NCBI GenBank assembly: GCA_021805985.1
Contig: JAJZDN010000027.1
Location: 1 to 46,167 of the forward strand
From: Planctomycetota bacterium
GTDB lineage: Bacteria > Planctomycetota > Phycisphaerae > WQYP01
Length of the DNA stretch: 46,167 nucleotides
Direction: 5' to 3'
Numbering within the stretch: the first letter of the stretch is position 1; each line of letters starts with the position of its first letter. The notes under the pieces are model-generated. The model did no database searches. It was given only the letters and a program-made list of their open reading frames with translations, and was not told the DNA's origin. Below are positions 1-46,167 of this stretch, one piece after another. Made by a program: the position numbers and the translations under genes.

Positions 1-84
1 TGAATTTTTTACATCCACCGTTTTATGCCTGGCATGAGCGCCATTTCGCAACCGTGTGAGCATGTCCGCAATCGTATCGGTCAT
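1..84 (-). CDS. rpsH: 30S ribosomal protein S8, N-terminal part (cut by window edge)
   Basis: The first 28 codons read from the ATG at 84 down to base 1 and begin MTDTIADMLTRLRNG, the usual start of S8, a primary 16S rRNA-binding protein of the small subunit. A GAGGA Shine-Dalgarno lies 5 nt upstream of the ATG. It follows rpsN by 60 nt, the standard S14-S8 order of the spc operon. The rest of the gene lies outside the window. Confidence 0.93.
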   Translation of the reverse strand, partial: MTDTIADMLTRLRNGAHARHKTVDVKNS

Positions 85-144
85 GATGTCCTCTTGATTC
101 TGCTTTCGCCGTTCAAATCCAACACTTCAATATACCAGTTCGAC

Positions 145-414
145 TTACCAGGAACTCTTTCTCATTCCCGGAATTTTGCCGTCGGACGCCAGTTGCCGCA
201 GCATAATACGTGACACCCGGAACTTCCGGTAATAGCCACGACGCCGACCCGTCAATTCGCACCGCCGCGCCAACCGCGTGGCACTGGAATCACGCGGCAG
301 CTTCGCAAGAGCCACGTAATTCTTTTCTTTTTTGAGCTTCCGCCGCAATTCGGCATACTGCTCAACCAAAGCCTGTCGTTTTTTAAACCGGTTTATCCAC
401 GCTGTTGTTGCCAT
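145..414 (-). CDS. rpsN: 30S ribosomal protein S14
   Basis: An 89-residue basic protein of the small-subunit head, near the usual length of the long S14 form. The C-terminal half carries [16 protein letters not shown] followed by [22 protein letters not shown], the S14 signature and terminus. Only one cysteine is present, so it is the zinc-free (C-) type rather than the CxxC form. It lies between rplE and rpsH in the same orientation, as in most spc operons. Confidence 0.97.
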
Positions 415-504
415 ATTCTACGCCTGACTTAAAAACTCTTAATACCTGTCTATTCTTCACAACCGCTGACATCAGCGGCCTGTGGCATCCTGCATAACAC
501 CGAA

Positions 505-1248
505 TCAGCCGGCCTTACGCGCTTTCGACTCTTCCTGATCATGCTGGAATGGCATACCGAGAAACTTCAACAATGCCAATCCACTCTTATCATCGCGGGC
601 CGTTGTCACGATGGTGATGGCCAAGCCCTGATGGAAGGTAACGCGGTCGGTTTGCACTTCCGGAAACACCGTCTGTTCGGTGAGGCCAAGGTTATAATTG
701 CCCTGGCCGTCGAACGCGTTGGTTCTCAAACCCCGGAAATCCTTCACGCGCGGGATGGCCAGCGTGATTAACCGATCCATGAATTCCCACATGCGTTGTC
801 CACGCAAAGTTACTTTGGCACCGATTTCCATACCCTGCCGCAACTTGAAGTTTGATACGCTCTTGCGAGCCTGGCAAACCACCGCCTTTTGGCCGGCGAT
901 CTGTGTTAATTCCTTGATCGCTGCTTCGAGCCGGGGCTTTTCGGTAATCGCTTTGCCCAAGCCAGCGCTGATCACCACTTTGGTGATGCGCGGGATGGCC
1001 ATACGATTTTTGATTCCCAACTCTTTGGCCAGAGCCGGGGCGATTTCTTCGTTGTAGCGCTTAAATAACCGCGGCGAGTAGCCGTCGGGAAAAGCCTGGG
1101 CCTTACCGGATTCTACCACTTCAGCGGAAGATTCCTTTTTTGCGCCGGCCTTCTCCGCTTTCTTTGCGGATTTAGCGGCCTTGGCGGCCTCAATTTGTTC
1201 CGCAGTAGGAGCAGACTTTACTTTTTTTTCTTTTTCTTCTTTTGCCAT
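505..1248 (-). CDS. rplE: 50S ribosomal protein L5 with a Lys/Ala-rich N-terminal extension
   Basis: The core begins near SPRLFKRYNEEIAPALAKELG and ends with the L5 C-terminus (KSGLALLKFLGMPF). L5 binds 5S rRNA and contacts the P-site tRNA in the central protuberance. I chose the ATG at 1248 (MAKEEKEKK, 247 aa) because AGAGG lies 10 nt upstream of it; the ATG at 1257 abuts that site. About 55 residues, rich in Lys, Ala and Glu, precede the conserved core, so the protein is clearly longer than the usual ~180 aa. The extension looks disordered and basic, and may contact rRNA; that role is inference. Confidence 0.96.
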   Translation of the reverse strand: MAKEEKEKKVKSAPTAEQIEAAKAAKSAKKAEKAGAKKESSAEVVESGKAQAFPDGYSPRLFKRYNEEIAPALAKELGIKNRMAIPRITKVVISAGLGKAITEKPRLEAAIKELTQIAGQKAVVCQARKSVSNFKLRQGMEIGAKVTLRGQRMWEFMDRLITLAIPRVKDFRGLRTNAFDGQGNYNLGLTEQTVFPEVQTDRVTFHQGLAITIVTTARDDKSGLALLKFLGMPFQHDQEESKARKAG

Positions 1249-1291
1249 AATTTCCATACCTCTGTATTTTTTGTTTTATCCGGTGGTTGGC

Positions 1292-1621
1292 TTAAGCTCG
1301 GCCAACAACGCCCAGATCTGCGCCGGTTTTGGCCGCAACGCGGTGCTTCTGTCCATCGCGCACCACAAACTTGACCCGGCAACCTTTATTGGTGGTTGGA
1401 TCAACCGGTTGGACCTTGCCTAACGCCAACGGAGCCGGCTTTTGGATGCGCCCGCCCCGACGGTTGCGCTCGGTGGGCCGGATATGCTTCCATTTGACGT
1501 TAATGCCCTCTACCAGCACGAGCTGTTTATCGGGATATACCGCCAACACTTTGCCCGTGCGGCCACGATCGGCGCCCGAGCGAACCATTACCAGATCATC
1601 TTTGCGTATACGTGCTGCCAT
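1292..1621 (-). CDS. rplX: 50S ribosomal protein L24
   Basis: A 109-residue protein with the N-terminal KOW motif (KDDLVMVRSGADRGRTGKVL, about residues 8-27) typical of L24, an assembly initiator that binds 23S rRNA domain I near the tunnel exit. The stretch IQKPAPLALGKVQPVDP matches the conserved L24 middle. It sits between rplN and rplE with short gaps and the same orientation, in the standard spc order. Length and motif agree with the family. Confidence 0.97.
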   Translation of the reverse strand: MAARIRKDDLVMVRSGADRGRTGKVLAVYPDKQLVLVEGINVKWKHIRPTERNRRGGRIQKPAPLALGKVQPVDPTTNKGCRVKFVVRDGQKHRVAAKTGADLGVVGRA

Positions 1622-1657
1622 AATTCAGACCATCCTTCAACGGCACTTTGCGCCGCT

Positions 1658-2044
1658 TTAAACTACTTCGCTGGCCAGCGATACAATTTTCATAAAGTTC
1701 TTTTCCCGCAGTTCTCGGGCGACCGCCCCGAAAATGCGTGTGCCGCGCGGGGCACTTTCATTATCCACCAGAACCGCGGCGTTACGGTCGAAGCGAACAT
1801 AGCTGCCGTCCGCACGTCGGATCGGCTGGCTGGTGCGGACAATGACCGCTTTAGCAACCTCGCCCTTCTTTACATCGCCATTGGGCATGGCCTTTTTCAC
1901 AGCCACGACAATCAAATCACCGACATTAGCGGTTTTGCGGGTAAATTTTCCGCGTGCCGTCGAGCCGCCGAGGACTTTAATGCACATGACCTGCTTGGCC
2001 CCTGTGTTGTCCGCGACATCAAGTCTTGTCTGTTGTTGAATCAT
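1658..2044 (-). CDS. rplN: 50S ribosomal protein L14
   Basis: A 128-residue protein starting [19 protein letters not shown], the canonical L14 opening, and carrying [17 protein letters not shown] near the C-terminus. L14 sits at the subunit interface, bridges to 16S rRNA and is the docking site for the silencing factor RsfS. It is slightly longer than the usual ~122 aa because of a few extra residues around the [10 protein letters not shown] loop and at the end. It lies between rpsQ and rplX. Confidence 0.98.
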
Positions 2045-2107
2045 GTTTCACCAGTCCGTTAAGGTCCAGCCGTTTCAGCAACGGCGGGAAAAATTCCATA
2101 AACTCTG

Positions 2108-2485
2108 TTAAGCCTGACCCACCGGAGCGGAGGCCTCTGCATCCTGCTTGCGCCGCTCAAACATCTGCGACGCTTCACCGGTAATAGCCGAGAGATCAAT
2201 CTGTGGCCCGCGGGTGACAATACGAACCAAGCGGTAAGACTTGGTTTTGCTGTACGGGCGGCACTGCATGACTTCTACATGATCACCGATATGGCTTTCA
2301 TTTTTTTCGTCATGCACATGCAGAACGGTTTTGCGTTTGATGTACTTGTTGTACTTGGAATGCCGGGAGAGATATTCAAAAACCACTTTGCGGGTTTTAT
2401 TGACCTTATCCCCGGTTACCATACCAACAATGCGCGAACGCAGCACGCGAGAGGGTTTCTGTGTTGTATTGTTTTCACTGGTCAT
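2108..2485 (-). CDS. rpsQ: 30S ribosomal protein S17, extended at both ends
   Basis: The core VLRSRIVGMVTGDKVNKTRKV and IGDHVEVMQCRPYSKTKSYRLVRIV is S17, an early-binding OB-fold protein of the small-subunit body. I start it at the ATG at 2485, with AGGA 6 nt upstream; an in-frame TTG at 2503 is less likely. At about 125 aa it exceeds the usual ~85 aa, with roughly 12 extra residues at the N-terminus and about 30 acidic/Gln-rich ones at the C-terminus. rpmC lies upstream and rplN downstream. Confidence 0.96.
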   Translation of the reverse strand: MTSENNTTQKPSRVLRSRIVGMVTGDKVNKTRKVVFEYLSRHSKYNKYIKRKTVLHVHDEKNESHIGDHVEVMQCRPYSKTKSYRLVRIVTRGPQIDLSAITGEASQMFERRKQDAEASAPVGQA

Positions 2486-2512
2486 ATTATATCCTGCTGA
2501 CAAAATTACAAC

Positions 2513-2734
2513 TTAACTCGCCTGGCCCTGGAGGCTTCGCTGATGCACAAGCGTGCGGATACGTGCTATTTCCTTCCGGTTCTTCCGGAAGAGCGACGTA
2601 TCTTTCAGACCGCCATTAACGCGCTGTACGCGTAAATCATACATACTTCTCCGCAGTTCGGCCTCACGGGTCTTCAACTGCGTCTCATCGAGCTTCCGAA
2701 GCTCATCGAGCATTTGCTTAGTTTTTGTTGCCAT
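2513..2734 (-). CDS. rpmC: 50S ribosomal protein L29
   Basis: A 73-residue, mostly helical protein with the L29 pattern: LDELRKLDETQLKTREAELRR, then LRVQRVNGGLKDTSLFRKNRKEIARIRTLVHQR. L29 lies at the polypeptide exit tunnel and helps bind trigger factor and SRP. It is placed between rplP and rpsQ as in nearly all bacteria. Confidence 0.96.
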   Translation of the reverse strand: MATKTKQMLDELRKLDETQLKTREAELRRSMYDLRVQRVNGGLKDTSLFRKNRKEIARIRTLVHQRSLQGQAS

Positions 2735-2762
2735 GCGTCACCTTTGCCTGTCCGCTTACGTA

Positions 2763-3182
2763 TTACATTGTGTGGCGGCGTTGCACAAACCGGGTACGAA
2801 CCGGCATTTTGCACGCCACGCGGGAAAACGCCCGCCGCGCCACAGTTTCATCCACACCGGCGATCTCAAACATCACCGTACCGGGTTTCACTTCCGCTGC
2901 CCAGAATTCAGGTTCACCTTTTCCGGTTCCCATTCGGGTTTCCAGCGGCTTTTTGGAAAAGCTCTTGTGCGGGAAAATCCGGATATACACCCGTCCTTCA
3001 CGCGCCAGATAATGGCTGCAGGCCATACGGCCGGCTTCAATCTGCCGGCCGGTGATGCGGCCTGGCTCCAGCGATTGAAGAGCATATTCACCGAAGCTTA
3101 CCTTGTTGCCTCGGGTGGCATTGCCCTTCATGATTCCGCGCTGTTGTTTGCGCCATTTTACTCGTGCCGGCATCATCGCCAT
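2763..3182 (-). CDS. rplP: 50S ribosomal protein L16
   Basis: A 139-residue protein with the L16 hallmarks: PARVKWRKQQRG near the start, GRITGRQIEAGRMA in the centre, and GKGEPEFWAAEVKPGTVMFE. L16 stabilises the peptidyl-transferase region and A-site tRNA. The ATG at 3182 has GAGGAG 8 nt upstream and is preferred over the internal Met codons. The gene lies between rpsC and rpmC. Confidence 0.97.
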   Translation of the reverse strand: MAMMPARVKWRKQQRGIMKGNATRGNKVSFGEYALQSLEPGRITGRQIEAGRMACSHYLAREGRVYIRIFPHKSFSKKPLETRMGTGKGEPEFWAAEVKPGTVMFEIAGVDETVARRAFSRVACKMPVRTRFVQRRHTM

Positions 3183-3244
3183 GCTTATTACTCCTCATAC
3201 CCGTTTGACACCGCAAACAGGTCTAACACTTATAACTTCCAGCA

Positions 3245-3946
3245 TCACCGACGACGTGGCCGCCGGGGTGCACGACCCGCTCCGGCTGCTTCTGCAGCGG
3301 CATCGAGATCGGCATATAAACCACGATAGATCCAGACTTTAATGCCAATGACACCATAGGGGGTTTGGCAATGCACCAGTCCGTAAGAAATACTCGCCTG
3401 CAAGGTGTGCAGCGGGATACTTCCGGAAATGTGCTTTTCTACCCGGGCAATTTCAGCACCGCCGATGCGGCCTGAAACTTGAATTTTGATACCCAGAGCA
3501 CCGGCGTTCATCGCGCCTTCCGCCTTCTGCTTGAGCACCCGGCGGAACGAGGCCCGCTTTTTCAACTGCTCAGCAATACCTTCGGCTACAAGCTTGGCGT
3601 CCCGGTCTGGATTGCCAATTTCGGCGATTTCCACCTTCACCTTGCGGCGGGTAAGGTCTTCCAGGGCATCGCGGAGTTTATCCACTTCCGCCCCCTTGGG
3701 CCCGATGACCACGCCGGGCCGAGCGGTATGCAGAATTACTTTCAGCTCTTCGCGTGTGCGCTCAATTTCCGTGCGCGCTACAGCAGCATATGGCGGCTTA
3801 CGATTAAGCCGTTCATCCACGAATTCACGAATCTTCTGGTCTTCCACCAGCAACTCACCAAAGAGTTTCTTGGGTGCAAACCAGCGGCTGGACCAGCCTT
3901 CGGTTATCCCGGTTCGAAATCCGATTGGATTAATCTTCTGACCCAT
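3245..3946 (-). CDS. rpsC: 30S ribosomal protein S3
   Basis: A 233-residue protein starting MGQKINPIGFRTGI, with the KH domain (VILHTARPGVVIGPKGAEV, about residues 70-88) and the C-terminal S3 domain (GALGIKIQVSGRIGGAEIAR). S3 forms part of the mRNA entry channel and has helicase activity on incoming mRNA. It ends in a short Arg/Pro/Ala tail (RAPRRPRRR). It lies between rplV and rplP. Confidence 0.98.
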   Translation of the reverse strand: MGQKINPIGFRTGITEGWSSRWFAPKKLFGELLVEDQKIREFVDERLNRKPPYAAVARTEIERTREELKVILHTARPGVVIGPKGAEVDKLRDALEDLTRRKVKVEIAEIGNPDRDAKLVAEGIAEQLKKRASFRRVLKQKAEGAMNAGALGIKIQVSGRIGGAEIARVEKHISGSIPLHTLQASISYGLVHCQTPYGVIGIKVWIYRGLYADLDAAAEAAGAGRAPRRPRRR

Positions 3947-4039
3947 GTTTACCTCTTCACTGCCGGGCTTTTGCTAATCGCGAGCACCGGATTGGGTATT
4001 TCCGCCTGACCTTACCCCGGTCTGGCATACATTACACGT

Positions 4040-4450
4040 TTATGCCGCCTTAGCTTTCGCGGCGCGCGGTTTGCGCTTATTTTTTTTACGTTCAACCAGA
4101 GCCTCCGCCCGCTGCTGGGCACCTTCGTCCACTCCAATGGTGATGTGGGAGGTACGTTTGAGAATGCGATAGCTCTTGCCGCGATCCTTGGGCATCATGC
4201 GTTTGGCAATCGGGCCTGGATCACAAAACGATTGTGAAACGTAAAGATCCCCGACATCCACCTGCTTTTCATCCGCACTGGCGACCGCCGCCTGCAGGAC
4301 CTTCCCTACCATGATCGCGGCCCGCTTTTTGGAAAACTTCAACAGATTAAAAGCCTCATCCACCGGCTTGCCGCGAATGAGATCCGCAACCAGTCGAGCC
4401 TTACGCGGCGCGATTTTGGCGAATCGCCATGTTGATACAAAGTTAGCCAT
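4040..4450 (-). CDS. rplV: 50S ribosomal protein L22
   Basis: The protein carries RFAKIAPRKARLVADLIRGK and the later MPKDRGKSYRILKRTSHITI, the L22 signatures; its beta-hairpin lines the exit tunnel. I start it at the ATG at 4450 (MANFVSTWR, 136 aa), 7 nt after AGAGGA; the in-frame TTG at 4456 overlaps that spacing. The C-terminus carries an extra basic Lys/Ala tail beyond the usual ~110 aa. It is followed downstream by rpsC. Confidence 0.96.
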   Translation of the reverse strand: MANFVSTWRFAKIAPRKARLVADLIRGKPVDEAFNLLKFSKKRAAIMVGKVLQAAVASADEKQVDVGDLYVSQSFCDPGPIAKRMMPKDRGKSYRILKRTSHITIGVDEGAQQRAEALVERKKNKRKPRAAKAKAA

Positions 4451-4525
4451 ATCCAAATCCTCTTTGCTTTGCCGAAAAGCCCGGACAAGATTTTCTTGCC
4501 CGACCGTTTAGCGATCAAGCCCGTA

Positions 4526-4804
4526 TCAGGCTGCTTCTTCCTTCTTGACCATCGTATGCCCTTTGAAGGTGCGCGTTGGCGCAAATTCGCCGAGCTTATG
4601 GCCTACCATGTCCTCAGTAATAAACACGCGTACATGGGTCTTGCCGTTATGCACCATAAAGGTGTGGCCGACAAAATCCGGCACAACCGTGCTGGCGCGG
4701 GACCAGGTTTTGATCGCATCCTTAGCGTTGCGCTCATTAAGCCGGTTGACCTTCTCCAGCAGGTGATACGCAACAAACGGGCCTTTTTTCGAGCTTCGAC
4801 TCAT
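4526..4804 (-). CDS. rpsS: 30S ribosomal protein S19
   Basis: A 92-residue protein beginning [19 protein letters not shown], with [22 protein letters not shown] and [16 protein letters not shown], both conserved in S19. S19 forms a complex with S13 in the head and contacts the A-site tRNA region. It lies between rplB and rplV as in the S10 operon. The length is normal. Confidence 0.98.
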
Positions 4805-4882
4805 GAATTCCTCGCTCTATCGAGCAACTTTCATCTATCCGGGCCGCACCAGCACGCCCGGAACCTACAATCTTGTTACACC

Positions 4883-5749
4883 TTAACGTCTACGCAGAAC
4901 CGATTCACCATAACGCACAGTCATGCGGCGACGCATAATTTTGCTGGAAGAATTCTTCCGCGGATTACGGGTTTTTCCACCCTTGGCCGGCACGCCCCAT
5001 TTGCTTACCGGATGGCGACCACCGCCAGAACGACCTTCACCACCACCCAGCGGATGGCTTACGGGGTTCTGCGCCACGCCGCGCACACTCGGGCGGATAC
5101 CGCGATAACGCATGCGGCCGGCCTTACCCCAACGGATATTAAACCAGTCCGCATTGCCGATTTGCCCGATGGTGGCCCGGCATTTCCAGTTAATTTGCCG
5201 GACTTCACCGGAAGGCAACTGAATGGTGGCATGGCCGGCGTCTTTACCGATCAGCCGCGCCACACCGCCGGCGCTTCGGACAATTTGTCCGCCTTGGCCA
5301 GGCTTCATTTCAATATTATGAATTTCAATACCCACTGGGACGATTTCAAGAGGCATCGCGTTGCCGGGAGTTTTTTCAATGTCAGGCCGGGTTCCGCTTT
5401 CAATAGCGTCACCGACTTTTACACCCTGAGGTGCCAGGATATAGCGTTTTTCACCGTCGGCATATAGCAGCAGTGCAATAAATGAGCTGCGGTTGGGATC
5501 ATATTCAATGGATCCAACTTTGGCTGCAATACCATCTTTGTTGCGCTTAAAGTCAATGCGACGATAAAGCTGTTTATGGCCGCCGCCAATGTGCCGGCAG
5601 GTAATCCATCCGCGATGGTTGCGTCCGCCGGTTTTCACCTTGGGTTCGGTCAGCGATTTTTCCGGCTCATTGCGAGTCAATTCGGCAAATGCGTTGACGG
5701 AGCTGAAGCGTCGTCCCGCGGAAGTCGGTTTGTATATTTTAATTGGCAT
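4883..5749 (-). CDS. rplB: 50S ribosomal protein L2
   Basis: A 288-residue protein starting [18 protein letters not shown], with the RNA-binding OB and SH3-like domains and the C-terminal [21 protein letters not shown] loop that reaches toward the peptidyl-transferase centre. The His of the conserved HP-GGGEG motif is present, with Leu where many bacteria have the second His. L2 is needed for subunit joining and peptidyl transfer. It lies between rplW and rpsS and is close to the usual ~275 aa. Confidence 0.98.
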
Positions 5750-5814
5750 GATTCACTCACTGATCAAAGCCACCGGCATCGGCGGCATAAATTCCTGATC
5801 CAAACTGTTACCGT

Positions 5815-6099
5815 TCAATATATTTCGATCTTTTCATCCGCATGGACTTTCACGATCGCCTTCTTCCAGGAAGGCGTAATTTTTTCGCCCGTTTTGGTGC
5901 GCTTCGGCTTGCCCGCCACCACCACAGTTCTCACCGCTTCAACATGCACGTGGTAAAGCGACTCAATCGCTTTTTTGATAAGCCCCTTATCCGCACGGTC
6001 ATCTACCTCAAAGGTATAGCTGTTGCGGGTATTACCAAAATGGGCGGTTTTTTCCGTTACCACAGGCCTGCGGATGATTTCGGTTAATTCAAGTTCCAT
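5815..6099 (-). CDS. rplW: 50S ribosomal protein L23
   Basis: A 94-residue protein with IIRRPVVTEKTAHF near the start and YTFEVDDRADKGLIKKAIE in the middle, matching L23, the tunnel-exit protein that docks trigger factor and SRP. Its C-terminal strand (KVHADEKIEIY) is typical. It lies between rplD and rplB, as expected for the S10 cluster. Confidence 0.96.
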   Translation of the reverse strand: MELELTEIIRRPVVTEKTAHFGNTRNSYTFEVDDRADKGLIKKAIESLYHVHVEAVRTVVVAGKPKRTKTGEKITPSWKKAIVKVHADEKIEIY

Positions 6100-6150
6100 G
6101 ATTTACGTCCTGTTTCTTTTACCTTACTTCGGACCATCGCCAAGCCGCTG

Positions 6151-6792
6151 TTACGATTTCTTTTCCGCCGGTTTGGCGGCATTGAGAACACCCTCAAGTG
6201 CATCACGCGTCATCAGAAGCGTTTGCGACTGGAGAATGTCATACGCATTAAGTTCGGCCGCCGGCTTAATGGTGGCCGTTGGAATATTACGCGTTGATTT
6301 TAATAAATTCTGATCCACGCCCACCGGAGCAATCAACACCGTGCGTTCCACCTGCATGGCGAGAAGCACTTTGGTCATTTCTTTGGTTTTACAGGTGGGT
6401 ACAGTGAGTTGATCGAGAATTTTGAGCGTATTGGATTGAATCTTAGCAAGAATGGCGTTATTGCGGGCCAGGCGACGTTGTTGAATCGGCATGGACTGAC
6501 GGAATTCGCGTGGCTTTTTGCCAAACGCCATACCGCCGCCCTTCATGACGTTGGTCCGCAGATTACCACGACGGGCGTTGCCAGTGTGCTTCTGGGCATA
6601 CAACTTTTTCGTCGAGCCGGCTACTTCGCCACGGCCTTTGGTCGCAACAGTTCCCTGACGCAAATTAGCATGGTACATCACCACTGCCTGCTTAAGCAAC
6701 GCCGGGCGAACAGTGCCTCCCAACAATGCTTCATCAAGGGAGAACTTGGCCACTTCCTGGCCTGTTTGGTTATATATGGGCAATTCAATCAT
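6151..6792 (-). CDS. rplD: 50S ribosomal protein L4
   Basis: A 213-residue protein with the extended L4 loop (about residues 45-95: GTVATKGRGEVAGSTKKLYAQ, then HTGNARRGN and GGGMAFGKKPREF) that lines the exit tunnel. In Escherichia coli L4 also represses its own S10 operon; whether that holds here is unknown, but a leader hairpin is present upstream of rpsJ. It lies between rplC and rplW. Confidence 0.97.
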   Translation of the reverse strand: MIELPIYNQTGQEVAKFSLDEALLGGTVRPALLKQAVVMYHANLRQGTVATKGRGEVAGSTKKLYAQKHTGNARRGNLRTNVMKGGGMAFGKKPREFRQSMPIQQRRLARNNAILAKIQSNTLKILDQLTVPTCKTKEMTKVLLAMQVERTVLIAPVGVDQNLLKSTRNIPTATIKPAAELNAYDILQSQTLLMTRDALEGVLNAAKPAEKKS

Positions 6793-6854
6793 GAGCCATC
6801 ACCTGATTCTACCGGGCCATGGCTTTTCAGCCGGCCCGTATGTATCACACGTTG

Positions 6855-7547
6855 TTAACCAGCCACCGGAATTTTCTTGGTCTTCGCCTTACGGACAAAT
6901 ACCAAGCCGCCATTAGCGCCCGGTACAGCGCCCTTAATCAGCAGCAAATTTTTTTCTTTATCCACGCCCACCAAGGCAAGATTCCGGGCCGTCACCTGTT
7001 CCACGCCCATGTGGCCAGCCATCTTCTTACCTTTTTTGATACCACGACCGTGGCCTCGCGGAGCCTGACCGCCGCCGATACCGCCCGGCGAACGGTGCTT
7101 ACGCTCCGTACCGTGCGAGGCTGGCTGGCCGCCGAAGTTCCAACGCTTCATAACGCCCTGGAAGCCTTTACCTTTGCTGGTGCCTACAACATCCACCCAT
7201 TTAATGGCGTCAAATGTGGAAACATCCAACGTAGCGCCGGCGGCTACAGTGGGTTTTTCAGTCAGGCGTACTTCACGGAAGAACCGTTTGGCGGTGGTTT
7301 GACCAGTCTTTTTGCAGTGACCGACAATCGGCTTGGTGCTGCGACGGTCTTTGATGTCTTCAAAGCCCAGCTGAATGGCGTTGTAGCCATCCTTGCCTTC
7401 TTCGGTTTTGACCTGTGTTACCACGCATGGACCGGCCTGGACAACCGTGACCGGAATGATCGTTCCGGCGGCGTCATAGACCTGCGTCATACCGACCTTG
7501 CGGCCAAGTAATGCAGCCAATAGATTATTGTTACCATTATCGCTCAT
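6855..7547 (-). CDS. rplC: 50S ribosomal protein L3
   Basis: A 230-residue protein beginning with a short hydrophilic leader and then LLGRKVGMTQVYDAAGTIIPVTVV, the L3 signature, followed by the central loop (KGFQGVMKRWNFGGQPASHG and SPGGIGGGQAPRGHGRG) that reaches the peptidyl-transferase centre. The central Gln that is methylated in Escherichia coli L3 has a counterpart in the GGQPASHG segment. An AGAGG site precedes the ATG. About 260 nt separate it from rpsJ, the largest gap in the cluster. Confidence 0.97.
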   Translation of the reverse strand: MSDNGNNNLLAALLGRKVGMTQVYDAAGTIIPVTVVQAGPCVVTQVKTEEGKDGYNAIQLGFEDIKDRRSTKPIVGHCKKTGQTTAKRFFREVRLTEKPTVAAGATLDVSTFDAIKWVDVVGTSKGKGFQGVMKRWNFGGQPASHGTERKHRSPGGIGGGQAPRGHGRGIKKGKKMAGHMGVEQVTARNLALVGVDKEKNLLLIKGAVPGANGGLVFVRKAKTKKIPVAG

Positions 7548-7809
7548 GGCATACCTCTGCCGTCGTTACGCTCATCTGGGAACCCGTTATCCGTCCGGCG
7601 AGCGGACGATGTCAGGTTCTCCCGGATATCCCGTCCGGCCACACCGAAACGCTTAACGCGTCCCGATAACACCGGCTCTGCGAGGCAAGACCTGCGAACG
7701 TTCCACAAGAACATTGCAACCGGCTTGCCCGAGATCACTCAGGTGGCGATGAACGACGGAATTTAACCGTTTCATGCCGCGTGAAGTAAAAACCCCGATG
7801 GGGCCTTGC
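7548..7809 (-). other. Unusually long rpsJ-rplC intergenic region
   Basis: This 262-nt gap interrupts a cluster whose other gaps are tens of bases. It contains no convincing gene (a 64-codon reading frame at its rplC end lacks family features). Immediately after the rpsJ stop lies a small GC hairpin followed by five U residues. The gap may hold an attenuator or a processing site; that is inference. Confidence 0.5.
7788..7803 (-). terminator. Short hairpin plus U-tract after rpsJ (possible attenuator)
   Basis: Read on the minus strand just after the rpsJ stop: CCCC, loop ATC, GGGG, then TTTTT. A stem of only four G-C pairs makes this a weak intrinsic terminator, more consistent with partial termination or attenuation between rpsJ and the rest of the operon than with full stop. 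Confidence 0.4.
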
Positions 7810-8130
7810 TTACGCCTTGATCTTTACGAACACACCCGCGGGCACCACCAAGCGGTTTAAGGCTTCAATGGTACGGGGGGTGGGTTCCATAATTTCAATA
7901 ACCCGCTTATGGGTGCGGATTTCAAACTGTTCGCGGCTCTTTTTGTCAATATGCGGAGACCGCAAAACAGTAAATTTTTCAATGCGGGTGGGCAGCGGAA
8001 TAGGACCAAACACCTTGGCGCTGGTCCGTTTGGCATGGTCTACAATTTCCTTGGCGGAAGAGTCCAACGCCCGGTGATCGTAGGCTTCCATACGGATGCG
8101 AATTCGTTCATGTGGGGCTGCTGCTGACAT
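7810..8130 (-). CDS. rpsJ: 30S ribosomal protein S10
   Basis: A 106-residue protein with [20 protein letters not shown] near the start, [19 protein letters not shown] in the middle and [20 protein letters not shown] toward the end, all conserved in S10 (NusE). It is a small-subunit head protein and, with NusB, part of the antitermination complex. An AGGA site lies upstream of the ATG at 8130. It is the first gene of the cluster, about 130 nt downstream of a strong promoter. Confidence 0.98.
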
Positions 8131-8184
8131 ACTTATCCTGTCCGTTGTATCCGCTTTACCCGCGTCTTTTCCAATTCAGTTCAT

Positions 8185-8206
8185 GCGATAAACCAATGGT
8201 TTACGC
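8185..8206 (-). promoter_or_regulatory. Stem-loop in the rpsJ leader
   Basis: The 5' leader of the ribosomal transcript contains an inverted repeat of GCGTAAACC and GGTTTATCGC around ATT, giving a 9-10 bp stem with one bulge. It lies about 55 nt upstream of the rpsJ start codon. Autogenous control of S10 operons by a ribosomal protein binding the leader is known in Gammaproteobacteria; whether this hairpin serves such a role is inference. Confidence 0.4.
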
Positions 8207-8265
8207 TGTAATTTCCACTTGCCCGTCCGGCGGATTTCATCCACCGGTCAAAGCCAAGATTCGGT

Positions 8266-8293
8266 AGTATACCTATTTGCCATTTCATGTCAA
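8266..8293 (-). promoter_or_regulatory. Sigma70-type promoter of the S10 ribosomal operon
   Basis: On the minus strand the sequence reads TTGACA (8293-8288), a 16-nt spacer, then TATACT (8271-8266). Both boxes are near-consensus. Transcription would start at about 8258, leaving a leader of roughly 128 nt before rpsJ. Confidence 0.75.
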
Positions 8294-8322
8294 ATATATT
8301 TCAAGGCCAATGGCAGAACGCA

Positions 8323-8408
8323 TAACGAGCGTGGCAATATTCCCCCCCCGCCCGTCCGTGCCGATGTACTTCACAAGGCCGCCGGCTCTCCCGGTGGTGG
8401 AACGCACC
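8323..8408 (+). repeat. Partial copy of a dispersed repeat, shared with 39600-39684
   Basis: This stretch aligns with the left half of the element at 39596-39783: both run from AACG(A/G)GCGTGGCAA through ACTTCACAA(G/A)GCCGCCGGCT to CCGGTGGTGGAACGCACC. The second half of that element and its right inverted repeat are absent here. It lies in the 570-nt region between the rpsJ promoter and the next gene, where I see no coding sequence. Confidence 0.6.
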
Positions 8409-8430
8409 TCGATCGCACTCCGCTGCCGCA

Positions 8431-8466
8431 AGGAGCCTGTCCAAGTAATGGCCGGGATTGCGATGG
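8431..8466 (+). repeat. Copy 1 of the AGGAGCCTGTCC repeat family
   Basis: The sequence AGGAGCCTGTCCAAGTAATG followed by GCCGGGATTGCGATGG matches the repeat at 41121-41156 (opposite orientation) and both arms of the inverted repeat at 42569-42622. It is non-coding and lies directly after the partial repeat at 8323-8408. Confidence 0.6.
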
Positions 8467-8705
8467 GCTTTTTGCCCCCCTGCGGCGCTGCCGTGCCATC
8501 GTGTTAAGGTGCGCCACCATCGGTACTTGTCGAGCACCGTACGATAATCCGGTGGTTGATCCAAAAGGGACGCGTCCGGAATCTATTTCCTCCACACCGG
8601 CTGCGGTGGGGGCGGATACGGATGCAGGACCTCCATGTGGACCGGTTTCGGCACGGGATTTCTATCCAAATCGAGTATAAGTGGATCCGAGGCACGAGAT
8701 AACGC

Positions 8706-8912
8706 TCAGCGATTCTTTGCAGCCTTGCGAATATCTGCCAAACTCGCTTTTCCGGTTTTTTTCCGCATGTAGCCTACTGTGGCATTCGGGGAAAATTCCG
8801 GAATCGGCTGCGGCAAGTTCTTGTTCCGCGCGTCACTTCGCTTCCCCTCAATGCGACCGGTCTTCGGTGCGCCTCGGTCACGGTGACGCCGGTCCAGCCC
8901 GGGCTCTTTCAT
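8706..8912 (-). CDS. Small conserved hypothetical protein
   Basis: A 68-residue basic protein starting MKEPGLDRRHRDRGAPKTG. The ATG at 8912 is chosen because AAAGGG lies 5 nt upstream; a longer frame to 8990 has no such site. Short proteins opening with a K-GLD-RHRD motif recur in many genomes without a known role. The tail (RKKTGKASLADIRKAAKNR) is strongly basic, so nucleic-acid contact is possible but unproven. It stands alone between the ribosomal promoter region and the AbiE pair. Confidence 0.6.
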   Translation of the reverse strand: MKEPGLDRRHRDRGAPKTGRIEGKRSDARNKNLPQPIPEFSPNATVGYMRKKTGKASLADIRKAAKNR

Positions 8913-9121
8913 GGCATACCCTTTCTCAATCGTAAAACATATGCATGGATACGAATACGTGCTACCTATCGCAACCGCCACATGGTGCAATGCGGCGTTC
9001 AGGTGTCAACGGACTCAACCAAAACGACGGCCAGGCACGCCGTATGAGGAAGTTCGCGGTCTACTTCCATGCCATAGCGAGATTGGCGATGAACCGGAGT
9101 TATTTCAGGCCTTTGGATTCA

Positions 9122-10147
9122 TCAGATAGCCCCTTGTTCGCCCGTACGGTTAATCTGCGCTTCAAGTGTCGCCAACGTCGTGAGTATTTCGTCGAACCCT
9201 TTCGGCTCAGTAAGGAACATATCCCGCATTGCCTGGTAATCGCGCCGCAGCGCGGACAATCTTTTAGGTGGTGGAACCAAGCGGAATGTGCCGGGCTTCG
9301 CCTGCTCGTAATTTGCCCAAGCACTGCCAAAGAACTGGCTCTTCCAACTCACCACTCGTGCGCGCAGGTCGTTTCGGTTGACAGCTTTACCGGAGATCGG
9401 ATGTTGCGAGAGTGCCGCCATATCGGCGTAATGACGCGATAGCCTGTCAGGGATTGGCTTTTCCGCCGGCCGGTAATATTCCATATGCAGGATCGTCGCC
9501 TTCTCCCAGAAACTTCGCTCCACTTCCAAGGCTATTACTTCGCAACGCCAATCGGCAAACGCCCCAAGAAAGATATCAGCGATCCAAGGCCTTACCGAAT
9601 GACGACCGATCGGTTGCTGATCAGTCAGGGATCCGAATTCCAACTTGACCGAGCGCCGCAGGTAGTGGAAGCCCGGCACCTGTGAAGAAGGGTAGTGTAA
9701 AAGAAGCACCGGGGACTGCGTGTGAGCATCCGTCTGAAATTCAAACCACGCGCGATCGCTTTTTCCCAGCACCTTGGTGGCCGCCGCTTCCAGCACCGGA
9801 CCGATCCGGTTTTGCACGGCGCTGCTGCACGCCGATTCCGCTTTCTTCATCCATTTGCTGGTTTGGTTGCGACTGATACCCACGGGAGGGAGTTTCAGAA
9901 AATCGGGCGACAACGATAAATCTATGTCCTCGGAAAATCGTTCAATGACGCCAAATACTTTCGAAAGAGAGGTTCCACCTTTGAAAACCAGACTGTCCGA
10001 AAATTCCGACTCGAAGAGCACGCCCAGCAACCAACAAACCCAGAAGTCTTTCTCCATAATGACAGGTGACAGGCCTCGCCGTGTTGCCGCCTGCTCGACA
10101 TAAAGCCGGCGCTCCTCCGCCGGTAAGGTAAGGAAGCTCAGACTCAT
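9122..10147 (-). CDS. AbiEii/AbiGii family nucleotidyltransferase toxin
   Basis: A 341-residue protein with the nucleotidyltransferase signature of the AbiEii family: FKGGTSLSK (about residues 55-63) and SEDIDLSLS (72-80), the Asp pair being the expected metal ligands. AbiEii proteins are the toxic half of type IV-like toxin-antitoxin and abortive phage infection systems; related toxins transfer nucleotides to tRNA. The gene overlaps the upstream antitoxin by 4 nt (ATGA), so the two are translationally coupled. The C-terminal part (YYRPAEKPIPDRLSRHYADMAAL) is also typical. Confidence 0.9.
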   Translation of the reverse strand: MSLSFLTLPAEERRLYVEQAATRRGLSPVIMEKDFWVCWLLGVLFESEFSDSLVFKGGTSLSKVFGVIERFSEDIDLSLSPDFLKLPPVGISRNQTSKWMKKAESACSSAVQNRIGPVLEAAATKVLGKSDRAWFEFQTDAHTQSPVLLLHYPSSQVPGFHYLRRSVKLEFGSLTDQQPIGRHSVRPWIADIFLGAFADWRCEVIALEVERSFWEKATILHMEYYRPAEKPIPDRLSRHYADMAALSQHPISGKAVNRNDLRARVVSWKSQFFGSAWANYEQAKPGTFRLVPPPKRLSALRRDYQAMRDMFLTEPKGFDEILTTLATLEAQINRTGEQGAI

Positions 10148-10770
10148 GGATTTCCCCCCGCAAGCTCACGAAAGATCGGATGCATCCATGCAGGTGCCAG
10201 AGACAGATCATTAAGCAGTTCACGGCGCTGCTTGGCCGGGAGGGTTTGTTTCAAGTGCTCCCGGTGCTGCTTGGTTATGTGTTCTTCGCCCATGGCTCGC
10301 AATGCCTGAATTAAAAGACCACTCAATCTTCCTGTTGCAGCCATATTCCGCGCGGTTGTCCGCCGCAACTGGATCGTGGTCGATCCGATCTTCACGGTTC
10401 GCGTCGGGCCATCGGTTAGGAACACCGCTTTGGCTGGCACTTGCTTCGAAAGCCCCAAGGTGTTGGCCGCATACGCTCCTGCAGGCTGAATACGCGTGTG
10501 GTCGCGTGTCGCCAAGGCCATGGCCACGGCCTGGGCAGAGGGGGCAAGCGCTCCCAGCACCAGGTGCTTTTTCGGAAAGTCATACACGCCGCGCGCTAAA
10601 CGTCGGATGATCCCTTTGCGGGCCAACCGATGAAGCGCCAGATCAACCGCCTGGCGACTTGCGAGGTCCAGAAAGTCCGCCGGGACAATGACGCAGCCAT
10701 GCCCCCTTCTTTGAATCGACGTCTGGATGCGGTATTCAACGGAATGCAAGGATCTTTTCTTCGAAATCAC
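10144..10770 (-). CDS. AbiEi/DUF6088-type antitoxin and transcriptional regulator
   Basis: A 208-residue protein with an N-terminal winged helix (VPADFLDLASRQAVDLALHRLARKGIIRRLARGVYDFP, about residues 30-67), as in the AbiEi_4/DUF6088 family, followed by a C-terminal domain likely to bind the toxin. It precedes and overlaps the AbiEii gene by 4 nt, the usual antitoxin-first order. The GTG at 10770 is only about 7 nt after a good -10 box, so the mRNA may be leaderless; an internal TTG at codon 8 is the alternative. The family typically represses its own promoter. Confidence 0.87.
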   Translation of the reverse strand: MISKKRSLHSVEYRIQTSIQRRGHGCVIVPADFLDLASRQAVDLALHRLARKGIIRRLARGVYDFPKKHLVLGALAPSAQAVAMALATRDHTRIQPAGAYAANTLGLSKQVPAKAVFLTDGPTRTVKIGSTTIQLRRTTARNMAATGRLSGLLIQALRAMGEEHITKQHREHLKQTLPAKQRRELLNDLSLAPAWMHPIFRELAGGNP

Positions 10771-10777
10771 GTAAGGA

Positions 10778-10806
10778 ATATTAGCATGTTTTTCTTACAA
10801 GATCAA
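10778..10806 (-). promoter_or_regulatory. Promoter of the abiE pair
   Basis: Minus-strand TTGATC (10806-10801), 17-nt spacer, TAATAT (10783-10778). The predicted start of transcription falls at or next to the GTG start codon at 10770. Confidence 0.55.
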
Positions 10807-11042
10807 GCGGTATTTCTCGCCCGCTACACGAGCGTGATCGGCACCAGAACACCCATACATCAGAGCAAATAATTACAGGCGAGTGACGCACTTCGTCCCG
10901 AAACAAGTGTGTCTGGCACCGCTTTTTTCTAACGCCCCCCGAAGTTGACCACCACCTTGCGGTTTTACTCAGAAGTCAGCACAAATAGATCGTGCGCCCG
11001 CGCTGGGCAATCCTGGCCTTGTCGGTGCCTAGCGAAAGACGG

Positions 11043-11091
11043 GTCAAGACAGGTCAAGATTCTTGACTTCCCACGCCGTCTCACATAATAT
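11043..11091 (+). promoter_or_regulatory. Promoter with palindromic operator upstream of the XRE gene
   Basis: TTGACT (11063-11068), 17-nt spacer and TAATAT (11086-11091) form a good sigma70 promoter. A perfect 15-nt palindrome, GTCAAGA-T-TCTTGAC at 11053-11067, covers most of the -35 box, and a third half-site GTCAAGA lies one helical turn upstream (11043-11049). This is the expected layout for autorepression by the HTH protein encoded 45 nt downstream. Confidence 0.65.
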
Positions 11092-11135
11092 CAACATATC
11101 AACAGCTATGCCGGTGACCGTGGAGATATCGAATT

Positions 11136-11543
11136 ATGTCTACAACCTTACAAACACTTCACTTGGCCGGCAAGGATTTTGTGATACCCGAGAGGCGGGA
11201 GTATGAGCGTCTGGCGAGGCGTCACAGTGATCCGCGTTCCGGGGAACCGGGCGTTGTGGGAGACGTGCCATTGCCGGCTATGCCGGACAAGCTGCCGAAC
11301 GGTAATTACCCGGCACTGGAAAGGCTGCGTGCGGGCCTGGCGCGAAAGTTGATTACACGGCGCTGGGCTGCCCAGCTTTCACAGGCGGAATTAGCCAAAC
11401 GTGCCGGCATCCGCGCGGAAACCCTTAATCGCATTGAAAAAGGCAAAGTTACGCCCAGCGTAGCCACCATTGACAAGTTGGATAAGGCGCTGACCCAGGC
11501 AGAGCGAGCAATCGTCCGTCAGCATCAAATACCGAATCGTTAA
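11136..11543 (+). CDS. XRE-family HTH regulator (solitary antitoxin-like)
   Basis: A 135-residue protein with a C-terminal helix-turn-helix of the Cro/C1 type (about residues 78-118: AQLSQAELAKRAGIRAETLN and RIEKGKVTPSVATIDKLDKAL). The N-terminal 60 residues (DFVIPERREYERLARR and so on) resemble the linker part of planctomycete antitoxin-like regulators. No RelE, HigB or other toxin gene adjoins it; the nearest toxin-like gene is the divergent AbiE pair. GGAG lies 11 nt upstream of the ATG. Autoregulation is suggested by the palindrome over its promoter. Confidence 0.82.
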   Translation: MSTTLQTLHLAGKDFVIPERREYERLARRHSDPRSGEPGVVGDVPLPAMPDKLPNGNYPALERLRAGLARKLITRRWAAQLSQAELAKRAGIRAETLNRIEKGKVTPSVATIDKLDKALTQAERAIVRQHQIPNR

Positions 11544-11626
11544 TAATCCGCTGCTGCCCTCGACGATGCGGGACGGAGGATATCCCGAGTTATAGTAAAC
11601 ATGTTCCACGCCCACGGAACGATCCT

Positions 11627-11776
11627 CAGCCACGGACTCCCGCCGCCCGCCGCCGGTGAACGGGATACCGCCGATTGCAGGTACCTGTTCTCCGGTTTCC
11701 CAGACTAAATCCGCCCGGGAATGCCGCCGCCGCAAGCCCCCTATCCATCATCCAGCTACGTCCCCGTTCAATTCCT
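11627..11776. repeat. Dispersed ~150-nt repeat, copy A
   Basis: This non-coding stretch aligns over about 145 nt with 13088-13230, sharing blocks such as GGTGAAC, GATACCGCC, ATTGCA, TTTCCCA, CTAAA, GGAATGCCGCCGCCGCA and CGTCCCCGTTTC/A. The region 11544-11995 otherwise holds no gene I can support. Confidence 0.55.
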
Positions 11777-11837
11777 CTTTCCGAGCAGCGCCGACGAAGA
11801 GATCGGAGCATAGAAGCCAAGGTTTTATCCGCGTAAT

Positions 11838-11860
11838 CCGCGAAATCCGCGGTCTTTTTT
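11838..11860 (+). terminator. CCGCG hairpin with T-tract
   Basis: CCGCG, loop AAATC, CGCGG, then TCTTTTTT. The structure would terminate plus-strand transcription coming from the XRE gene, though it lies about 300 nt downstream of its stop. The same hairpin with loop TAATC recurs at 14875 and 42857, so it is part of a dispersed repeat. Confidence 0.4.
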
Positions 11861-11995
11861 ACAATCCCTCTGGGACTGCATATCGCGTGCCGGGATTTCA
11901 GGGCGGACCCCATGAAAGCTGCGTCCGCAACGCGACACACGTTTACCATTTCACAAGCCGCCGCTTTTTGTGACCGACCTTGGAATCGACGAATG

Positions 11996-12538
11996 TCACC
12001 CTTTCGAGTTCCACCCTTTCGGCTGCCAGTTTACAAAATGCGCCATAAGCGCAGAGGCCGCCTTGTCATTGGCACAATCGAGAAAAATATCACCGTCGTG
12101 GTCGATCCAAGCGACCGGGAAGTTGTTTCCAGCAACGAGAAAAAGGTCGTCGTCCACGCACCACTGTATGGTAAGCCAAAGGAGTAATACGGCCGGTAAA
12201 ACCGGGCGGTCAGAAGTTTCGCAAAGGACGGCTCCCTGGGCCAAGGGAAGACCAAGCTTTTCCAATCCCTGAATTATGCCTCCGTAACAATCGAGGCCTC
12301 ACTGACTCTGCATCCAAGTGCCGGATCGGCGCCAGATCCACAGAGCCTCCGCAGACTCATAGAGCCTCAACACCATGGCGAGCACTCGCGCTATGTTACC
12401 AATATCCGCCGGAATTGGGAGCTTTATCCCGTTTCCGCTTTGGAATCCAAGCACGTAGGGATCGGGATAGCGCGTGTCGAAGCTGACGCCCATTTTCGTT
12501 AGTTGCTCCACAAAGATGCTTTTGTCTATAATCTGCAT
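11996..12538 (-). pseudogene. Hypothetical protein gene interrupted by an in-frame TGA
   Basis: From an ATG at 12538 the frame runs 79 codons to a TGA at 12301-12299, and the same frame stays open for about another 100 codons to 11996. Reading through gives a protein of about 180 residues (…RRSGTWMQSQ-stop-GLDCYGGIIQGLEKLG…, later DDDLFLVAGNNFPVAWIDHD and GDIFLDCANDKAAS) with no clear family. The residues on both sides look protein-like, which is why I join them. A GAAGGG site precedes the ATG. The 3' part could instead be a shadow, so the call is moderate. Confidence 0.45.
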
Positions 12539-12616
12539 TAACCAAGCCCTTCTAAGGATTTTTCAAAGCTATTATCGTTACAACTGGAACCGTAATCAAC
12601 GTCCCGAGCGCCGGTA

Positions 12617-13057
12617 TCACGTTTGGGCATTCTTTGTGCCTTCTTCGTCGGTGCAAGTCGCATAGACAGCCACGGTCAGGGCGATCGCAACCTCGCCGAG
12701 CCTTTTCAGGTAATCACTCGGAATCGCCAGCGTGTGGCAGAAGAATGGTGCCATGACGCCAATGTTCAGGTCGATCCGCACATCCTGAGGCAGCCGTGAC
12801 CGATCACGCAACTCTTCGATCGGAAATATCTTCAGCAGGGCATCGATATGCTCTGCAACTGGTGCCGAACGGGGGCAACCTGAGTCGAGCCGCCAGATCG
12901 TCATCGACCAAACACCACCACCCCCTCGCGCGCCACCTCTCTCGTGCGAGATGTCGCAGGTAGGCTTCATCCCCAGCGCCAGGGAAAGCTGCCCGATCGT
13001 CGCAGAGACTGAAACCACATCAATCGATACCAGAAGATCGTTCTCAGGTTCAGACAT
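12617..13057 (-). CDS. DUF4279 domain protein
   Basis: A 146-residue soluble protein. The pattern VSVSATIGQLSLALGMKPT near the start, WSMTIWRLDSGCPRS in the middle and EHIDALLKIFPIEE is that of DUF4279, a small alpha/beta family of unknown function often found among toxin-immunity and accessory genes. No catalytic residues are evident. It stands between a probable pseudogene and a membrane protein and is flanked by dispersed repeats. Confidence 0.68.
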   Translation of the reverse strand: MSEPENDLLVSIDVVSVSATIGQLSLALGMKPTCDISHERGGARGGGGVWSMTIWRLDSGCPRSAPVAEHIDALLKIFPIEELRDRSRLPQDVRIDLNIGVMAPFFCHTLAIPSDYLKRLGEVAIALTVAVYATCTDEEGTKNAQT

Positions 13058-13087
13058 AACAATTCCTCAATCGCAACCGAACGGCCC

Positions 13088-13230
13088 CAGCCGCGGACGG
13101 CCGCCGTCGGTGAACAGGACACCGCCTATTGCAAGTATCTGTGTTCCGATTTCCCAAGCTAAACCCGCCCCGGAATGCCGCCGCCGCAGGGTTCCAAATC
13201 CATAATATAGATGCGTCCCCGTTTCACTTC
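13088..13230. repeat. Dispersed ~150-nt repeat, copy B
   Basis: Aligns with 11627-11776 in the same orientation, with small gaps. The end motif (TAGATGCGTCCCCGTTTC) recurs a third time at 14916-14935. It lies in the gap between the 13241 and 13057 genes. Confidence 0.55.
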
Positions 13231-13240
13231 AAAAACCCGA

Positions 13241-14518
13241 TCACTGTACATCGGAGGCCGCCATTTCGTTGCCCGATGAAACTGTTACTGCGTGCCGCGC
13301 CCAGGCAAATATCATCGGCCCTTGCGTGTTGCGGTCTTCGTTACCAGTATGCCATTGTATTTGAGCGGTCCAAGCTCCCCTCTCGTGGATCTTGACCTCG
13401 CCCGCGTTCACCGGGCCACACGTAGCAGGAAAAATAAGATGGCACTCCCCTCGGCTTTTTCCGCACCCGCTTGTCGTACGTACAACGCAGGTCTCGGGGC
13501 GCATCGTTGTTTCATCCCTGATGATTTCAATAAGCGCCCGGCCGCTACCATGCAAAGTAACGCACTTGGATTCCACGGTCCTCATTAATTGCAATGGGCC
13601 GCGAGGACGAACAGCCGAAATAGATAAAATTAAGTGGGCGGCAACTGTAGCAAGCGCGAGTGGTGCCATCACAATCGCGAACGAAAGATTAAGCACTGTC
13701 GCCCCAATAGCCAAGAAAGCTACCGCTCCCGTAATAGCGGTTACCGATCCTGCTATAGCCATCCTGTAACGTTCATCCGGGCCGGCCAATGGGCGAAAAG
13801 GACGAGATGAGACAATTTGATTTATGCCGGGGGCACCACCGTCCTGGGTGCTCGACTCGTGATCCAAACCGCGAACGACACATCCCCACGATGAAATAAC
13901 AACATGCGTATTATCGTTATTTTGGGAAGCTTGCAGATTTCCACGCAAGTGGAAACTCCGCAGCAAAATCCCACGCGGCGCAGTTGGGTTCTGGTGGATG
14001 AGCAGTTGGCCAGCCCATCGACCATTCGCCTTAATCCGCAAAGGACTTCGCCAAGGCGAGAATCTACCCTCGCCGGATGCCAGGGGAACTGCAGATTTTT
14101 CTGCAATGGCTCCGACTGTTTTTATGCTGGCGTCGCAGCCCCAGGCGGCTTGCGTGTAGTCACTAAAACTGACCAGTATCTGCGCGTCACCCTCACCCGA
14201 AATGCCAATCGTCATCGCGTTAACCGCGCCACAGTTTGTCTGCAGGGGAACGCGCGACACGAACTGCGGCAATCGCTTCGTCAATTGACGCGCCGTGCGA
14301 AAGGAGTGCATGCCAATACCAATAACTGCCATCGCTATCAGCAAGAAAATAACGACACCGGCCCACGCGGAATGGTGCCATTGGCCAACCAACTTTCCAC
14401 TTTCCAAAGCCGTTACTACGGCAAACACAAAAGCCGCTCCGCCTATCCCCATTATTATGGGCGGCAGGAGGCTCCGAGCGGTGCCTCCAATGCGATAGGT
14501 TGATTCGAGTTCCGTCAT
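13241..14518 (-). CDS. Hypothetical membrane protein, two transmembrane pairs
   Basis: A protein of about 425 residues that I cannot assign to a family. It has two hydrophobic segments near the N-terminus (PPIIMGIGGAAFVFAVVTAL and WAGVVIFLLIAMAVIGIGM) and two in the middle (AGSVTAITGAVAFLAIGATV and FAIVMAPLALATVAAHLIL), each pair followed by a soluble beta-rich stretch. The duplicated layout suggests two related halves. The ATG at 14518 is preferred because GAAGGA lies 5 nt upstream; the GTG at 14533 has none. It is not obviously coupled to its neighbours. Confidence 0.72.
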   Translation of the reverse strand: MTELESTYRIGGTARSLLPPIIMGIGGAAFVFAVVTALESGKLVGQWHHSAWAGVVIFLLIAMAVIGIGMHSFRTARQLTKRLPQFVSRVPLQTNCGAVNAMTIGISGEGDAQILVSFSDYTQAAWGCDASIKTVGAIAEKSAVPLASGEGRFSPWRSPLRIKANGRWAGQLLIHQNPTAPRGILLRSFHLRGNLQASQNNDNTHVVISSWGCVVRGLDHESSTQDGGAPGINQIVSSRPFRPLAGPDERYRMAIAGSVTAITGAVAFLAIGATVLNLSFAIVMAPLALATVAAHLILSISAVRPRGPLQLMRTVESKCVTLHGSGRALIEIIRDETTMRPETCVVRTTSGCGKSRGECHLIFPATCGPVNAGEVKIHERGAWTAQIQWHTGNEDRNTQGPMIFAWARHAVTVSSGNEMAASDVQ

Positions 14519-14914
14519 ATATCCTTCAGCCACCCGCGCCGTGCTACAAAATACCGCAACGCCAGATTTCCGAACTTGCTTGGATCTATTAGCAGGCCGC
14601 CCAAAAGGCCAGTTCTTTCAAAGCGCGGATTCTAACCCGTCCAAATCGGATCGCCAAGCGACATCATGGGAGGTACATCCGCAAAAATAATTACATCACT
14701 CCCTCCGGCCAGCGCTGTGTCCCAGCAAAATTCCAGCCCCTCCTGCCCCACACGACCTCGACGCGTACCCCAATTTCCTGCTGCCTCCAGGCAACGCCAT
14801 ATCGTCCATCGCTTCCCTCAACCTATCCGAGTAGCGCATGCAGGAGTCGCAGAGTGTGGAATCCAAGCGTTTATCCGCGTAATCCGCGGTTTTTTTACAG
14901 CCTATTTTTGAATT
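14519..14914. other. Intergenic region with repeat remnants
   Basis: I see no gene here. The stretch holds a CCGCG hairpin with a T-tract (14875-14896) and, at its right edge, the CGTCCCCGTTTC end motif shared with the two ~150-nt repeats. Confidence 0.5.
14875..14896 (+). terminator. CCGCG-TAATC-CGCGG hairpin with seven T
   Basis: A 5-bp GC stem with a 5-nt loop followed by TTTTTTT. It has the form of an intrinsic terminator on the plus strand, but no plus-strand gene ends nearby. It belongs to the same repeat set as 11838-11860 and 42857-42871. Confidence 0.4.
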
Positions 14915-15304
14915 CTAGATACGTCCCCGTTTCTCTTCCCGTATCACCGCGCCGTTTGCCGATAGCGATTTAATAAAATCATCTGGCTTCCACGGGGAGA
15001 TGACAACATGGCGGAAGAACCCACTCGGGCGATGAATCAAGACATAACGCCAAGACAATTTGTTCACCATCCCTAAGTACTTGTAGTACCCGCCGGGATT
15101 GGCTAGCTGCCGGAGGAGGGTCGTCATCTCGACTTCCATGTCGCGAATGCGGCAGCGCCATATGGGAATGACGCCGAAGAGTGCAATCTCGAAGTACGGC
15201 GGCGTTATCCGATACCTTACAATGGCCTGCATCAGAAGCTGAGAACCTAATGCACTAATTACAAGGGCCGCAGTAACCCAAAGGATAGTCGGCCAAGAAC
15301 TCAT
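14915..15304 (-). CDS. Hypothetical single-pass membrane protein
   Basis: From the ATG at 15304 the product is about 129 residues: an N-terminal membrane segment (SWPTILWVTAALVISALGSQ), then a soluble part with PPYFEIALFGVIPIWRCRIRD and a basic tail. The family is unknown. The frame is open further upstream to 15439 (GTG), but that extension lacks protein-like features. The last codons (EEKRGRI) and the stop fall inside a dispersed repeat end motif, so the native C-terminus may have been replaced by the repeat. Confidence 0.5.
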   Translation of the reverse strand: MSSWPTILWVTAALVISALGSQLLMQAIVRYRITPPYFEIALFGVIPIWRCRIRDMEVEMTTLLRQLANPGGYYKYLGMVNKLSWRYVLIHRPSGFFRHVVISPWKPDDFIKSLSANGAVIREEKRGRI

Positions 15305-15542
15305 AGTTGCACCAATAACTTCCGCGTTTCGCCTGAATAAAAACGGTTCAGGCCCGTTTGTTTCGAAGAGGACAGGCCCGGACCATGGCCCCCCACGGAC
15401 GGACGCGCCATTCCCGCGGAGCGTAATTCTGCCTAACACTAGGGCCCGTTGACCGACTTCGGTAATCGATTATTCCCGACGATCTTTAAGATTGGACCTA
15501 CCTCAAATAGTAGAAACCACGCCCGGTAAAAAGTCAACGCCT

Positions 15543-16853
15543 CTACGCCATCTGGCGGGATTTTATGGTTTGGTAGGCGTTGATTACGCGAAGACTTAGC
15601 ATGTCGGCTTCGGATTCAATTAAGGTGGCACCGGCCATGGTGAGTTTGCGTTTGCGGCTGTCGCGCTCCGCGGCCAATTTCCGCGCGGCCATGGCTTGAA
15701 AAAGGCGATCCGGCGTGGCCGTGGGGCCGGCGGCGATGCGATCCAATAATGGGTCGCGCAGCGATACCACCGTCAGCAGGTGCCGATGGCGCAGCAGCAC
15801 GGCTGCCTCCCATAAATTTTCCGCCAATTGCGGATCATTCAAATCGGTAAACAAAAAGATCATGCTCCGTTTGTTCTGCCGCACGCGAATCGCCGAAGCC
15901 AGGGCGGCATAAGACGGGTACACCGGTTCGGCCTGGCAATCCGTCAGGGCGTCAATGACGCGTTGCATGGCGGATGCGGAGCCGGAGGGCTTGATAAAAG
16001 TATTCACCGTATCGCGAAAGACTACCGCCCCCACGTGATCATTTTGGCGGATGACAACATGCCCCAGCATGATTGCCGCATCAATGGCGCAATCCAGCAT
16101 GGTACGTTTGCCCACCGGATTGGCCATCATGCGGCCGGCATCAAGGCACATCAACACATCCTGCCGGCGTTCCACCTGAAATACATTGGTAATTAGCCGC
16201 TGATGATGGGCGGAACTTCTCCAGTTGATATCCCGGAAATCATCATCGGGGAGATACTCGCGGAGTTGTTCAAATTCGCGACCGCTGCCTAACATGCGCC
16301 GCCGATGCACGCCCATCATGCCTAGGGTGTGATGCCGCCGCAATATTTCAAACCGTCGAATGCCCCGCAGATCAGGATAAATGCGCACGGGGTTCGGTGG
16401 CGGCGCACTGATGCGCCGTAAGGCCCAGGGCAGGGCAAATCTCATGCTGATAATGGCGGGTTCAAGTTCCAGTGGGCCGCGGGCAAGCGGGGTAGTTTCA
16501 AACGCGGCTAAAACCGATTCCCGCGGCTGCACGCTAACAAGAATGTGGGCGGGTTTTCCAGACAATCCATCCGGCCAAGGTTGCTCCAAGGTAATGATGC
16601 AGGCGTTCTTCGAATTATTTTCAACGCGATAAATCAATTTTAACGCGGTGCCCACTTCGCCACGCGCGGGGAATTCCGGCGTTACACGTATCGCGGTATT
16701 CTTCAGTAACATCGCATCAACAACAAACAGAATAGCAATCACCATATCCAGGCCCACGGCGATATATAAAAACATCGGGCTAAGCGCAGCGGGAATAAGC
16801 AGCACCGAGACGGCTGCGAAACCCCAGATGGTGGCTTTTCCCGGTACGTTCAT
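15543..16853 (-). CDS. DUF58 domain protein (MoxR-associated)
   Basis: A 436-residue protein with two N-terminal membrane helices (about 8-50), a beta-rich region, and the DUF58 signature [22 protein letters not shown] (about 194-215), followed by a VWA-like fold with the start [16 protein letters not shown]58 proteins occur next to MoxR ATPases and are thought to act with them in assembling or remodelling envelope or metal-dependent proteins. Its start overlaps the moxR stop by 4 nt, so the two are coupled. It is the last gene of the operon. Confidence 0.9.
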
Positions 16854-17824
16854 CGCGGAACCTCAAGCGATTCCATGATCTGTCCCAAAACTTCCATTTT
16901 GCGCATGCCGGCCACTTCCGCATCGGCGGAAAGCGTGATGCGGTGGGCCAGCACCGGCTCGGCCAAGCGGGCGATATCATCCGGCGTGACAAAATCGCGG
17001 CCATGAATCAGCGCCCAGGCCTTGCTGCAGGTAAGCAGGGCGATTGAAGCCCGCGGTCCGCCGCCCAGCACAATGGATTCATGCTTTCGCGTGGCCCGTA
17101 CCAGCGACATGAGATATTCCAGAATGGCCGGTTCCACACGGACAATCGCCAGGGTATCCCGCGCGGTGGTAAGTTGATCGACCGTCAGCACCGCGGTAAC
17201 GCCGGAGGTTTCCAGGCGGTCCGGCGGATGGCCTTGATCAATGGCATTGAGCAGGTCGCGCTCGGAAACATCGTCCGGATAGTCCACAGGAATTTTTAAC
17301 AGGAACCGATCCTGCTGGGCTTCGGGCAAGGGGTAAGTGCCTTCAAATTCCACCGGATTCTGTGTGGCAAACACCGTGAACACGGGCGAAAGCAAATGCC
17401 GCTGACCGTCAATGGTCACGTGCCGCTCGCTCATGGCTTCCAGAAGCGCGGACTGTGTTTTGGCGGGTGCCCGGTTGATTTCATCCGCCAGCAGCAGATC
17501 GGTGAAGATCGGGCCTTCATGGAGATGAAATTCATTGGAGCCGGGCGTAAACACCGTGGTGCCCAAAATATCTGACGGCATAAGATCGGGCGTGAATTGC
17601 ACGCGCTTGGCCCGGCAGGAAAGCGTCAGGGCCAGAGTGCGCACGCTTAACGTTTTGGCGGTTCCCGGCACGCCTTCCAGCAGCGCGTGGCCACCGGCCA
17701 GCAGTGCCGTGAGCATCATATCAATGAGTGATTCCTGGCCGCGGATGACTTTCTTTATCTCCGCCCGCCCGGCGTCCAGCGACTCGATGGTTTGCCGCAG
17801 CTTGGGTTCGTGAATGTCCGCCAT
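16850..17824 (-). CDS. MoxR-family AAA+ ATPase
   Basis: A 324-residue AAA+ protein: Walker A GVPGTAKT (51-58), Walker B LLLADE (110-115), sensor 1 in [19 protein letters not shown] and a C-terminal lid ending near [16 protein letters not shown]. MoxR ATPases act as chaperones for VWA partners, here probably the DUF58 protein just downstream. The ATG at 17824 has AAGGAG 8 nt upstream and is preferred over the in-frame TTG at 17842. The gene overlaps the end of the upstream DUF4350 gene by about 100 nt. Confidence 0.94.
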
Positions 17825-19178
17825 CAGTGATCTCCTTAGCAAGTTGCCATGATTGTGTCATTAAATCCGCAAAGATGCGTTCCGCAGCAGAATGCCGCCG
17901 TTTTAGCTCTCCTGAACCCGCCTGCAAATTCTGCTGGACCGCTTGCTGGCGGCCGGTTAATACGCGCCAGCCCTGAACGATGGAGTCCGGCTGCTTTTTT
18001 ATCTTTTCCGCAATCTGATCCGGGCGGCAGCGTAACGCCAGCGCCAGGCGATGCGCTATTTCCTGGTTGACCCGTTGAAATATCTCCGAATCCGAAAGTG
18101 AATTTTCATAGAGTCGCCCCAGCATGGCAATGTGTTCCAAACTGGAGCGAGCCATGGCTTTACGTGCATTCCCACGGACCGCTGGATACCCCCGGCAACT
18201 CAAGGCATACGCCATTAAAAGCAGAAATAACTGCAGCAGGGCCGGCAACAGGCCGTAACGCCGAAGAATATCCAGCGTAGTATAGTTATGGCCGATTCCC
18301 AAACTCCACTGATCAAGAATAACCGGCTGATTTCCGATGATGGCTCGCAGAAAATCCAGATTACCCGCATGGCCGATGCCTCCATTAAGAATTGGCCACG
18401 GCGAACCGACGAGAATCACATGGCCCTTGCCCAGGGACCTTTCAATGGCAACCGGCCCGGATTTAGCTTTGGCCAATATCCGCCAATGCTTGGCCTTTTT
18501 TGGAATAATCAGATAAGCGGTTGCTAATAACTGCAGTTTGCGTCTCCGGGCGGGTACTGGGGCACCCGGCGCGGAGGAATAATTCCACCGTACATTACGT
18601 ATCCAGCGTTTGAGCTTTTTCGGGCTGTCCCCGTTTTGCATAACCGTTAGCCACTTGGGGAAAATACTGGGCATCCGCAGGCGAATATGCCGCAGTTTTC
18701 TTTGATGCTCTCCGCGTTTTTTCTTTTCTGCCTTTTTTGTCTTGTGTGGATGTTTATCGGATCGCAGTGCACTGGCCAATCCAAGAATACGCAGGTTGAA
18801 ATGCTGGGTTAAGGCGGTGGCATTTTGCGTGAAGTCGATAAGTGTGTTGCCGGCAGCAATCCACCGCAGCAACTGCGGATTGTAATGTTTTCCGGTGGAA
18901 TAATTTTCCAACATGCCCGATTCATAGGGCGGGGTTACATTCAACAATACACCGGTGGCGTTGTGCGGCAGAATGGGATGCGTTAAAAGGGTTACTTTCC
19001 GGCCAGACGCCTGGAGAAATCTTTCCAGCGCCGCCGAGCCGTAGGGGTCAAAACGATAGGCGCTATACAGTGGCATTTGGGCTGAACCGCGGGACGTAGT
19101 CCAAGCCACGCTGACCAGCAGCCAGAGGAACACCGCAATAAAGCCGCCAGCCAATACAGCAGGTAGAATTTTACGCAC
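17721..19178 (-). CDS. DUF4350 domain membrane protein
   Basis: A 485-residue protein with an N-terminal membrane helix (about 5-27), then the DUF4350 pattern [22 protein letters not shown] (39-60) of a GATase-like lumenal or periplasmic domain, and a second membrane helix ([17 protein letters not shown]) before a helical cytoplasmic tail. DUF4350 proteins are regular members of MoxR/DUF58 operons. The GTG at 19178 has GAGGA 7 nt upstream. The last 34 codons run into moxR in another frame, an overlap of 104 nt, longer than any other in the operon. Confidence 0.86.
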
Positions 19179-20052
19179 GCTTATCCTCCCCCACCTTGGG
19201 CGGTACGCCAGTCGAGCTTACACGATCTTGTTGTTCGTGCGGCACAATCAGGCTGCTGATCTGTTCACGCAAAACATCGGGGTTGATGTTGGGATAAAGC
19301 TTTCGGCCATACCAGACGTGATCAAATAAATCCGTTAATGATTCAAACAACGCACGGCGCGGCTTATCGCCATGAAAATCACGCACATAGTGCCAGTTGG
19401 TGTGGTTGCGGCGGAATCGGATTTTTCCGGTTTCATGCAGGCCTGCCAGCAGAGACAAATACATGGCCCGATACATGGCGCGAAAATCGCCGTCGCCGTG
19501 GAATTGTCGCGCGGCGCGCATCCAGGAATCGCTGGCCATCGCCAAGGCGTCGCCTTGTTCCATCGCCTGCTTAATTTTTTCCCGGCTCAGCAGCCCATCA
19601 GCCGTAGCCGCCGCCGTTTTTCCCAAGGCTTGCCAGCGGAAAAGCACCATCACAATGCCCGCTACCAGCGCAATACCCACCACCACGGCCACGATTTCCA
19701 AAACGCTGGCAAATGAAAGACCCGTCGCTGCGGCACGATGCCCGTGCAACGCTGTGTGTTTGTGAGGATGAAAATAATGGCCCAGCCATTTCATCAGTCG
19801 GTCCCATTGCCCGCTGATGGAATCCCATAACGGATTTTTCGCCCGCGTGATTCGGTGATGTTCGCGCAGTCGCCATTGCTGGAAAGGGGGTTGTGCCAGA
19901 ATTTGCCGCAACTGCTGGTGCGGATGATTGAGAATATTTCCCGCCGGCCTGGCGGCAGGCATACCGCCTCCTGCTGCAGTTGCCGCCGGCACTGCACTGG
20001 AAAGCAGCAGGAAGCACAGACAAGGCAGGATTAACAGCGGGACGAACTTCAT
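19171..20052 (-). CDS. DUF4129 domain protein
   Basis: A 293-residue protein: signal peptide (about 1-26, ending near AVPAATAAG), an extracytoplasmic stretch, one membrane helix (VLEIVAVVVGIALVAGIVMVL, about 116-136) and a C-terminal DUF4129 domain with YRAMYLSLLAGLHETGKIRF and NWHYVRDF. DUF4129 is found at the C-terminus of transglutaminase-like proteins in MoxR operons. It overlaps the next gene by 8 nt and the previous one by 4 nt, so the operon is tightly coupled. Confidence 0.85.
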   Translation of the reverse strand: MKFVPLLILPCLCFLLLSSAVPAATAAGGGMPAARPAGNILNHPHQQLRQILAQPPFQQWRLREHHRITRAKNPLWDSISGQWDRLMKWLGHYFHPHKHTALHGHRAAATGLSFASVLEIVAVVVGIALVAGIVMVLFRWQALGKTAAATADGLLSREKIKQAMEQGDALAMASDSWMRAARQFHGDGDFRAMYRAMYLSLLAGLHETGKIRFRRNHTNWHYVRDFHGDKPRRALFESLTDLFDHVWYGRKLYPNINPDVLREQISSLIVPHEQQDRVSSTGVPPKVGEDKRA

Positions 20053-20846
20053 GCGGCCTTCCCCCGCAAAGCGTTAAGCTGAAACTGAATGTCCGCCCCG
20101 GTATGGCGTGATTGCACATGATAAAACTGAATCACAGAACTGCTGTGCCAAAGCAGGTCAAATCCCATCCACATAAATAGGCCAATACCCAGTTCCAGTG
20201 CCGAGCTGCGCAACAGCAGTTGCAGCCGCAGATCCGAGATTCCGGCGAATGACGGGATCACTGTATTCGCCAATAGATGCAGTGTTCCAAGGATGCCAAT
20301 ATATACCACCAACAATGTCAGAAGCACCGCTAGAAGCTGCCGCCAGGTACTCGGTGCAGTCAGGGCGGTCCAGATGGGTTGGAATACATGTTTAAAGGAA
20401 ATCGTCGGGGCGTCCAGCAGGCTGGGTGCGGCCAGGGCACCAAGGATAATGGCAGGAAGCCCCGGTGCCAGCAGCAGCCAACAGCCCCACAAGGCCCACG
20501 CCGCCAGAGTAACGCGGAGGATAATTAGGGGAAACAAACGCCGCAGAAGCAATCGACCATCGGTTTTCCCGGTAATCGCCCAGCGGACGCGCTGCTGAAT
20601 CAGCGCCAGAATACTCCACCGCCACAGCATGGCCGGAAGCAGGAACCATCCGTAGCTTGCGGCATTGCTGGGCCGATGTATGGCGATGTCCCCAATGATG
20701 GGAAGCATCAACAGGGCGGTCGGAGCAACCGCCAGAACATACATCGGCAAAACCCACGCGCCATGCGCGCGGATAAATTCCAGTCCCGCATCCATCGCAC
20801 CGGCAAAATCGCCGTTGGATTGCAAATCAATGCTTTCCCGCGCCAT
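20049..20846 (-). CDS. Multi-pass membrane protein of the MoxR operon
   Basis: A 265-residue protein with about five or six membrane segments (for example ILRVTLAAWALWGCWLLLA and LLAVLLTLLVVYIGILGTLH) after a soluble N-terminus (ESIDLQSNGDFAGAMDAGLEFI). I do not recognise a precise family; genes of this shape are common partners of DUF4129/DUF58 modules. GGAG lies upstream of the ATG, and the end overlaps the DUF4129 start by 4 nt. Confidence 0.8.
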   Translation of the reverse strand: MARESIDLQSNGDFAGAMDAGLEFIRAHGAWVLPMYVLAVAPTALLMLPIIGDIAIHRPSNAASYGWFLLPAMLWRWSILALIQQRVRWAITGKTDGRLLLRRLFPLIILRVTLAAWALWGCWLLLAPGLPAIILGALAAPSLLDAPTISFKHVFQPIWTALTAPSTWRQLLAVLLTLLVVYIGILGTLHLLANTVIPSFAGISDLRLQLLLRSSALELGIGLFMWMGFDLLWHSSSVIQFYHVQSRHTGADIQFQLNALRGKAA

Positions 20847-20849
20847 CCA

Positions 20850-21140
20850 TCAGCTCCGCAATCCCATAAAAGATATCATCGCCCGCAAACCCAGGTAAAT
20901 CAGTAACACGGATACCGGGCTTAGCAGCGTACCGAGAATTAACCAGCTTCGGCCCCGCCACCCGTGCCGTCTATTTTCCGCGTTGCGTCGGGCTTGCAGA
21001 ATTCGCAAGCCCTCACGCGAATAGTTCACACCCTCATAACGGGTGGAACATTCTTCGCAAATGGCCTGGCCGGTAATAACACAAATTCCAATCGCCAACC
21101 GATCGGGGTGATTCAGGCAGAATGTTTTTTTCAAGGCCAT
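20850..21140 (-). CDS. Small membrane protein with a B-box-like Cys/His cluster
   Basis: From the ATG at 21140 the product is 96 residues: KTFCLNHPDRLAIGICVITGQAICEECSTR at the N-terminus, where Cys8, His11, Cys20, Cys28 and Cys31 could bind zinc as in B-box-like N-termini of bacterial membrane proteins, then one membrane segment (SWLILGTLLSPVSVLLIYLGLRAM). The frame is open upstream to 21245, but a GGGGT site and the motif position favour the inner start. It is the first gene of the MoxR operon, 3 nt before its neighbour. Confidence 0.72.
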   Translation of the reverse strand: MALKKTFCLNHPDRLAIGICVITGQAICEECSTRYEGVNYSREGLRILQARRNAENRRHGWRGRSWLILGTLLSPVSVLLIYLGLRAMISFMGLRS

Positions 21141-21327
21141 GTTTTCAGTACCCCGCGACGCGCAAAACTGCAACTTTTTGGAATCATACCATCGGTAGAT
21201 CATTTGGCGTAGTGGAGAGCGGTTTTTTGCGCGAAGGGCATCCAAAATCTGGCGTTGGAAGTTTTTGTATGCTACACTTCCGTCGCTGGGTATGCTGGCG
21301 AAAGCCGATGTCTCGGGAGGTTAGCGG

Positions 21328-22548
21328 ATGGCTATTTCGACGGCTGGCGGCCCACCCGTCATTGAGGAGCGTGGTGGTGTCACGCGCTACATTTTTCCCA
21401 ACGTCCACATGACGAATATGCTGCTTCACTACGCCAGTTTCGGCTTTAACGGGCTTCTGATTTCGGAGTTTTTATTCTTCAAGGCCTTCAGGGCCTCCGA
21501 CATCTGCGGCCCGCGCACACAGATCTTGATTTACGCGGCAACTATATTGATGATTTTCCTCACAGCCGTCCTAAAGTCCACTATTGGCAAGGCTGTCGTT
21601 ACCGTGTCAGATTATGGCGTGATTTTGCAGTTGGGACCGCGGGCCTTTAGCTCCCCGATCCGCGTGCCTTGCCAGGACATTCTTCAGGTGATGTTCACGC
21701 CGAGACCTCCAGCCGCTACTCCAAAAACAGTAAAAACGACCAACACGTCAGCACTTTCAGAACTGGGCGCAATTGTATTGCAAAGGCGCTCGGCGGCTCC
21801 CCTGGTGTTCGCCGATGGATACCCGTGTAGTTCCCTGCAACCACTTGTCACAGATATCGTAGATAGATTCAATATCACCGCTGATTGCACCCTTCCACCC
21901 GACCAACCGATTGCCCCCGGCAACACGCCGGCCCCACACGTCGACCCAGCATCGCCGTTGCGATTGAAACGGCGGTTGGAAAAGATGGATTATCCGATGG
22001 ATCCACTTGATGGACGCATCACCGTGGCGGGCAGTGACGACCTGCTTGCAATCAGGGTACGTCGGGTGTCAGCGTTTTGGCGGCCCGTGAGCCTGATGGC
22101 GACAGGCTTATTATTTGCGCCGATGGCTTGCTTCTTGATTTTCGACGGAATTCGCTACCTCTACATGGCATTAACAGGTCCATCGGGGTCATTTCTTTGC
22201 GCAAAGACCGGCACATGTCTCCTCTTGTTGTTTATTTCTTCCGCAATACTTTTGGTAATTATTTTGGCCGCGGTTAAGACAACGACCATCGTAGCCGACC
22301 GGGAAAAGCTGGCCGTGCAAACCTCCTGGGGATGGTTAAAGCGGCGGAGGGAATTCCCGGCGGAAGGAATTTCCAGCTTTGGTGTCGGCGAAGAACTCGT
22401 CCAAACAGCATACGGCGAAGTTGTTGCGCCTTGCCTGTACGTCGAACACTATGCCGGCACCACCAGCACGATTCTGGCGACAGTCCGCCTTCCCCACCCG
22501 CAACTTGGATCCATCGCAACCATGTTGCGGACATTCTACAAGCGATGA
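21328..22548 (+). CDS. Hypothetical multi-pass membrane protein
   Basis: A 406-residue protein with GGGAGG 8 nt before its ATG. Two membrane segments occur near the N-terminus (LLHYASFGFNGLLISEFLFF and ILIYAATILMIFLTAVL) and two in the middle (SLMATGLLFAPMACFLIFDG and CLLLLFISSAILLVIILAAV), each pair followed by a PH-like soluble stretch, a layout similar to the 13241 protein. The family is unknown. It is divergent from the MoxR operon with about 190 nt between starts. Confidence 0.75.
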   Translation: MAISTAGGPPVIEERGGVTRYIFPNVHMTNMLLHYASFGFNGLLISEFLFFKAFRASDICGPRTQILIYAATILMIFLTAVLKSTIGKAVVTVSDYGVILQLGPRAFSSPIRVPCQDILQVMFTPRPPAATPKTVKTTNTSALSELGAIVLQRRSAAPLVFADGYPCSSLQPLVTDIVDRFNITADCTLPPDQPIAPGNTPAPHVDPASPLRLKRRLEKMDYPMDPLDGRITVAGSDDLLAIRVRRVSAFWRPVSLMATGLLFAPMACFLIFDGIRYLYMALTGPSGSFLCAKTGTCLLLLFISSAILLVIILAAVKTTTIVADREKLAVQTSWGWLKRRREFPAEGISSFGVGEELVQTAYGEVVAPCLYVEHYAGTTSTILATVRLPHPQLGSIATMLRTFYKR

Positions 22549-22625
22549 AAGGGCGTGAAGCGCGCTTCCATCTGAAGCCCAGCAAACGTCGACGGGCCGT
22601 TGTTTTGTGAAAAACACCAGCCGCA

Positions 22626-22658
22626 ACCGTAAGCAAAAACCGTAAGCAAAAACCGTAA
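22626..22658 (+). repeat. 13-nt tandem repeat, 2.5 copies
   Basis: The unit ACCGTAAGCAAAA occurs twice in full and once in part (ACCGTAA), directly before the REP pair. Confidence 0.7.
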
Positions 22659-22702
22659 CGCAGGCATCCTGCCTGCACCGGCAGGCGAGCCGCCTGCTGT
22701 AA
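22655..22702. repeat. REP pair (BIME-like), copy 1
   Basis: Two adjacent hairpins: GCAGGC-ATCCT-GCCTGC (22660-22676) and GCAGGCG-AGC-CGCCTGC (22681-22697), flanked by GTAA and TGTAA. A near-identical pair lies at 39785-39840. The pair directly precedes the RAYT transposase remnant, the usual arrangement for a transposase that mobilises REPs. Confidence 0.72.
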
Positions 22703-22719
22703 GGAATAATCCGCTTCAA

Positions 22720-23072
22720 AAACGAGGGTGGCACGCGCGCGGCTATCTGCCGCACTGGGACCTCGGGAATCGGCCGGTTCATTTGGTTTTGCGTTTGTGT
22801 GACAGTCTGCCACAGCATCTCCTGGCACAATGGGAGAACGAACTCCATGGTTCACCTGATGCAACAGACAAGCGTCGGCAGCACATTGAAGCCGCATTGG
22901 ATCAGGGCATCGGCAACTGTTGGTTGCGGCAGGCCGCCGTTGCCAGCCTCGTCGCCGAGGCTCTGGCGCATTTAGACGGACAACGCTACCAACTCCACGC
23001 GTGGGTTATTATGCCCAACCACGTACACGTTCTGATAACCACCATGGCTGCGGCAGCCCTCGCGGAGATTGA
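22720..23072 (+). pseudogene. RAYT (REP-associated Y1) transposase, truncated
   Basis: The frame reads RGWHARGYLPHWD at the start, which matches the usual RAYT N-terminus, and contains the HUH motif in WVIMPNHVHVLI at about 23003-23038. The family cuts single strands at REP sequences with a Tyr and two His. No standard start codon lies ahead of the homologous part, and the similarity stops near ALAEI at about 23070, where the next 40 nt are followed by the end of the convergent SUF gene. The catalytic Tyr region is therefore missing. The longer reading frame to 23322 beyond that point is a shadow of the SufT-like gene. Confidence 0.72.
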
Positions 23073-23105
23073 GCCTTGCATACGCCGTGCCGGCACCCCG
23101 CGCGA

Positions 23106-23810
23106 TTACAGCAATCCAAGTTGCAGCAGGGCCGCATCGGACATGCGGTCTTTGCTCCAGGCCGGTTCCCAGACCAGATTCACCTTGGCCGACTTTACAT
23201 CTTCCACGCTTTCCACCGCCTGTTGCACGGCGGGCGGCATGGAGCCGGCGACGGGGCAACCGGGGGCGGTGAGCGTCATGTCCACGATGACGTGCTTTTC
23301 CGCGGATATGTCAATGCGATAAATCAGGCCCAGGTCATAAATGTTTACTGGAATCTCAGGATCAAAAATGCTCCGCAATTTTTCCACAATGGACGCTTCC
23401 AGAACCTTGTTCTCCAGGGCGTCGGTAATGGTGGTGCCGGTATGGGCTTCCGCCGAGCCGGAGGATGCTGTCGGTGCCAGTGATGTCGCAGCAGCCGAGG
23501 TATTTACGGGCAGTTTTACCGCGTGCGGATTATTGAAGACAAACCCGCGACCGGAGGGCGCATCCCGAAAATCAATTTCTGTGCCATCCAAACTCGGAAA
23601 ACTCATCGGATCAGCGACAATGGTGGTCTCCATAGACTGCCCCACCACGTCATCCTCATGCCGCACTTCCGTGAGATCCAGCAGATAATTAAATCCCTGA
23701 GCGTTGCGGCCTTTGATACCGACGCGCAAAACAGCCTTGTCTCCCATCCCTTGGTCCTTGAGAATCTTTTTAATTTCCGCGGCCGCGATTTCTGTTAATG
23801 TAATGGGCAT
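23106..23810 (-). CDS. HesB-like/SufT (DUF59) fusion protein of the SUF operon
   Basis: A 234-residue fusion. Residues 2-103 follow the HesB/IscA fold (ITLTEIAAAEIKKILKDQG, FPSLDGTEIDFRDAPSGRGF, VFNNPHA), but the three cluster-binding cysteines are absent: the first position reads GRNAQGFNY and the C-terminal CGCG is replaced by VKLPVNT. After an Ala/Ser/Thr linker (105-127) comes a MIP18/DUF59 domain (128-222) with DPEIPVNIYDLGLIY and TAPGCP (Cys185), as in SufT, a factor of Fe-S protein maturation. It is the last gene after sufU, in the same orientation. I infer a carrier or adaptor that no longer holds a cluster on the HesB half. Confidence 0.88.
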   Translation of the reverse strand: MPITLTEIAAAEIKKILKDQGMGDKAVLRVGIKGRNAQGFNYLLDLTEVRHEDDVVGQSMETTIVADPMSFPSLDGTEIDFRDAPSGRGFVFNNPHAVKLPVNTSAAATSLAPTASSGSAEAHTGTTITDALENKVLEASIVEKLRSIFDPEIPVNIYDLGLIYRIDISAEKHVIVDMTLTAPGCPVAGSMPPAVQQAVESVEDVKSAKVNLVWEPAWSKDRMSDAALLQLGLL

Positions 23811-23968
23811 CGATTATCCTTTGATTTAGTACGCAGAAGTTAGGAGTTAGGAGTTAGAATTATGAGCGGCCCGCGGGGCCGAAGCTTTGGGAGCTGTGCG
23901 GTTATTTGCAAATTACCAAGGCATAGTCAAACAGCAATTCTTCTAACTTCTAACTCCTAGCTCCTTTT
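23811..23968. repeat. Inverted heptad-repeat arrays between sufU and the fusion gene
   Basis: At 23836-23860 AGTTAGG is repeated in tandem, and at 23938-23966 its complement (CTTCTAAC, TAACTCC) recurs, so the two arrays face each other around about 80 nt of non-coding DNA. A third array lies at 42660-42690. They resemble the short tandem heptamer repeats known from cyanobacteria. No gene is visible here. Confidence 0.6.
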
Positions 23969-24421
23969 TCATTCTGTGGAAACCGGAGCATCCTGATTTT
24001 TAATGGCGGCCTGAAGCGTATGCCATGGCAACGTGGCACACTTCACCCGCACGGGAAATTCCCGCACCCCGGAAAATACCGCCAACTTATTCAATGCCTC
24101 CAGATCCGGTTCCTGATCCATGGGGCTGGTAAGCATGGTATGAAACAACTCAAACAACGGCTGTGCTTCGGCCAGGGTTTTTCCCTTCAGCGCTTCAGTC
24201 ATCATGGAAGCGGAAGCGGTGGAAATGGCGCAACCATTCCCAGTGAAGCTTATGTCTTCGATGATGCCGGCGTTTAATTTCAGGAAAAGCTTGATATTAT
24301 CGCCGCAAAGCCGATTGTGGCCGTCGGCAGTCGAAGTTGCGTCCGGCATTTCATGCTTGTTGCGCGGTTTGCGCGTATGGTCAAGAATCGTCTGCTGGTA
24401 AAGATCACGCAGGTCGGACAT
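23969..24421 (-). CDS. sufU: SufU-type Fe-S cluster scaffold / sulfur transfer protein
   Basis: A 150-residue SufU with the zinc/sulfur site residues Cys39 and Asp41 (RLCGD), Cys64 (GNGCAIS) and Cys128 (VKCATL). SufU takes the persulfide from SufS and passes it on for cluster assembly on SufBCD. The ATG overlaps the sufS stop by one base (TGATG), so the two are coupled. The extra insertion (about residues 99-121, PMDQEPDLEALNKL) that separates SufU from IscU is present. Confidence 0.95.
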   Translation of the reverse strand: MSDLRDLYQQTILDHTRKPRNKHEMPDATSTADGHNRLCGDNIKLFLKLNAGIIEDISFTGNGCAISTASASMMTEALKGKTLAEAQPLFELFHTMLTSPMDQEPDLEALNKLAVFSGVREFPVRVKCATLPWHTLQAAIKNQDAPVSTE

Positions 24422-25689
24422 CAGCTGAATACCTCTTTGACTTTTTCAACGGCTGCCAACAGGCGGTCCACATCTTCCCGATTATTATAAAACGCCAGAG
24501 ATGCCCGTGCCGTTGCGGCAATATTGTAATGATCCATCAGAGGTTGGCAGCAATGATGCCCGGTGCGAATCGCCACGCCTTCGCCATCAACGATCGTGCC
24601 GATGTCATGGGGGTGAATATTCTCCATAACAAACGAGATCACCGCGGCTTTCTCCGGTGCGGTTCCAATAATATGTAACCCGGAAATTCGCTTTAACTGT
24701 TTGGTGGCATACAGCAGCAGATCATGTTCATATTCGGCGATGGCATCCATGCCAATGCCGCCAAGGTAATCAATCGCCACGCCCAAGCCAATTGCTCCAC
24801 TAATGTGCGGCGTGCCGGCCTCAAATTTATGCGGTATGTCATTCCAAGTTGATCCGGCAAAGCTCACCGTGCTGATCATGTCTCCGCCACCCTGATACGG
24901 CGGCATTTTTTCCAGCAGGGCAGCTTTGGCCCACAACACCCCGATGCCCGTGGGCGCATAAAGTTTGTGCCCTGAAAATACAAAAAAGTCGCACCCCATT
25001 TTCTGCACATCCACGGCCAGATGCGGAACAGATTGTGCACCATCAACAAGCACCGGAATACCGCGGGCTTTGGCCATAGCGACAATGCGTTCAATGGGGT
25101 TGATCGTGCCTAAGGCATTAGACACATGCGTAACAGCCACCAGACGTGTGCGGTCGGAAAGCAGTTGCGCGTAATGATCCAGCGACAATTCACCGCGCTG
25201 GGAAATGGAGATAACCTTGATAATCGCACCGGTCCGCTGGGCCAATAATTGCCATGGCACGATGTTGGAATGGTGTTCCATTTCCGAAAGAATTATTTCA
25301 TCTCCGGAATGGATATTTTCCATGCCCCAAGTGGCAGCCACCAGATTCACCGCTTCCGTGGCACCGCGGACAAATACAATTTCCCGCGCAGATGGGGCAT
25401 TGATAAATCGTGCAACTTTTTCCCGCGCGGCTTCATACGCGGCCGTGGCATCGACACTTAATTTATAAACGCCCCGGTGAATATTGGCGTTGTAATTTGT
25501 GTAATAGCGAGTTGTGGCGGCAATAACCGCCTGCGGCTTCTGGCTGGTGGCGGCATTGTCCAGATACACTAGCGGCTTTCCGTGTGATTGCGTCTGTAAA
25601 AGCGGAAAATCAGAACGGATGGCCGCACTATCAAACGCCGGTGCTTTGGCCGCTTTGGCAACTGCGGATTTGGTGGTTGTGGTGGTCAT
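24421..25689 (-). CDS. sufS: SufS cysteine desulfurase
   Basis: A 422-residue PLP enzyme that takes sulfur from cysteine. It has the PLP lysine in SGHKLYAPTG (Lys242), the catalytic Cys380 in RTGHHCCQP, and the conserved NAATSQKP and GATEAVNLVA segments. A Thr/Ala-rich N-terminal tail of about 20 residues precedes the enzyme. It overlaps sufD by 4 nt (ATGA) and sufU by 1 nt. Confidence 0.97.
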   Translation of the reverse strand: MTTTTTKSAVAKAAKAPAFDSAAIRSDFPLLQTQSHGKPLVYLDNAATSQKPQAVIAATTRYYTNYNANIHRGVYKLSVDATAAYEAAREKVARFINAPSAREIVFVRGATEAVNLVAATWGMENIHSGDEIILSEMEHHSNIVPWQLLAQRTGAIIKVISISQRGELSLDHYAQLLSDRTRLVAVTHVSNALGTINPIERIVAMAKARGIPVLVDGAQSVPHLAVDVQKMGCDFFVFSGHKLYAPTGIGVLWAKAALLEKMPPYQGGGDMISTVSFAGSTWNDIPHKFEAGTPHISGAIGLGVAIDYLGGIGMDAIAEYEHDLLLYATKQLKRISGLHIIGTAPEKAAVISFVMENIHPHDIGTIVDGEGVAIRTGHHCCQPLMDHYNIAATARASLAFYNNREDVDRLLAAVEKVKEVFS

Positions 25690-27005
25690 GATTTCGCCTG
25701 ATCCAGATGCAGCCGATGCAATTCAGCTGCGACAAAGTCTTCCAGATATTCGCGCATGCCGGTGTGCCAAATCCGCAGGAGCACATCGCGAGCGAAGGCG
25801 TAAGTCAGCAGCGCCCCGGCATCCGCAGCTGCAACGCCTCGCGACCGCAGATAAAACAATTGCTCATCATCCAGCGGACCAGTGGTTGAGCCGTGCGTAC
25901 ATTTCACATCATCGGCATAAATTTCAAGCTGCGGCTGTGAATTCATCACCGCATCATCGGACAGCAGAATGGTTTTGCTGGTCTGTTTAGAGTCGGTTTT
26001 CTGGGCATCCGGCCGCACTAGAATCTTGCCGCGAAATACCGCGCTGGCTCGGCCGCCCAGAAGATTTTTGTATAATTCATGGCTCGGGCAGTTTTCCCGC
26101 GCATGATCTAACATGGTGTGATTATCAATATGCTGATCCCCTGCAGCCAAGGTCAAACCGTTAAGTGTGGCCTGGGCAAACGGCTCGGCAAGATGCACGG
26201 TCATGTTGTTGCGTACCAGATGTCCGCCGGTATTAACAACCAACGATTGCACATCAGCGTGTTCATGCACATGAATGGCCTCATTGGCAATATGAAAAGC
26301 GGTATCACGTTCCCGCTGCAATTTAATGAGTTCAACTTTTGCGCCCTTGCCGACAACCATTTCCGTCACGGCATTGCAAAGTGTGGGCTGGGATGAAAAG
26401 CTCGCATAGCTTTGCACCAGTGTGATATGGTTATTGGAGCCAATAATCAGCAGATTGCGCGGCTGTACAACCACCGGTTGATCATGCGATGCGGTGATCC
26501 ACAGCAGATGAACCAGGCCCACTTCACCCTGATCCGGCGGCAAATAAATGAATGCACCATCTTCAAACCCTGCGAGATTCATGGCTGAAAAGCCATTGGA
26601 TTGCCCCGGCATTTCGCGGCCCAAAAACCGCTGCACCCGATCGCCAAGTTTTTCCATACCCTTTTGAATGGTCAGAACTTCAACTTTTCCGCCGAGGCTG
26701 GACAATTCGGAGGAGAATTTTCCGTCCACGAATACCATCTGCTGGGCACCGAGTTTTTTCAAACACAGCCCACCGAGTTGCTCCGGAGTCAAGGGGGTGC
26801 CGGTGCCGGGTGCGCTGAAATTAATTTTGGAAATTTGTGCGGTGTTGGTCAGCCGCCAGTCTTCATGAGTCACCGGCGGCAGGCCAATACGCTCAAACAC
26901 TTCAGCGGCTTCCGCCCGCCGTTGCTGCAGCCAAGGCAACCCATAACTTGGCCCCATGGCAGAAAATATTCCGGTGTTATCCGGGCTGATGGTTGTTGAG
27001 GTCAT
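25686..27005 (-). CDS. sufD: SufD, Fe-S assembly scaffold subunit
   Basis: A 439-residue SufD with the C-terminal beta-helix pattern (HAREN, GGRASAVFRGKILVRPDAQ, KTDSKQTSKTILLSDDAVMN) and KCTHGSTTGPLDDEQLFYLRSRG, which carries the conserved His involved in the SufB-SufD interface. It pairs with SufB and the SufC ATPase. It follows sufC and overlaps sufS. Confidence 0.95.
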   Translation of the reverse strand: MTSTTISPDNTGIFSAMGPSYGLPWLQQRRAEAAEVFERIGLPPVTHEDWRLTNTAQISKINFSAPGTGTPLTPEQLGGLCLKKLGAQQMVFVDGKFSSELSSLGGKVEVLTIQKGMEKLGDRVQRFLGREMPGQSNGFSAMNLAGFEDGAFIYLPPDQGEVGLVHLLWITASHDQPVVVQPRNLLIIGSNNHITLVQSYASFSSQPTLCNAVTEMVVGKGAKVELIKLQRERDTAFHIANEAIHVHEHADVQSLVVNTGGHLVRNNMTVHLAEPFAQATLNGLTLAAGDQHIDNHTMLDHARENCPSHELYKNLLGGRASAVFRGKILVRPDAQKTDSKQTSKTILLSDDAVMNSQPQLEIYADDVKCTHGSTTGPLDDEQLFYLRSRGVAAADAGALLTYAFARDVLLRIWHTGMREYLEDFVAAELHRLHLDQAKS

Positions 27006-27036
27006 AATTACTCCGGGGAATTTTACTGCGTCTTAC

Positions 27037-27792
27037 TCAAGCGGCGGCGGTTTCCAGCCAGGCGTAACCGCGCTTTTCCAATTCCAGCGCCAATTCCTTG
27101 CCGCCGGATTTAACAATTCTGCCATCGCACAAAACGTGCACAAAATCCGGCACAATATAGTCCAGCAACCGCTGATAATGCGTGACCACCAGAATAGCCC
27201 GCTCCGGGCTACGCAGGGCATTAACCCCGTTGGCTACAATTTTCAAGGCGTCAATGTCCAGGCCGGAATCGGTTTCATCCAAAATGGCGAATTTTGGATT
27301 CAATACCGCCATCTGAAAAATCTCGTTGCGCTTCTTCTCGCCGCCGGACACTCATTCATTCACGGATCGGTTCAAAAATGTCTTATCCATTTCCAGCAAG
27401 GCCATTTTCTCTTTGACCATTTTCAAGAAATCCATGGCATCCAGTTCTTCCTGACCATGATGCTTGCGAATGGCGTTCACCGCCGCCATGAGAAAATAGC
27501 TGGTGGTCACGCCCGGAATTTCCACGGGGTACTGAAATGCCATAAACAAGCCTTCACAAGCCCGTTCTTCCGGGGATAAGTCCAGCAAATCTTTGCCGTC
27601 AAACAGCACGCTGCCGCCGGTAACCGTATACGTCTCCCGGCCCGCCAGCACGGATGAAAGCGTGCTTTTTCCTGAACCGTTGGGTCCCATGATGGCGTGA
27701 ACTTCACCGGGGTTAATCGTCAGATCAATGCCCTTCAGGATCGGCTTGCCGCCCACGGCAGCCTGCAAATTATTTATTTCAACGAATGCCAT
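27037..27792 (-). pseudogene. sufC: SufC ATPase gene split by an in-frame TGA
   Basis: The frame encodes a full-length SufC: Walker [10 protein letters not shown] (36-44), the Q-loop [10 protein letters not shown], then after NE a TGA (27354-27352), and then directly GTG and SGGEKKRNE, Walker [13 protein letters not shown] and the H-loop VVTHYQRLL. In other SufC proteins this site reads NEGFSGGE, so the stop replaces the Gly and Val replaces Phe. Both halves are otherwise intact, and the neighbours are intact. It could be a real nonsense mutation, a sequencing or assembly error, a GTG restart giving two polypeptides, or readthrough. SufC is needed for SufBCD function, so a plain knock-out would be surprising. 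Confidence 0.85.
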
Positions 27793-27871
27793 ATTTTATG
27801 TTCCCTTTGCAAATTCCGTTCAAGATTGTTCTTGTGTTCCCGCAAGCGAAAGCGGGATTTATTTTCCCGCG

Positions 27872-29314
27872 CTATCCGACACTGCCTTCAAGGCTGACGC
27901 CCAGCAATTTTTGGGCTTCGACGGCAAATTCCATCGGCAGTTCCCGGAACACTTCCTTGCAGAAGCCGTTGATAATCATATTGACCGCATCTTCGAGTGA
28001 AATACCGCGCTGTTTGCAGTAAAAAAGCTGATCCTCACCGATTTTGGAGGTGGAGGCTTCATGTTCAGCCTTGGAGCTGGTGTTGCGAACTTCGATATAC
28101 GGGAAGGTATGGGCACCGCATTTATCCCCCAGCAGCAGCGAATCGCATTGCGTGTAATTGCGGGCGTTGGTGGCATTTTTCAAAACCTTAATCAGACCGC
28201 GGTAGGTGTTCTGTCCCTTCCCCGCCGAGATGCCTTTGGACACCACGGTGCTGCGTGTATTTTTGCCAATATGGATCATTTTCGTGCCGGTATCCGCCTG
28301 CTGCATGTGATTGGTCAGCGCGACGGAATAAAACTCGCCGATGGAATTATCGCCCTGCAGAATCACGCTGGGGTATTTCCAGGTGATTGCAGAACCGGTT
28401 TCCACCTGCGTCCAGGAAATGCGGGCGCTTTCCATACATTTGCCGCGTTTGGTGACAAAATTATAGATGCCGCCTTTACCCTGTTTGTCGCCCGGGTACC
28501 AGTTCTGCACCGTGGAATATTTAATTTGTGCACCCTTGAGTGCTACAAGTTCCACCACGGCCGCGTGCAACTGATTTTCATCCCGCATCGGGGCGGTGCA
28601 ACCTTCGAGATAACTGACATACGCCCCTTCATCGGCGATAATTAATGTGCGCTCAAACTGCCCGGTATTTTTGGCATTGATCCGGAAATAGGTGGACAAT
28701 TCCATCGGGCAGCGCACGCCTTTGGGTACATAACAAAATGACCCGTCACTGAATACCGCGGAATTCAGCGTGGCGTAAAAGTTGTCTGAATACGGCACCA
28801 CCGAACCTAGATATTTGCTGATCAGTTCCGGATGTTCCTGCACCGCTTCGGAAAATGAGCAGAAAATCACGCCCATTTCTGCCAGCTTGGCTTTAAAGGT
28901 TGTCGCGACAGATACCGAATCAAAAACGGCGTCCACCGCTACACCGGCAAATATTTTCTGCTCTTCCAGCGGCACGCCCAGCTTTTCGTAGGTGCGCAGC
29001 AGTTCCGGATCAACTTCATCCAGGCTTTTAAGCTGTTTCTTGGCCTTCGGGGCAGAGTAATAAATCACATCCTGAAAATCAATTTCCGGATATTTTACGT
29101 TCGGCCACTTCGGTTCGGTCATGGTCAGCCAATGGCGGTAGGCCTTAAGCCGCCACTGCGTCATAAAGTCCGGCTCATTTTTTCGCTTGGAAATAGCACG
29201 GACAATATCTTCATTCAGGCCTTTGGGTAGGGCGTCGGCCTCAATGTCGGTGACGAAACCCCATTTATATTCCTGATTGGCCAGCGTTTCTATTGTGCCT
29301 TCATCTGTCGGCAT
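27872..29314 (-). CDS. sufB: SufB, Fe-S cluster scaffold subunit
   Basis: A 480-residue SufB with the typical N-terminus ([21 protein letters not shown]), the core [45 protein letters not shown], and the C-terminal [20 protein letters not shown] and [17 protein letters not shown]. SufB is the site of nascent cluster assembly with SufC and SufD. It is the first gene of the operon, with AGGGG 8 nt before its ATG and a clear promoter upstream. Confidence 0.97.
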
Positions 29315-29384
29315 GGAAAAAACCCCTAAAAACAGGCAAATCCACCCGGATCACCTGAAAAAGTCCAGCAACATTCTCTGAATT

Positions 29385-29432
29385 ATGTTAGGGATTCCGC
29401 AGCGTCATGTCAATTGAGACTTAGTCTCAATT
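29385..29432 (-). promoter_or_regulatory. suf operon promoter with overlapping palindromic operator
   Basis: Minus-strand TTGACA (29413-29408), 17-nt spacer, TAACAT (29390-29385). A perfect palindrome of two 10-nt arms (AATTGAGACT and AGTCTCAATT) around a single T at 29412-29432 runs into the -35 box. The 7-1-7 core TGAGACT-T-AGTCTCA has Fur-like geometry, and Rrf2/IscR-type regulators also use such sites; which protein binds is unknown. The leader would be about 64 nt. It lies 20 nt after the GH35 gene stop and has no following U-tract, so it is unlikely to be a terminator. Confidence 0.7.
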
Positions 29433-29451
29433 ATTTCCGGACAGTTTGGCT

Positions 29452-32448
29452 TCATTTAAGGGTGAGTGTCGCATACCAGCGGCTCGCGACCTTTTCCACT
29501 ACCAGTCGCGTGGCCGCTGGCGAATGGCCTTCCTGATCAGAAACAATCAATTGGTTGGTCCCTCGCTTGAGATAGCAGCTTGGTATATACAACCCCATGG
29601 TCATGACGGTATCCGGGTAATGCCCCAGATTATGGCCATTCAGCCACATATAGCCGCCCGTTAGATCACCCCAGGCCATGCGCATAATAACATGCAGCTT
29701 ATCCTGCGGATTTACCTTGGGATTCCAGGTAAAAGTGGTGCGATAAAAGCATGGCACATTCGGAGCTTGGGTAAAGTTCTCCCATCCGGACTTGTTAAAT
29801 GGCGAACCCATGCCCCCACGCATCCGCCAAGGCCCAATGACTCCCCCGCCGCGTACCGCCGGTGCCAGGCGGGACAGGCTAAGGGATACCTGCCCCAGAC
29901 TGTGCTTGGCATTGGCGGGTATCAAAATGCTTAGAATATTAGACTGCTTGCCATACCAGAATGTCAGCATCGCCCGTGCTGGATCCGTCCCGACCAGGTG
30001 CGGATCTACCCGTCCGGCATCAAAACAGATAAATGCCTGGGCCATTGGATGTTGCCAGGAAAGCACAAGATGGTCAGCATTAAGCTGCGAAATTTTGGCA
30101 CGAAGCCATATAAAGCCAGGCTTCTTAAATTTCGGAATCACGTTGTGGTTTAGCTTGCTGAACTTCCCACCCACCTGATCAGATAATACGTGTACCATCG
30201 CTGCCGATTTGGACAATGGGAGAAAGCAGTATTTCCAGTTTTTCACCAGCAGCTTTTTGGTTACCACCTTCATAAGTATCGCCTTGCCGGAAATTCCTAT
30301 GGCCCCCACTTTGTTGTATGGACCAATATACGTCCATAGCTTGGGCCGCCCAGTGGAGCTGGCGAGAATCGCCACGTCGTTGACTCCCGCCTTGAGCCGC
30401 ACGTTTACCGCCCGGTTGCTGCCCGTCTGGGCCAACTTCCCGTTGACAAATACATCAGCCGTGTCGGCAAACCGGGAAAATAAAATGCGATAGGCCCCAG
30501 TCTTTTTTACCGTTATTTTACTGCGATACCACTGATGCAGCCCGGGATAATCTCCAACACCCATCTGCACCGGATTGGGTGCGGAAATCCAGGATTTATC
30601 ATCATAGTTCGGTTTGACAGGCCCATCCGCCAATCGCACCTGCCATGGCGCAAATGCGGGAACGGCCAAATTAGCCGCTTTCCGCGGGCCAGCCACTGCA
30701 CTTACAGAAACCGGCTTCGGTGAATTACCAAAATAAATGTTCGCCTGCCGCACGTTATCCGTCACCGGCATTTGCGTTTGCAGGACAATGCCATGCTTGT
30801 CGTTTTCCGTCCGGCCCACGTAATCCGGCCCGCAGACCAACGCCGGACGGCCACCAATATTCAAAAACCAGGTGTGATACATCGCCGCGCGGCTTTCCAC
30901 AAACACGCGCAGGGTGTGATGGGTGGTTTGTATGCTGTAAATATCCGGGCCTGCTGGCGGTACCTTCACCTGAAGTTGCAAGCCACCGCCCGCAGATTCC
31001 TTCTTGAATGATTTTGCCTGCGACAGAATTTTCCCATGCACGCCCAATCGCAAAAGTATCTGCGCGCCCGGCGGCCCATACATCACCAGCGTCGTGCTGG
31101 CCCCCTGCTTAAAAATGCCGAAGATTCGCCCGCAACTATTTTGTAATTTGAAGGTTTTGTTAATTGCAAATTTCTTTACCACTGCAAACAGATGGAACCC
31201 GGCAATCGTCTGTGAGCAGCCGTCGGGAATTTTCACGGTAGCCGGATTAAATGACAGATTCTGATAAAAAAACATGTCCCCGTTGGGACTTTGCCGTTCA
31301 AACACACGCACACCGGGCGGCGCTTTGAATTTCAGATGGCGCACGTTACTGCTGGTTTCCAGGATGCGTTGAAAGCTGCGTCCAAAATAATTGGCGGTTT
31401 TGTAGATGTAATACAGGGGTCGCAAATCTCCCGCCTGACCAATGGGTGCCGCAAAGTCATAACTCGGCCCGACCGTATCATCTACATAATAGGATGGCGT
31501 GGTGCCGCCGACGGCCAGATAGGCATCGTAGCCGTTGCCGCCATACGCAATAACATGCCACATTGATTGCCGACTGATCTGGCTTAGCGCCCGCGGATGG
31601 GTCCGGTATAAGGTGAACCACCCCGTCCACATTTCCGTTGTAAACCAGGGGCCGGGACGATGTTTTGTACTCCATGGGCCGGGGCCTGCAGGACTATTTC
31701 CATGGTGCATACCGCTGAAATACATGGGTACATCGATACCCATGGCCCGTGCTTTATTGTAGAGAAATTTGTAATATGCATTGGGCAGCACATTGCCCCA
31801 TCCCTGCGAATCTTCATTTTCCAATTGTGCCATAATCACCGGGCCGCCGCGGTTGATTTGGTTGGCCGCAATGATGGGTAAAAGTTTGTTGTAGTAACTG
31901 TTGACCGCACTGATAAAGGGCTTGTCATCCTCCCGCACCGCCATACCGGGAATAAACCGCAGCCACACCGGCCAGCCGCCCTGACTCCATTCCCCGTTGC
32001 AGTATGGACCGATACGGAGAATGGCATAGAAACCCATTTTGTGAACCAGTTTTAAAAATGCCGCCAGATTATGACGCCCCTTAAAGTCGAATTGCCCCTT
32101 GCGCGGTTCCTGGTAGCTCCAGAAAATATAAGTCTGAACGCAATTAAAGCCGGCCCGCTTCATTTTCAGCAGCCGACTGGCCCACAACGCCCGCGGCACC
32201 CGCTGATAATGCAAACTTCCCGAGGCAATAAATACCCGTTTGCCCCGGATAATAAAGCCTTTCGCGTCAAAATTAATATACGGCTTGGCCGCCGCCGTCG
32301 GGCGAAACATCGCAACATCTTCCGGGCCAAAGGCCGCCACCGGCACCGCACGCCAGGCAAGCATCATGACGACCCCAATGGCGGCCAATCGCAAGACAGA
32401 AATATAAGATTTACCATGATTAAGTAATTTAGATCGCACTGGCAGCAA
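29452..32448 (-). CDS. Secreted glycoside hydrolase family 35 beta-galactosidase-like
   Basis: A 998-residue protein with an N-terminal signal (hydrophobic stretch about 18-38, VPVAAF before the mature part). The catalytic TIM barrel starts at SGSLHYQRVPRALWASRLLK and has the acid/base Glu212 in QLENEDS and the nucleophile Glu272 in TEMWTGWF; family members usually read ENEYG, so the Asp-Ser at 213-214 is unusual. Several beta-sandwich domains follow, including a galactose-binding-like one (SWISAPNPVQMGVGDYPGL). It probably removes galactosyl residues from polysaccharides in the envelope or outside. It is a lone gene between suf and the peptidases. Confidence 0.9.
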   Translation of the reverse strand: MLPVRSKLLNHGKSYISVLRLAAIGVVMMLAWRAVPVAAFGPEDVAMFRPTAAAKPYINFDAKGFIIRGKRVFIASGSLHYQRVPRALWASRLLKMKRAGFNCVQTYIFWSYQEPRKGQFDFKGRHNLAAFLKLVHKMGFYAILRIGPYCNGEWSQGGWPVWLRFIPGMAVREDDKPFISAVNSYYNKLLPIIAANQINRGGPVIMAQLENEDSQGWGNVLPNAYYKFLYNKARAMGIDVPMYFSGMHHGNSPAGPGPWSTKHRPGPWFTTEMWTGWFTLYRTHPRALSQISRQSMWHVIAYGGNGYDAYLAVGGTTPSYYVDDTVGPSYDFAAPIGQAGDLRPLYYIYKTANYFGRSFQRILETSSNVRHLKFKAPPGVRVFERQSPNGDMFFYQNLSFNPATVKIPDGCSQTIAGFHLFAVVKKFAINKTFKLQNSCGRIFGIFKQGASTTLVMYGPPGAQILLRLGVHGKILSQAKSFKKESAGGGLQLQVKVPPAGPDIYSIQTTHHTLRVFVESRAAMYHTWFLNIGGRPALVCGPDYVGRTENDKHGIVLQTQMPVTDNVRQANIYFGNSPKPVSVSAVAGPRKAANLAVPAFAPWQVRLADGPVKPNYDDKSWISAPNPVQMGVGDYPGLHQWYRSKITVKKTGAYRILFSRFADTADVFVNGKLAQTGSNRAVNVRLKAGVNDVAILASSTGRPKLWTYIGPYNKVGAIGISGKAILMKVVTKKLLVKNWKYCFLPLSKSAAMVHVLSDQVGGKFSKLNHNVIPKFKKPGFIWLRAKISQLNADHLVLSWQHPMAQAFICFDAGRVDPHLVGTDPARAMLTFWYGKQSNILSILIPANAKHSLGQVSLSLSRLAPAVRGGGVIGPWRMRGGMGSPFNKSGWENFTQAPNVPCFYRTTFTWNPKVNPQDKLHVIMRMAWGDLTGGYMWLNGHNLGHYPDTVMTMGLYIPSCYLKRGTNQLIVSDQEGHSPAATRLVVEKVASRWYATLTLK

Positions 32449-32761
32449 TGTAACACTCCGAAACAGCCACGCTATGAATTTTCCCGCCGCTCTGCCTGCA
32501 CGCTGCCCAGCGGCCTATATTTCCTCACCCAAATCAGCCCCTTGCGCGCGGTCCCACCGCCCCGCCTGACCGATGCAATATTGTAGTGGTACAACGCATA
32601 AAAACCGAACATGTTGCGACTTATTTTTCAAGCATTAGCAATTTCCCCGCCGCAGTTTCGGTATGCGAAGGTGTGCCAAAGGGTGCAGGCAGTAATAGCC
32701 CTCAAGCAACCATGCCGGGCGATGTCATCATGCCGCCGAAGGATTCTAACCCGTGCCTCAG

Positions 32762-32781
32762 CTCAATGCGGCAGCGTTGAG
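32762..32781. repeat. CTCAATGC-GGCA-GCGTTGAG hairpin, copy 1
   Basis: An 8-bp stem (one G-T pair) with a GGCA loop, repeated exactly 208 nt downstream at 32970-32989. Confidence 0.55.
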
Positions 32782-32969
32782 CGGACCGCGAAACAAGGTT
32801 TGCTGACGCAACACCTTCCGCCTCGTAGCGATTGGTGCAGCGTGCGCCGAATGGTGGGCGCGTACTTTTTCCGTGACTGCGTTCCGCACCCAACCGCGAC
32901 GCTTCCGCGTCGGGCTAACGGTTGTTTTCTCTGGGGGCGTTGCGGGTAGGATCGCGGCGATTCCCTTAG

Positions 32970-32989
32970 CTCAATGCGGCAGCGTTGAG
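32970..32989. repeat. CTCAATGC-GGCA-GCGTTGAG hairpin, copy 2
   Basis: Same 20 bases as 32762-32781 and preceded by TTAGCT or CAGCT in both copies. Direct orientation. Confidence 0.55.
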
Positions 32990-33067
32990 TTGGATGCGGA
33001 ACAGCGGGTGCGATGTATCCGCCGGTCCGTTCGGCAAAGGTGGCCGGGCGCCAGACCACTAGCGCGG

Positions 33068-34294
33068 TTACGATGCGGCCGGCCCCAGGGTTGTGGTGGT
33101 GATCGGGTTAAATGGATACTCCTGAATGACCTTTTTTATGGCCGCGGCATCGACGCTTTCCAACAGTTGCAGGTCTTCTTCCAGAGTTTTGTATTCCTTA
33201 TTGTAAATCCAGCGCGAGCAAATATTGCGCATGCGGCCCAGCGGCAATTCCCCCTGCAATACCGCGGCGGTAGCTATTTTGTTTTTGCTGCGGGAAATTT
33301 CCTGATCCGTCAGGCCGTGGAGAATAATTTTTTCCAGTTCGCTGCGCAAGATATCGGCAACCTGCCCGGAGCGCGCCGGATCGCACGAGGCATACGCAAA
33401 AAAGCTTCCAACCTGATCGTGCGGGTAAAATGAAAAGTCCGCTTCATCCGCTAAGCCAGGCTCCACAAGCGCCCAATACAAGCGCGACCCGTCATGATCT
33501 CCCACGGCATCGGCCAGTACTTGCGCTGCGTACCGGCCGTCATGCTGCGCCGAGGGGCCGGGGCACATTAAAGCAACGTAATGTCGTTTAAGCTTAGGAT
33601 CGACAATATGCCGCTCGCCACCAGTTATCTCTGCTGCGGGATATTGTCTCTGCACATCCAGATGCTTCCACTGTCCGCATTTTTCTTCCGACAGCCGCAG
33701 TAATTCATCAAAGTCCATATTCCCGGCCACGGCCAGCACCATATTGCCCGGTCCGTAGCGGGCGTCAAAATAGGTTTTCATCTGATCACGAGTTAACGCC
33801 GTGATAGATTCCTTCGTGCCCAGGATAGAATACGCCATCGGATGGCGGCAGAAATGGTCTTTCATGATCGCTTCATACAAGACATGGCCGGGGCGATCCA
33901 GATAGAGGGCGATTTCCTCAAGGATAACTTTCTTTTCCATGTCAAAATCAGCGCCATGCAAAGCCGGGCGCATCATGTCCGCCAGCAGATCAAGGGCGGC
34001 GGGCAGGAACTCCGGGAGAATATGGGCCCAGTAACACGTTACCTCATTGCTGGTAAACGCATTGTTACGCGCCCCCATGGCGTCAAATTCCCGATTTACG
34101 TCCGCACTGGAGCGGCGGGCAGTTCCTTTGAACATCATGTGTTCAAGAAAATGCGACACGCCGGAAACGTCACCGGATTCATCCCGGGAACCGGTTTTCA
34201 CCATAAATCCAATGGCGACGCTTTGGGCATCGGGATTTATTTCCGCCACGATATCCATGCCGTTTTTTAACTGTGTATGCTTAAATGTAACCAT
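33068..34294 (-). CDS. M16 zinc peptidase, catalytic subunit
   Basis: A 408-residue M16B peptidase with the zinc motif HFLEH (48-52, in SGVSHFLEHMMFKGT) and the third ligand Glu in KKVILEEIALYLDRP. It is related to mitochondrial processing peptidase beta and bacterial PqqF-like proteases. It lies 70 nt after a paralogue without the HxxEH motif, and M16B pairs of this kind usually work as heterodimers. The last residues are KVIQEYPFNPITTTTLGPA, a common M16 end. Confidence 0.93.
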   Translation of the reverse strand: MVTFKHTQLKNGMDIVAEINPDAQSVAIGFMVKTGSRDESGDVSGVSHFLEHMMFKGTARRSSADVNREFDAMGARNNAFTSNEVTCYWAHILPEFLPAALDLLADMMRPALHGADFDMEKKVILEEIALYLDRPGHVLYEAIMKDHFCRHPMAYSILGTKESITALTRDQMKTYFDARYGPGNMVLAVAGNMDFDELLRLSEEKCGQWKHLDVQRQYPAAEITGGERHIVDPKLKRHYVALMCPGPSAQHDGRYAAQVLADAVGDHDGSRLYWALVEPGLADEADFSFYPHDQVGSFFAYASCDPARSGQVADILRSELEKIILHGLTDQEISRSKNKIATAAVLQGELPLGRMRNICSRWIYNKEYKTLEEDLQLLESVDAAAIKKVIQEYPFNPITTTTLGPAAS

Positions 34295-34364
34295 GAAAAA
34301 ACTCTCCGGGTATTATCCTGCCGCCGGGCAACGCGTTACAGGCATCTGACGCGCTGCCCCGTTG

Positions 34365-35636
34365 TTAACCAATCATATCCACGGGAACCGCCAGGGGGGC
34401 CGGCCCGATTGTCACTACCGTCATTTTGCCTGCCCGATGCACATCAAGGAACGTATTAAGCCGTTTAAGATCAACACTTTCTATGCGACCACGCAGTTCA
34501 TCCAACGTGCGCGGACGGCCATAATGATAAAAATCATGGGCGATGGCACCGGCTCTGGCGGCCGAGCTTTCACCATTCATAATCACCCGGGCTTTCATGC
34601 CCACCTGCGCCCGGTCAAGCTCATCGCGCTGGGCACCGGCGCTGAAACGCTGCAATTCATGCAGAAATGAATCCAGTGTTTTTTGTGCCCGCTCCGGCAC
34701 GGTACCGGCGTACCCAAGAACCGCACCCAGATGTTTGAGACTCATATACCCAGCACTGACGGAATAGCACAGGCCCTGCTTTTCCCGAATTTCCGAAAAC
34801 AGCCTCGCACCCATACCCCCGCTTAAAATATTCATCGCCAATTGCAGCACAATGCTGTCCGGATCAGACTCCGGAATCGCATCAAAGGCCAGCCCGATTT
34901 GCACCTGATTACTGGATTGCTGCTCATGCCATACCCCGCCCGCCGCGGCTTGCGCGGGCATCTGCACAGGTTCTTTCGACTGCCACGATCCGAAATGCTT
35001 CTCTACCATATCGCGCACAGCCGAAAATTCTACCGCCCCCGCCACCGCCAGAATGGAGCCACGCGCCGTTGAGCGGCTTGTGAAATCCTGTCGCAATCCT
35101 GCGGGCGTTAGCGCCGTGAGATGCTCTTTTTTTCCTACCACCGGCCGGCCATACGGTTGGGGAAAATGACGCGATTTAATCAGCAAATTCAGCTTTTGCG
35201 CCGGTTCATCTTCAATGGCATCTAATTGCTGCATGGCCAAATCACGCGCCGGACCAAAACCCGCGTCCGGCAGCATGGGCCGCAATAATATATCCCCGTA
35301 CACCGGCAATACCTGCGGCAATTTATCCGCCAGCATGGACGCGCTAAAACGCATAAACACCGTCTCGGCACTCGCGGATCTCTGCACACCCAGTGAATCA
35401 AGGTAATCCGTCAGTGCACGATTATCTCGTTCGCCGGCCCCGCGGGTTATCCAGTCCGCCAGAACATTGGCGCTACCCAAACCATTGGCCGGATCTGATG
35501 CGGCCCCCATGGGCGTCAGAATGGTCAATGCGGCGGACCGCACGTCAGGCATGGATTCCACCAGCAATGTTAAGCCATTGGATAAGGTTGTTACATCCTG
35601 CCGGGCTTTTAGGCCCGCGGTTTTCACGATTGACAC
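34365..35636 (-). CDS. M16 peptidase-like subunit, non-catalytic
   Basis: About 423 residues from the GTG at 35636, chosen because AGGAG lies 6 nt upstream; the frame is open further to 35675. The protein has the M16 fold (TLSNGLTLLVESMPDVRSAAL at the start; GGMGARLFSEIREKQGLCYSV in the C-terminal half, the substrate-binding R/Y motif), but the zinc motif HxxEH is replaced by SANVLADWIT. It thus resembles the alpha-type subunit that partners the active peptidase downstream. Confidence 0.9.
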   Translation of the reverse strand: MSIVKTAGLKARQDVTTLSNGLTLLVESMPDVRSAALTILTPMGAASDPANGLGSANVLADWITRGAGERDNRALTDYLDSLGVQRSASAETVFMRFSASMLADKLPQVLPVYGDILLRPMLPDAGFGPARDLAMQQLDAIEDEPAQKLNLLIKSRHFPQPYGRPVVGKKEHLTALTPAGLRQDFTSRSTARGSILAVAGAVEFSAVRDMVEKHFGSWQSKEPVQMPAQAAAGGVWHEQQSSNQVQIGLAFDAIPESDPDSIVLQLAMNILSGGMGARLFSEIREKQGLCYSVSAGYMSLKHLGAVLGYAGTVPERAQKTLDSFLHELQRFSAGAQRDELDRAQVGMKARVIMNGESSAARAGAIAHDFYHYGRPRTLDELRGRIESVDLKRLNTFLDVHRAGKMTVVTIGPAPLAVPVDMIG

Positions 35637-35837
35637 ATGCGACTCCTGATTGGTACATCCGGCACGGTGCGGCACTCATGATTAAGGGTCATAATTTCGA
35701 ACTCCGCAAGTTTCTAAGTCGGTACTTTAGGCCTTCGAGGCTGTGGAGTAAAGCAGCCGGTCATGATTTAGAGGATAAATCACACGATAAATCAGACTGC
35801 TTGCCCGCCCCCCGTGCAGCGAGTATCTTGGCCACTG

Positions 35838-36752
35838 ATGATTATTGATTGTCACACCAGTATCTGGCAAAGCCCCGAACAACTGGGCCGCGATGCCATT
35901 AACCGCATCGCCCAGCCTACGCGCTTCGGGCATGAACACGTCCGGCTCCTGCCGAAGGCCGATACCGCTTCGCATTATCTCGCCGCTGAGCCGGTGCAGC
36001 GCAGCTTTGTGCTGGGCTTTAAAAGCCGCTACCTCGGGGCGTGTATCCCCAACGATCTAATTACCGATTATTGCAGTGAACATGCGGATCAAATGATTGG
36101 ATTTGCCGGACTTGATCCCACGGACCCCGATGCCACCGCACAGGTCACGGAAATCGGACATAGCACGTTGCTTAAGGGGCTGGTCATCGCCCCCGCAGCG
36201 CAGGATTTTCACCCCTGTGACACGCAAGCCATGCGGATTTACGAGGCTGCGGCGATCTTAAAATTACCCGTGATCTTTTCCAACGGACCCTATAATTCGT
36301 CCCAGGCCCGCATGGAATACGCCCGCCCACTGCTGCTGGATGAAATTGCCCGCAACTTTCCTGATCTCAAATTAGTCATCAGCCATATGGGCTATCCCTG
36401 GGTGGATGAAACCCTGATGCTTCTGGCCAAACACAACAACGTGTTTGCCGGGATCGCCGGACTGCTGCGACGTCCTTGGATCGCATGGGATGCATTATTG
36501 CGGGCCTTTGAGATGCAGGTTACCAGCCGGCTGCTTTTTGGCAGTGATTTTCCATTTTCTACCGCCACGGATTGTATTGATACGATCTACAATATCAATC
36601 ACTTTGCGATGGGGTCACCTATGCCGATTATTCCGCGGGAAGTACTGCGCAATATTGTCAATAATGACGCCCTTACCGCACTTGGCATTCACTGCCCGTC
36701 CAGCCGCACCTTGGCAGCGCCCGTTAAACTCCACCGCGCCGTCAGAGAATAA
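35838..36752 (+). CDS. Amidohydrolase_2-type metal-dependent hydrolase
   Basis: A 304-residue TIM-barrel protein starting MIIDCHTSIW. The ligand pattern of the family is partly kept: Asp4 and His6 at the start (DCHTSI, where many have HxH), the His of VISHMGYPWVDE and the Asp of LLFGSDFPFS. Such proteins hydrolyse or decarboxylate small organic acids and esters; the substrate is not evident. I chose the ATG at 35838 by homology because the frame is open to 35814. It is divergent from the M16 pair. Confidence 0.8.
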   Translation: MIIDCHTSIWQSPEQLGRDAINRIAQPTRFGHEHVRLLPKADTASHYLAAEPVQRSFVLGFKSRYLGACIPNDLITDYCSEHADQMIGFAGLDPTDPDATAQVTEIGHSTLLKGLVIAPAAQDFHPCDTQAMRIYEAAAILKLPVIFSNGPYNSSQARMEYARPLLLDEIARNFPDLKLVISHMGYPWVDETLMLLAKHNNVFAGIAGLLRRPWIAWDALLRAFEMQVTSRLLFGSDFPFSTATDCIDTIYNINHFAMGSPMPIIPREVLRNIVNNDALTALGIHCPSSRTLAAPVKLHRAVRE

Positions 36753-36770
36753 TGCATTCTTAAACCTGCA

Positions 36771-36795
36771 AGATCACGCACGTGTTGCGTGACCT
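36771..36795. other. Stem-loop between amidohydrolase and YbjQ genes
   Basis: TCACGCA-CGTGT-TGCGTGA, a 7-bp perfect stem that extends to about 10 bp with one mismatch (AG.../...CT). No U-tract follows, so it is a weak terminator candidate or a regulatory hairpin. Confidence 0.35.
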
Positions 36796-36879
36796 ACGCT
36801 CAATGCGTTAATATCTGCGGAAGATTGGATCGGGAGCACGTCCATATCTCGATCAAAGTGTAGAGGATGACCATCATTT

Positions 36880-37200
36880 ATGATTATTACCACGACCAAT
36901 AGCATAGATGGACACCGCATTCTGGAGTATAAAGCACTGGTGCGCGGAATCGTCGTACGCACCCCCACCATCAGCCAGGGATTTATGGGGGGCCTTAAGT
37001 CCATTGTCGGCGGTCGCAATCGCAGTTATACCGTGATGTGCGAAGAAGCCCGCAATGAAGCGTTCGAAATTATGGCCCAGCAAGCCGCTGAACTCGGCGC
37101 TAACGCAGTGGTCGGTGTGCGCTATGATGCTGCCGACCTTGGCGGCCAAAGCGGATCAGCCGAAGTGCTGTGCTATGGCACCGCTGTCGTGGTCGAATAA
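36880..37200 (+). CDS. YbjQ/UPF0145 family protein
   Basis: A 106-residue protein with IITTTNSIDGHRILEYKALVRGIVV, then SIVGGRNRSYTVMCEEARNEAF and LGANAVVGVRYD, the conserved core of UPF0145 (PF01906), which forms pentamers of unknown function and has been proposed to bind heavy metals. GAGGATG lies about 14 nt upstream. It stands alone between the amidohydrolase and the convergent DUF1328 gene. Confidence 0.93.
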   Translation: MIITTTNSIDGHRILEYKALVRGIVVRTPTISQGFMGGLKSIVGGRNRSYTVMCEEARNEAFEIMAQQAAELGANAVVGVRYDAADLGGQSGSAEVLCYGTAVVVE

Positions 37201-37256
37201 TGCGTTAAACCTTTCGGCCAATCCAACAACTCGCATCGCCACTTCAACGCGCTTCG

Positions 37257-37421
37257 TCACGGTCGTCCGCGAAAGCCACCAATGAGTGAAATCACAAAAA
37301 TAATCAGAAAAATCACAAAAAGAACCTTTGCGATTTCCGTAGCCAGTCCGGCGACACCCAAAAAGCCAAATAACCCGGCGATAATCGCCACGACCAGAAA
37401 TATAATGGCCCAGTATAGCAT
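37257..37421 (-). CDS. DUF1328 (YtjA-like) small membrane protein
   Basis: A 54-residue protein from the ATG at 37421, which has AAGGAG 8 nt upstream; the longer frame to 37448 has no such site. The sequence [19 protein letters not shown] and [17 protein letters not shown] has the two hydrophobic helices and central glycines of DUF1328/UPF0391, a family of unknown function often induced by stress. It is convergent with YbjQ. Confidence 0.88.
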
Positions 37422-37710
37422 GTTCGTAGCTCCTTCGAAAAATCCCATCCGCTACCGCCCGAACCCCGTCACTGGAGAATCAATCAACTGCCAACCCTCC
37501 CGGCGGGCCGCAGCAGCAAAACCTGTATTCCCCATCTCATTATAGGCACGCCATTTTGCAGCGGCCAATTAATAAAAAGATTGGCTTCGCATTATGCTAC
37601 TAAAAGGCGGCCTCTGCGTTAGTCTGGTATGATGATCGGAAGCGGATAAGTGGATGAGCACAATAGTGGGCAGTACGTTTGGGCTTTCGCGAAAAAAAGG
37701 TGATCGATCA

Positions 37711-39543
37711 ATGAGATTTCAATCTTCTGCGGTGCGAAAATTTTATGCGTTGGTTCTGGCAACGTCAGCGATAACGCTGGTATCGGCTTCCAGCCTGGTG
37801 CAGGCGGCCGGTGCGGCAAGCGTTCCGGCACCGGTGGCCCAGTATGTGCCGGGGAATGCCGCTTTTTATATGGGGTGGGCCGGCAAGCCTGAAACTTGGC
37901 CAGGATTTAAATCTTCGCGGCTGGCAAGGATTTTGAAAAATAGCCATATTGCTGATTTTTTCAGGCAGGACATACCGGCTGTTTTGGCCGCCAATCGCAA
38001 TGGCGGTCCTGCGACGATGCGCCGGGCAAATCATATGCGCAAAATTGCCTCGCTTTTCTTCAATCACCCGTGTGCGGTTTATGTTTTACCTCTGGCTGCC
38101 GGGCAATCCAAGCTTTCGATTGGCATTCTTGTCAAGACGGTCAAAGATCGGAACGCGATCATGGCGGCCCTGCAAGGAATACAACGAGGGCACAAAAATA
38201 CAAGCACTGCATCGCACGTTGACGCCAAAATCGGATATTCCGGTTCCTGGGTGTATGATTTTATAAACCCCACCCCTGCCATGATGCAGACTTTAACGGG
38301 CAAAGGCGATCCGTTAGTGGCCTTCGCGAGATTTCAAAAAGCTATTCCCCACGGCATCACAAACCCGGTTCTGAGCGTTTATACGAACTTTGCAGCCGCG
38401 AAAAGCGACGAACTATTGCTGGCCAAATATGCCCAACGTGTGCCGCAAGCGAAAATCTTTCTCGGAGGAGTCAATGTCGGAACCCAGGATCAAGTGTATA
38501 AAACCTACGCGATGACGGCAGGGCTGGTTGATGGCCAATGGCGCGAGGCTAATTTGATGGCCTACCGCCATCCGCCGGTGCACCTGGGGCATGCCGCATC
38601 CTTGCTGAAGCTTGCACCGGCCACTTCCGTGGGCGCAGCGGTTTTTCATCTGAACTTGACCACTGTGACCAATAGCCTGCTGGCCGCTGCAAAGGCTGAT
38701 GGACACAGCAAACCGATCAACCAAGGGTTGCAAACTGTAAATCAGATGACGGGTGTGGATTTGCAGCAGGATTTGATCCAGGCGCTGGGTGGGCGTTGGC
38801 TGATGTATGAATTACCATCACGCGGGCTAGCCCCATTTAACGGTTACGTCCTGGCCAATCGACTGCGGCATCCCAATCGTATCATGCAGGCTTTGGCGGT
38901 GCTGATGCCCGTGGCCGTAATGGGTGGAAATGCCATGGCCCGCCAGCGCGGCATGAGCGCCAAGACGCTGTCCCTGAATTCCGTGCAAATGGGTGAAGTA
39001 ACCATTAACGAAGTCGGTGCCGCGGGCACATCGCTTTGTTATGCCATCGACAATAATAACTTTTTTATCACGCTTAATGTCAACACCATGCGGGCGGCCA
39101 TCCGGCAGGAAAAAGCAAAAACATCCGTACTTGATAATCCGGCATTTAAGCGTGTGCTAACTAAACTCGGCAATCCACCTTCGGCGGCGACGATCAGTTT
39201 TACCGACTCACCAAAGCTCCTTTCGGCGGGCTATAAGCTGCTTACAGAGCAACTGCAAACCATGCTGTCCAAGGACGATATTCAACTGCCGGTTCCACTG
39301 GCACGCATCGCCCCACCCCTGGCGGACCTGATGGCTGTCATGGAGCCATCAGGCTCGGTGAGTTGGTTTGACTCCACAGGCTGGCATCGGCGCAGCATCT
39401 GTGCATTTCCGCTGGCAGGCATATTTTCCGCCCAGTCTCCCAGCCACTATCTGGGCTTTTTTTCATCAGCATGGAGCACAGACAATCTTGCCAGCAAATC
39501 CGCCGCCGCCCCAGCCGCTGGTGCTGGGCCGAGTAATAATTAA
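37711..39543 (+). CDS. Large secreted protein, DUF3352-like (tentative)
   Basis: About 610 residues from the ATG at 37711 (AAAAGG lies 11 nt upstream); the frame is open from 37654. The N-terminus is a signal peptide (FYALVLATSAITLVSASSLVQAAGA). The rest is a soluble alpha/beta protein, with APVAQYVPGNAAFYMGWAGKPE near the start and a repeated pattern of segments ending in GGxWL or similar, as in some planctomycete DUF3352 proteins. No enzyme motif is seen. It is a lone gene; function is unknown. Confidence 0.68.
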   Translation: MRFQSSAVRKFYALVLATSAITLVSASSLVQAAGAASVPAPVAQYVPGNAAFYMGWAGKPETWPGFKSSRLARILKNSHIADFFRQDIPAVLAANRNGGPATMRRANHMRKIASLFFNHPCAVYVLPLAAGQSKLSIGILVKTVKDRNAIMAALQGIQRGHKNTSTASHVDAKIGYSGSWVYDFINPTPAMMQTLTGKGDPLVAFARFQKAIPHGITNPVLSVYTNFAAAKSDELLLAKYAQRVPQAKIFLGGVNVGTQDQVYKTYAMTAGLVDGQWREANLMAYRHPPVHLGHAASLLKLAPATSVGAAVFHLNLTTVTNSLLAAAKADGHSKPINQGLQTVNQMTGVDLQQDLIQALGGRWLMYELPSRGLAPFNGYVLANRLRHPNRIMQALAVLMPVAVMGGNAMARQRGMSAKTLSLNSVQMGEVTINEVGAAGTSLCYAIDNNNFFITLNVNTMRAAIRQEKAKTSVLDNPAFKRVLTKLGNPPSAATISFTDSPKLLSAGYKLLTEQLQTMLSKDDIQLPVPLARIAPPLADLMAVMEPSGSVSWFDSTGWHRRSICAFPLAGIFSAQSPSHYLGFFSSAWSTDNLASKSAAAPAAGAGPSNN

Positions 39544-39595
39544 AACCTCTTATACTCCGATCGCCTCTCAAGGGAACAAGCAGGCGATGCAATCC

Positions 39596-39783
39596 GTTGA
39601 ACGGGCGTGGCAACATTTCCGGGCCACACGGCCGTGTGGGCAAACTTCACAAAGCCGCCGGCTTTGCCGGTGGTGGAACGCACCATAAAAGCATCCCGAC
39701 TCGCCGGGACCAAACGGCGTGATTTGCCCCTGATTTGGCGTTATTTCGGCCCTGCCCGGAAAAATTGCCACGCCCCGTTGAAC
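39596..39783. mobile_element. Candidate MITE with ~30-nt imperfect terminal inverted repeats
   Basis: The left end reads GTTGAACGGGCGTGGCAA then TTTCCGGGC (39596-39624), and its complement recurs at 39754-39783 with only a few changes. The 188-nt inner part is non-coding and holds a perfect palindrome (CCACACGG-CCGTGTGG, 39624-39639) and the GCCGCCGGCT...CCGGTGG stem that also occurs at 8323-8408. It lies downstream of the secreted protein gene and abuts the REP pair. Confidence 0.55.
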
Positions 39784-39784
39784 C

Positions 39785-39840
39785 GCAGGCATCTTGCCTG
39801 CATCGGAAACACGACAGAAGCAGGCGGGACGCCTGCGTTA
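39785..39840. repeat. REP pair, copy 2
   Basis: Hairpins GCAGGC-ATCTT-GCCTGC (39785-39801) and GCAGGCG-GGA-CGCCTGC (39820-39836), separated by 18 nt. It matches the pair next to the RAYT remnant at 22655-22702, with a longer spacer here. Confidence 0.7.
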
Positions 39841-39893
39841 CCTATAACTGCTCGCGCCTTCGCAGCCGATTAGCATCCATGGCCGGGCGGAGT

Positions 39894-40820
39894 CTATTTT
39901 GCGTTGGCGCGGTACCAGGCAATCGTTTTCTCCAAGCCATCTTCCAGTGAGGTCTGGGCCGAAAAGCCAAATAAGTTTTTGGCCAGGGTGGTATCGAGGC
40001 AGCGCCGCGGTTGGCCATCGGGCTTGGAAGGATCCCAGCGGATTTCCCCCTTAAATCCGCAGAGCTTGCCTATTAATTCCGTCAGGGCACGAATGGTGAT
40101 TTCCCGACCCGCACCGAGATTCACCGGTTCAGCGGCATCATATTTATGCATGGCTGCGACAATACCCGCAGCGCAGTCTTCCACATATAGAAATTCCCGC
40201 GACGCCTGACCTGTACCCCATGCCGTTATAAAAGCACTGTCGGCCCGCTGGGCTTCCACAAATTTCCGGATTAACGCTGGAATAACGTGCGACGATTGCA
40301 GATCAAAATTATCGCCCGGACCATATAAATTCACCGGCAACAAATAAATCGCATTCAAGCCATACTGCTGACGATACGATTGGCACATCGTCAGCAACGC
40401 TTTTTTGGCAATGCCATAAGGCGCATTGGTTTCTTCGGGAAAGCCGTTCCACAAGTCACTTTCCTTGAAGGGGACAGGCGTAAATTTGGGATAAGCGCAA
40501 ATGGTACCAACCTGCACAAACTTTTTTACCGCATTTACCCGCGCGGCTTCCATCAGGTGCAAGCCCATTGCCATATTGGCGTAAAAATACCGGCCGGGGT
40601 TTTCCCGGTTCGCCCCGATTCCGCCCACCTGAGCTGCCAGGTGCAAAATAACATCGGGCTTCAGCCGCGACACCATCTCCTCCGTGGCCTGCTGCCGGGT
40701 CAGGTCGCAATCTTTACTTCGCAGGATATGGATATCACTTAAAGCGACACCGCCGGCGGTGAGCTTGCGGGTAATACACCGCCCCAGAAATCCTGCTCCG
40801 CCGGTAATTAAATATTGCAT
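39894..40820 (-). CDS. GDP-L-fucose synthase-like epimerase/reductase
   Basis: A 308-residue short-chain dehydrogenase from the ATG at 40820 (MQYLITGGAGFLGR; GGAG lies 11 nt upstream). It has the Rossmann GGAGFLG (7-13), QVGTICAYPK (about 104-112), the Tyr135-x3-Lys139 pair (APYGIAKK) and the HVIPALIRKF segment, which together fit the GDP-L-fucose synthase branch that makes GDP-fucose from GDP-4-keto-6-deoxymannose. No gmd gene adjoins it. A related NDP-sugar epimerase role cannot be excluded. Confidence 0.85.
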   Translation of the reverse strand: MQYLITGGAGFLGRCITRKLTAGGVALSDIHILRSKDCDLTRQQATEEMVSRLKPDVILHLAAQVGGIGANRENPGRYFYANMAMGLHLMEAARVNAVKKFVQVGTICAYPKFTPVPFKESDLWNGFPEETNAPYGIAKKALLTMCQSYRQQYGLNAIYLLPVNLYGPGDNFDLQSSHVIPALIRKFVEAQRADSAFITAWGTGQASREFLYVEDCAAGIVAAMHKYDAAEPVNLGAGREITIRALTELIGKLCGFKGEIRWDPSKPDGQPRRCLDTTLAKNLFGFSAQTSLEDGLEKTIAWYRANAK

Positions 40821-41120
40821 GAACGCCGATCTCCGCACGCTGTGCCTCCAACATTCGTCTGACACACAGCAGAAGCGAACCGGAAGTGCCCCGATTTTAC
40901 CGCCATCGCCCCGCAATGGAAAATTGCCGCCAATTACTGAAAATAATCAAAGACCAAATCCATCGGCCGAGAGCCGAGATGTAATTTCAGTTGCAGGCAC
41001 GGCGCTCAAAGACCAATGAGCGCCGATCAATGAGCAATTATCGGAACAGTCGCCAACCAACCACCGGGTTATCACCACGGTGCTCTATGACGCGACGATG
41101 TCCCGACAAGCCAAAAATCA

Positions 41121-41156
41121 CGCCGTCGCAACCCGGCGATTACTCGGACAGGCTCC
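41121..41156 (-). repeat. Copy 2 of the AGGAGCCTGTCC repeat family
   Basis: On the minus strand: AGGAGCCTGTCCGAGTAATC then GCCGGGTTGCGACGGC. It matches 8431-8466 and the arms at 42569-42622. It lies in the 460-nt non-coding stretch between the fucose synthase-like gene and the esterase gene, where I see no coding sequence. Confidence 0.65.
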
Positions 41157-41284
41157 TAGCCGCTACAGCTCCTTGCCGCAAAAAACAGGTGTGCTTCATA
41201 CACACCACCAATGGTTGCTACATGCCAGGAGGCGTTTTATTTCAATTCCTTAACCCGAACCGACGTTATATTACGGTTTATTAT

Positions 41285-42526
41285 TCATTGCAATGGCTGC
41301 TTCCGGGCCATCTCACGCCGCAATTTCAGCACATCTGCTCGTGCATAAGGTACGTAGACATGTGCGAATTGCATGATAGCCTGATTGGAAGCTGCAATGT
41401 TCCCTTTTTTTATCGTCGCCTTCACGCTGTCAAGCATTTTGGCGTAGGCGGGCAGCATCGTATTAAAAATGACTTTGGCCTGATCGCAAACCGGCATACC
41501 CGGCGCGATATTCATGTCACGTTGCGCCTGCCACATTGCCCGCCCAAACGCCTTGTTCTTTTCCAGTAGCCTAAGCTGCCGAATTTTCACAGCCACGCCT
41601 TTTGTTAACGGAGCATCAAGGAAATCCAGCCCGCGATTAAAATTCTCCAAGCTCATTTGCGTGTGTTCCGCCCCAGGCTGGTCGAACAATGTCACATACT
41701 TGAAGCCCATACTTTTGAGGTGGTGATAAGCCAGAATGGTATCCTGTTCACATAAATCTTTTGTGCCGGTAAACAGAAAGAATCGGACGCGCTGCCGGGC
41801 CAGACGCAGATAGCGCGGTGCAACAGTAAAACCCTCCACATTATTTTGCGGTGGCACCAGAACAGGGTAATCCGCACAGCAGTTGCTGATTTCGCCCTTG
41901 TACACTTCCGAAAACAGCACGGCTGCTACACTGGCCATGCGCGATCCGCCGCTGAATCCCACCAGATAGATGCGCTTACGGTTAAGTTTATATTTCGCAT
42001 GCATTTCCATGTAGGCTTTGGCAATCATAGCCTGCCTCCAGAAATCGTGGTGCTTGTTGCCGGCATCCTGCACGACTGCCAATAAAAGTTTCCGCTTCGC
42101 GCAGATTGGCTTCCAACCGGATGGTATGCCGAATTTGTCCCAATAGGCGTCGAACACCAAAAGTCCCCACGTTCCATCGGAGACGTATCCTTTGGGTACA
42201 TAGACCAGCAGCGTAGGCTTGATTGATGGATTTTCAGGATCCTGACCATTCCGACCCATGTCAGGGTACGTCCATGGACCCTCCGTATACAGTGCCCCGT
42301 TAAACGTATAATTGTAAGTTGCAACCACCTTTTTTCCTGGGCCTTCCTGAATTTGCCAATTATACCTTCGGGCAACGGACGCCCAAAGCGCGGGCGTAAC
42401 CGGCGATTCAGTCAGAGTGCTCACCTGTCCCGAGGGTGTCCCGGCACTCCGTGCGCAAACTTCGCCAATATTGACCATCACCCCGGCCAGAACGCCGACC
42501 AAAAGCAATAACAATCGATTCTTCAT
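41285..42526 (-). CDS. Secreted alpha/beta-hydrolase (esterase-like)
   Basis: A 413-residue protein with a signal peptide (RLLLLLVGVLAGVMVNIGEV) and an alpha/beta-hydrolase core: nucleophile elbow GFSGG with Ser192, Asp257 in TGTKDLCEQDT and His288 in GAEHTQM, a complete triad. The C-terminal part (about 320-413) is helical with no clear match. It may act on esters or polysaccharide side groups outside the cell; the substrate is unknown. The ATG at 42526 opens MKNRLLLLLVG. Confidence 0.82.
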   Translation of the reverse strand: MKNRLLLLLVGVLAGVMVNIGEVCARSAGTPSGQVSTLTESPVTPALWASVARRYNWQIQEGPGKKVVATYNYTFNGALYTEGPWTYPDMGRNGQDPENPSIKPTLLVYVPKGYVSDGTWGLLVFDAYWDKFGIPSGWKPICAKRKLLLAVVQDAGNKHHDFWRQAMIAKAYMEMHAKYKLNRKRIYLVGFSGGSRMASVAAVLFSEVYKGEISNCCADYPVLVPPQNNVEGFTVAPRYLRLARQRVRFFLFTGTKDLCEQDTILAYHHLKSMGFKYVTLFDQPGAEHTQMSLENFNRGLDFLDAPLTKGVAVKIRQLRLLEKNKAFGRAMWQAQRDMNIAPGMPVCDQAKVIFNTMLPAYAKMLDSVKATIKKGNIAASNQAIMQFAHVYVPYARADVLKLRREMARKQPLQ

Positions 42527-42568
42527 ATGCTATTCCCACAAGTTCCACAAAACACTATTTTCACATCC

Positions 42569-42622
42569 AGGAGCCTCTCCGAATAATCGCCGGATTGCGG
42601 CGGCCATTACTCGGATAGGCTC
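42569..42622. repeat. AGGAGCCTGTCC family, head-to-head inverted pair
   Basis: The left arm AGGAGCCTCTCCGAATAATC and the right arm (complement of GGGAGCCTATCCGAGTAATG) lie around about 7 nt and differ at only three of 23 positions. Both arms match copies 8431-8466 and 41121-41156. It could form a long hairpin. Confidence 0.68.
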
Positions 42623-42659
42623 CCAACATCTCGCACATAGCAGCGCAGCGCTTCCAAAG

Positions 42660-42690
42660 CCTTCTAACTCCTAACTCCCAACTCCTGAAT
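42660..42690 (-). repeat. Heptad repeat array
   Basis: CTTCTAACTCC, TAACTCC and CAACTCC occur in tandem, as at 23836-23860 and 23938-23966 around the sufU-fusion gap. Confidence 0.6.
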
Positions 42691-42856
42691 ACTCGTCCCG
42701 CCCCTGACCCCTGTAACCTCAGTGGTGGGTCGTTGTGGCGAAAATGTTCGTTCAATGCAACCATGCGGTTTTCCTGATCACGATCCGGCTGATTGTGGCA
42801 TGGTCATTCTACCGCAAATCTCCGGTTTGCAAACCACGTCCTGCCATCCGCGCGAT

Positions 42857-42871
42857 CCGCGTAATCCGCGG
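42857..42871 (+). repeat. CCGCG-TAATC-CGCGG hairpin, third copy
   Basis: Same stem and loop as 14875-14889; here it is followed by TTAAAT rather than a T-tract. Nearby text CCGCGCGATCCGCG shows further partial copies. Confidence 0.5.
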
Positions 42872-43067
42872 TTAAATAGCGAAGCCACGTCGGTCTCCGT
42901 GGCCTCTGTGATCTCTGTGGCTAATCCGCTTCCGTCGTGTCTTTGTGCCGTAGTGCCGTAGTAGTGAAATTTTCCTTCGATACGGCCATGATTGCACCCT
43001 CAAGGCTTCGGTCGCTATAACCGGCTCCCTCGCGGCCCGCTGGGCCGCCGGGATCTTTCGGGGGAAT

Positions 43068-43400
43068 TTATTTTCGACTAAGTTCGCGGATCAGATCAGG
43101 TCGTTTTTCCAGCAGTCGAAGTAAGCGAAGGGCTGGACCCGAAGGGCGTCCTCGTCCTTGCTCCCAGGCGTGTACGGTTTGGACCGATGCATTGATAATA
43201 CCTGCGAACACCCTTTGGCTTGCCCGCACCCGGTTCTTTCGGATGGAGGCTATCTGCCGGGCCGTTATTGGACGGGGAGGGTCAGGGAGTTCCACGTCAC
43301 GCATGGTGACGGAGCCCTGTTCTTTCTGGGCCCAGATCAGAGCCTCCTCAAGGCCGGCCTTGATTTCATCGAAATAGGGATTCGTTTTTTTTCTGGGCAT
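43068..43400 (-). CDS. HigA-type antitoxin (XRE HTH)
   Basis: A 110-residue protein with a C-terminal HTH of the XRE type (about residues 46-100: ITARQIASIRKNRVRASQRV and NASVQTVHAWEQGRGRPSGP), matching HigA/NadS-type antitoxins. The N-terminus (YFDEIKAGLEEALIWAQKEQG) is typical of the family. It follows the toxin gene by 2 nt, the inverted toxin-first order of HigBA systems, and probably represses its own promoter. Confidence 0.88.
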   Translation of the reverse strand: MPRKKTNPYFDEIKAGLEEALIWAQKEQGSVTMRDVELPDPPRPITARQIASIRKNRVRASQRVFAGIINASVQTVHAWEQGRGRPSGPALRLLRLLEKRPDLIRELSRK

Positions 43401-43402
43401 CG

Positions 43403-43756
43403 TCAGCTCCTCGCCTTAATAAATCTCTGCCGCATCTGGGCATCTAATTTCGCTTTAAGACCCGCCAAATCATTCCGCTGGGCTTTGGTCAGGTTCGCCT
43501 TAGTATTCTTGGCAAACGCCGCCACCAGCAGGCATATACCAGCCTCCGGGTAATCCGCAAAGATCACACGGAGTCCGCCGCTTTTTCCGCGACCGGGAGC
43601 CGCACAACGGATTTTCCGCAAGCCGGCCGTTTCTTTTACCAGATCCCCCTCGCCTTGGAGTATGGCGATCTGCATGGCCAGCAGCGCATCATCCGGCACC
43701 TGATGCGACTGGAAAACCCGCGTGGCCCCAGCAAATTCCACAAATGTTCGCCTCAT
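43403..43756 (-). CDS. HigB/RelE-type toxin
   Basis: A 117-residue protein of the RelE/HigB2 (PF06296) family: KETAGLRKIRCAAPGRGKSGGLRVIFADY then AFAKNTKANLTKAQRNDLAGL. Such toxins cleave mRNA in the ribosome. The ATG at 43756 is about 20 nt after a good promoter -10 box. Toxin gene first and antitoxin second, as in HigBA. Confidence 0.88.
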   Translation of the reverse strand: MRRTFVEFAGATRVFQSHQVPDDALLAMQIAILQGEGDLVKETAGLRKIRCAAPGRGKSGGLRVIFADYPEAGICLLVAAFAKNTKANLTKAQRNDLAGLKAKLDAQMRQRFIKARS

Positions 43757-44096
43757 GCAGTCGTCCTATACTATTTTATAGCACACTACTAACCGTTTGC
43801 AAAGCGGAGCCGGGCCGTAACCTTTTCGCTGTAACCCCGCCGGTGCGCCGTTGTGGTGAAATTGTTCGTTCAGTGCAACCATAACCTGCCTGAAAAAAGG
43901 CCGAAGTTGTTCTCACTCACGAATTCTACATCTTCCACCCCGGGTTGCAAGGCCAATTCACAGGCCAATTCACACCAATTCACGTAATGCTGCACCCATG
44001 CACCCGTGTCCCTGCCATCCGCCCGCCACTTTCGCACTGAACCGTGGAATCGACGGACGCCACCTTTTCCTACGCCTTGCGAAGTGGACTTCCACC
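43757..44096. other. Intergenic region between higBA promoter and RHS-associated gene
   Basis: About 340 nt with no gene I can support. A 142-codon minus-strand reading frame crosses part of it but overlaps the next gene in another frame and shows no family features. Confidence 0.4.
43775..43802 (-). promoter_or_regulatory. Promoter of the HigBA-type pair
   Basis: Minus-strand TTGCAA (43802-43797), 16-nt spacer, TATAAA (43780-43775). The AT-rich text around the -10 box holds CTATA and TATAG half-sites that may serve as the antitoxin operator. Confidence 0.5.
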
Positions 44097-44900
44097 TCAG
44101 TGCTTTCGCACACCAATCCCCAAGCCGGGGGGTACCGGCCCCGGAGGATGCCGCACAAGCGACTGCCCCGCCATGAAGCCTTCCGCCACGGGCAGGCCGT
44201 TGTGGCCAGTGTATATCGCGCGTGCGGGGGGCGGTGAGCCACGCGGAAATATTTCTGAGTCCCCGGAGATTCTGTAGCGGCCTTGCGCGTCCTCCCATGC
44301 CACCGGAGCCCAGTTTGAATGCAGCCCGTTGCCTTCGATAATTTGAACGATCAAGTCGCGCGTTTGCGCGGGCCTGGTGAAATTGAAGAATCCACGGGCA
44401 TTCGGACCCCTCGCGCCAAGCGCGACGGAGTAAACTAAGGAATTCCCGCCGGGTAACAACGGCAGAACGTAATCTGCGTATATTGGCAGCGTGATCGAGC
44501 CATGGCCGCCGGGCCGAGAGACTTTTAACACCGCCGGATAGGTTAATTTACCGATCCAAGATACGTCGATTGTGGTCCCCATCCCTCGCACGAATGATTT
44601 CCACGCGACGGCACCAGCAAGGCGGGGAGTATTGTCCAGGTAGGTGTCGAAGCGAAGCTCTTCAAGTAATCGGAGGCTCAACCACCCCTCCCCGCCTCCG
44701 GACATGTGACACCGTTTTCCGGGGATCATACGACCGAAGGGGAACCATAAACCCATGCCATAGAGGATCGCATTTGTGCTGAGATAAGCCCGCCGATAGA
44801 ATTTTTCACGCTGGTACGCGCGCCGCACCTTGATGGCAGCCAGTGCTGCGGAGGCGACAACGGCAACCACGACAACAAGCCATAAAAAGCGCTTCCACAT
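44097..44900 (-). CDS. Single-pass membrane protein downstream of the RHS gene (possible immunity)
   Basis: About 267 residues from the ATG at 44900 (AAAGG lies 6 nt upstream; the frame is open to a GTG at 44906). A membrane helix (FLWLVVVVAVVASAALAAI) at the N-terminus is followed by a soluble domain with GGGEGWLSLRLLEELRFDT and GSITLPIYADYVLPLLPGGN. The family is unknown. Its first ~175 nt overlap the 3' end of the RHS reading frame in another frame. Rhs toxins often have a membrane-linked immunity gene directly downstream, so that role is a plausible inference only. Confidence 0.6.
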   Translation of the reverse strand: MWKRFLWLVVVVAVVASAALAAIKVRRAYQREKFYRRAYLSTNAILYGMGLWFPFGRMIPGKRCHMSGGGEGWLSLRLLEELRFDTYLDNTPRLAGAVAWKSFVRGMGTTIDVSWIGKLTYPAVLKVSRPGGHGSITLPIYADYVLPLLPGGNSLVYSVALGARGPNARGFFNFTRPAQTRDLIVQIIEGNGLHSNWAPVAWEDAQGRYRISGDSEIFPRGSPPPARAIYTGHNGLPVAEGFMAGQSLVRHPPGPVPPGLGIGVRKH

Positions 44901-46167
44901 AAACACCTTTCCGCCATCGCTAGCTTCAAAATCGGAGCACCGGCCTTGCTAGCGCCCTGCCACAACAACGATTTATGGTGCCCAGCGTGCCAAAACACTC
45001 TACCTGTGGTTGGTTCCAACCGATTGCTGATACCTTCGCCGGCACGAGTGATCGCGCCGATGAGGACTCCAGGCATGATGTCGGGCTCGAAAGGCCATTT
45101 CAGGATGGTTCCGGGACGATAAAAATACTTGTCAAAATCTTTCAATCCCTGCTCAATCCCCGATGCCCCGCTCCCTGCGTAAAGACAGGAGCGCTTCCGG
45201 TAGGTGATGCGCAAGAACCTTGGGCAGGCCCCCTGCGACCACTGATCGGAACAACAGAATTTTCCCGTCGGATCAATTCCAGTCGCCGCCCCGCCGCCGA
45301 CATACTCGTATAAATTAATTCCGCCTTGGTAGCCGATCGGATCGCGCTGCAACCACCGGCCAAGGGTGGCGTTGTAGCTGCGGTTGCGGAGGTAATACAA
45401 TTCCGTTTCGGGGTCATAACGGTAGCCGCAATAAATAATTTCATTGGCACCGTAACTGCTTTGCACATCGTCGCTGGTGAACCAGATGCCATCCGCACCA
45501 GGCCCGGTAAAGACCAGCGTATTTCCATACGCATCCGTGTCATAGGTCTCCATAATGCTGCCGCTGGAATTGGTGAGTGCCACCGCGCGATACAGTAGGT
45601 CTTGCAACAGATAATACGTTCCCGCAGGTAAATTCTGTGACCCCAGAATGGTGTACGTGGCTAGCTGTATACACTCGTCTATGTAAGTTCCCCATATATA
45701 CTGCCGGATCGGGGCGTTGCTGGAATTGCGTTCTTCCGCCACCTGCCATCCCATCCAGATGTAGTCCGTCGTGCCATTAAGGAGGCCGCTTGCGGATACG
45801 GTCTTGCGGATTCGCCGATTGAACGCATCGTACACATAACTGCCAAGGACGGATCCCGTGGAACTGTTATTAACTTGGATTAGCCGGTTGAAAACGTCAA
45901 AGGAATATTCATTGCCATAACCGTCGTTGACGAGGTTACCGTTACTGGCTCCCACCTGGCCATCATATTTAAACCCGTAGGCCTGGTTGAGTTTATTGTA
46001 ACTGCCTACCACGGTCCCGGGAGGCTCGCCGTAAGGCATTATGAAGTTGGACCGCCAGTTGCCCAACCCGTCAAGTGTCCAAGTCTCCCGGATGAACGCA
46101 CCATAGAGGATTATCATCGCGCTGACACTTCCGCCGCCGTTTCCCTCGTACCCACCCGTGCTGCTTA
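44726..46167 (-). CDS. RHS-repeat protein, C-terminal part (open at the window edge)
   Basis: The frame is open from base 46167 through 46117 and codes for RHS/YD repeats (YGNEYSFDVFNRLIQVNNSS, YVYDAFNRRIRKTVSASG) and the core end YRYDPETELYYLRNRSYN plus GRWLQRDPIGYQGGINLYEYV and DPTGK. After that comes a tip of about 190 residues (ending in VV at 44726) with no domain I recognise. RHS proteins carry variable C-terminal toxins used in contact competition. The last ~60 codons overlap the next gene and may not be the native end, so the tip could be shortened by a frameshift. The 5' part of the gene lies outside the window. Confidence 0.88.
   Translation of the reverse strand, partial: SSTGGYEGNGGGSVSAMIILYGAFIRETWTLDGLGNWRSNFIMPYGEPPGTVVGSYNKLNQAYGFKYDGQVGASNGNLVNDGYGNEYSFDVFNRLIQVNNSSTGSVLGSYVYDAFNRRIRKTVSASGLLNGTTDYIWMGWQVAEERNSSNAPIRQYIWGTYIDECIQLATYTILGSQNLPAGTYYLLQDLLYRAVALTNSSGSIMETYDTDAYGNTLVFTGPGADGIWFTSDDVQSSYGANEIIYCGYRYDPETELYYLRNRSYNATLGRWLQRDPIGYQGGINLYEYVGGGAATGIDPTGKFCCSDQWSQGACPRFLRITYRKRSCLYAGSGASGIEQGLKDFDKYFYRPGTILKWPFEPDIMPGVLIGAITRAGEGISNRLEPTTGRVFWHAGHHKSLLWQGASKAGAPILKLAMAERCLCGSAFYGLLSWLPLSPPQHWLPSRCGARTSVKNSIGGLISAQMRSSMAWVYGSPSVV

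Follow-up and report, generated by a model that had tools for sequence, protein, structure and literature searches.

What regulator controls the suf operon of this planctomycete is the question raised by a palindrome at the operon's promoter. The operon lies on the minus strand of the window, by which we mean the whole stretch of 46,167 nucleotides that was analyzed. It begins with sufB (27872 to 29314; NCBIfam SufB, E 7.9e-278), followed by sufC (27037 to 27792; named from its translation), sufD (25686 to 27005; Pfam SUFBD_core, E 2.2e-79), the cysteine desulfurase gene sufS (24421 to 25689) and sufU (23969 to 24421), the last two matching the NCBIfam models sufS and SufU above cut-off. The final gene (23106 to 23810) encodes, by family matches, a fusion of an A-type carrier domain (residues 1 to 98) and a SufT/DUF59 domain (residues 138 to 233). 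In the source assembly, sufC contains an in-frame TGA (27352 to 27354, minus strand) within its ABC signature, which reads NE-stop-VSGGEKK; nine of the ten relatives compared have an open frame with NEGFSGGEKK, and the tenth, the same-genus genome G026 (L009), has a frame change close to the same place. The stop reflects either an assembly error or a decaying gene. Immediately upstream of the suf promoter and on the same strand is a large gene (29452 to 32448) that looks glycosidase-like by eye. The list of open reading frames for 22 to 40 kb agrees with the earlier note that no regulator gene stands beside the operon. Elsewhere in the source genome, the sole Fur match is encoded on contig C191, at L005:1459-1896, the sole Rrf2 protein above cut-off on C186 and the sole DtxR protein on C16.

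The palindrome, previously described from the letters of the sequence, was confirmed as a perfect 21-nt inverted repeat at 29412 to 29432, with two 10-nt arms around a single base (AATTGAGACT-T-AGTCTCAATT). The suf promoter upstream of sufB reads TTGACA-N17-TAACAT on the minus strand, with the −35 box at 29408 to 29413 and the −10 box at 29385 to 29390. The earlier placement of the palindrome directly on this promoter was slightly generous: it does touch the −35 box, but the overlap is only 2 bases and the rest of the palindrome lies upstream of the box. Inside it, the 17-bp core TTGAGACTTAGTCTCAA (29414 to 29430), which we propose as a 7-1-7 Fur operator, abuts the −35 box. No other perfect palindrome with 10-nt arms and a spacer of 0 to 4 occurs in the window, and 12 of 30 dinucleotide shuffles of the window contain at least one. 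Similarly, the 15-mer core has one match in the window at up to 3 mismatches, and 38 of 100 shuffles have a match at that threshold. Because shuffled windows often hold such a palindrome, its presence in the window alone is no proof of function.

We therefore relied on conservation in relatives, which is what makes a functional palindrome convincing. Of the 28 genomes of the source family, 26 gave a SufB match; the sole match in G011 was weak (25% identity) and of the SufD kind. After loci truncated ahead of the start of the gene (L028, L031, and L032) and SufD loci (L033, L036, and L037) had been dropped, 24 readable upstream regions from 23 genomes remained, G016 contributing two copies. All 24 carried the site, with 0 to 3 mismatches to TTGAGACTNAGTCTCAA, beginning 55 to 228 bases upstream of the start codon. 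In 22 of the 24 regions, G027 and G001 being the exceptions, the site is fused to the TTGAC of the −35 box (TCTCAATTGAC), and a −10-like hexamer follows 16 to 17 bp further on. The flanking sequence varies among these regions; the site and its promoter phase are constant. Outside the family, no suf-type site was detected upstream of sufB in other lineages (79 loci, out of 80, that had enough upstream DNA) except at L038 and L073, both of which are records of source-family genomes, and the best matches in the other lineages had at least 4 mismatches, near the level of shuffled sequence. The shuffles would allow the palindrome to be a product of chance, or the terminator stem of the upstream gene, but neither reading accounts for a promoter phase kept in 22 of 24 regions or for the sites before unrelated iron genes described below. 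Conservation refutes both, and we give them practically no credence.

We then considered where else the site occurs. The 28 genomes of the source family were scanned with the 17-mer pattern TTGAGAYTNARTCTCAA at up to 2 mismatches, with the reversed pattern as a control. This identified 106 sites versus 21 for the control, with at least one site in every genome. In the source genome, the 17-mer gave 7 sites and no control matches, while a looser 15-mer gave 7 and 5, respectively, and thus the outer T and A matter. Four of the seven sites precede suf, an FTR1 permease gene (two sites, 25 bp apart) and an NRAMP transporter gene; the other three fall within open reading frames. The genome scan proposed in the earlier note thus did return matches before iron genes besides suf. 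Among 48 family site loci, the adjoining genes included FTR1-type permeases (17), NRAMP (7), SufB (2), FeoB (2), and FeoA (1); two of these loci, L139 and L184, represent the same site, and most sufB sites were collected separately. These target counts, like those for the class, describe a sample of sites among the matches listed.

In a class sample of 248 genomes, 192 sites were found at up to 1 mismatch, compared with 5 for the control. Seventy class loci outside the source family were examined for target genes, and they included FeoA (L278 and L412), FeoB (L279), SufB (L416), haem oxygenase (L404), a CtaA-type protein (L396, and L401 by resemblance only), flavodoxin (L277), periplasmic binding proteins (L287, and L288 by resemblance only), an extracellular solute-binding protein (L294), a Fur gene (L290) and a DUF6662-like protein (L424, under the family's cut-off). 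Many sites in these 70 partly classified loci precede unclassified or secreted-protein genes or fall in open reading frames. A single one of the 70 precedes sufB, and SufB is therefore a target mainly in the source family. A palindrome present in all 24 sufB regions and also ahead of other iron genes in the genome supports the proposal that it is a regulatory element of iron and Fe-S promoters.

The sites track one Fur subfamily. The source Fur matches PF01475 (E 1.6e-24), and its best NCBIfam models are all Fur models, each match falling under the curated cut-off. A Fur match was present in 24 of the 28 source-family genomes, including all 17 good ones. Across the class, sites occurred in 85 of 114 genomes having the Fur subfamily (E < 1e-30) versus 14 of 134 genomes without it; in other words, 85 of the 99 site-bearing genomes have a strong Fur match, and four of the remaining 14 are incomplete members of the source family. 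When 13 weaker Fur matches were counted, the figures became 88 of 127 versus 11 of 121. The association was clearest in family f14, where sites were found in 10 of 11 genomes with Fur and in none of the 11 without. A family-stratified test over the six families holding both states gave a p value of 1.5e-4, which is corrected for family and not for the full phylogeny. Family f1 ran in the opposite direction, with four genomes lacking Fur, all incomplete and all site-bearing, and f6 was near neutral.

Autoregulation, which might be expected as proof, was mostly not found. The Fur gene of G110 has a site centered 44 bp upstream of its own start, and no site was present in 60 Fur upstream regions outside the source family (at up to 3 mismatches) or in 27 Fur-family loci scanned, among them L188, in which no Fur open reading frame was recognized although the motif scan covered the locus. 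Autoregulation through such a site is thus rare.

An Rrf2-type regulator, that is, an Fe-S sensor like IscR or RirA, had been named as the other candidate for binding the palindrome. The IRO box of RirA is TGA-N9-TCA, and the outer TGA and TCA of our site, with 9 bases between them, fit that outline; RirA and IscR likewise act on iron and Fe-S genes, and the source genome encodes one Rrf2 protein above cut-off, of a cysteine-poor type found in 41 of the 99 site-bearing genomes. However, this protein has no cysteine triad, its type is missing from the other 58 site-bearing genomes, and the 41 that carry it all belong to f1 and f6. It was not found (E ~1e-21 or better) in site-bearing genomes of f3, f4, f14, f18, f21, and f23. 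Nor was an Rrf2 type with two cysteines found in G000, G020, and G012 to G015, which keep sites. The 27 Rrf2 loci contained no suf-type site and no three-cysteine cluster motif, an apparent match in L269 lying in the wrong reading frame. With neither a cysteine triad nor any tracking of the sites, an Rrf2 regulator was rejected as a very unlikely owner of the palindrome. In the two-cysteine type (L242 to L258), present in many family genomes, a distance of 12 residues separates the cysteines, which resemble cysteines 1 and 3 of IscR, the middle one being absent.

A metal repressor of the DtxR/MntR type was also weighed. The source genome encodes one DtxR protein above cut-off, and NRAMP, one of the genes behind the site, is a typical MntR target. 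Against this, no DtxR match (E ≤ 1e-3) was detected in G008 and G009, which are 89 and 91% complete and keep 5 and 3 sites, respectively. In addition, none of 30 DtxR-type loci scanned had a suf-type site; DtxR loci instead carry a different palindrome, TTTGANTANTCAAA, and TTTGAGTACTCAAA was present at up to 2 mismatches in 10 of 18 loci scanned. With no match in two site-bearing genomes and another palindrome beside the gene itself, DtxR was rejected, and we consider its binding to the suf site highly improbable. The TTTGANTANTCAAA palindrome lies near the start of the DtxR-type gene (L118:1784-1797, and relatives among L213 to L229) and is probably DtxR's own operator.

This leaves Fur. The site, its fixed promoter phase across genera, its target set and its occurrence alongside one Fur subfamily are observed directly, and with them it is highly likely that the palindrome is the 7-1-7 operator of a Fur-family metalloregulator, encoded at a distance, that represses suf together with metal uptake. 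The excess of sites over controls in the source genome, family and class, their tracking of Fur, the site at the G110 Fur gene and the DNA-reading residues kept in all 30 Fur sequences described below all argue for this reading. The rarity of autoregulation, the 29 of 114 Fur-bearing genomes without a site at up to 1 mismatch, the near absence of sufB among targets outside the family, and the contrary behavior of f1 under a test corrected for family alone count against it. The earlier note had looked to an IscR or Fur homologue in the genome and to a regulator acting from elsewhere; such a Fur is present, on the separate contig C191. By analogy with established Fur biology, binding would be direct, its sign repression and its signal a metal. 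When iron (or manganese) suffices, a dimer of the Fur encoded on C191 would bind TTGAGACT-N-AGTCTCAA, cover the −35 box and block RNA polymerase, keeping the suf operon off. When the metal is short, Fur would leave the site, and suf would be expressed together with the FTR1, NRAMP, and FeoAB uptake genes that share it.

The palindrome was also compared with known operators. The classical Fur box of Escherichia coli and Bacillus subtilis is a 7-1-7 repeat, TGATAAT-N-ATTATCA. Five of the seven bases per half agree with its heptamer; positions 4 and 6, T and A there, are G and C/T in the planctomycete site. The view that the palindrome is Fur-like in form but not in sequence is right in part; its second half is not supported, since five of the seven bases match TGATAAT and the sites track Fur. 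The planctomycete sites are single units of 15 to 17 bp, sometimes paired at a distance of 25 to 46 bp, whereas classical boxes form overlapping 19-bp arrays. Shared with the classical boxes (PMC12683245, PMC11353095) are the 7-1-7 inverted repeat, the TGA and TCA ends, and a position in promoters of repressed genes; according to the same sources, the E. coli suf operon also carries a Fur box. There, Fur binds the sufABCDSE promoter and suf is expressed under metal shortage (PMC12683245), which provides a published parallel for our operon. A second parallel, from the alphaproteobacterial Fur operators, is the feoAB1 operator of MgFur, a 7-1-7 repeat that lacks GATAAT hexamers and is bound by one dimer (PMC4506495, PMC11353095). 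Its half-sites are TCGCAACT and TTGCAAAT, compared with TTGAGACT here, and the g8 variant TTGCGACT is intermediate.

MgFur (4raz) is also, by sequence, among the solved Fur structures nearest to the source Fur, together with chains 5fd6/5fd5, which we take to be Rhizobium leguminosarum Fur. In MgFur, DNA is read by K15, Y56, and R57, and the regulatory metal site consists of H33, E81, H88, H90, and E101 (PMC4506495). We aligned 30 class Fur sequences (L301 to L330), 23 from the source family and 7 from four other families. The equivalents of K15, Y56, and R57 were invariant in all 30. The histidine at the H33 position was missing from all 30; the alignment may slip by 1 to 2 residues there, and no histidine lay within three residues in the sequences inspected. 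E101 was kept in 9 of 30, and an equivalent of H125 in all 30. The source Fur retains the equivalents of H88 and H90, and in G110 and G200, the f4 Fur members read, all five regulatory-site residues are changed. These proteins do not keep the usual regulatory site (H33, E81, H88, H90, and E101) intact, and the usual iron-binding site looks partly lost in this subfamily. With the reading residues invariant and H33 lost, recognition of DNA is thus preserved, which is not evident for metal sensing of the usual kind. The eroded metal site is itself a point against a Fur operator; an H33A/H90A double mutant of MgFur does not bind DNA (PMC4506495).

The loss of H33 throughout puts the manner of iron sensing in question. 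Tentatively, and at less than even odds, we suggest that in this planctomycete Fur subfamily the DNA-reading head and a regulon spanning the class have survived the loss of the canonical site for sensing iron, so that iron must be measured otherwise; candidates are a metal site rearranged around the conserved H125 equivalent, haem, an Fe-S cluster, or a partner protein. It is possible, if rather doubtful, that the Fur protein that reads the site responds to a signal other than Fe2+ at the usual place, such as manganese, haem, an Fe-S cluster, or a partner. This possibility bears on the signal alone, leaves the operator untouched, and agrees with the Fur reading. The altered regulatory site in all 30 sequences, the identity of the nearest structures, the presence of NRAMP among the targets and a [2Fe-2S] form of Fur reported for E. 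coli (PMC12683245) speak for it. Conversely, the targets that could be identified are mostly genes for iron or haem (FTR1, FeoA/B, haem oxygenase, and CtaA), along with flavodoxin, and the source Fur retains its H88 and H90 equivalents.

Most likely, then, the palindrome is a lineage-specific Fur box of Phycisphaerae-type planctomycetes that serves iron-uptake genes class-wide and suf in the source family, where suf is a probable Fur target. A search of titles and abstracts, a coverage to which subscription papers mostly do not belong, found no description of a planctomycete Fur box. Fur boxes that diverge from the classical sequence are already known. What is added here is an operator with its regulon, computed and testable, for the control of iron in a planctomycete class, and a set of Fur proteins whose DNA reading has come apart from the usual site of iron sensing, which is directly testable. 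Finally, several sites lie close before genes for secreted proteins, a number of them with PEP-CTERM-like ends, and before a recurrent DUF6662-like protein (L272, L283, L284, L291 to L293, L398, L402, L413, L421, L423 to L425, L427, and L429). These are candidate iron-regulated surface proteins.
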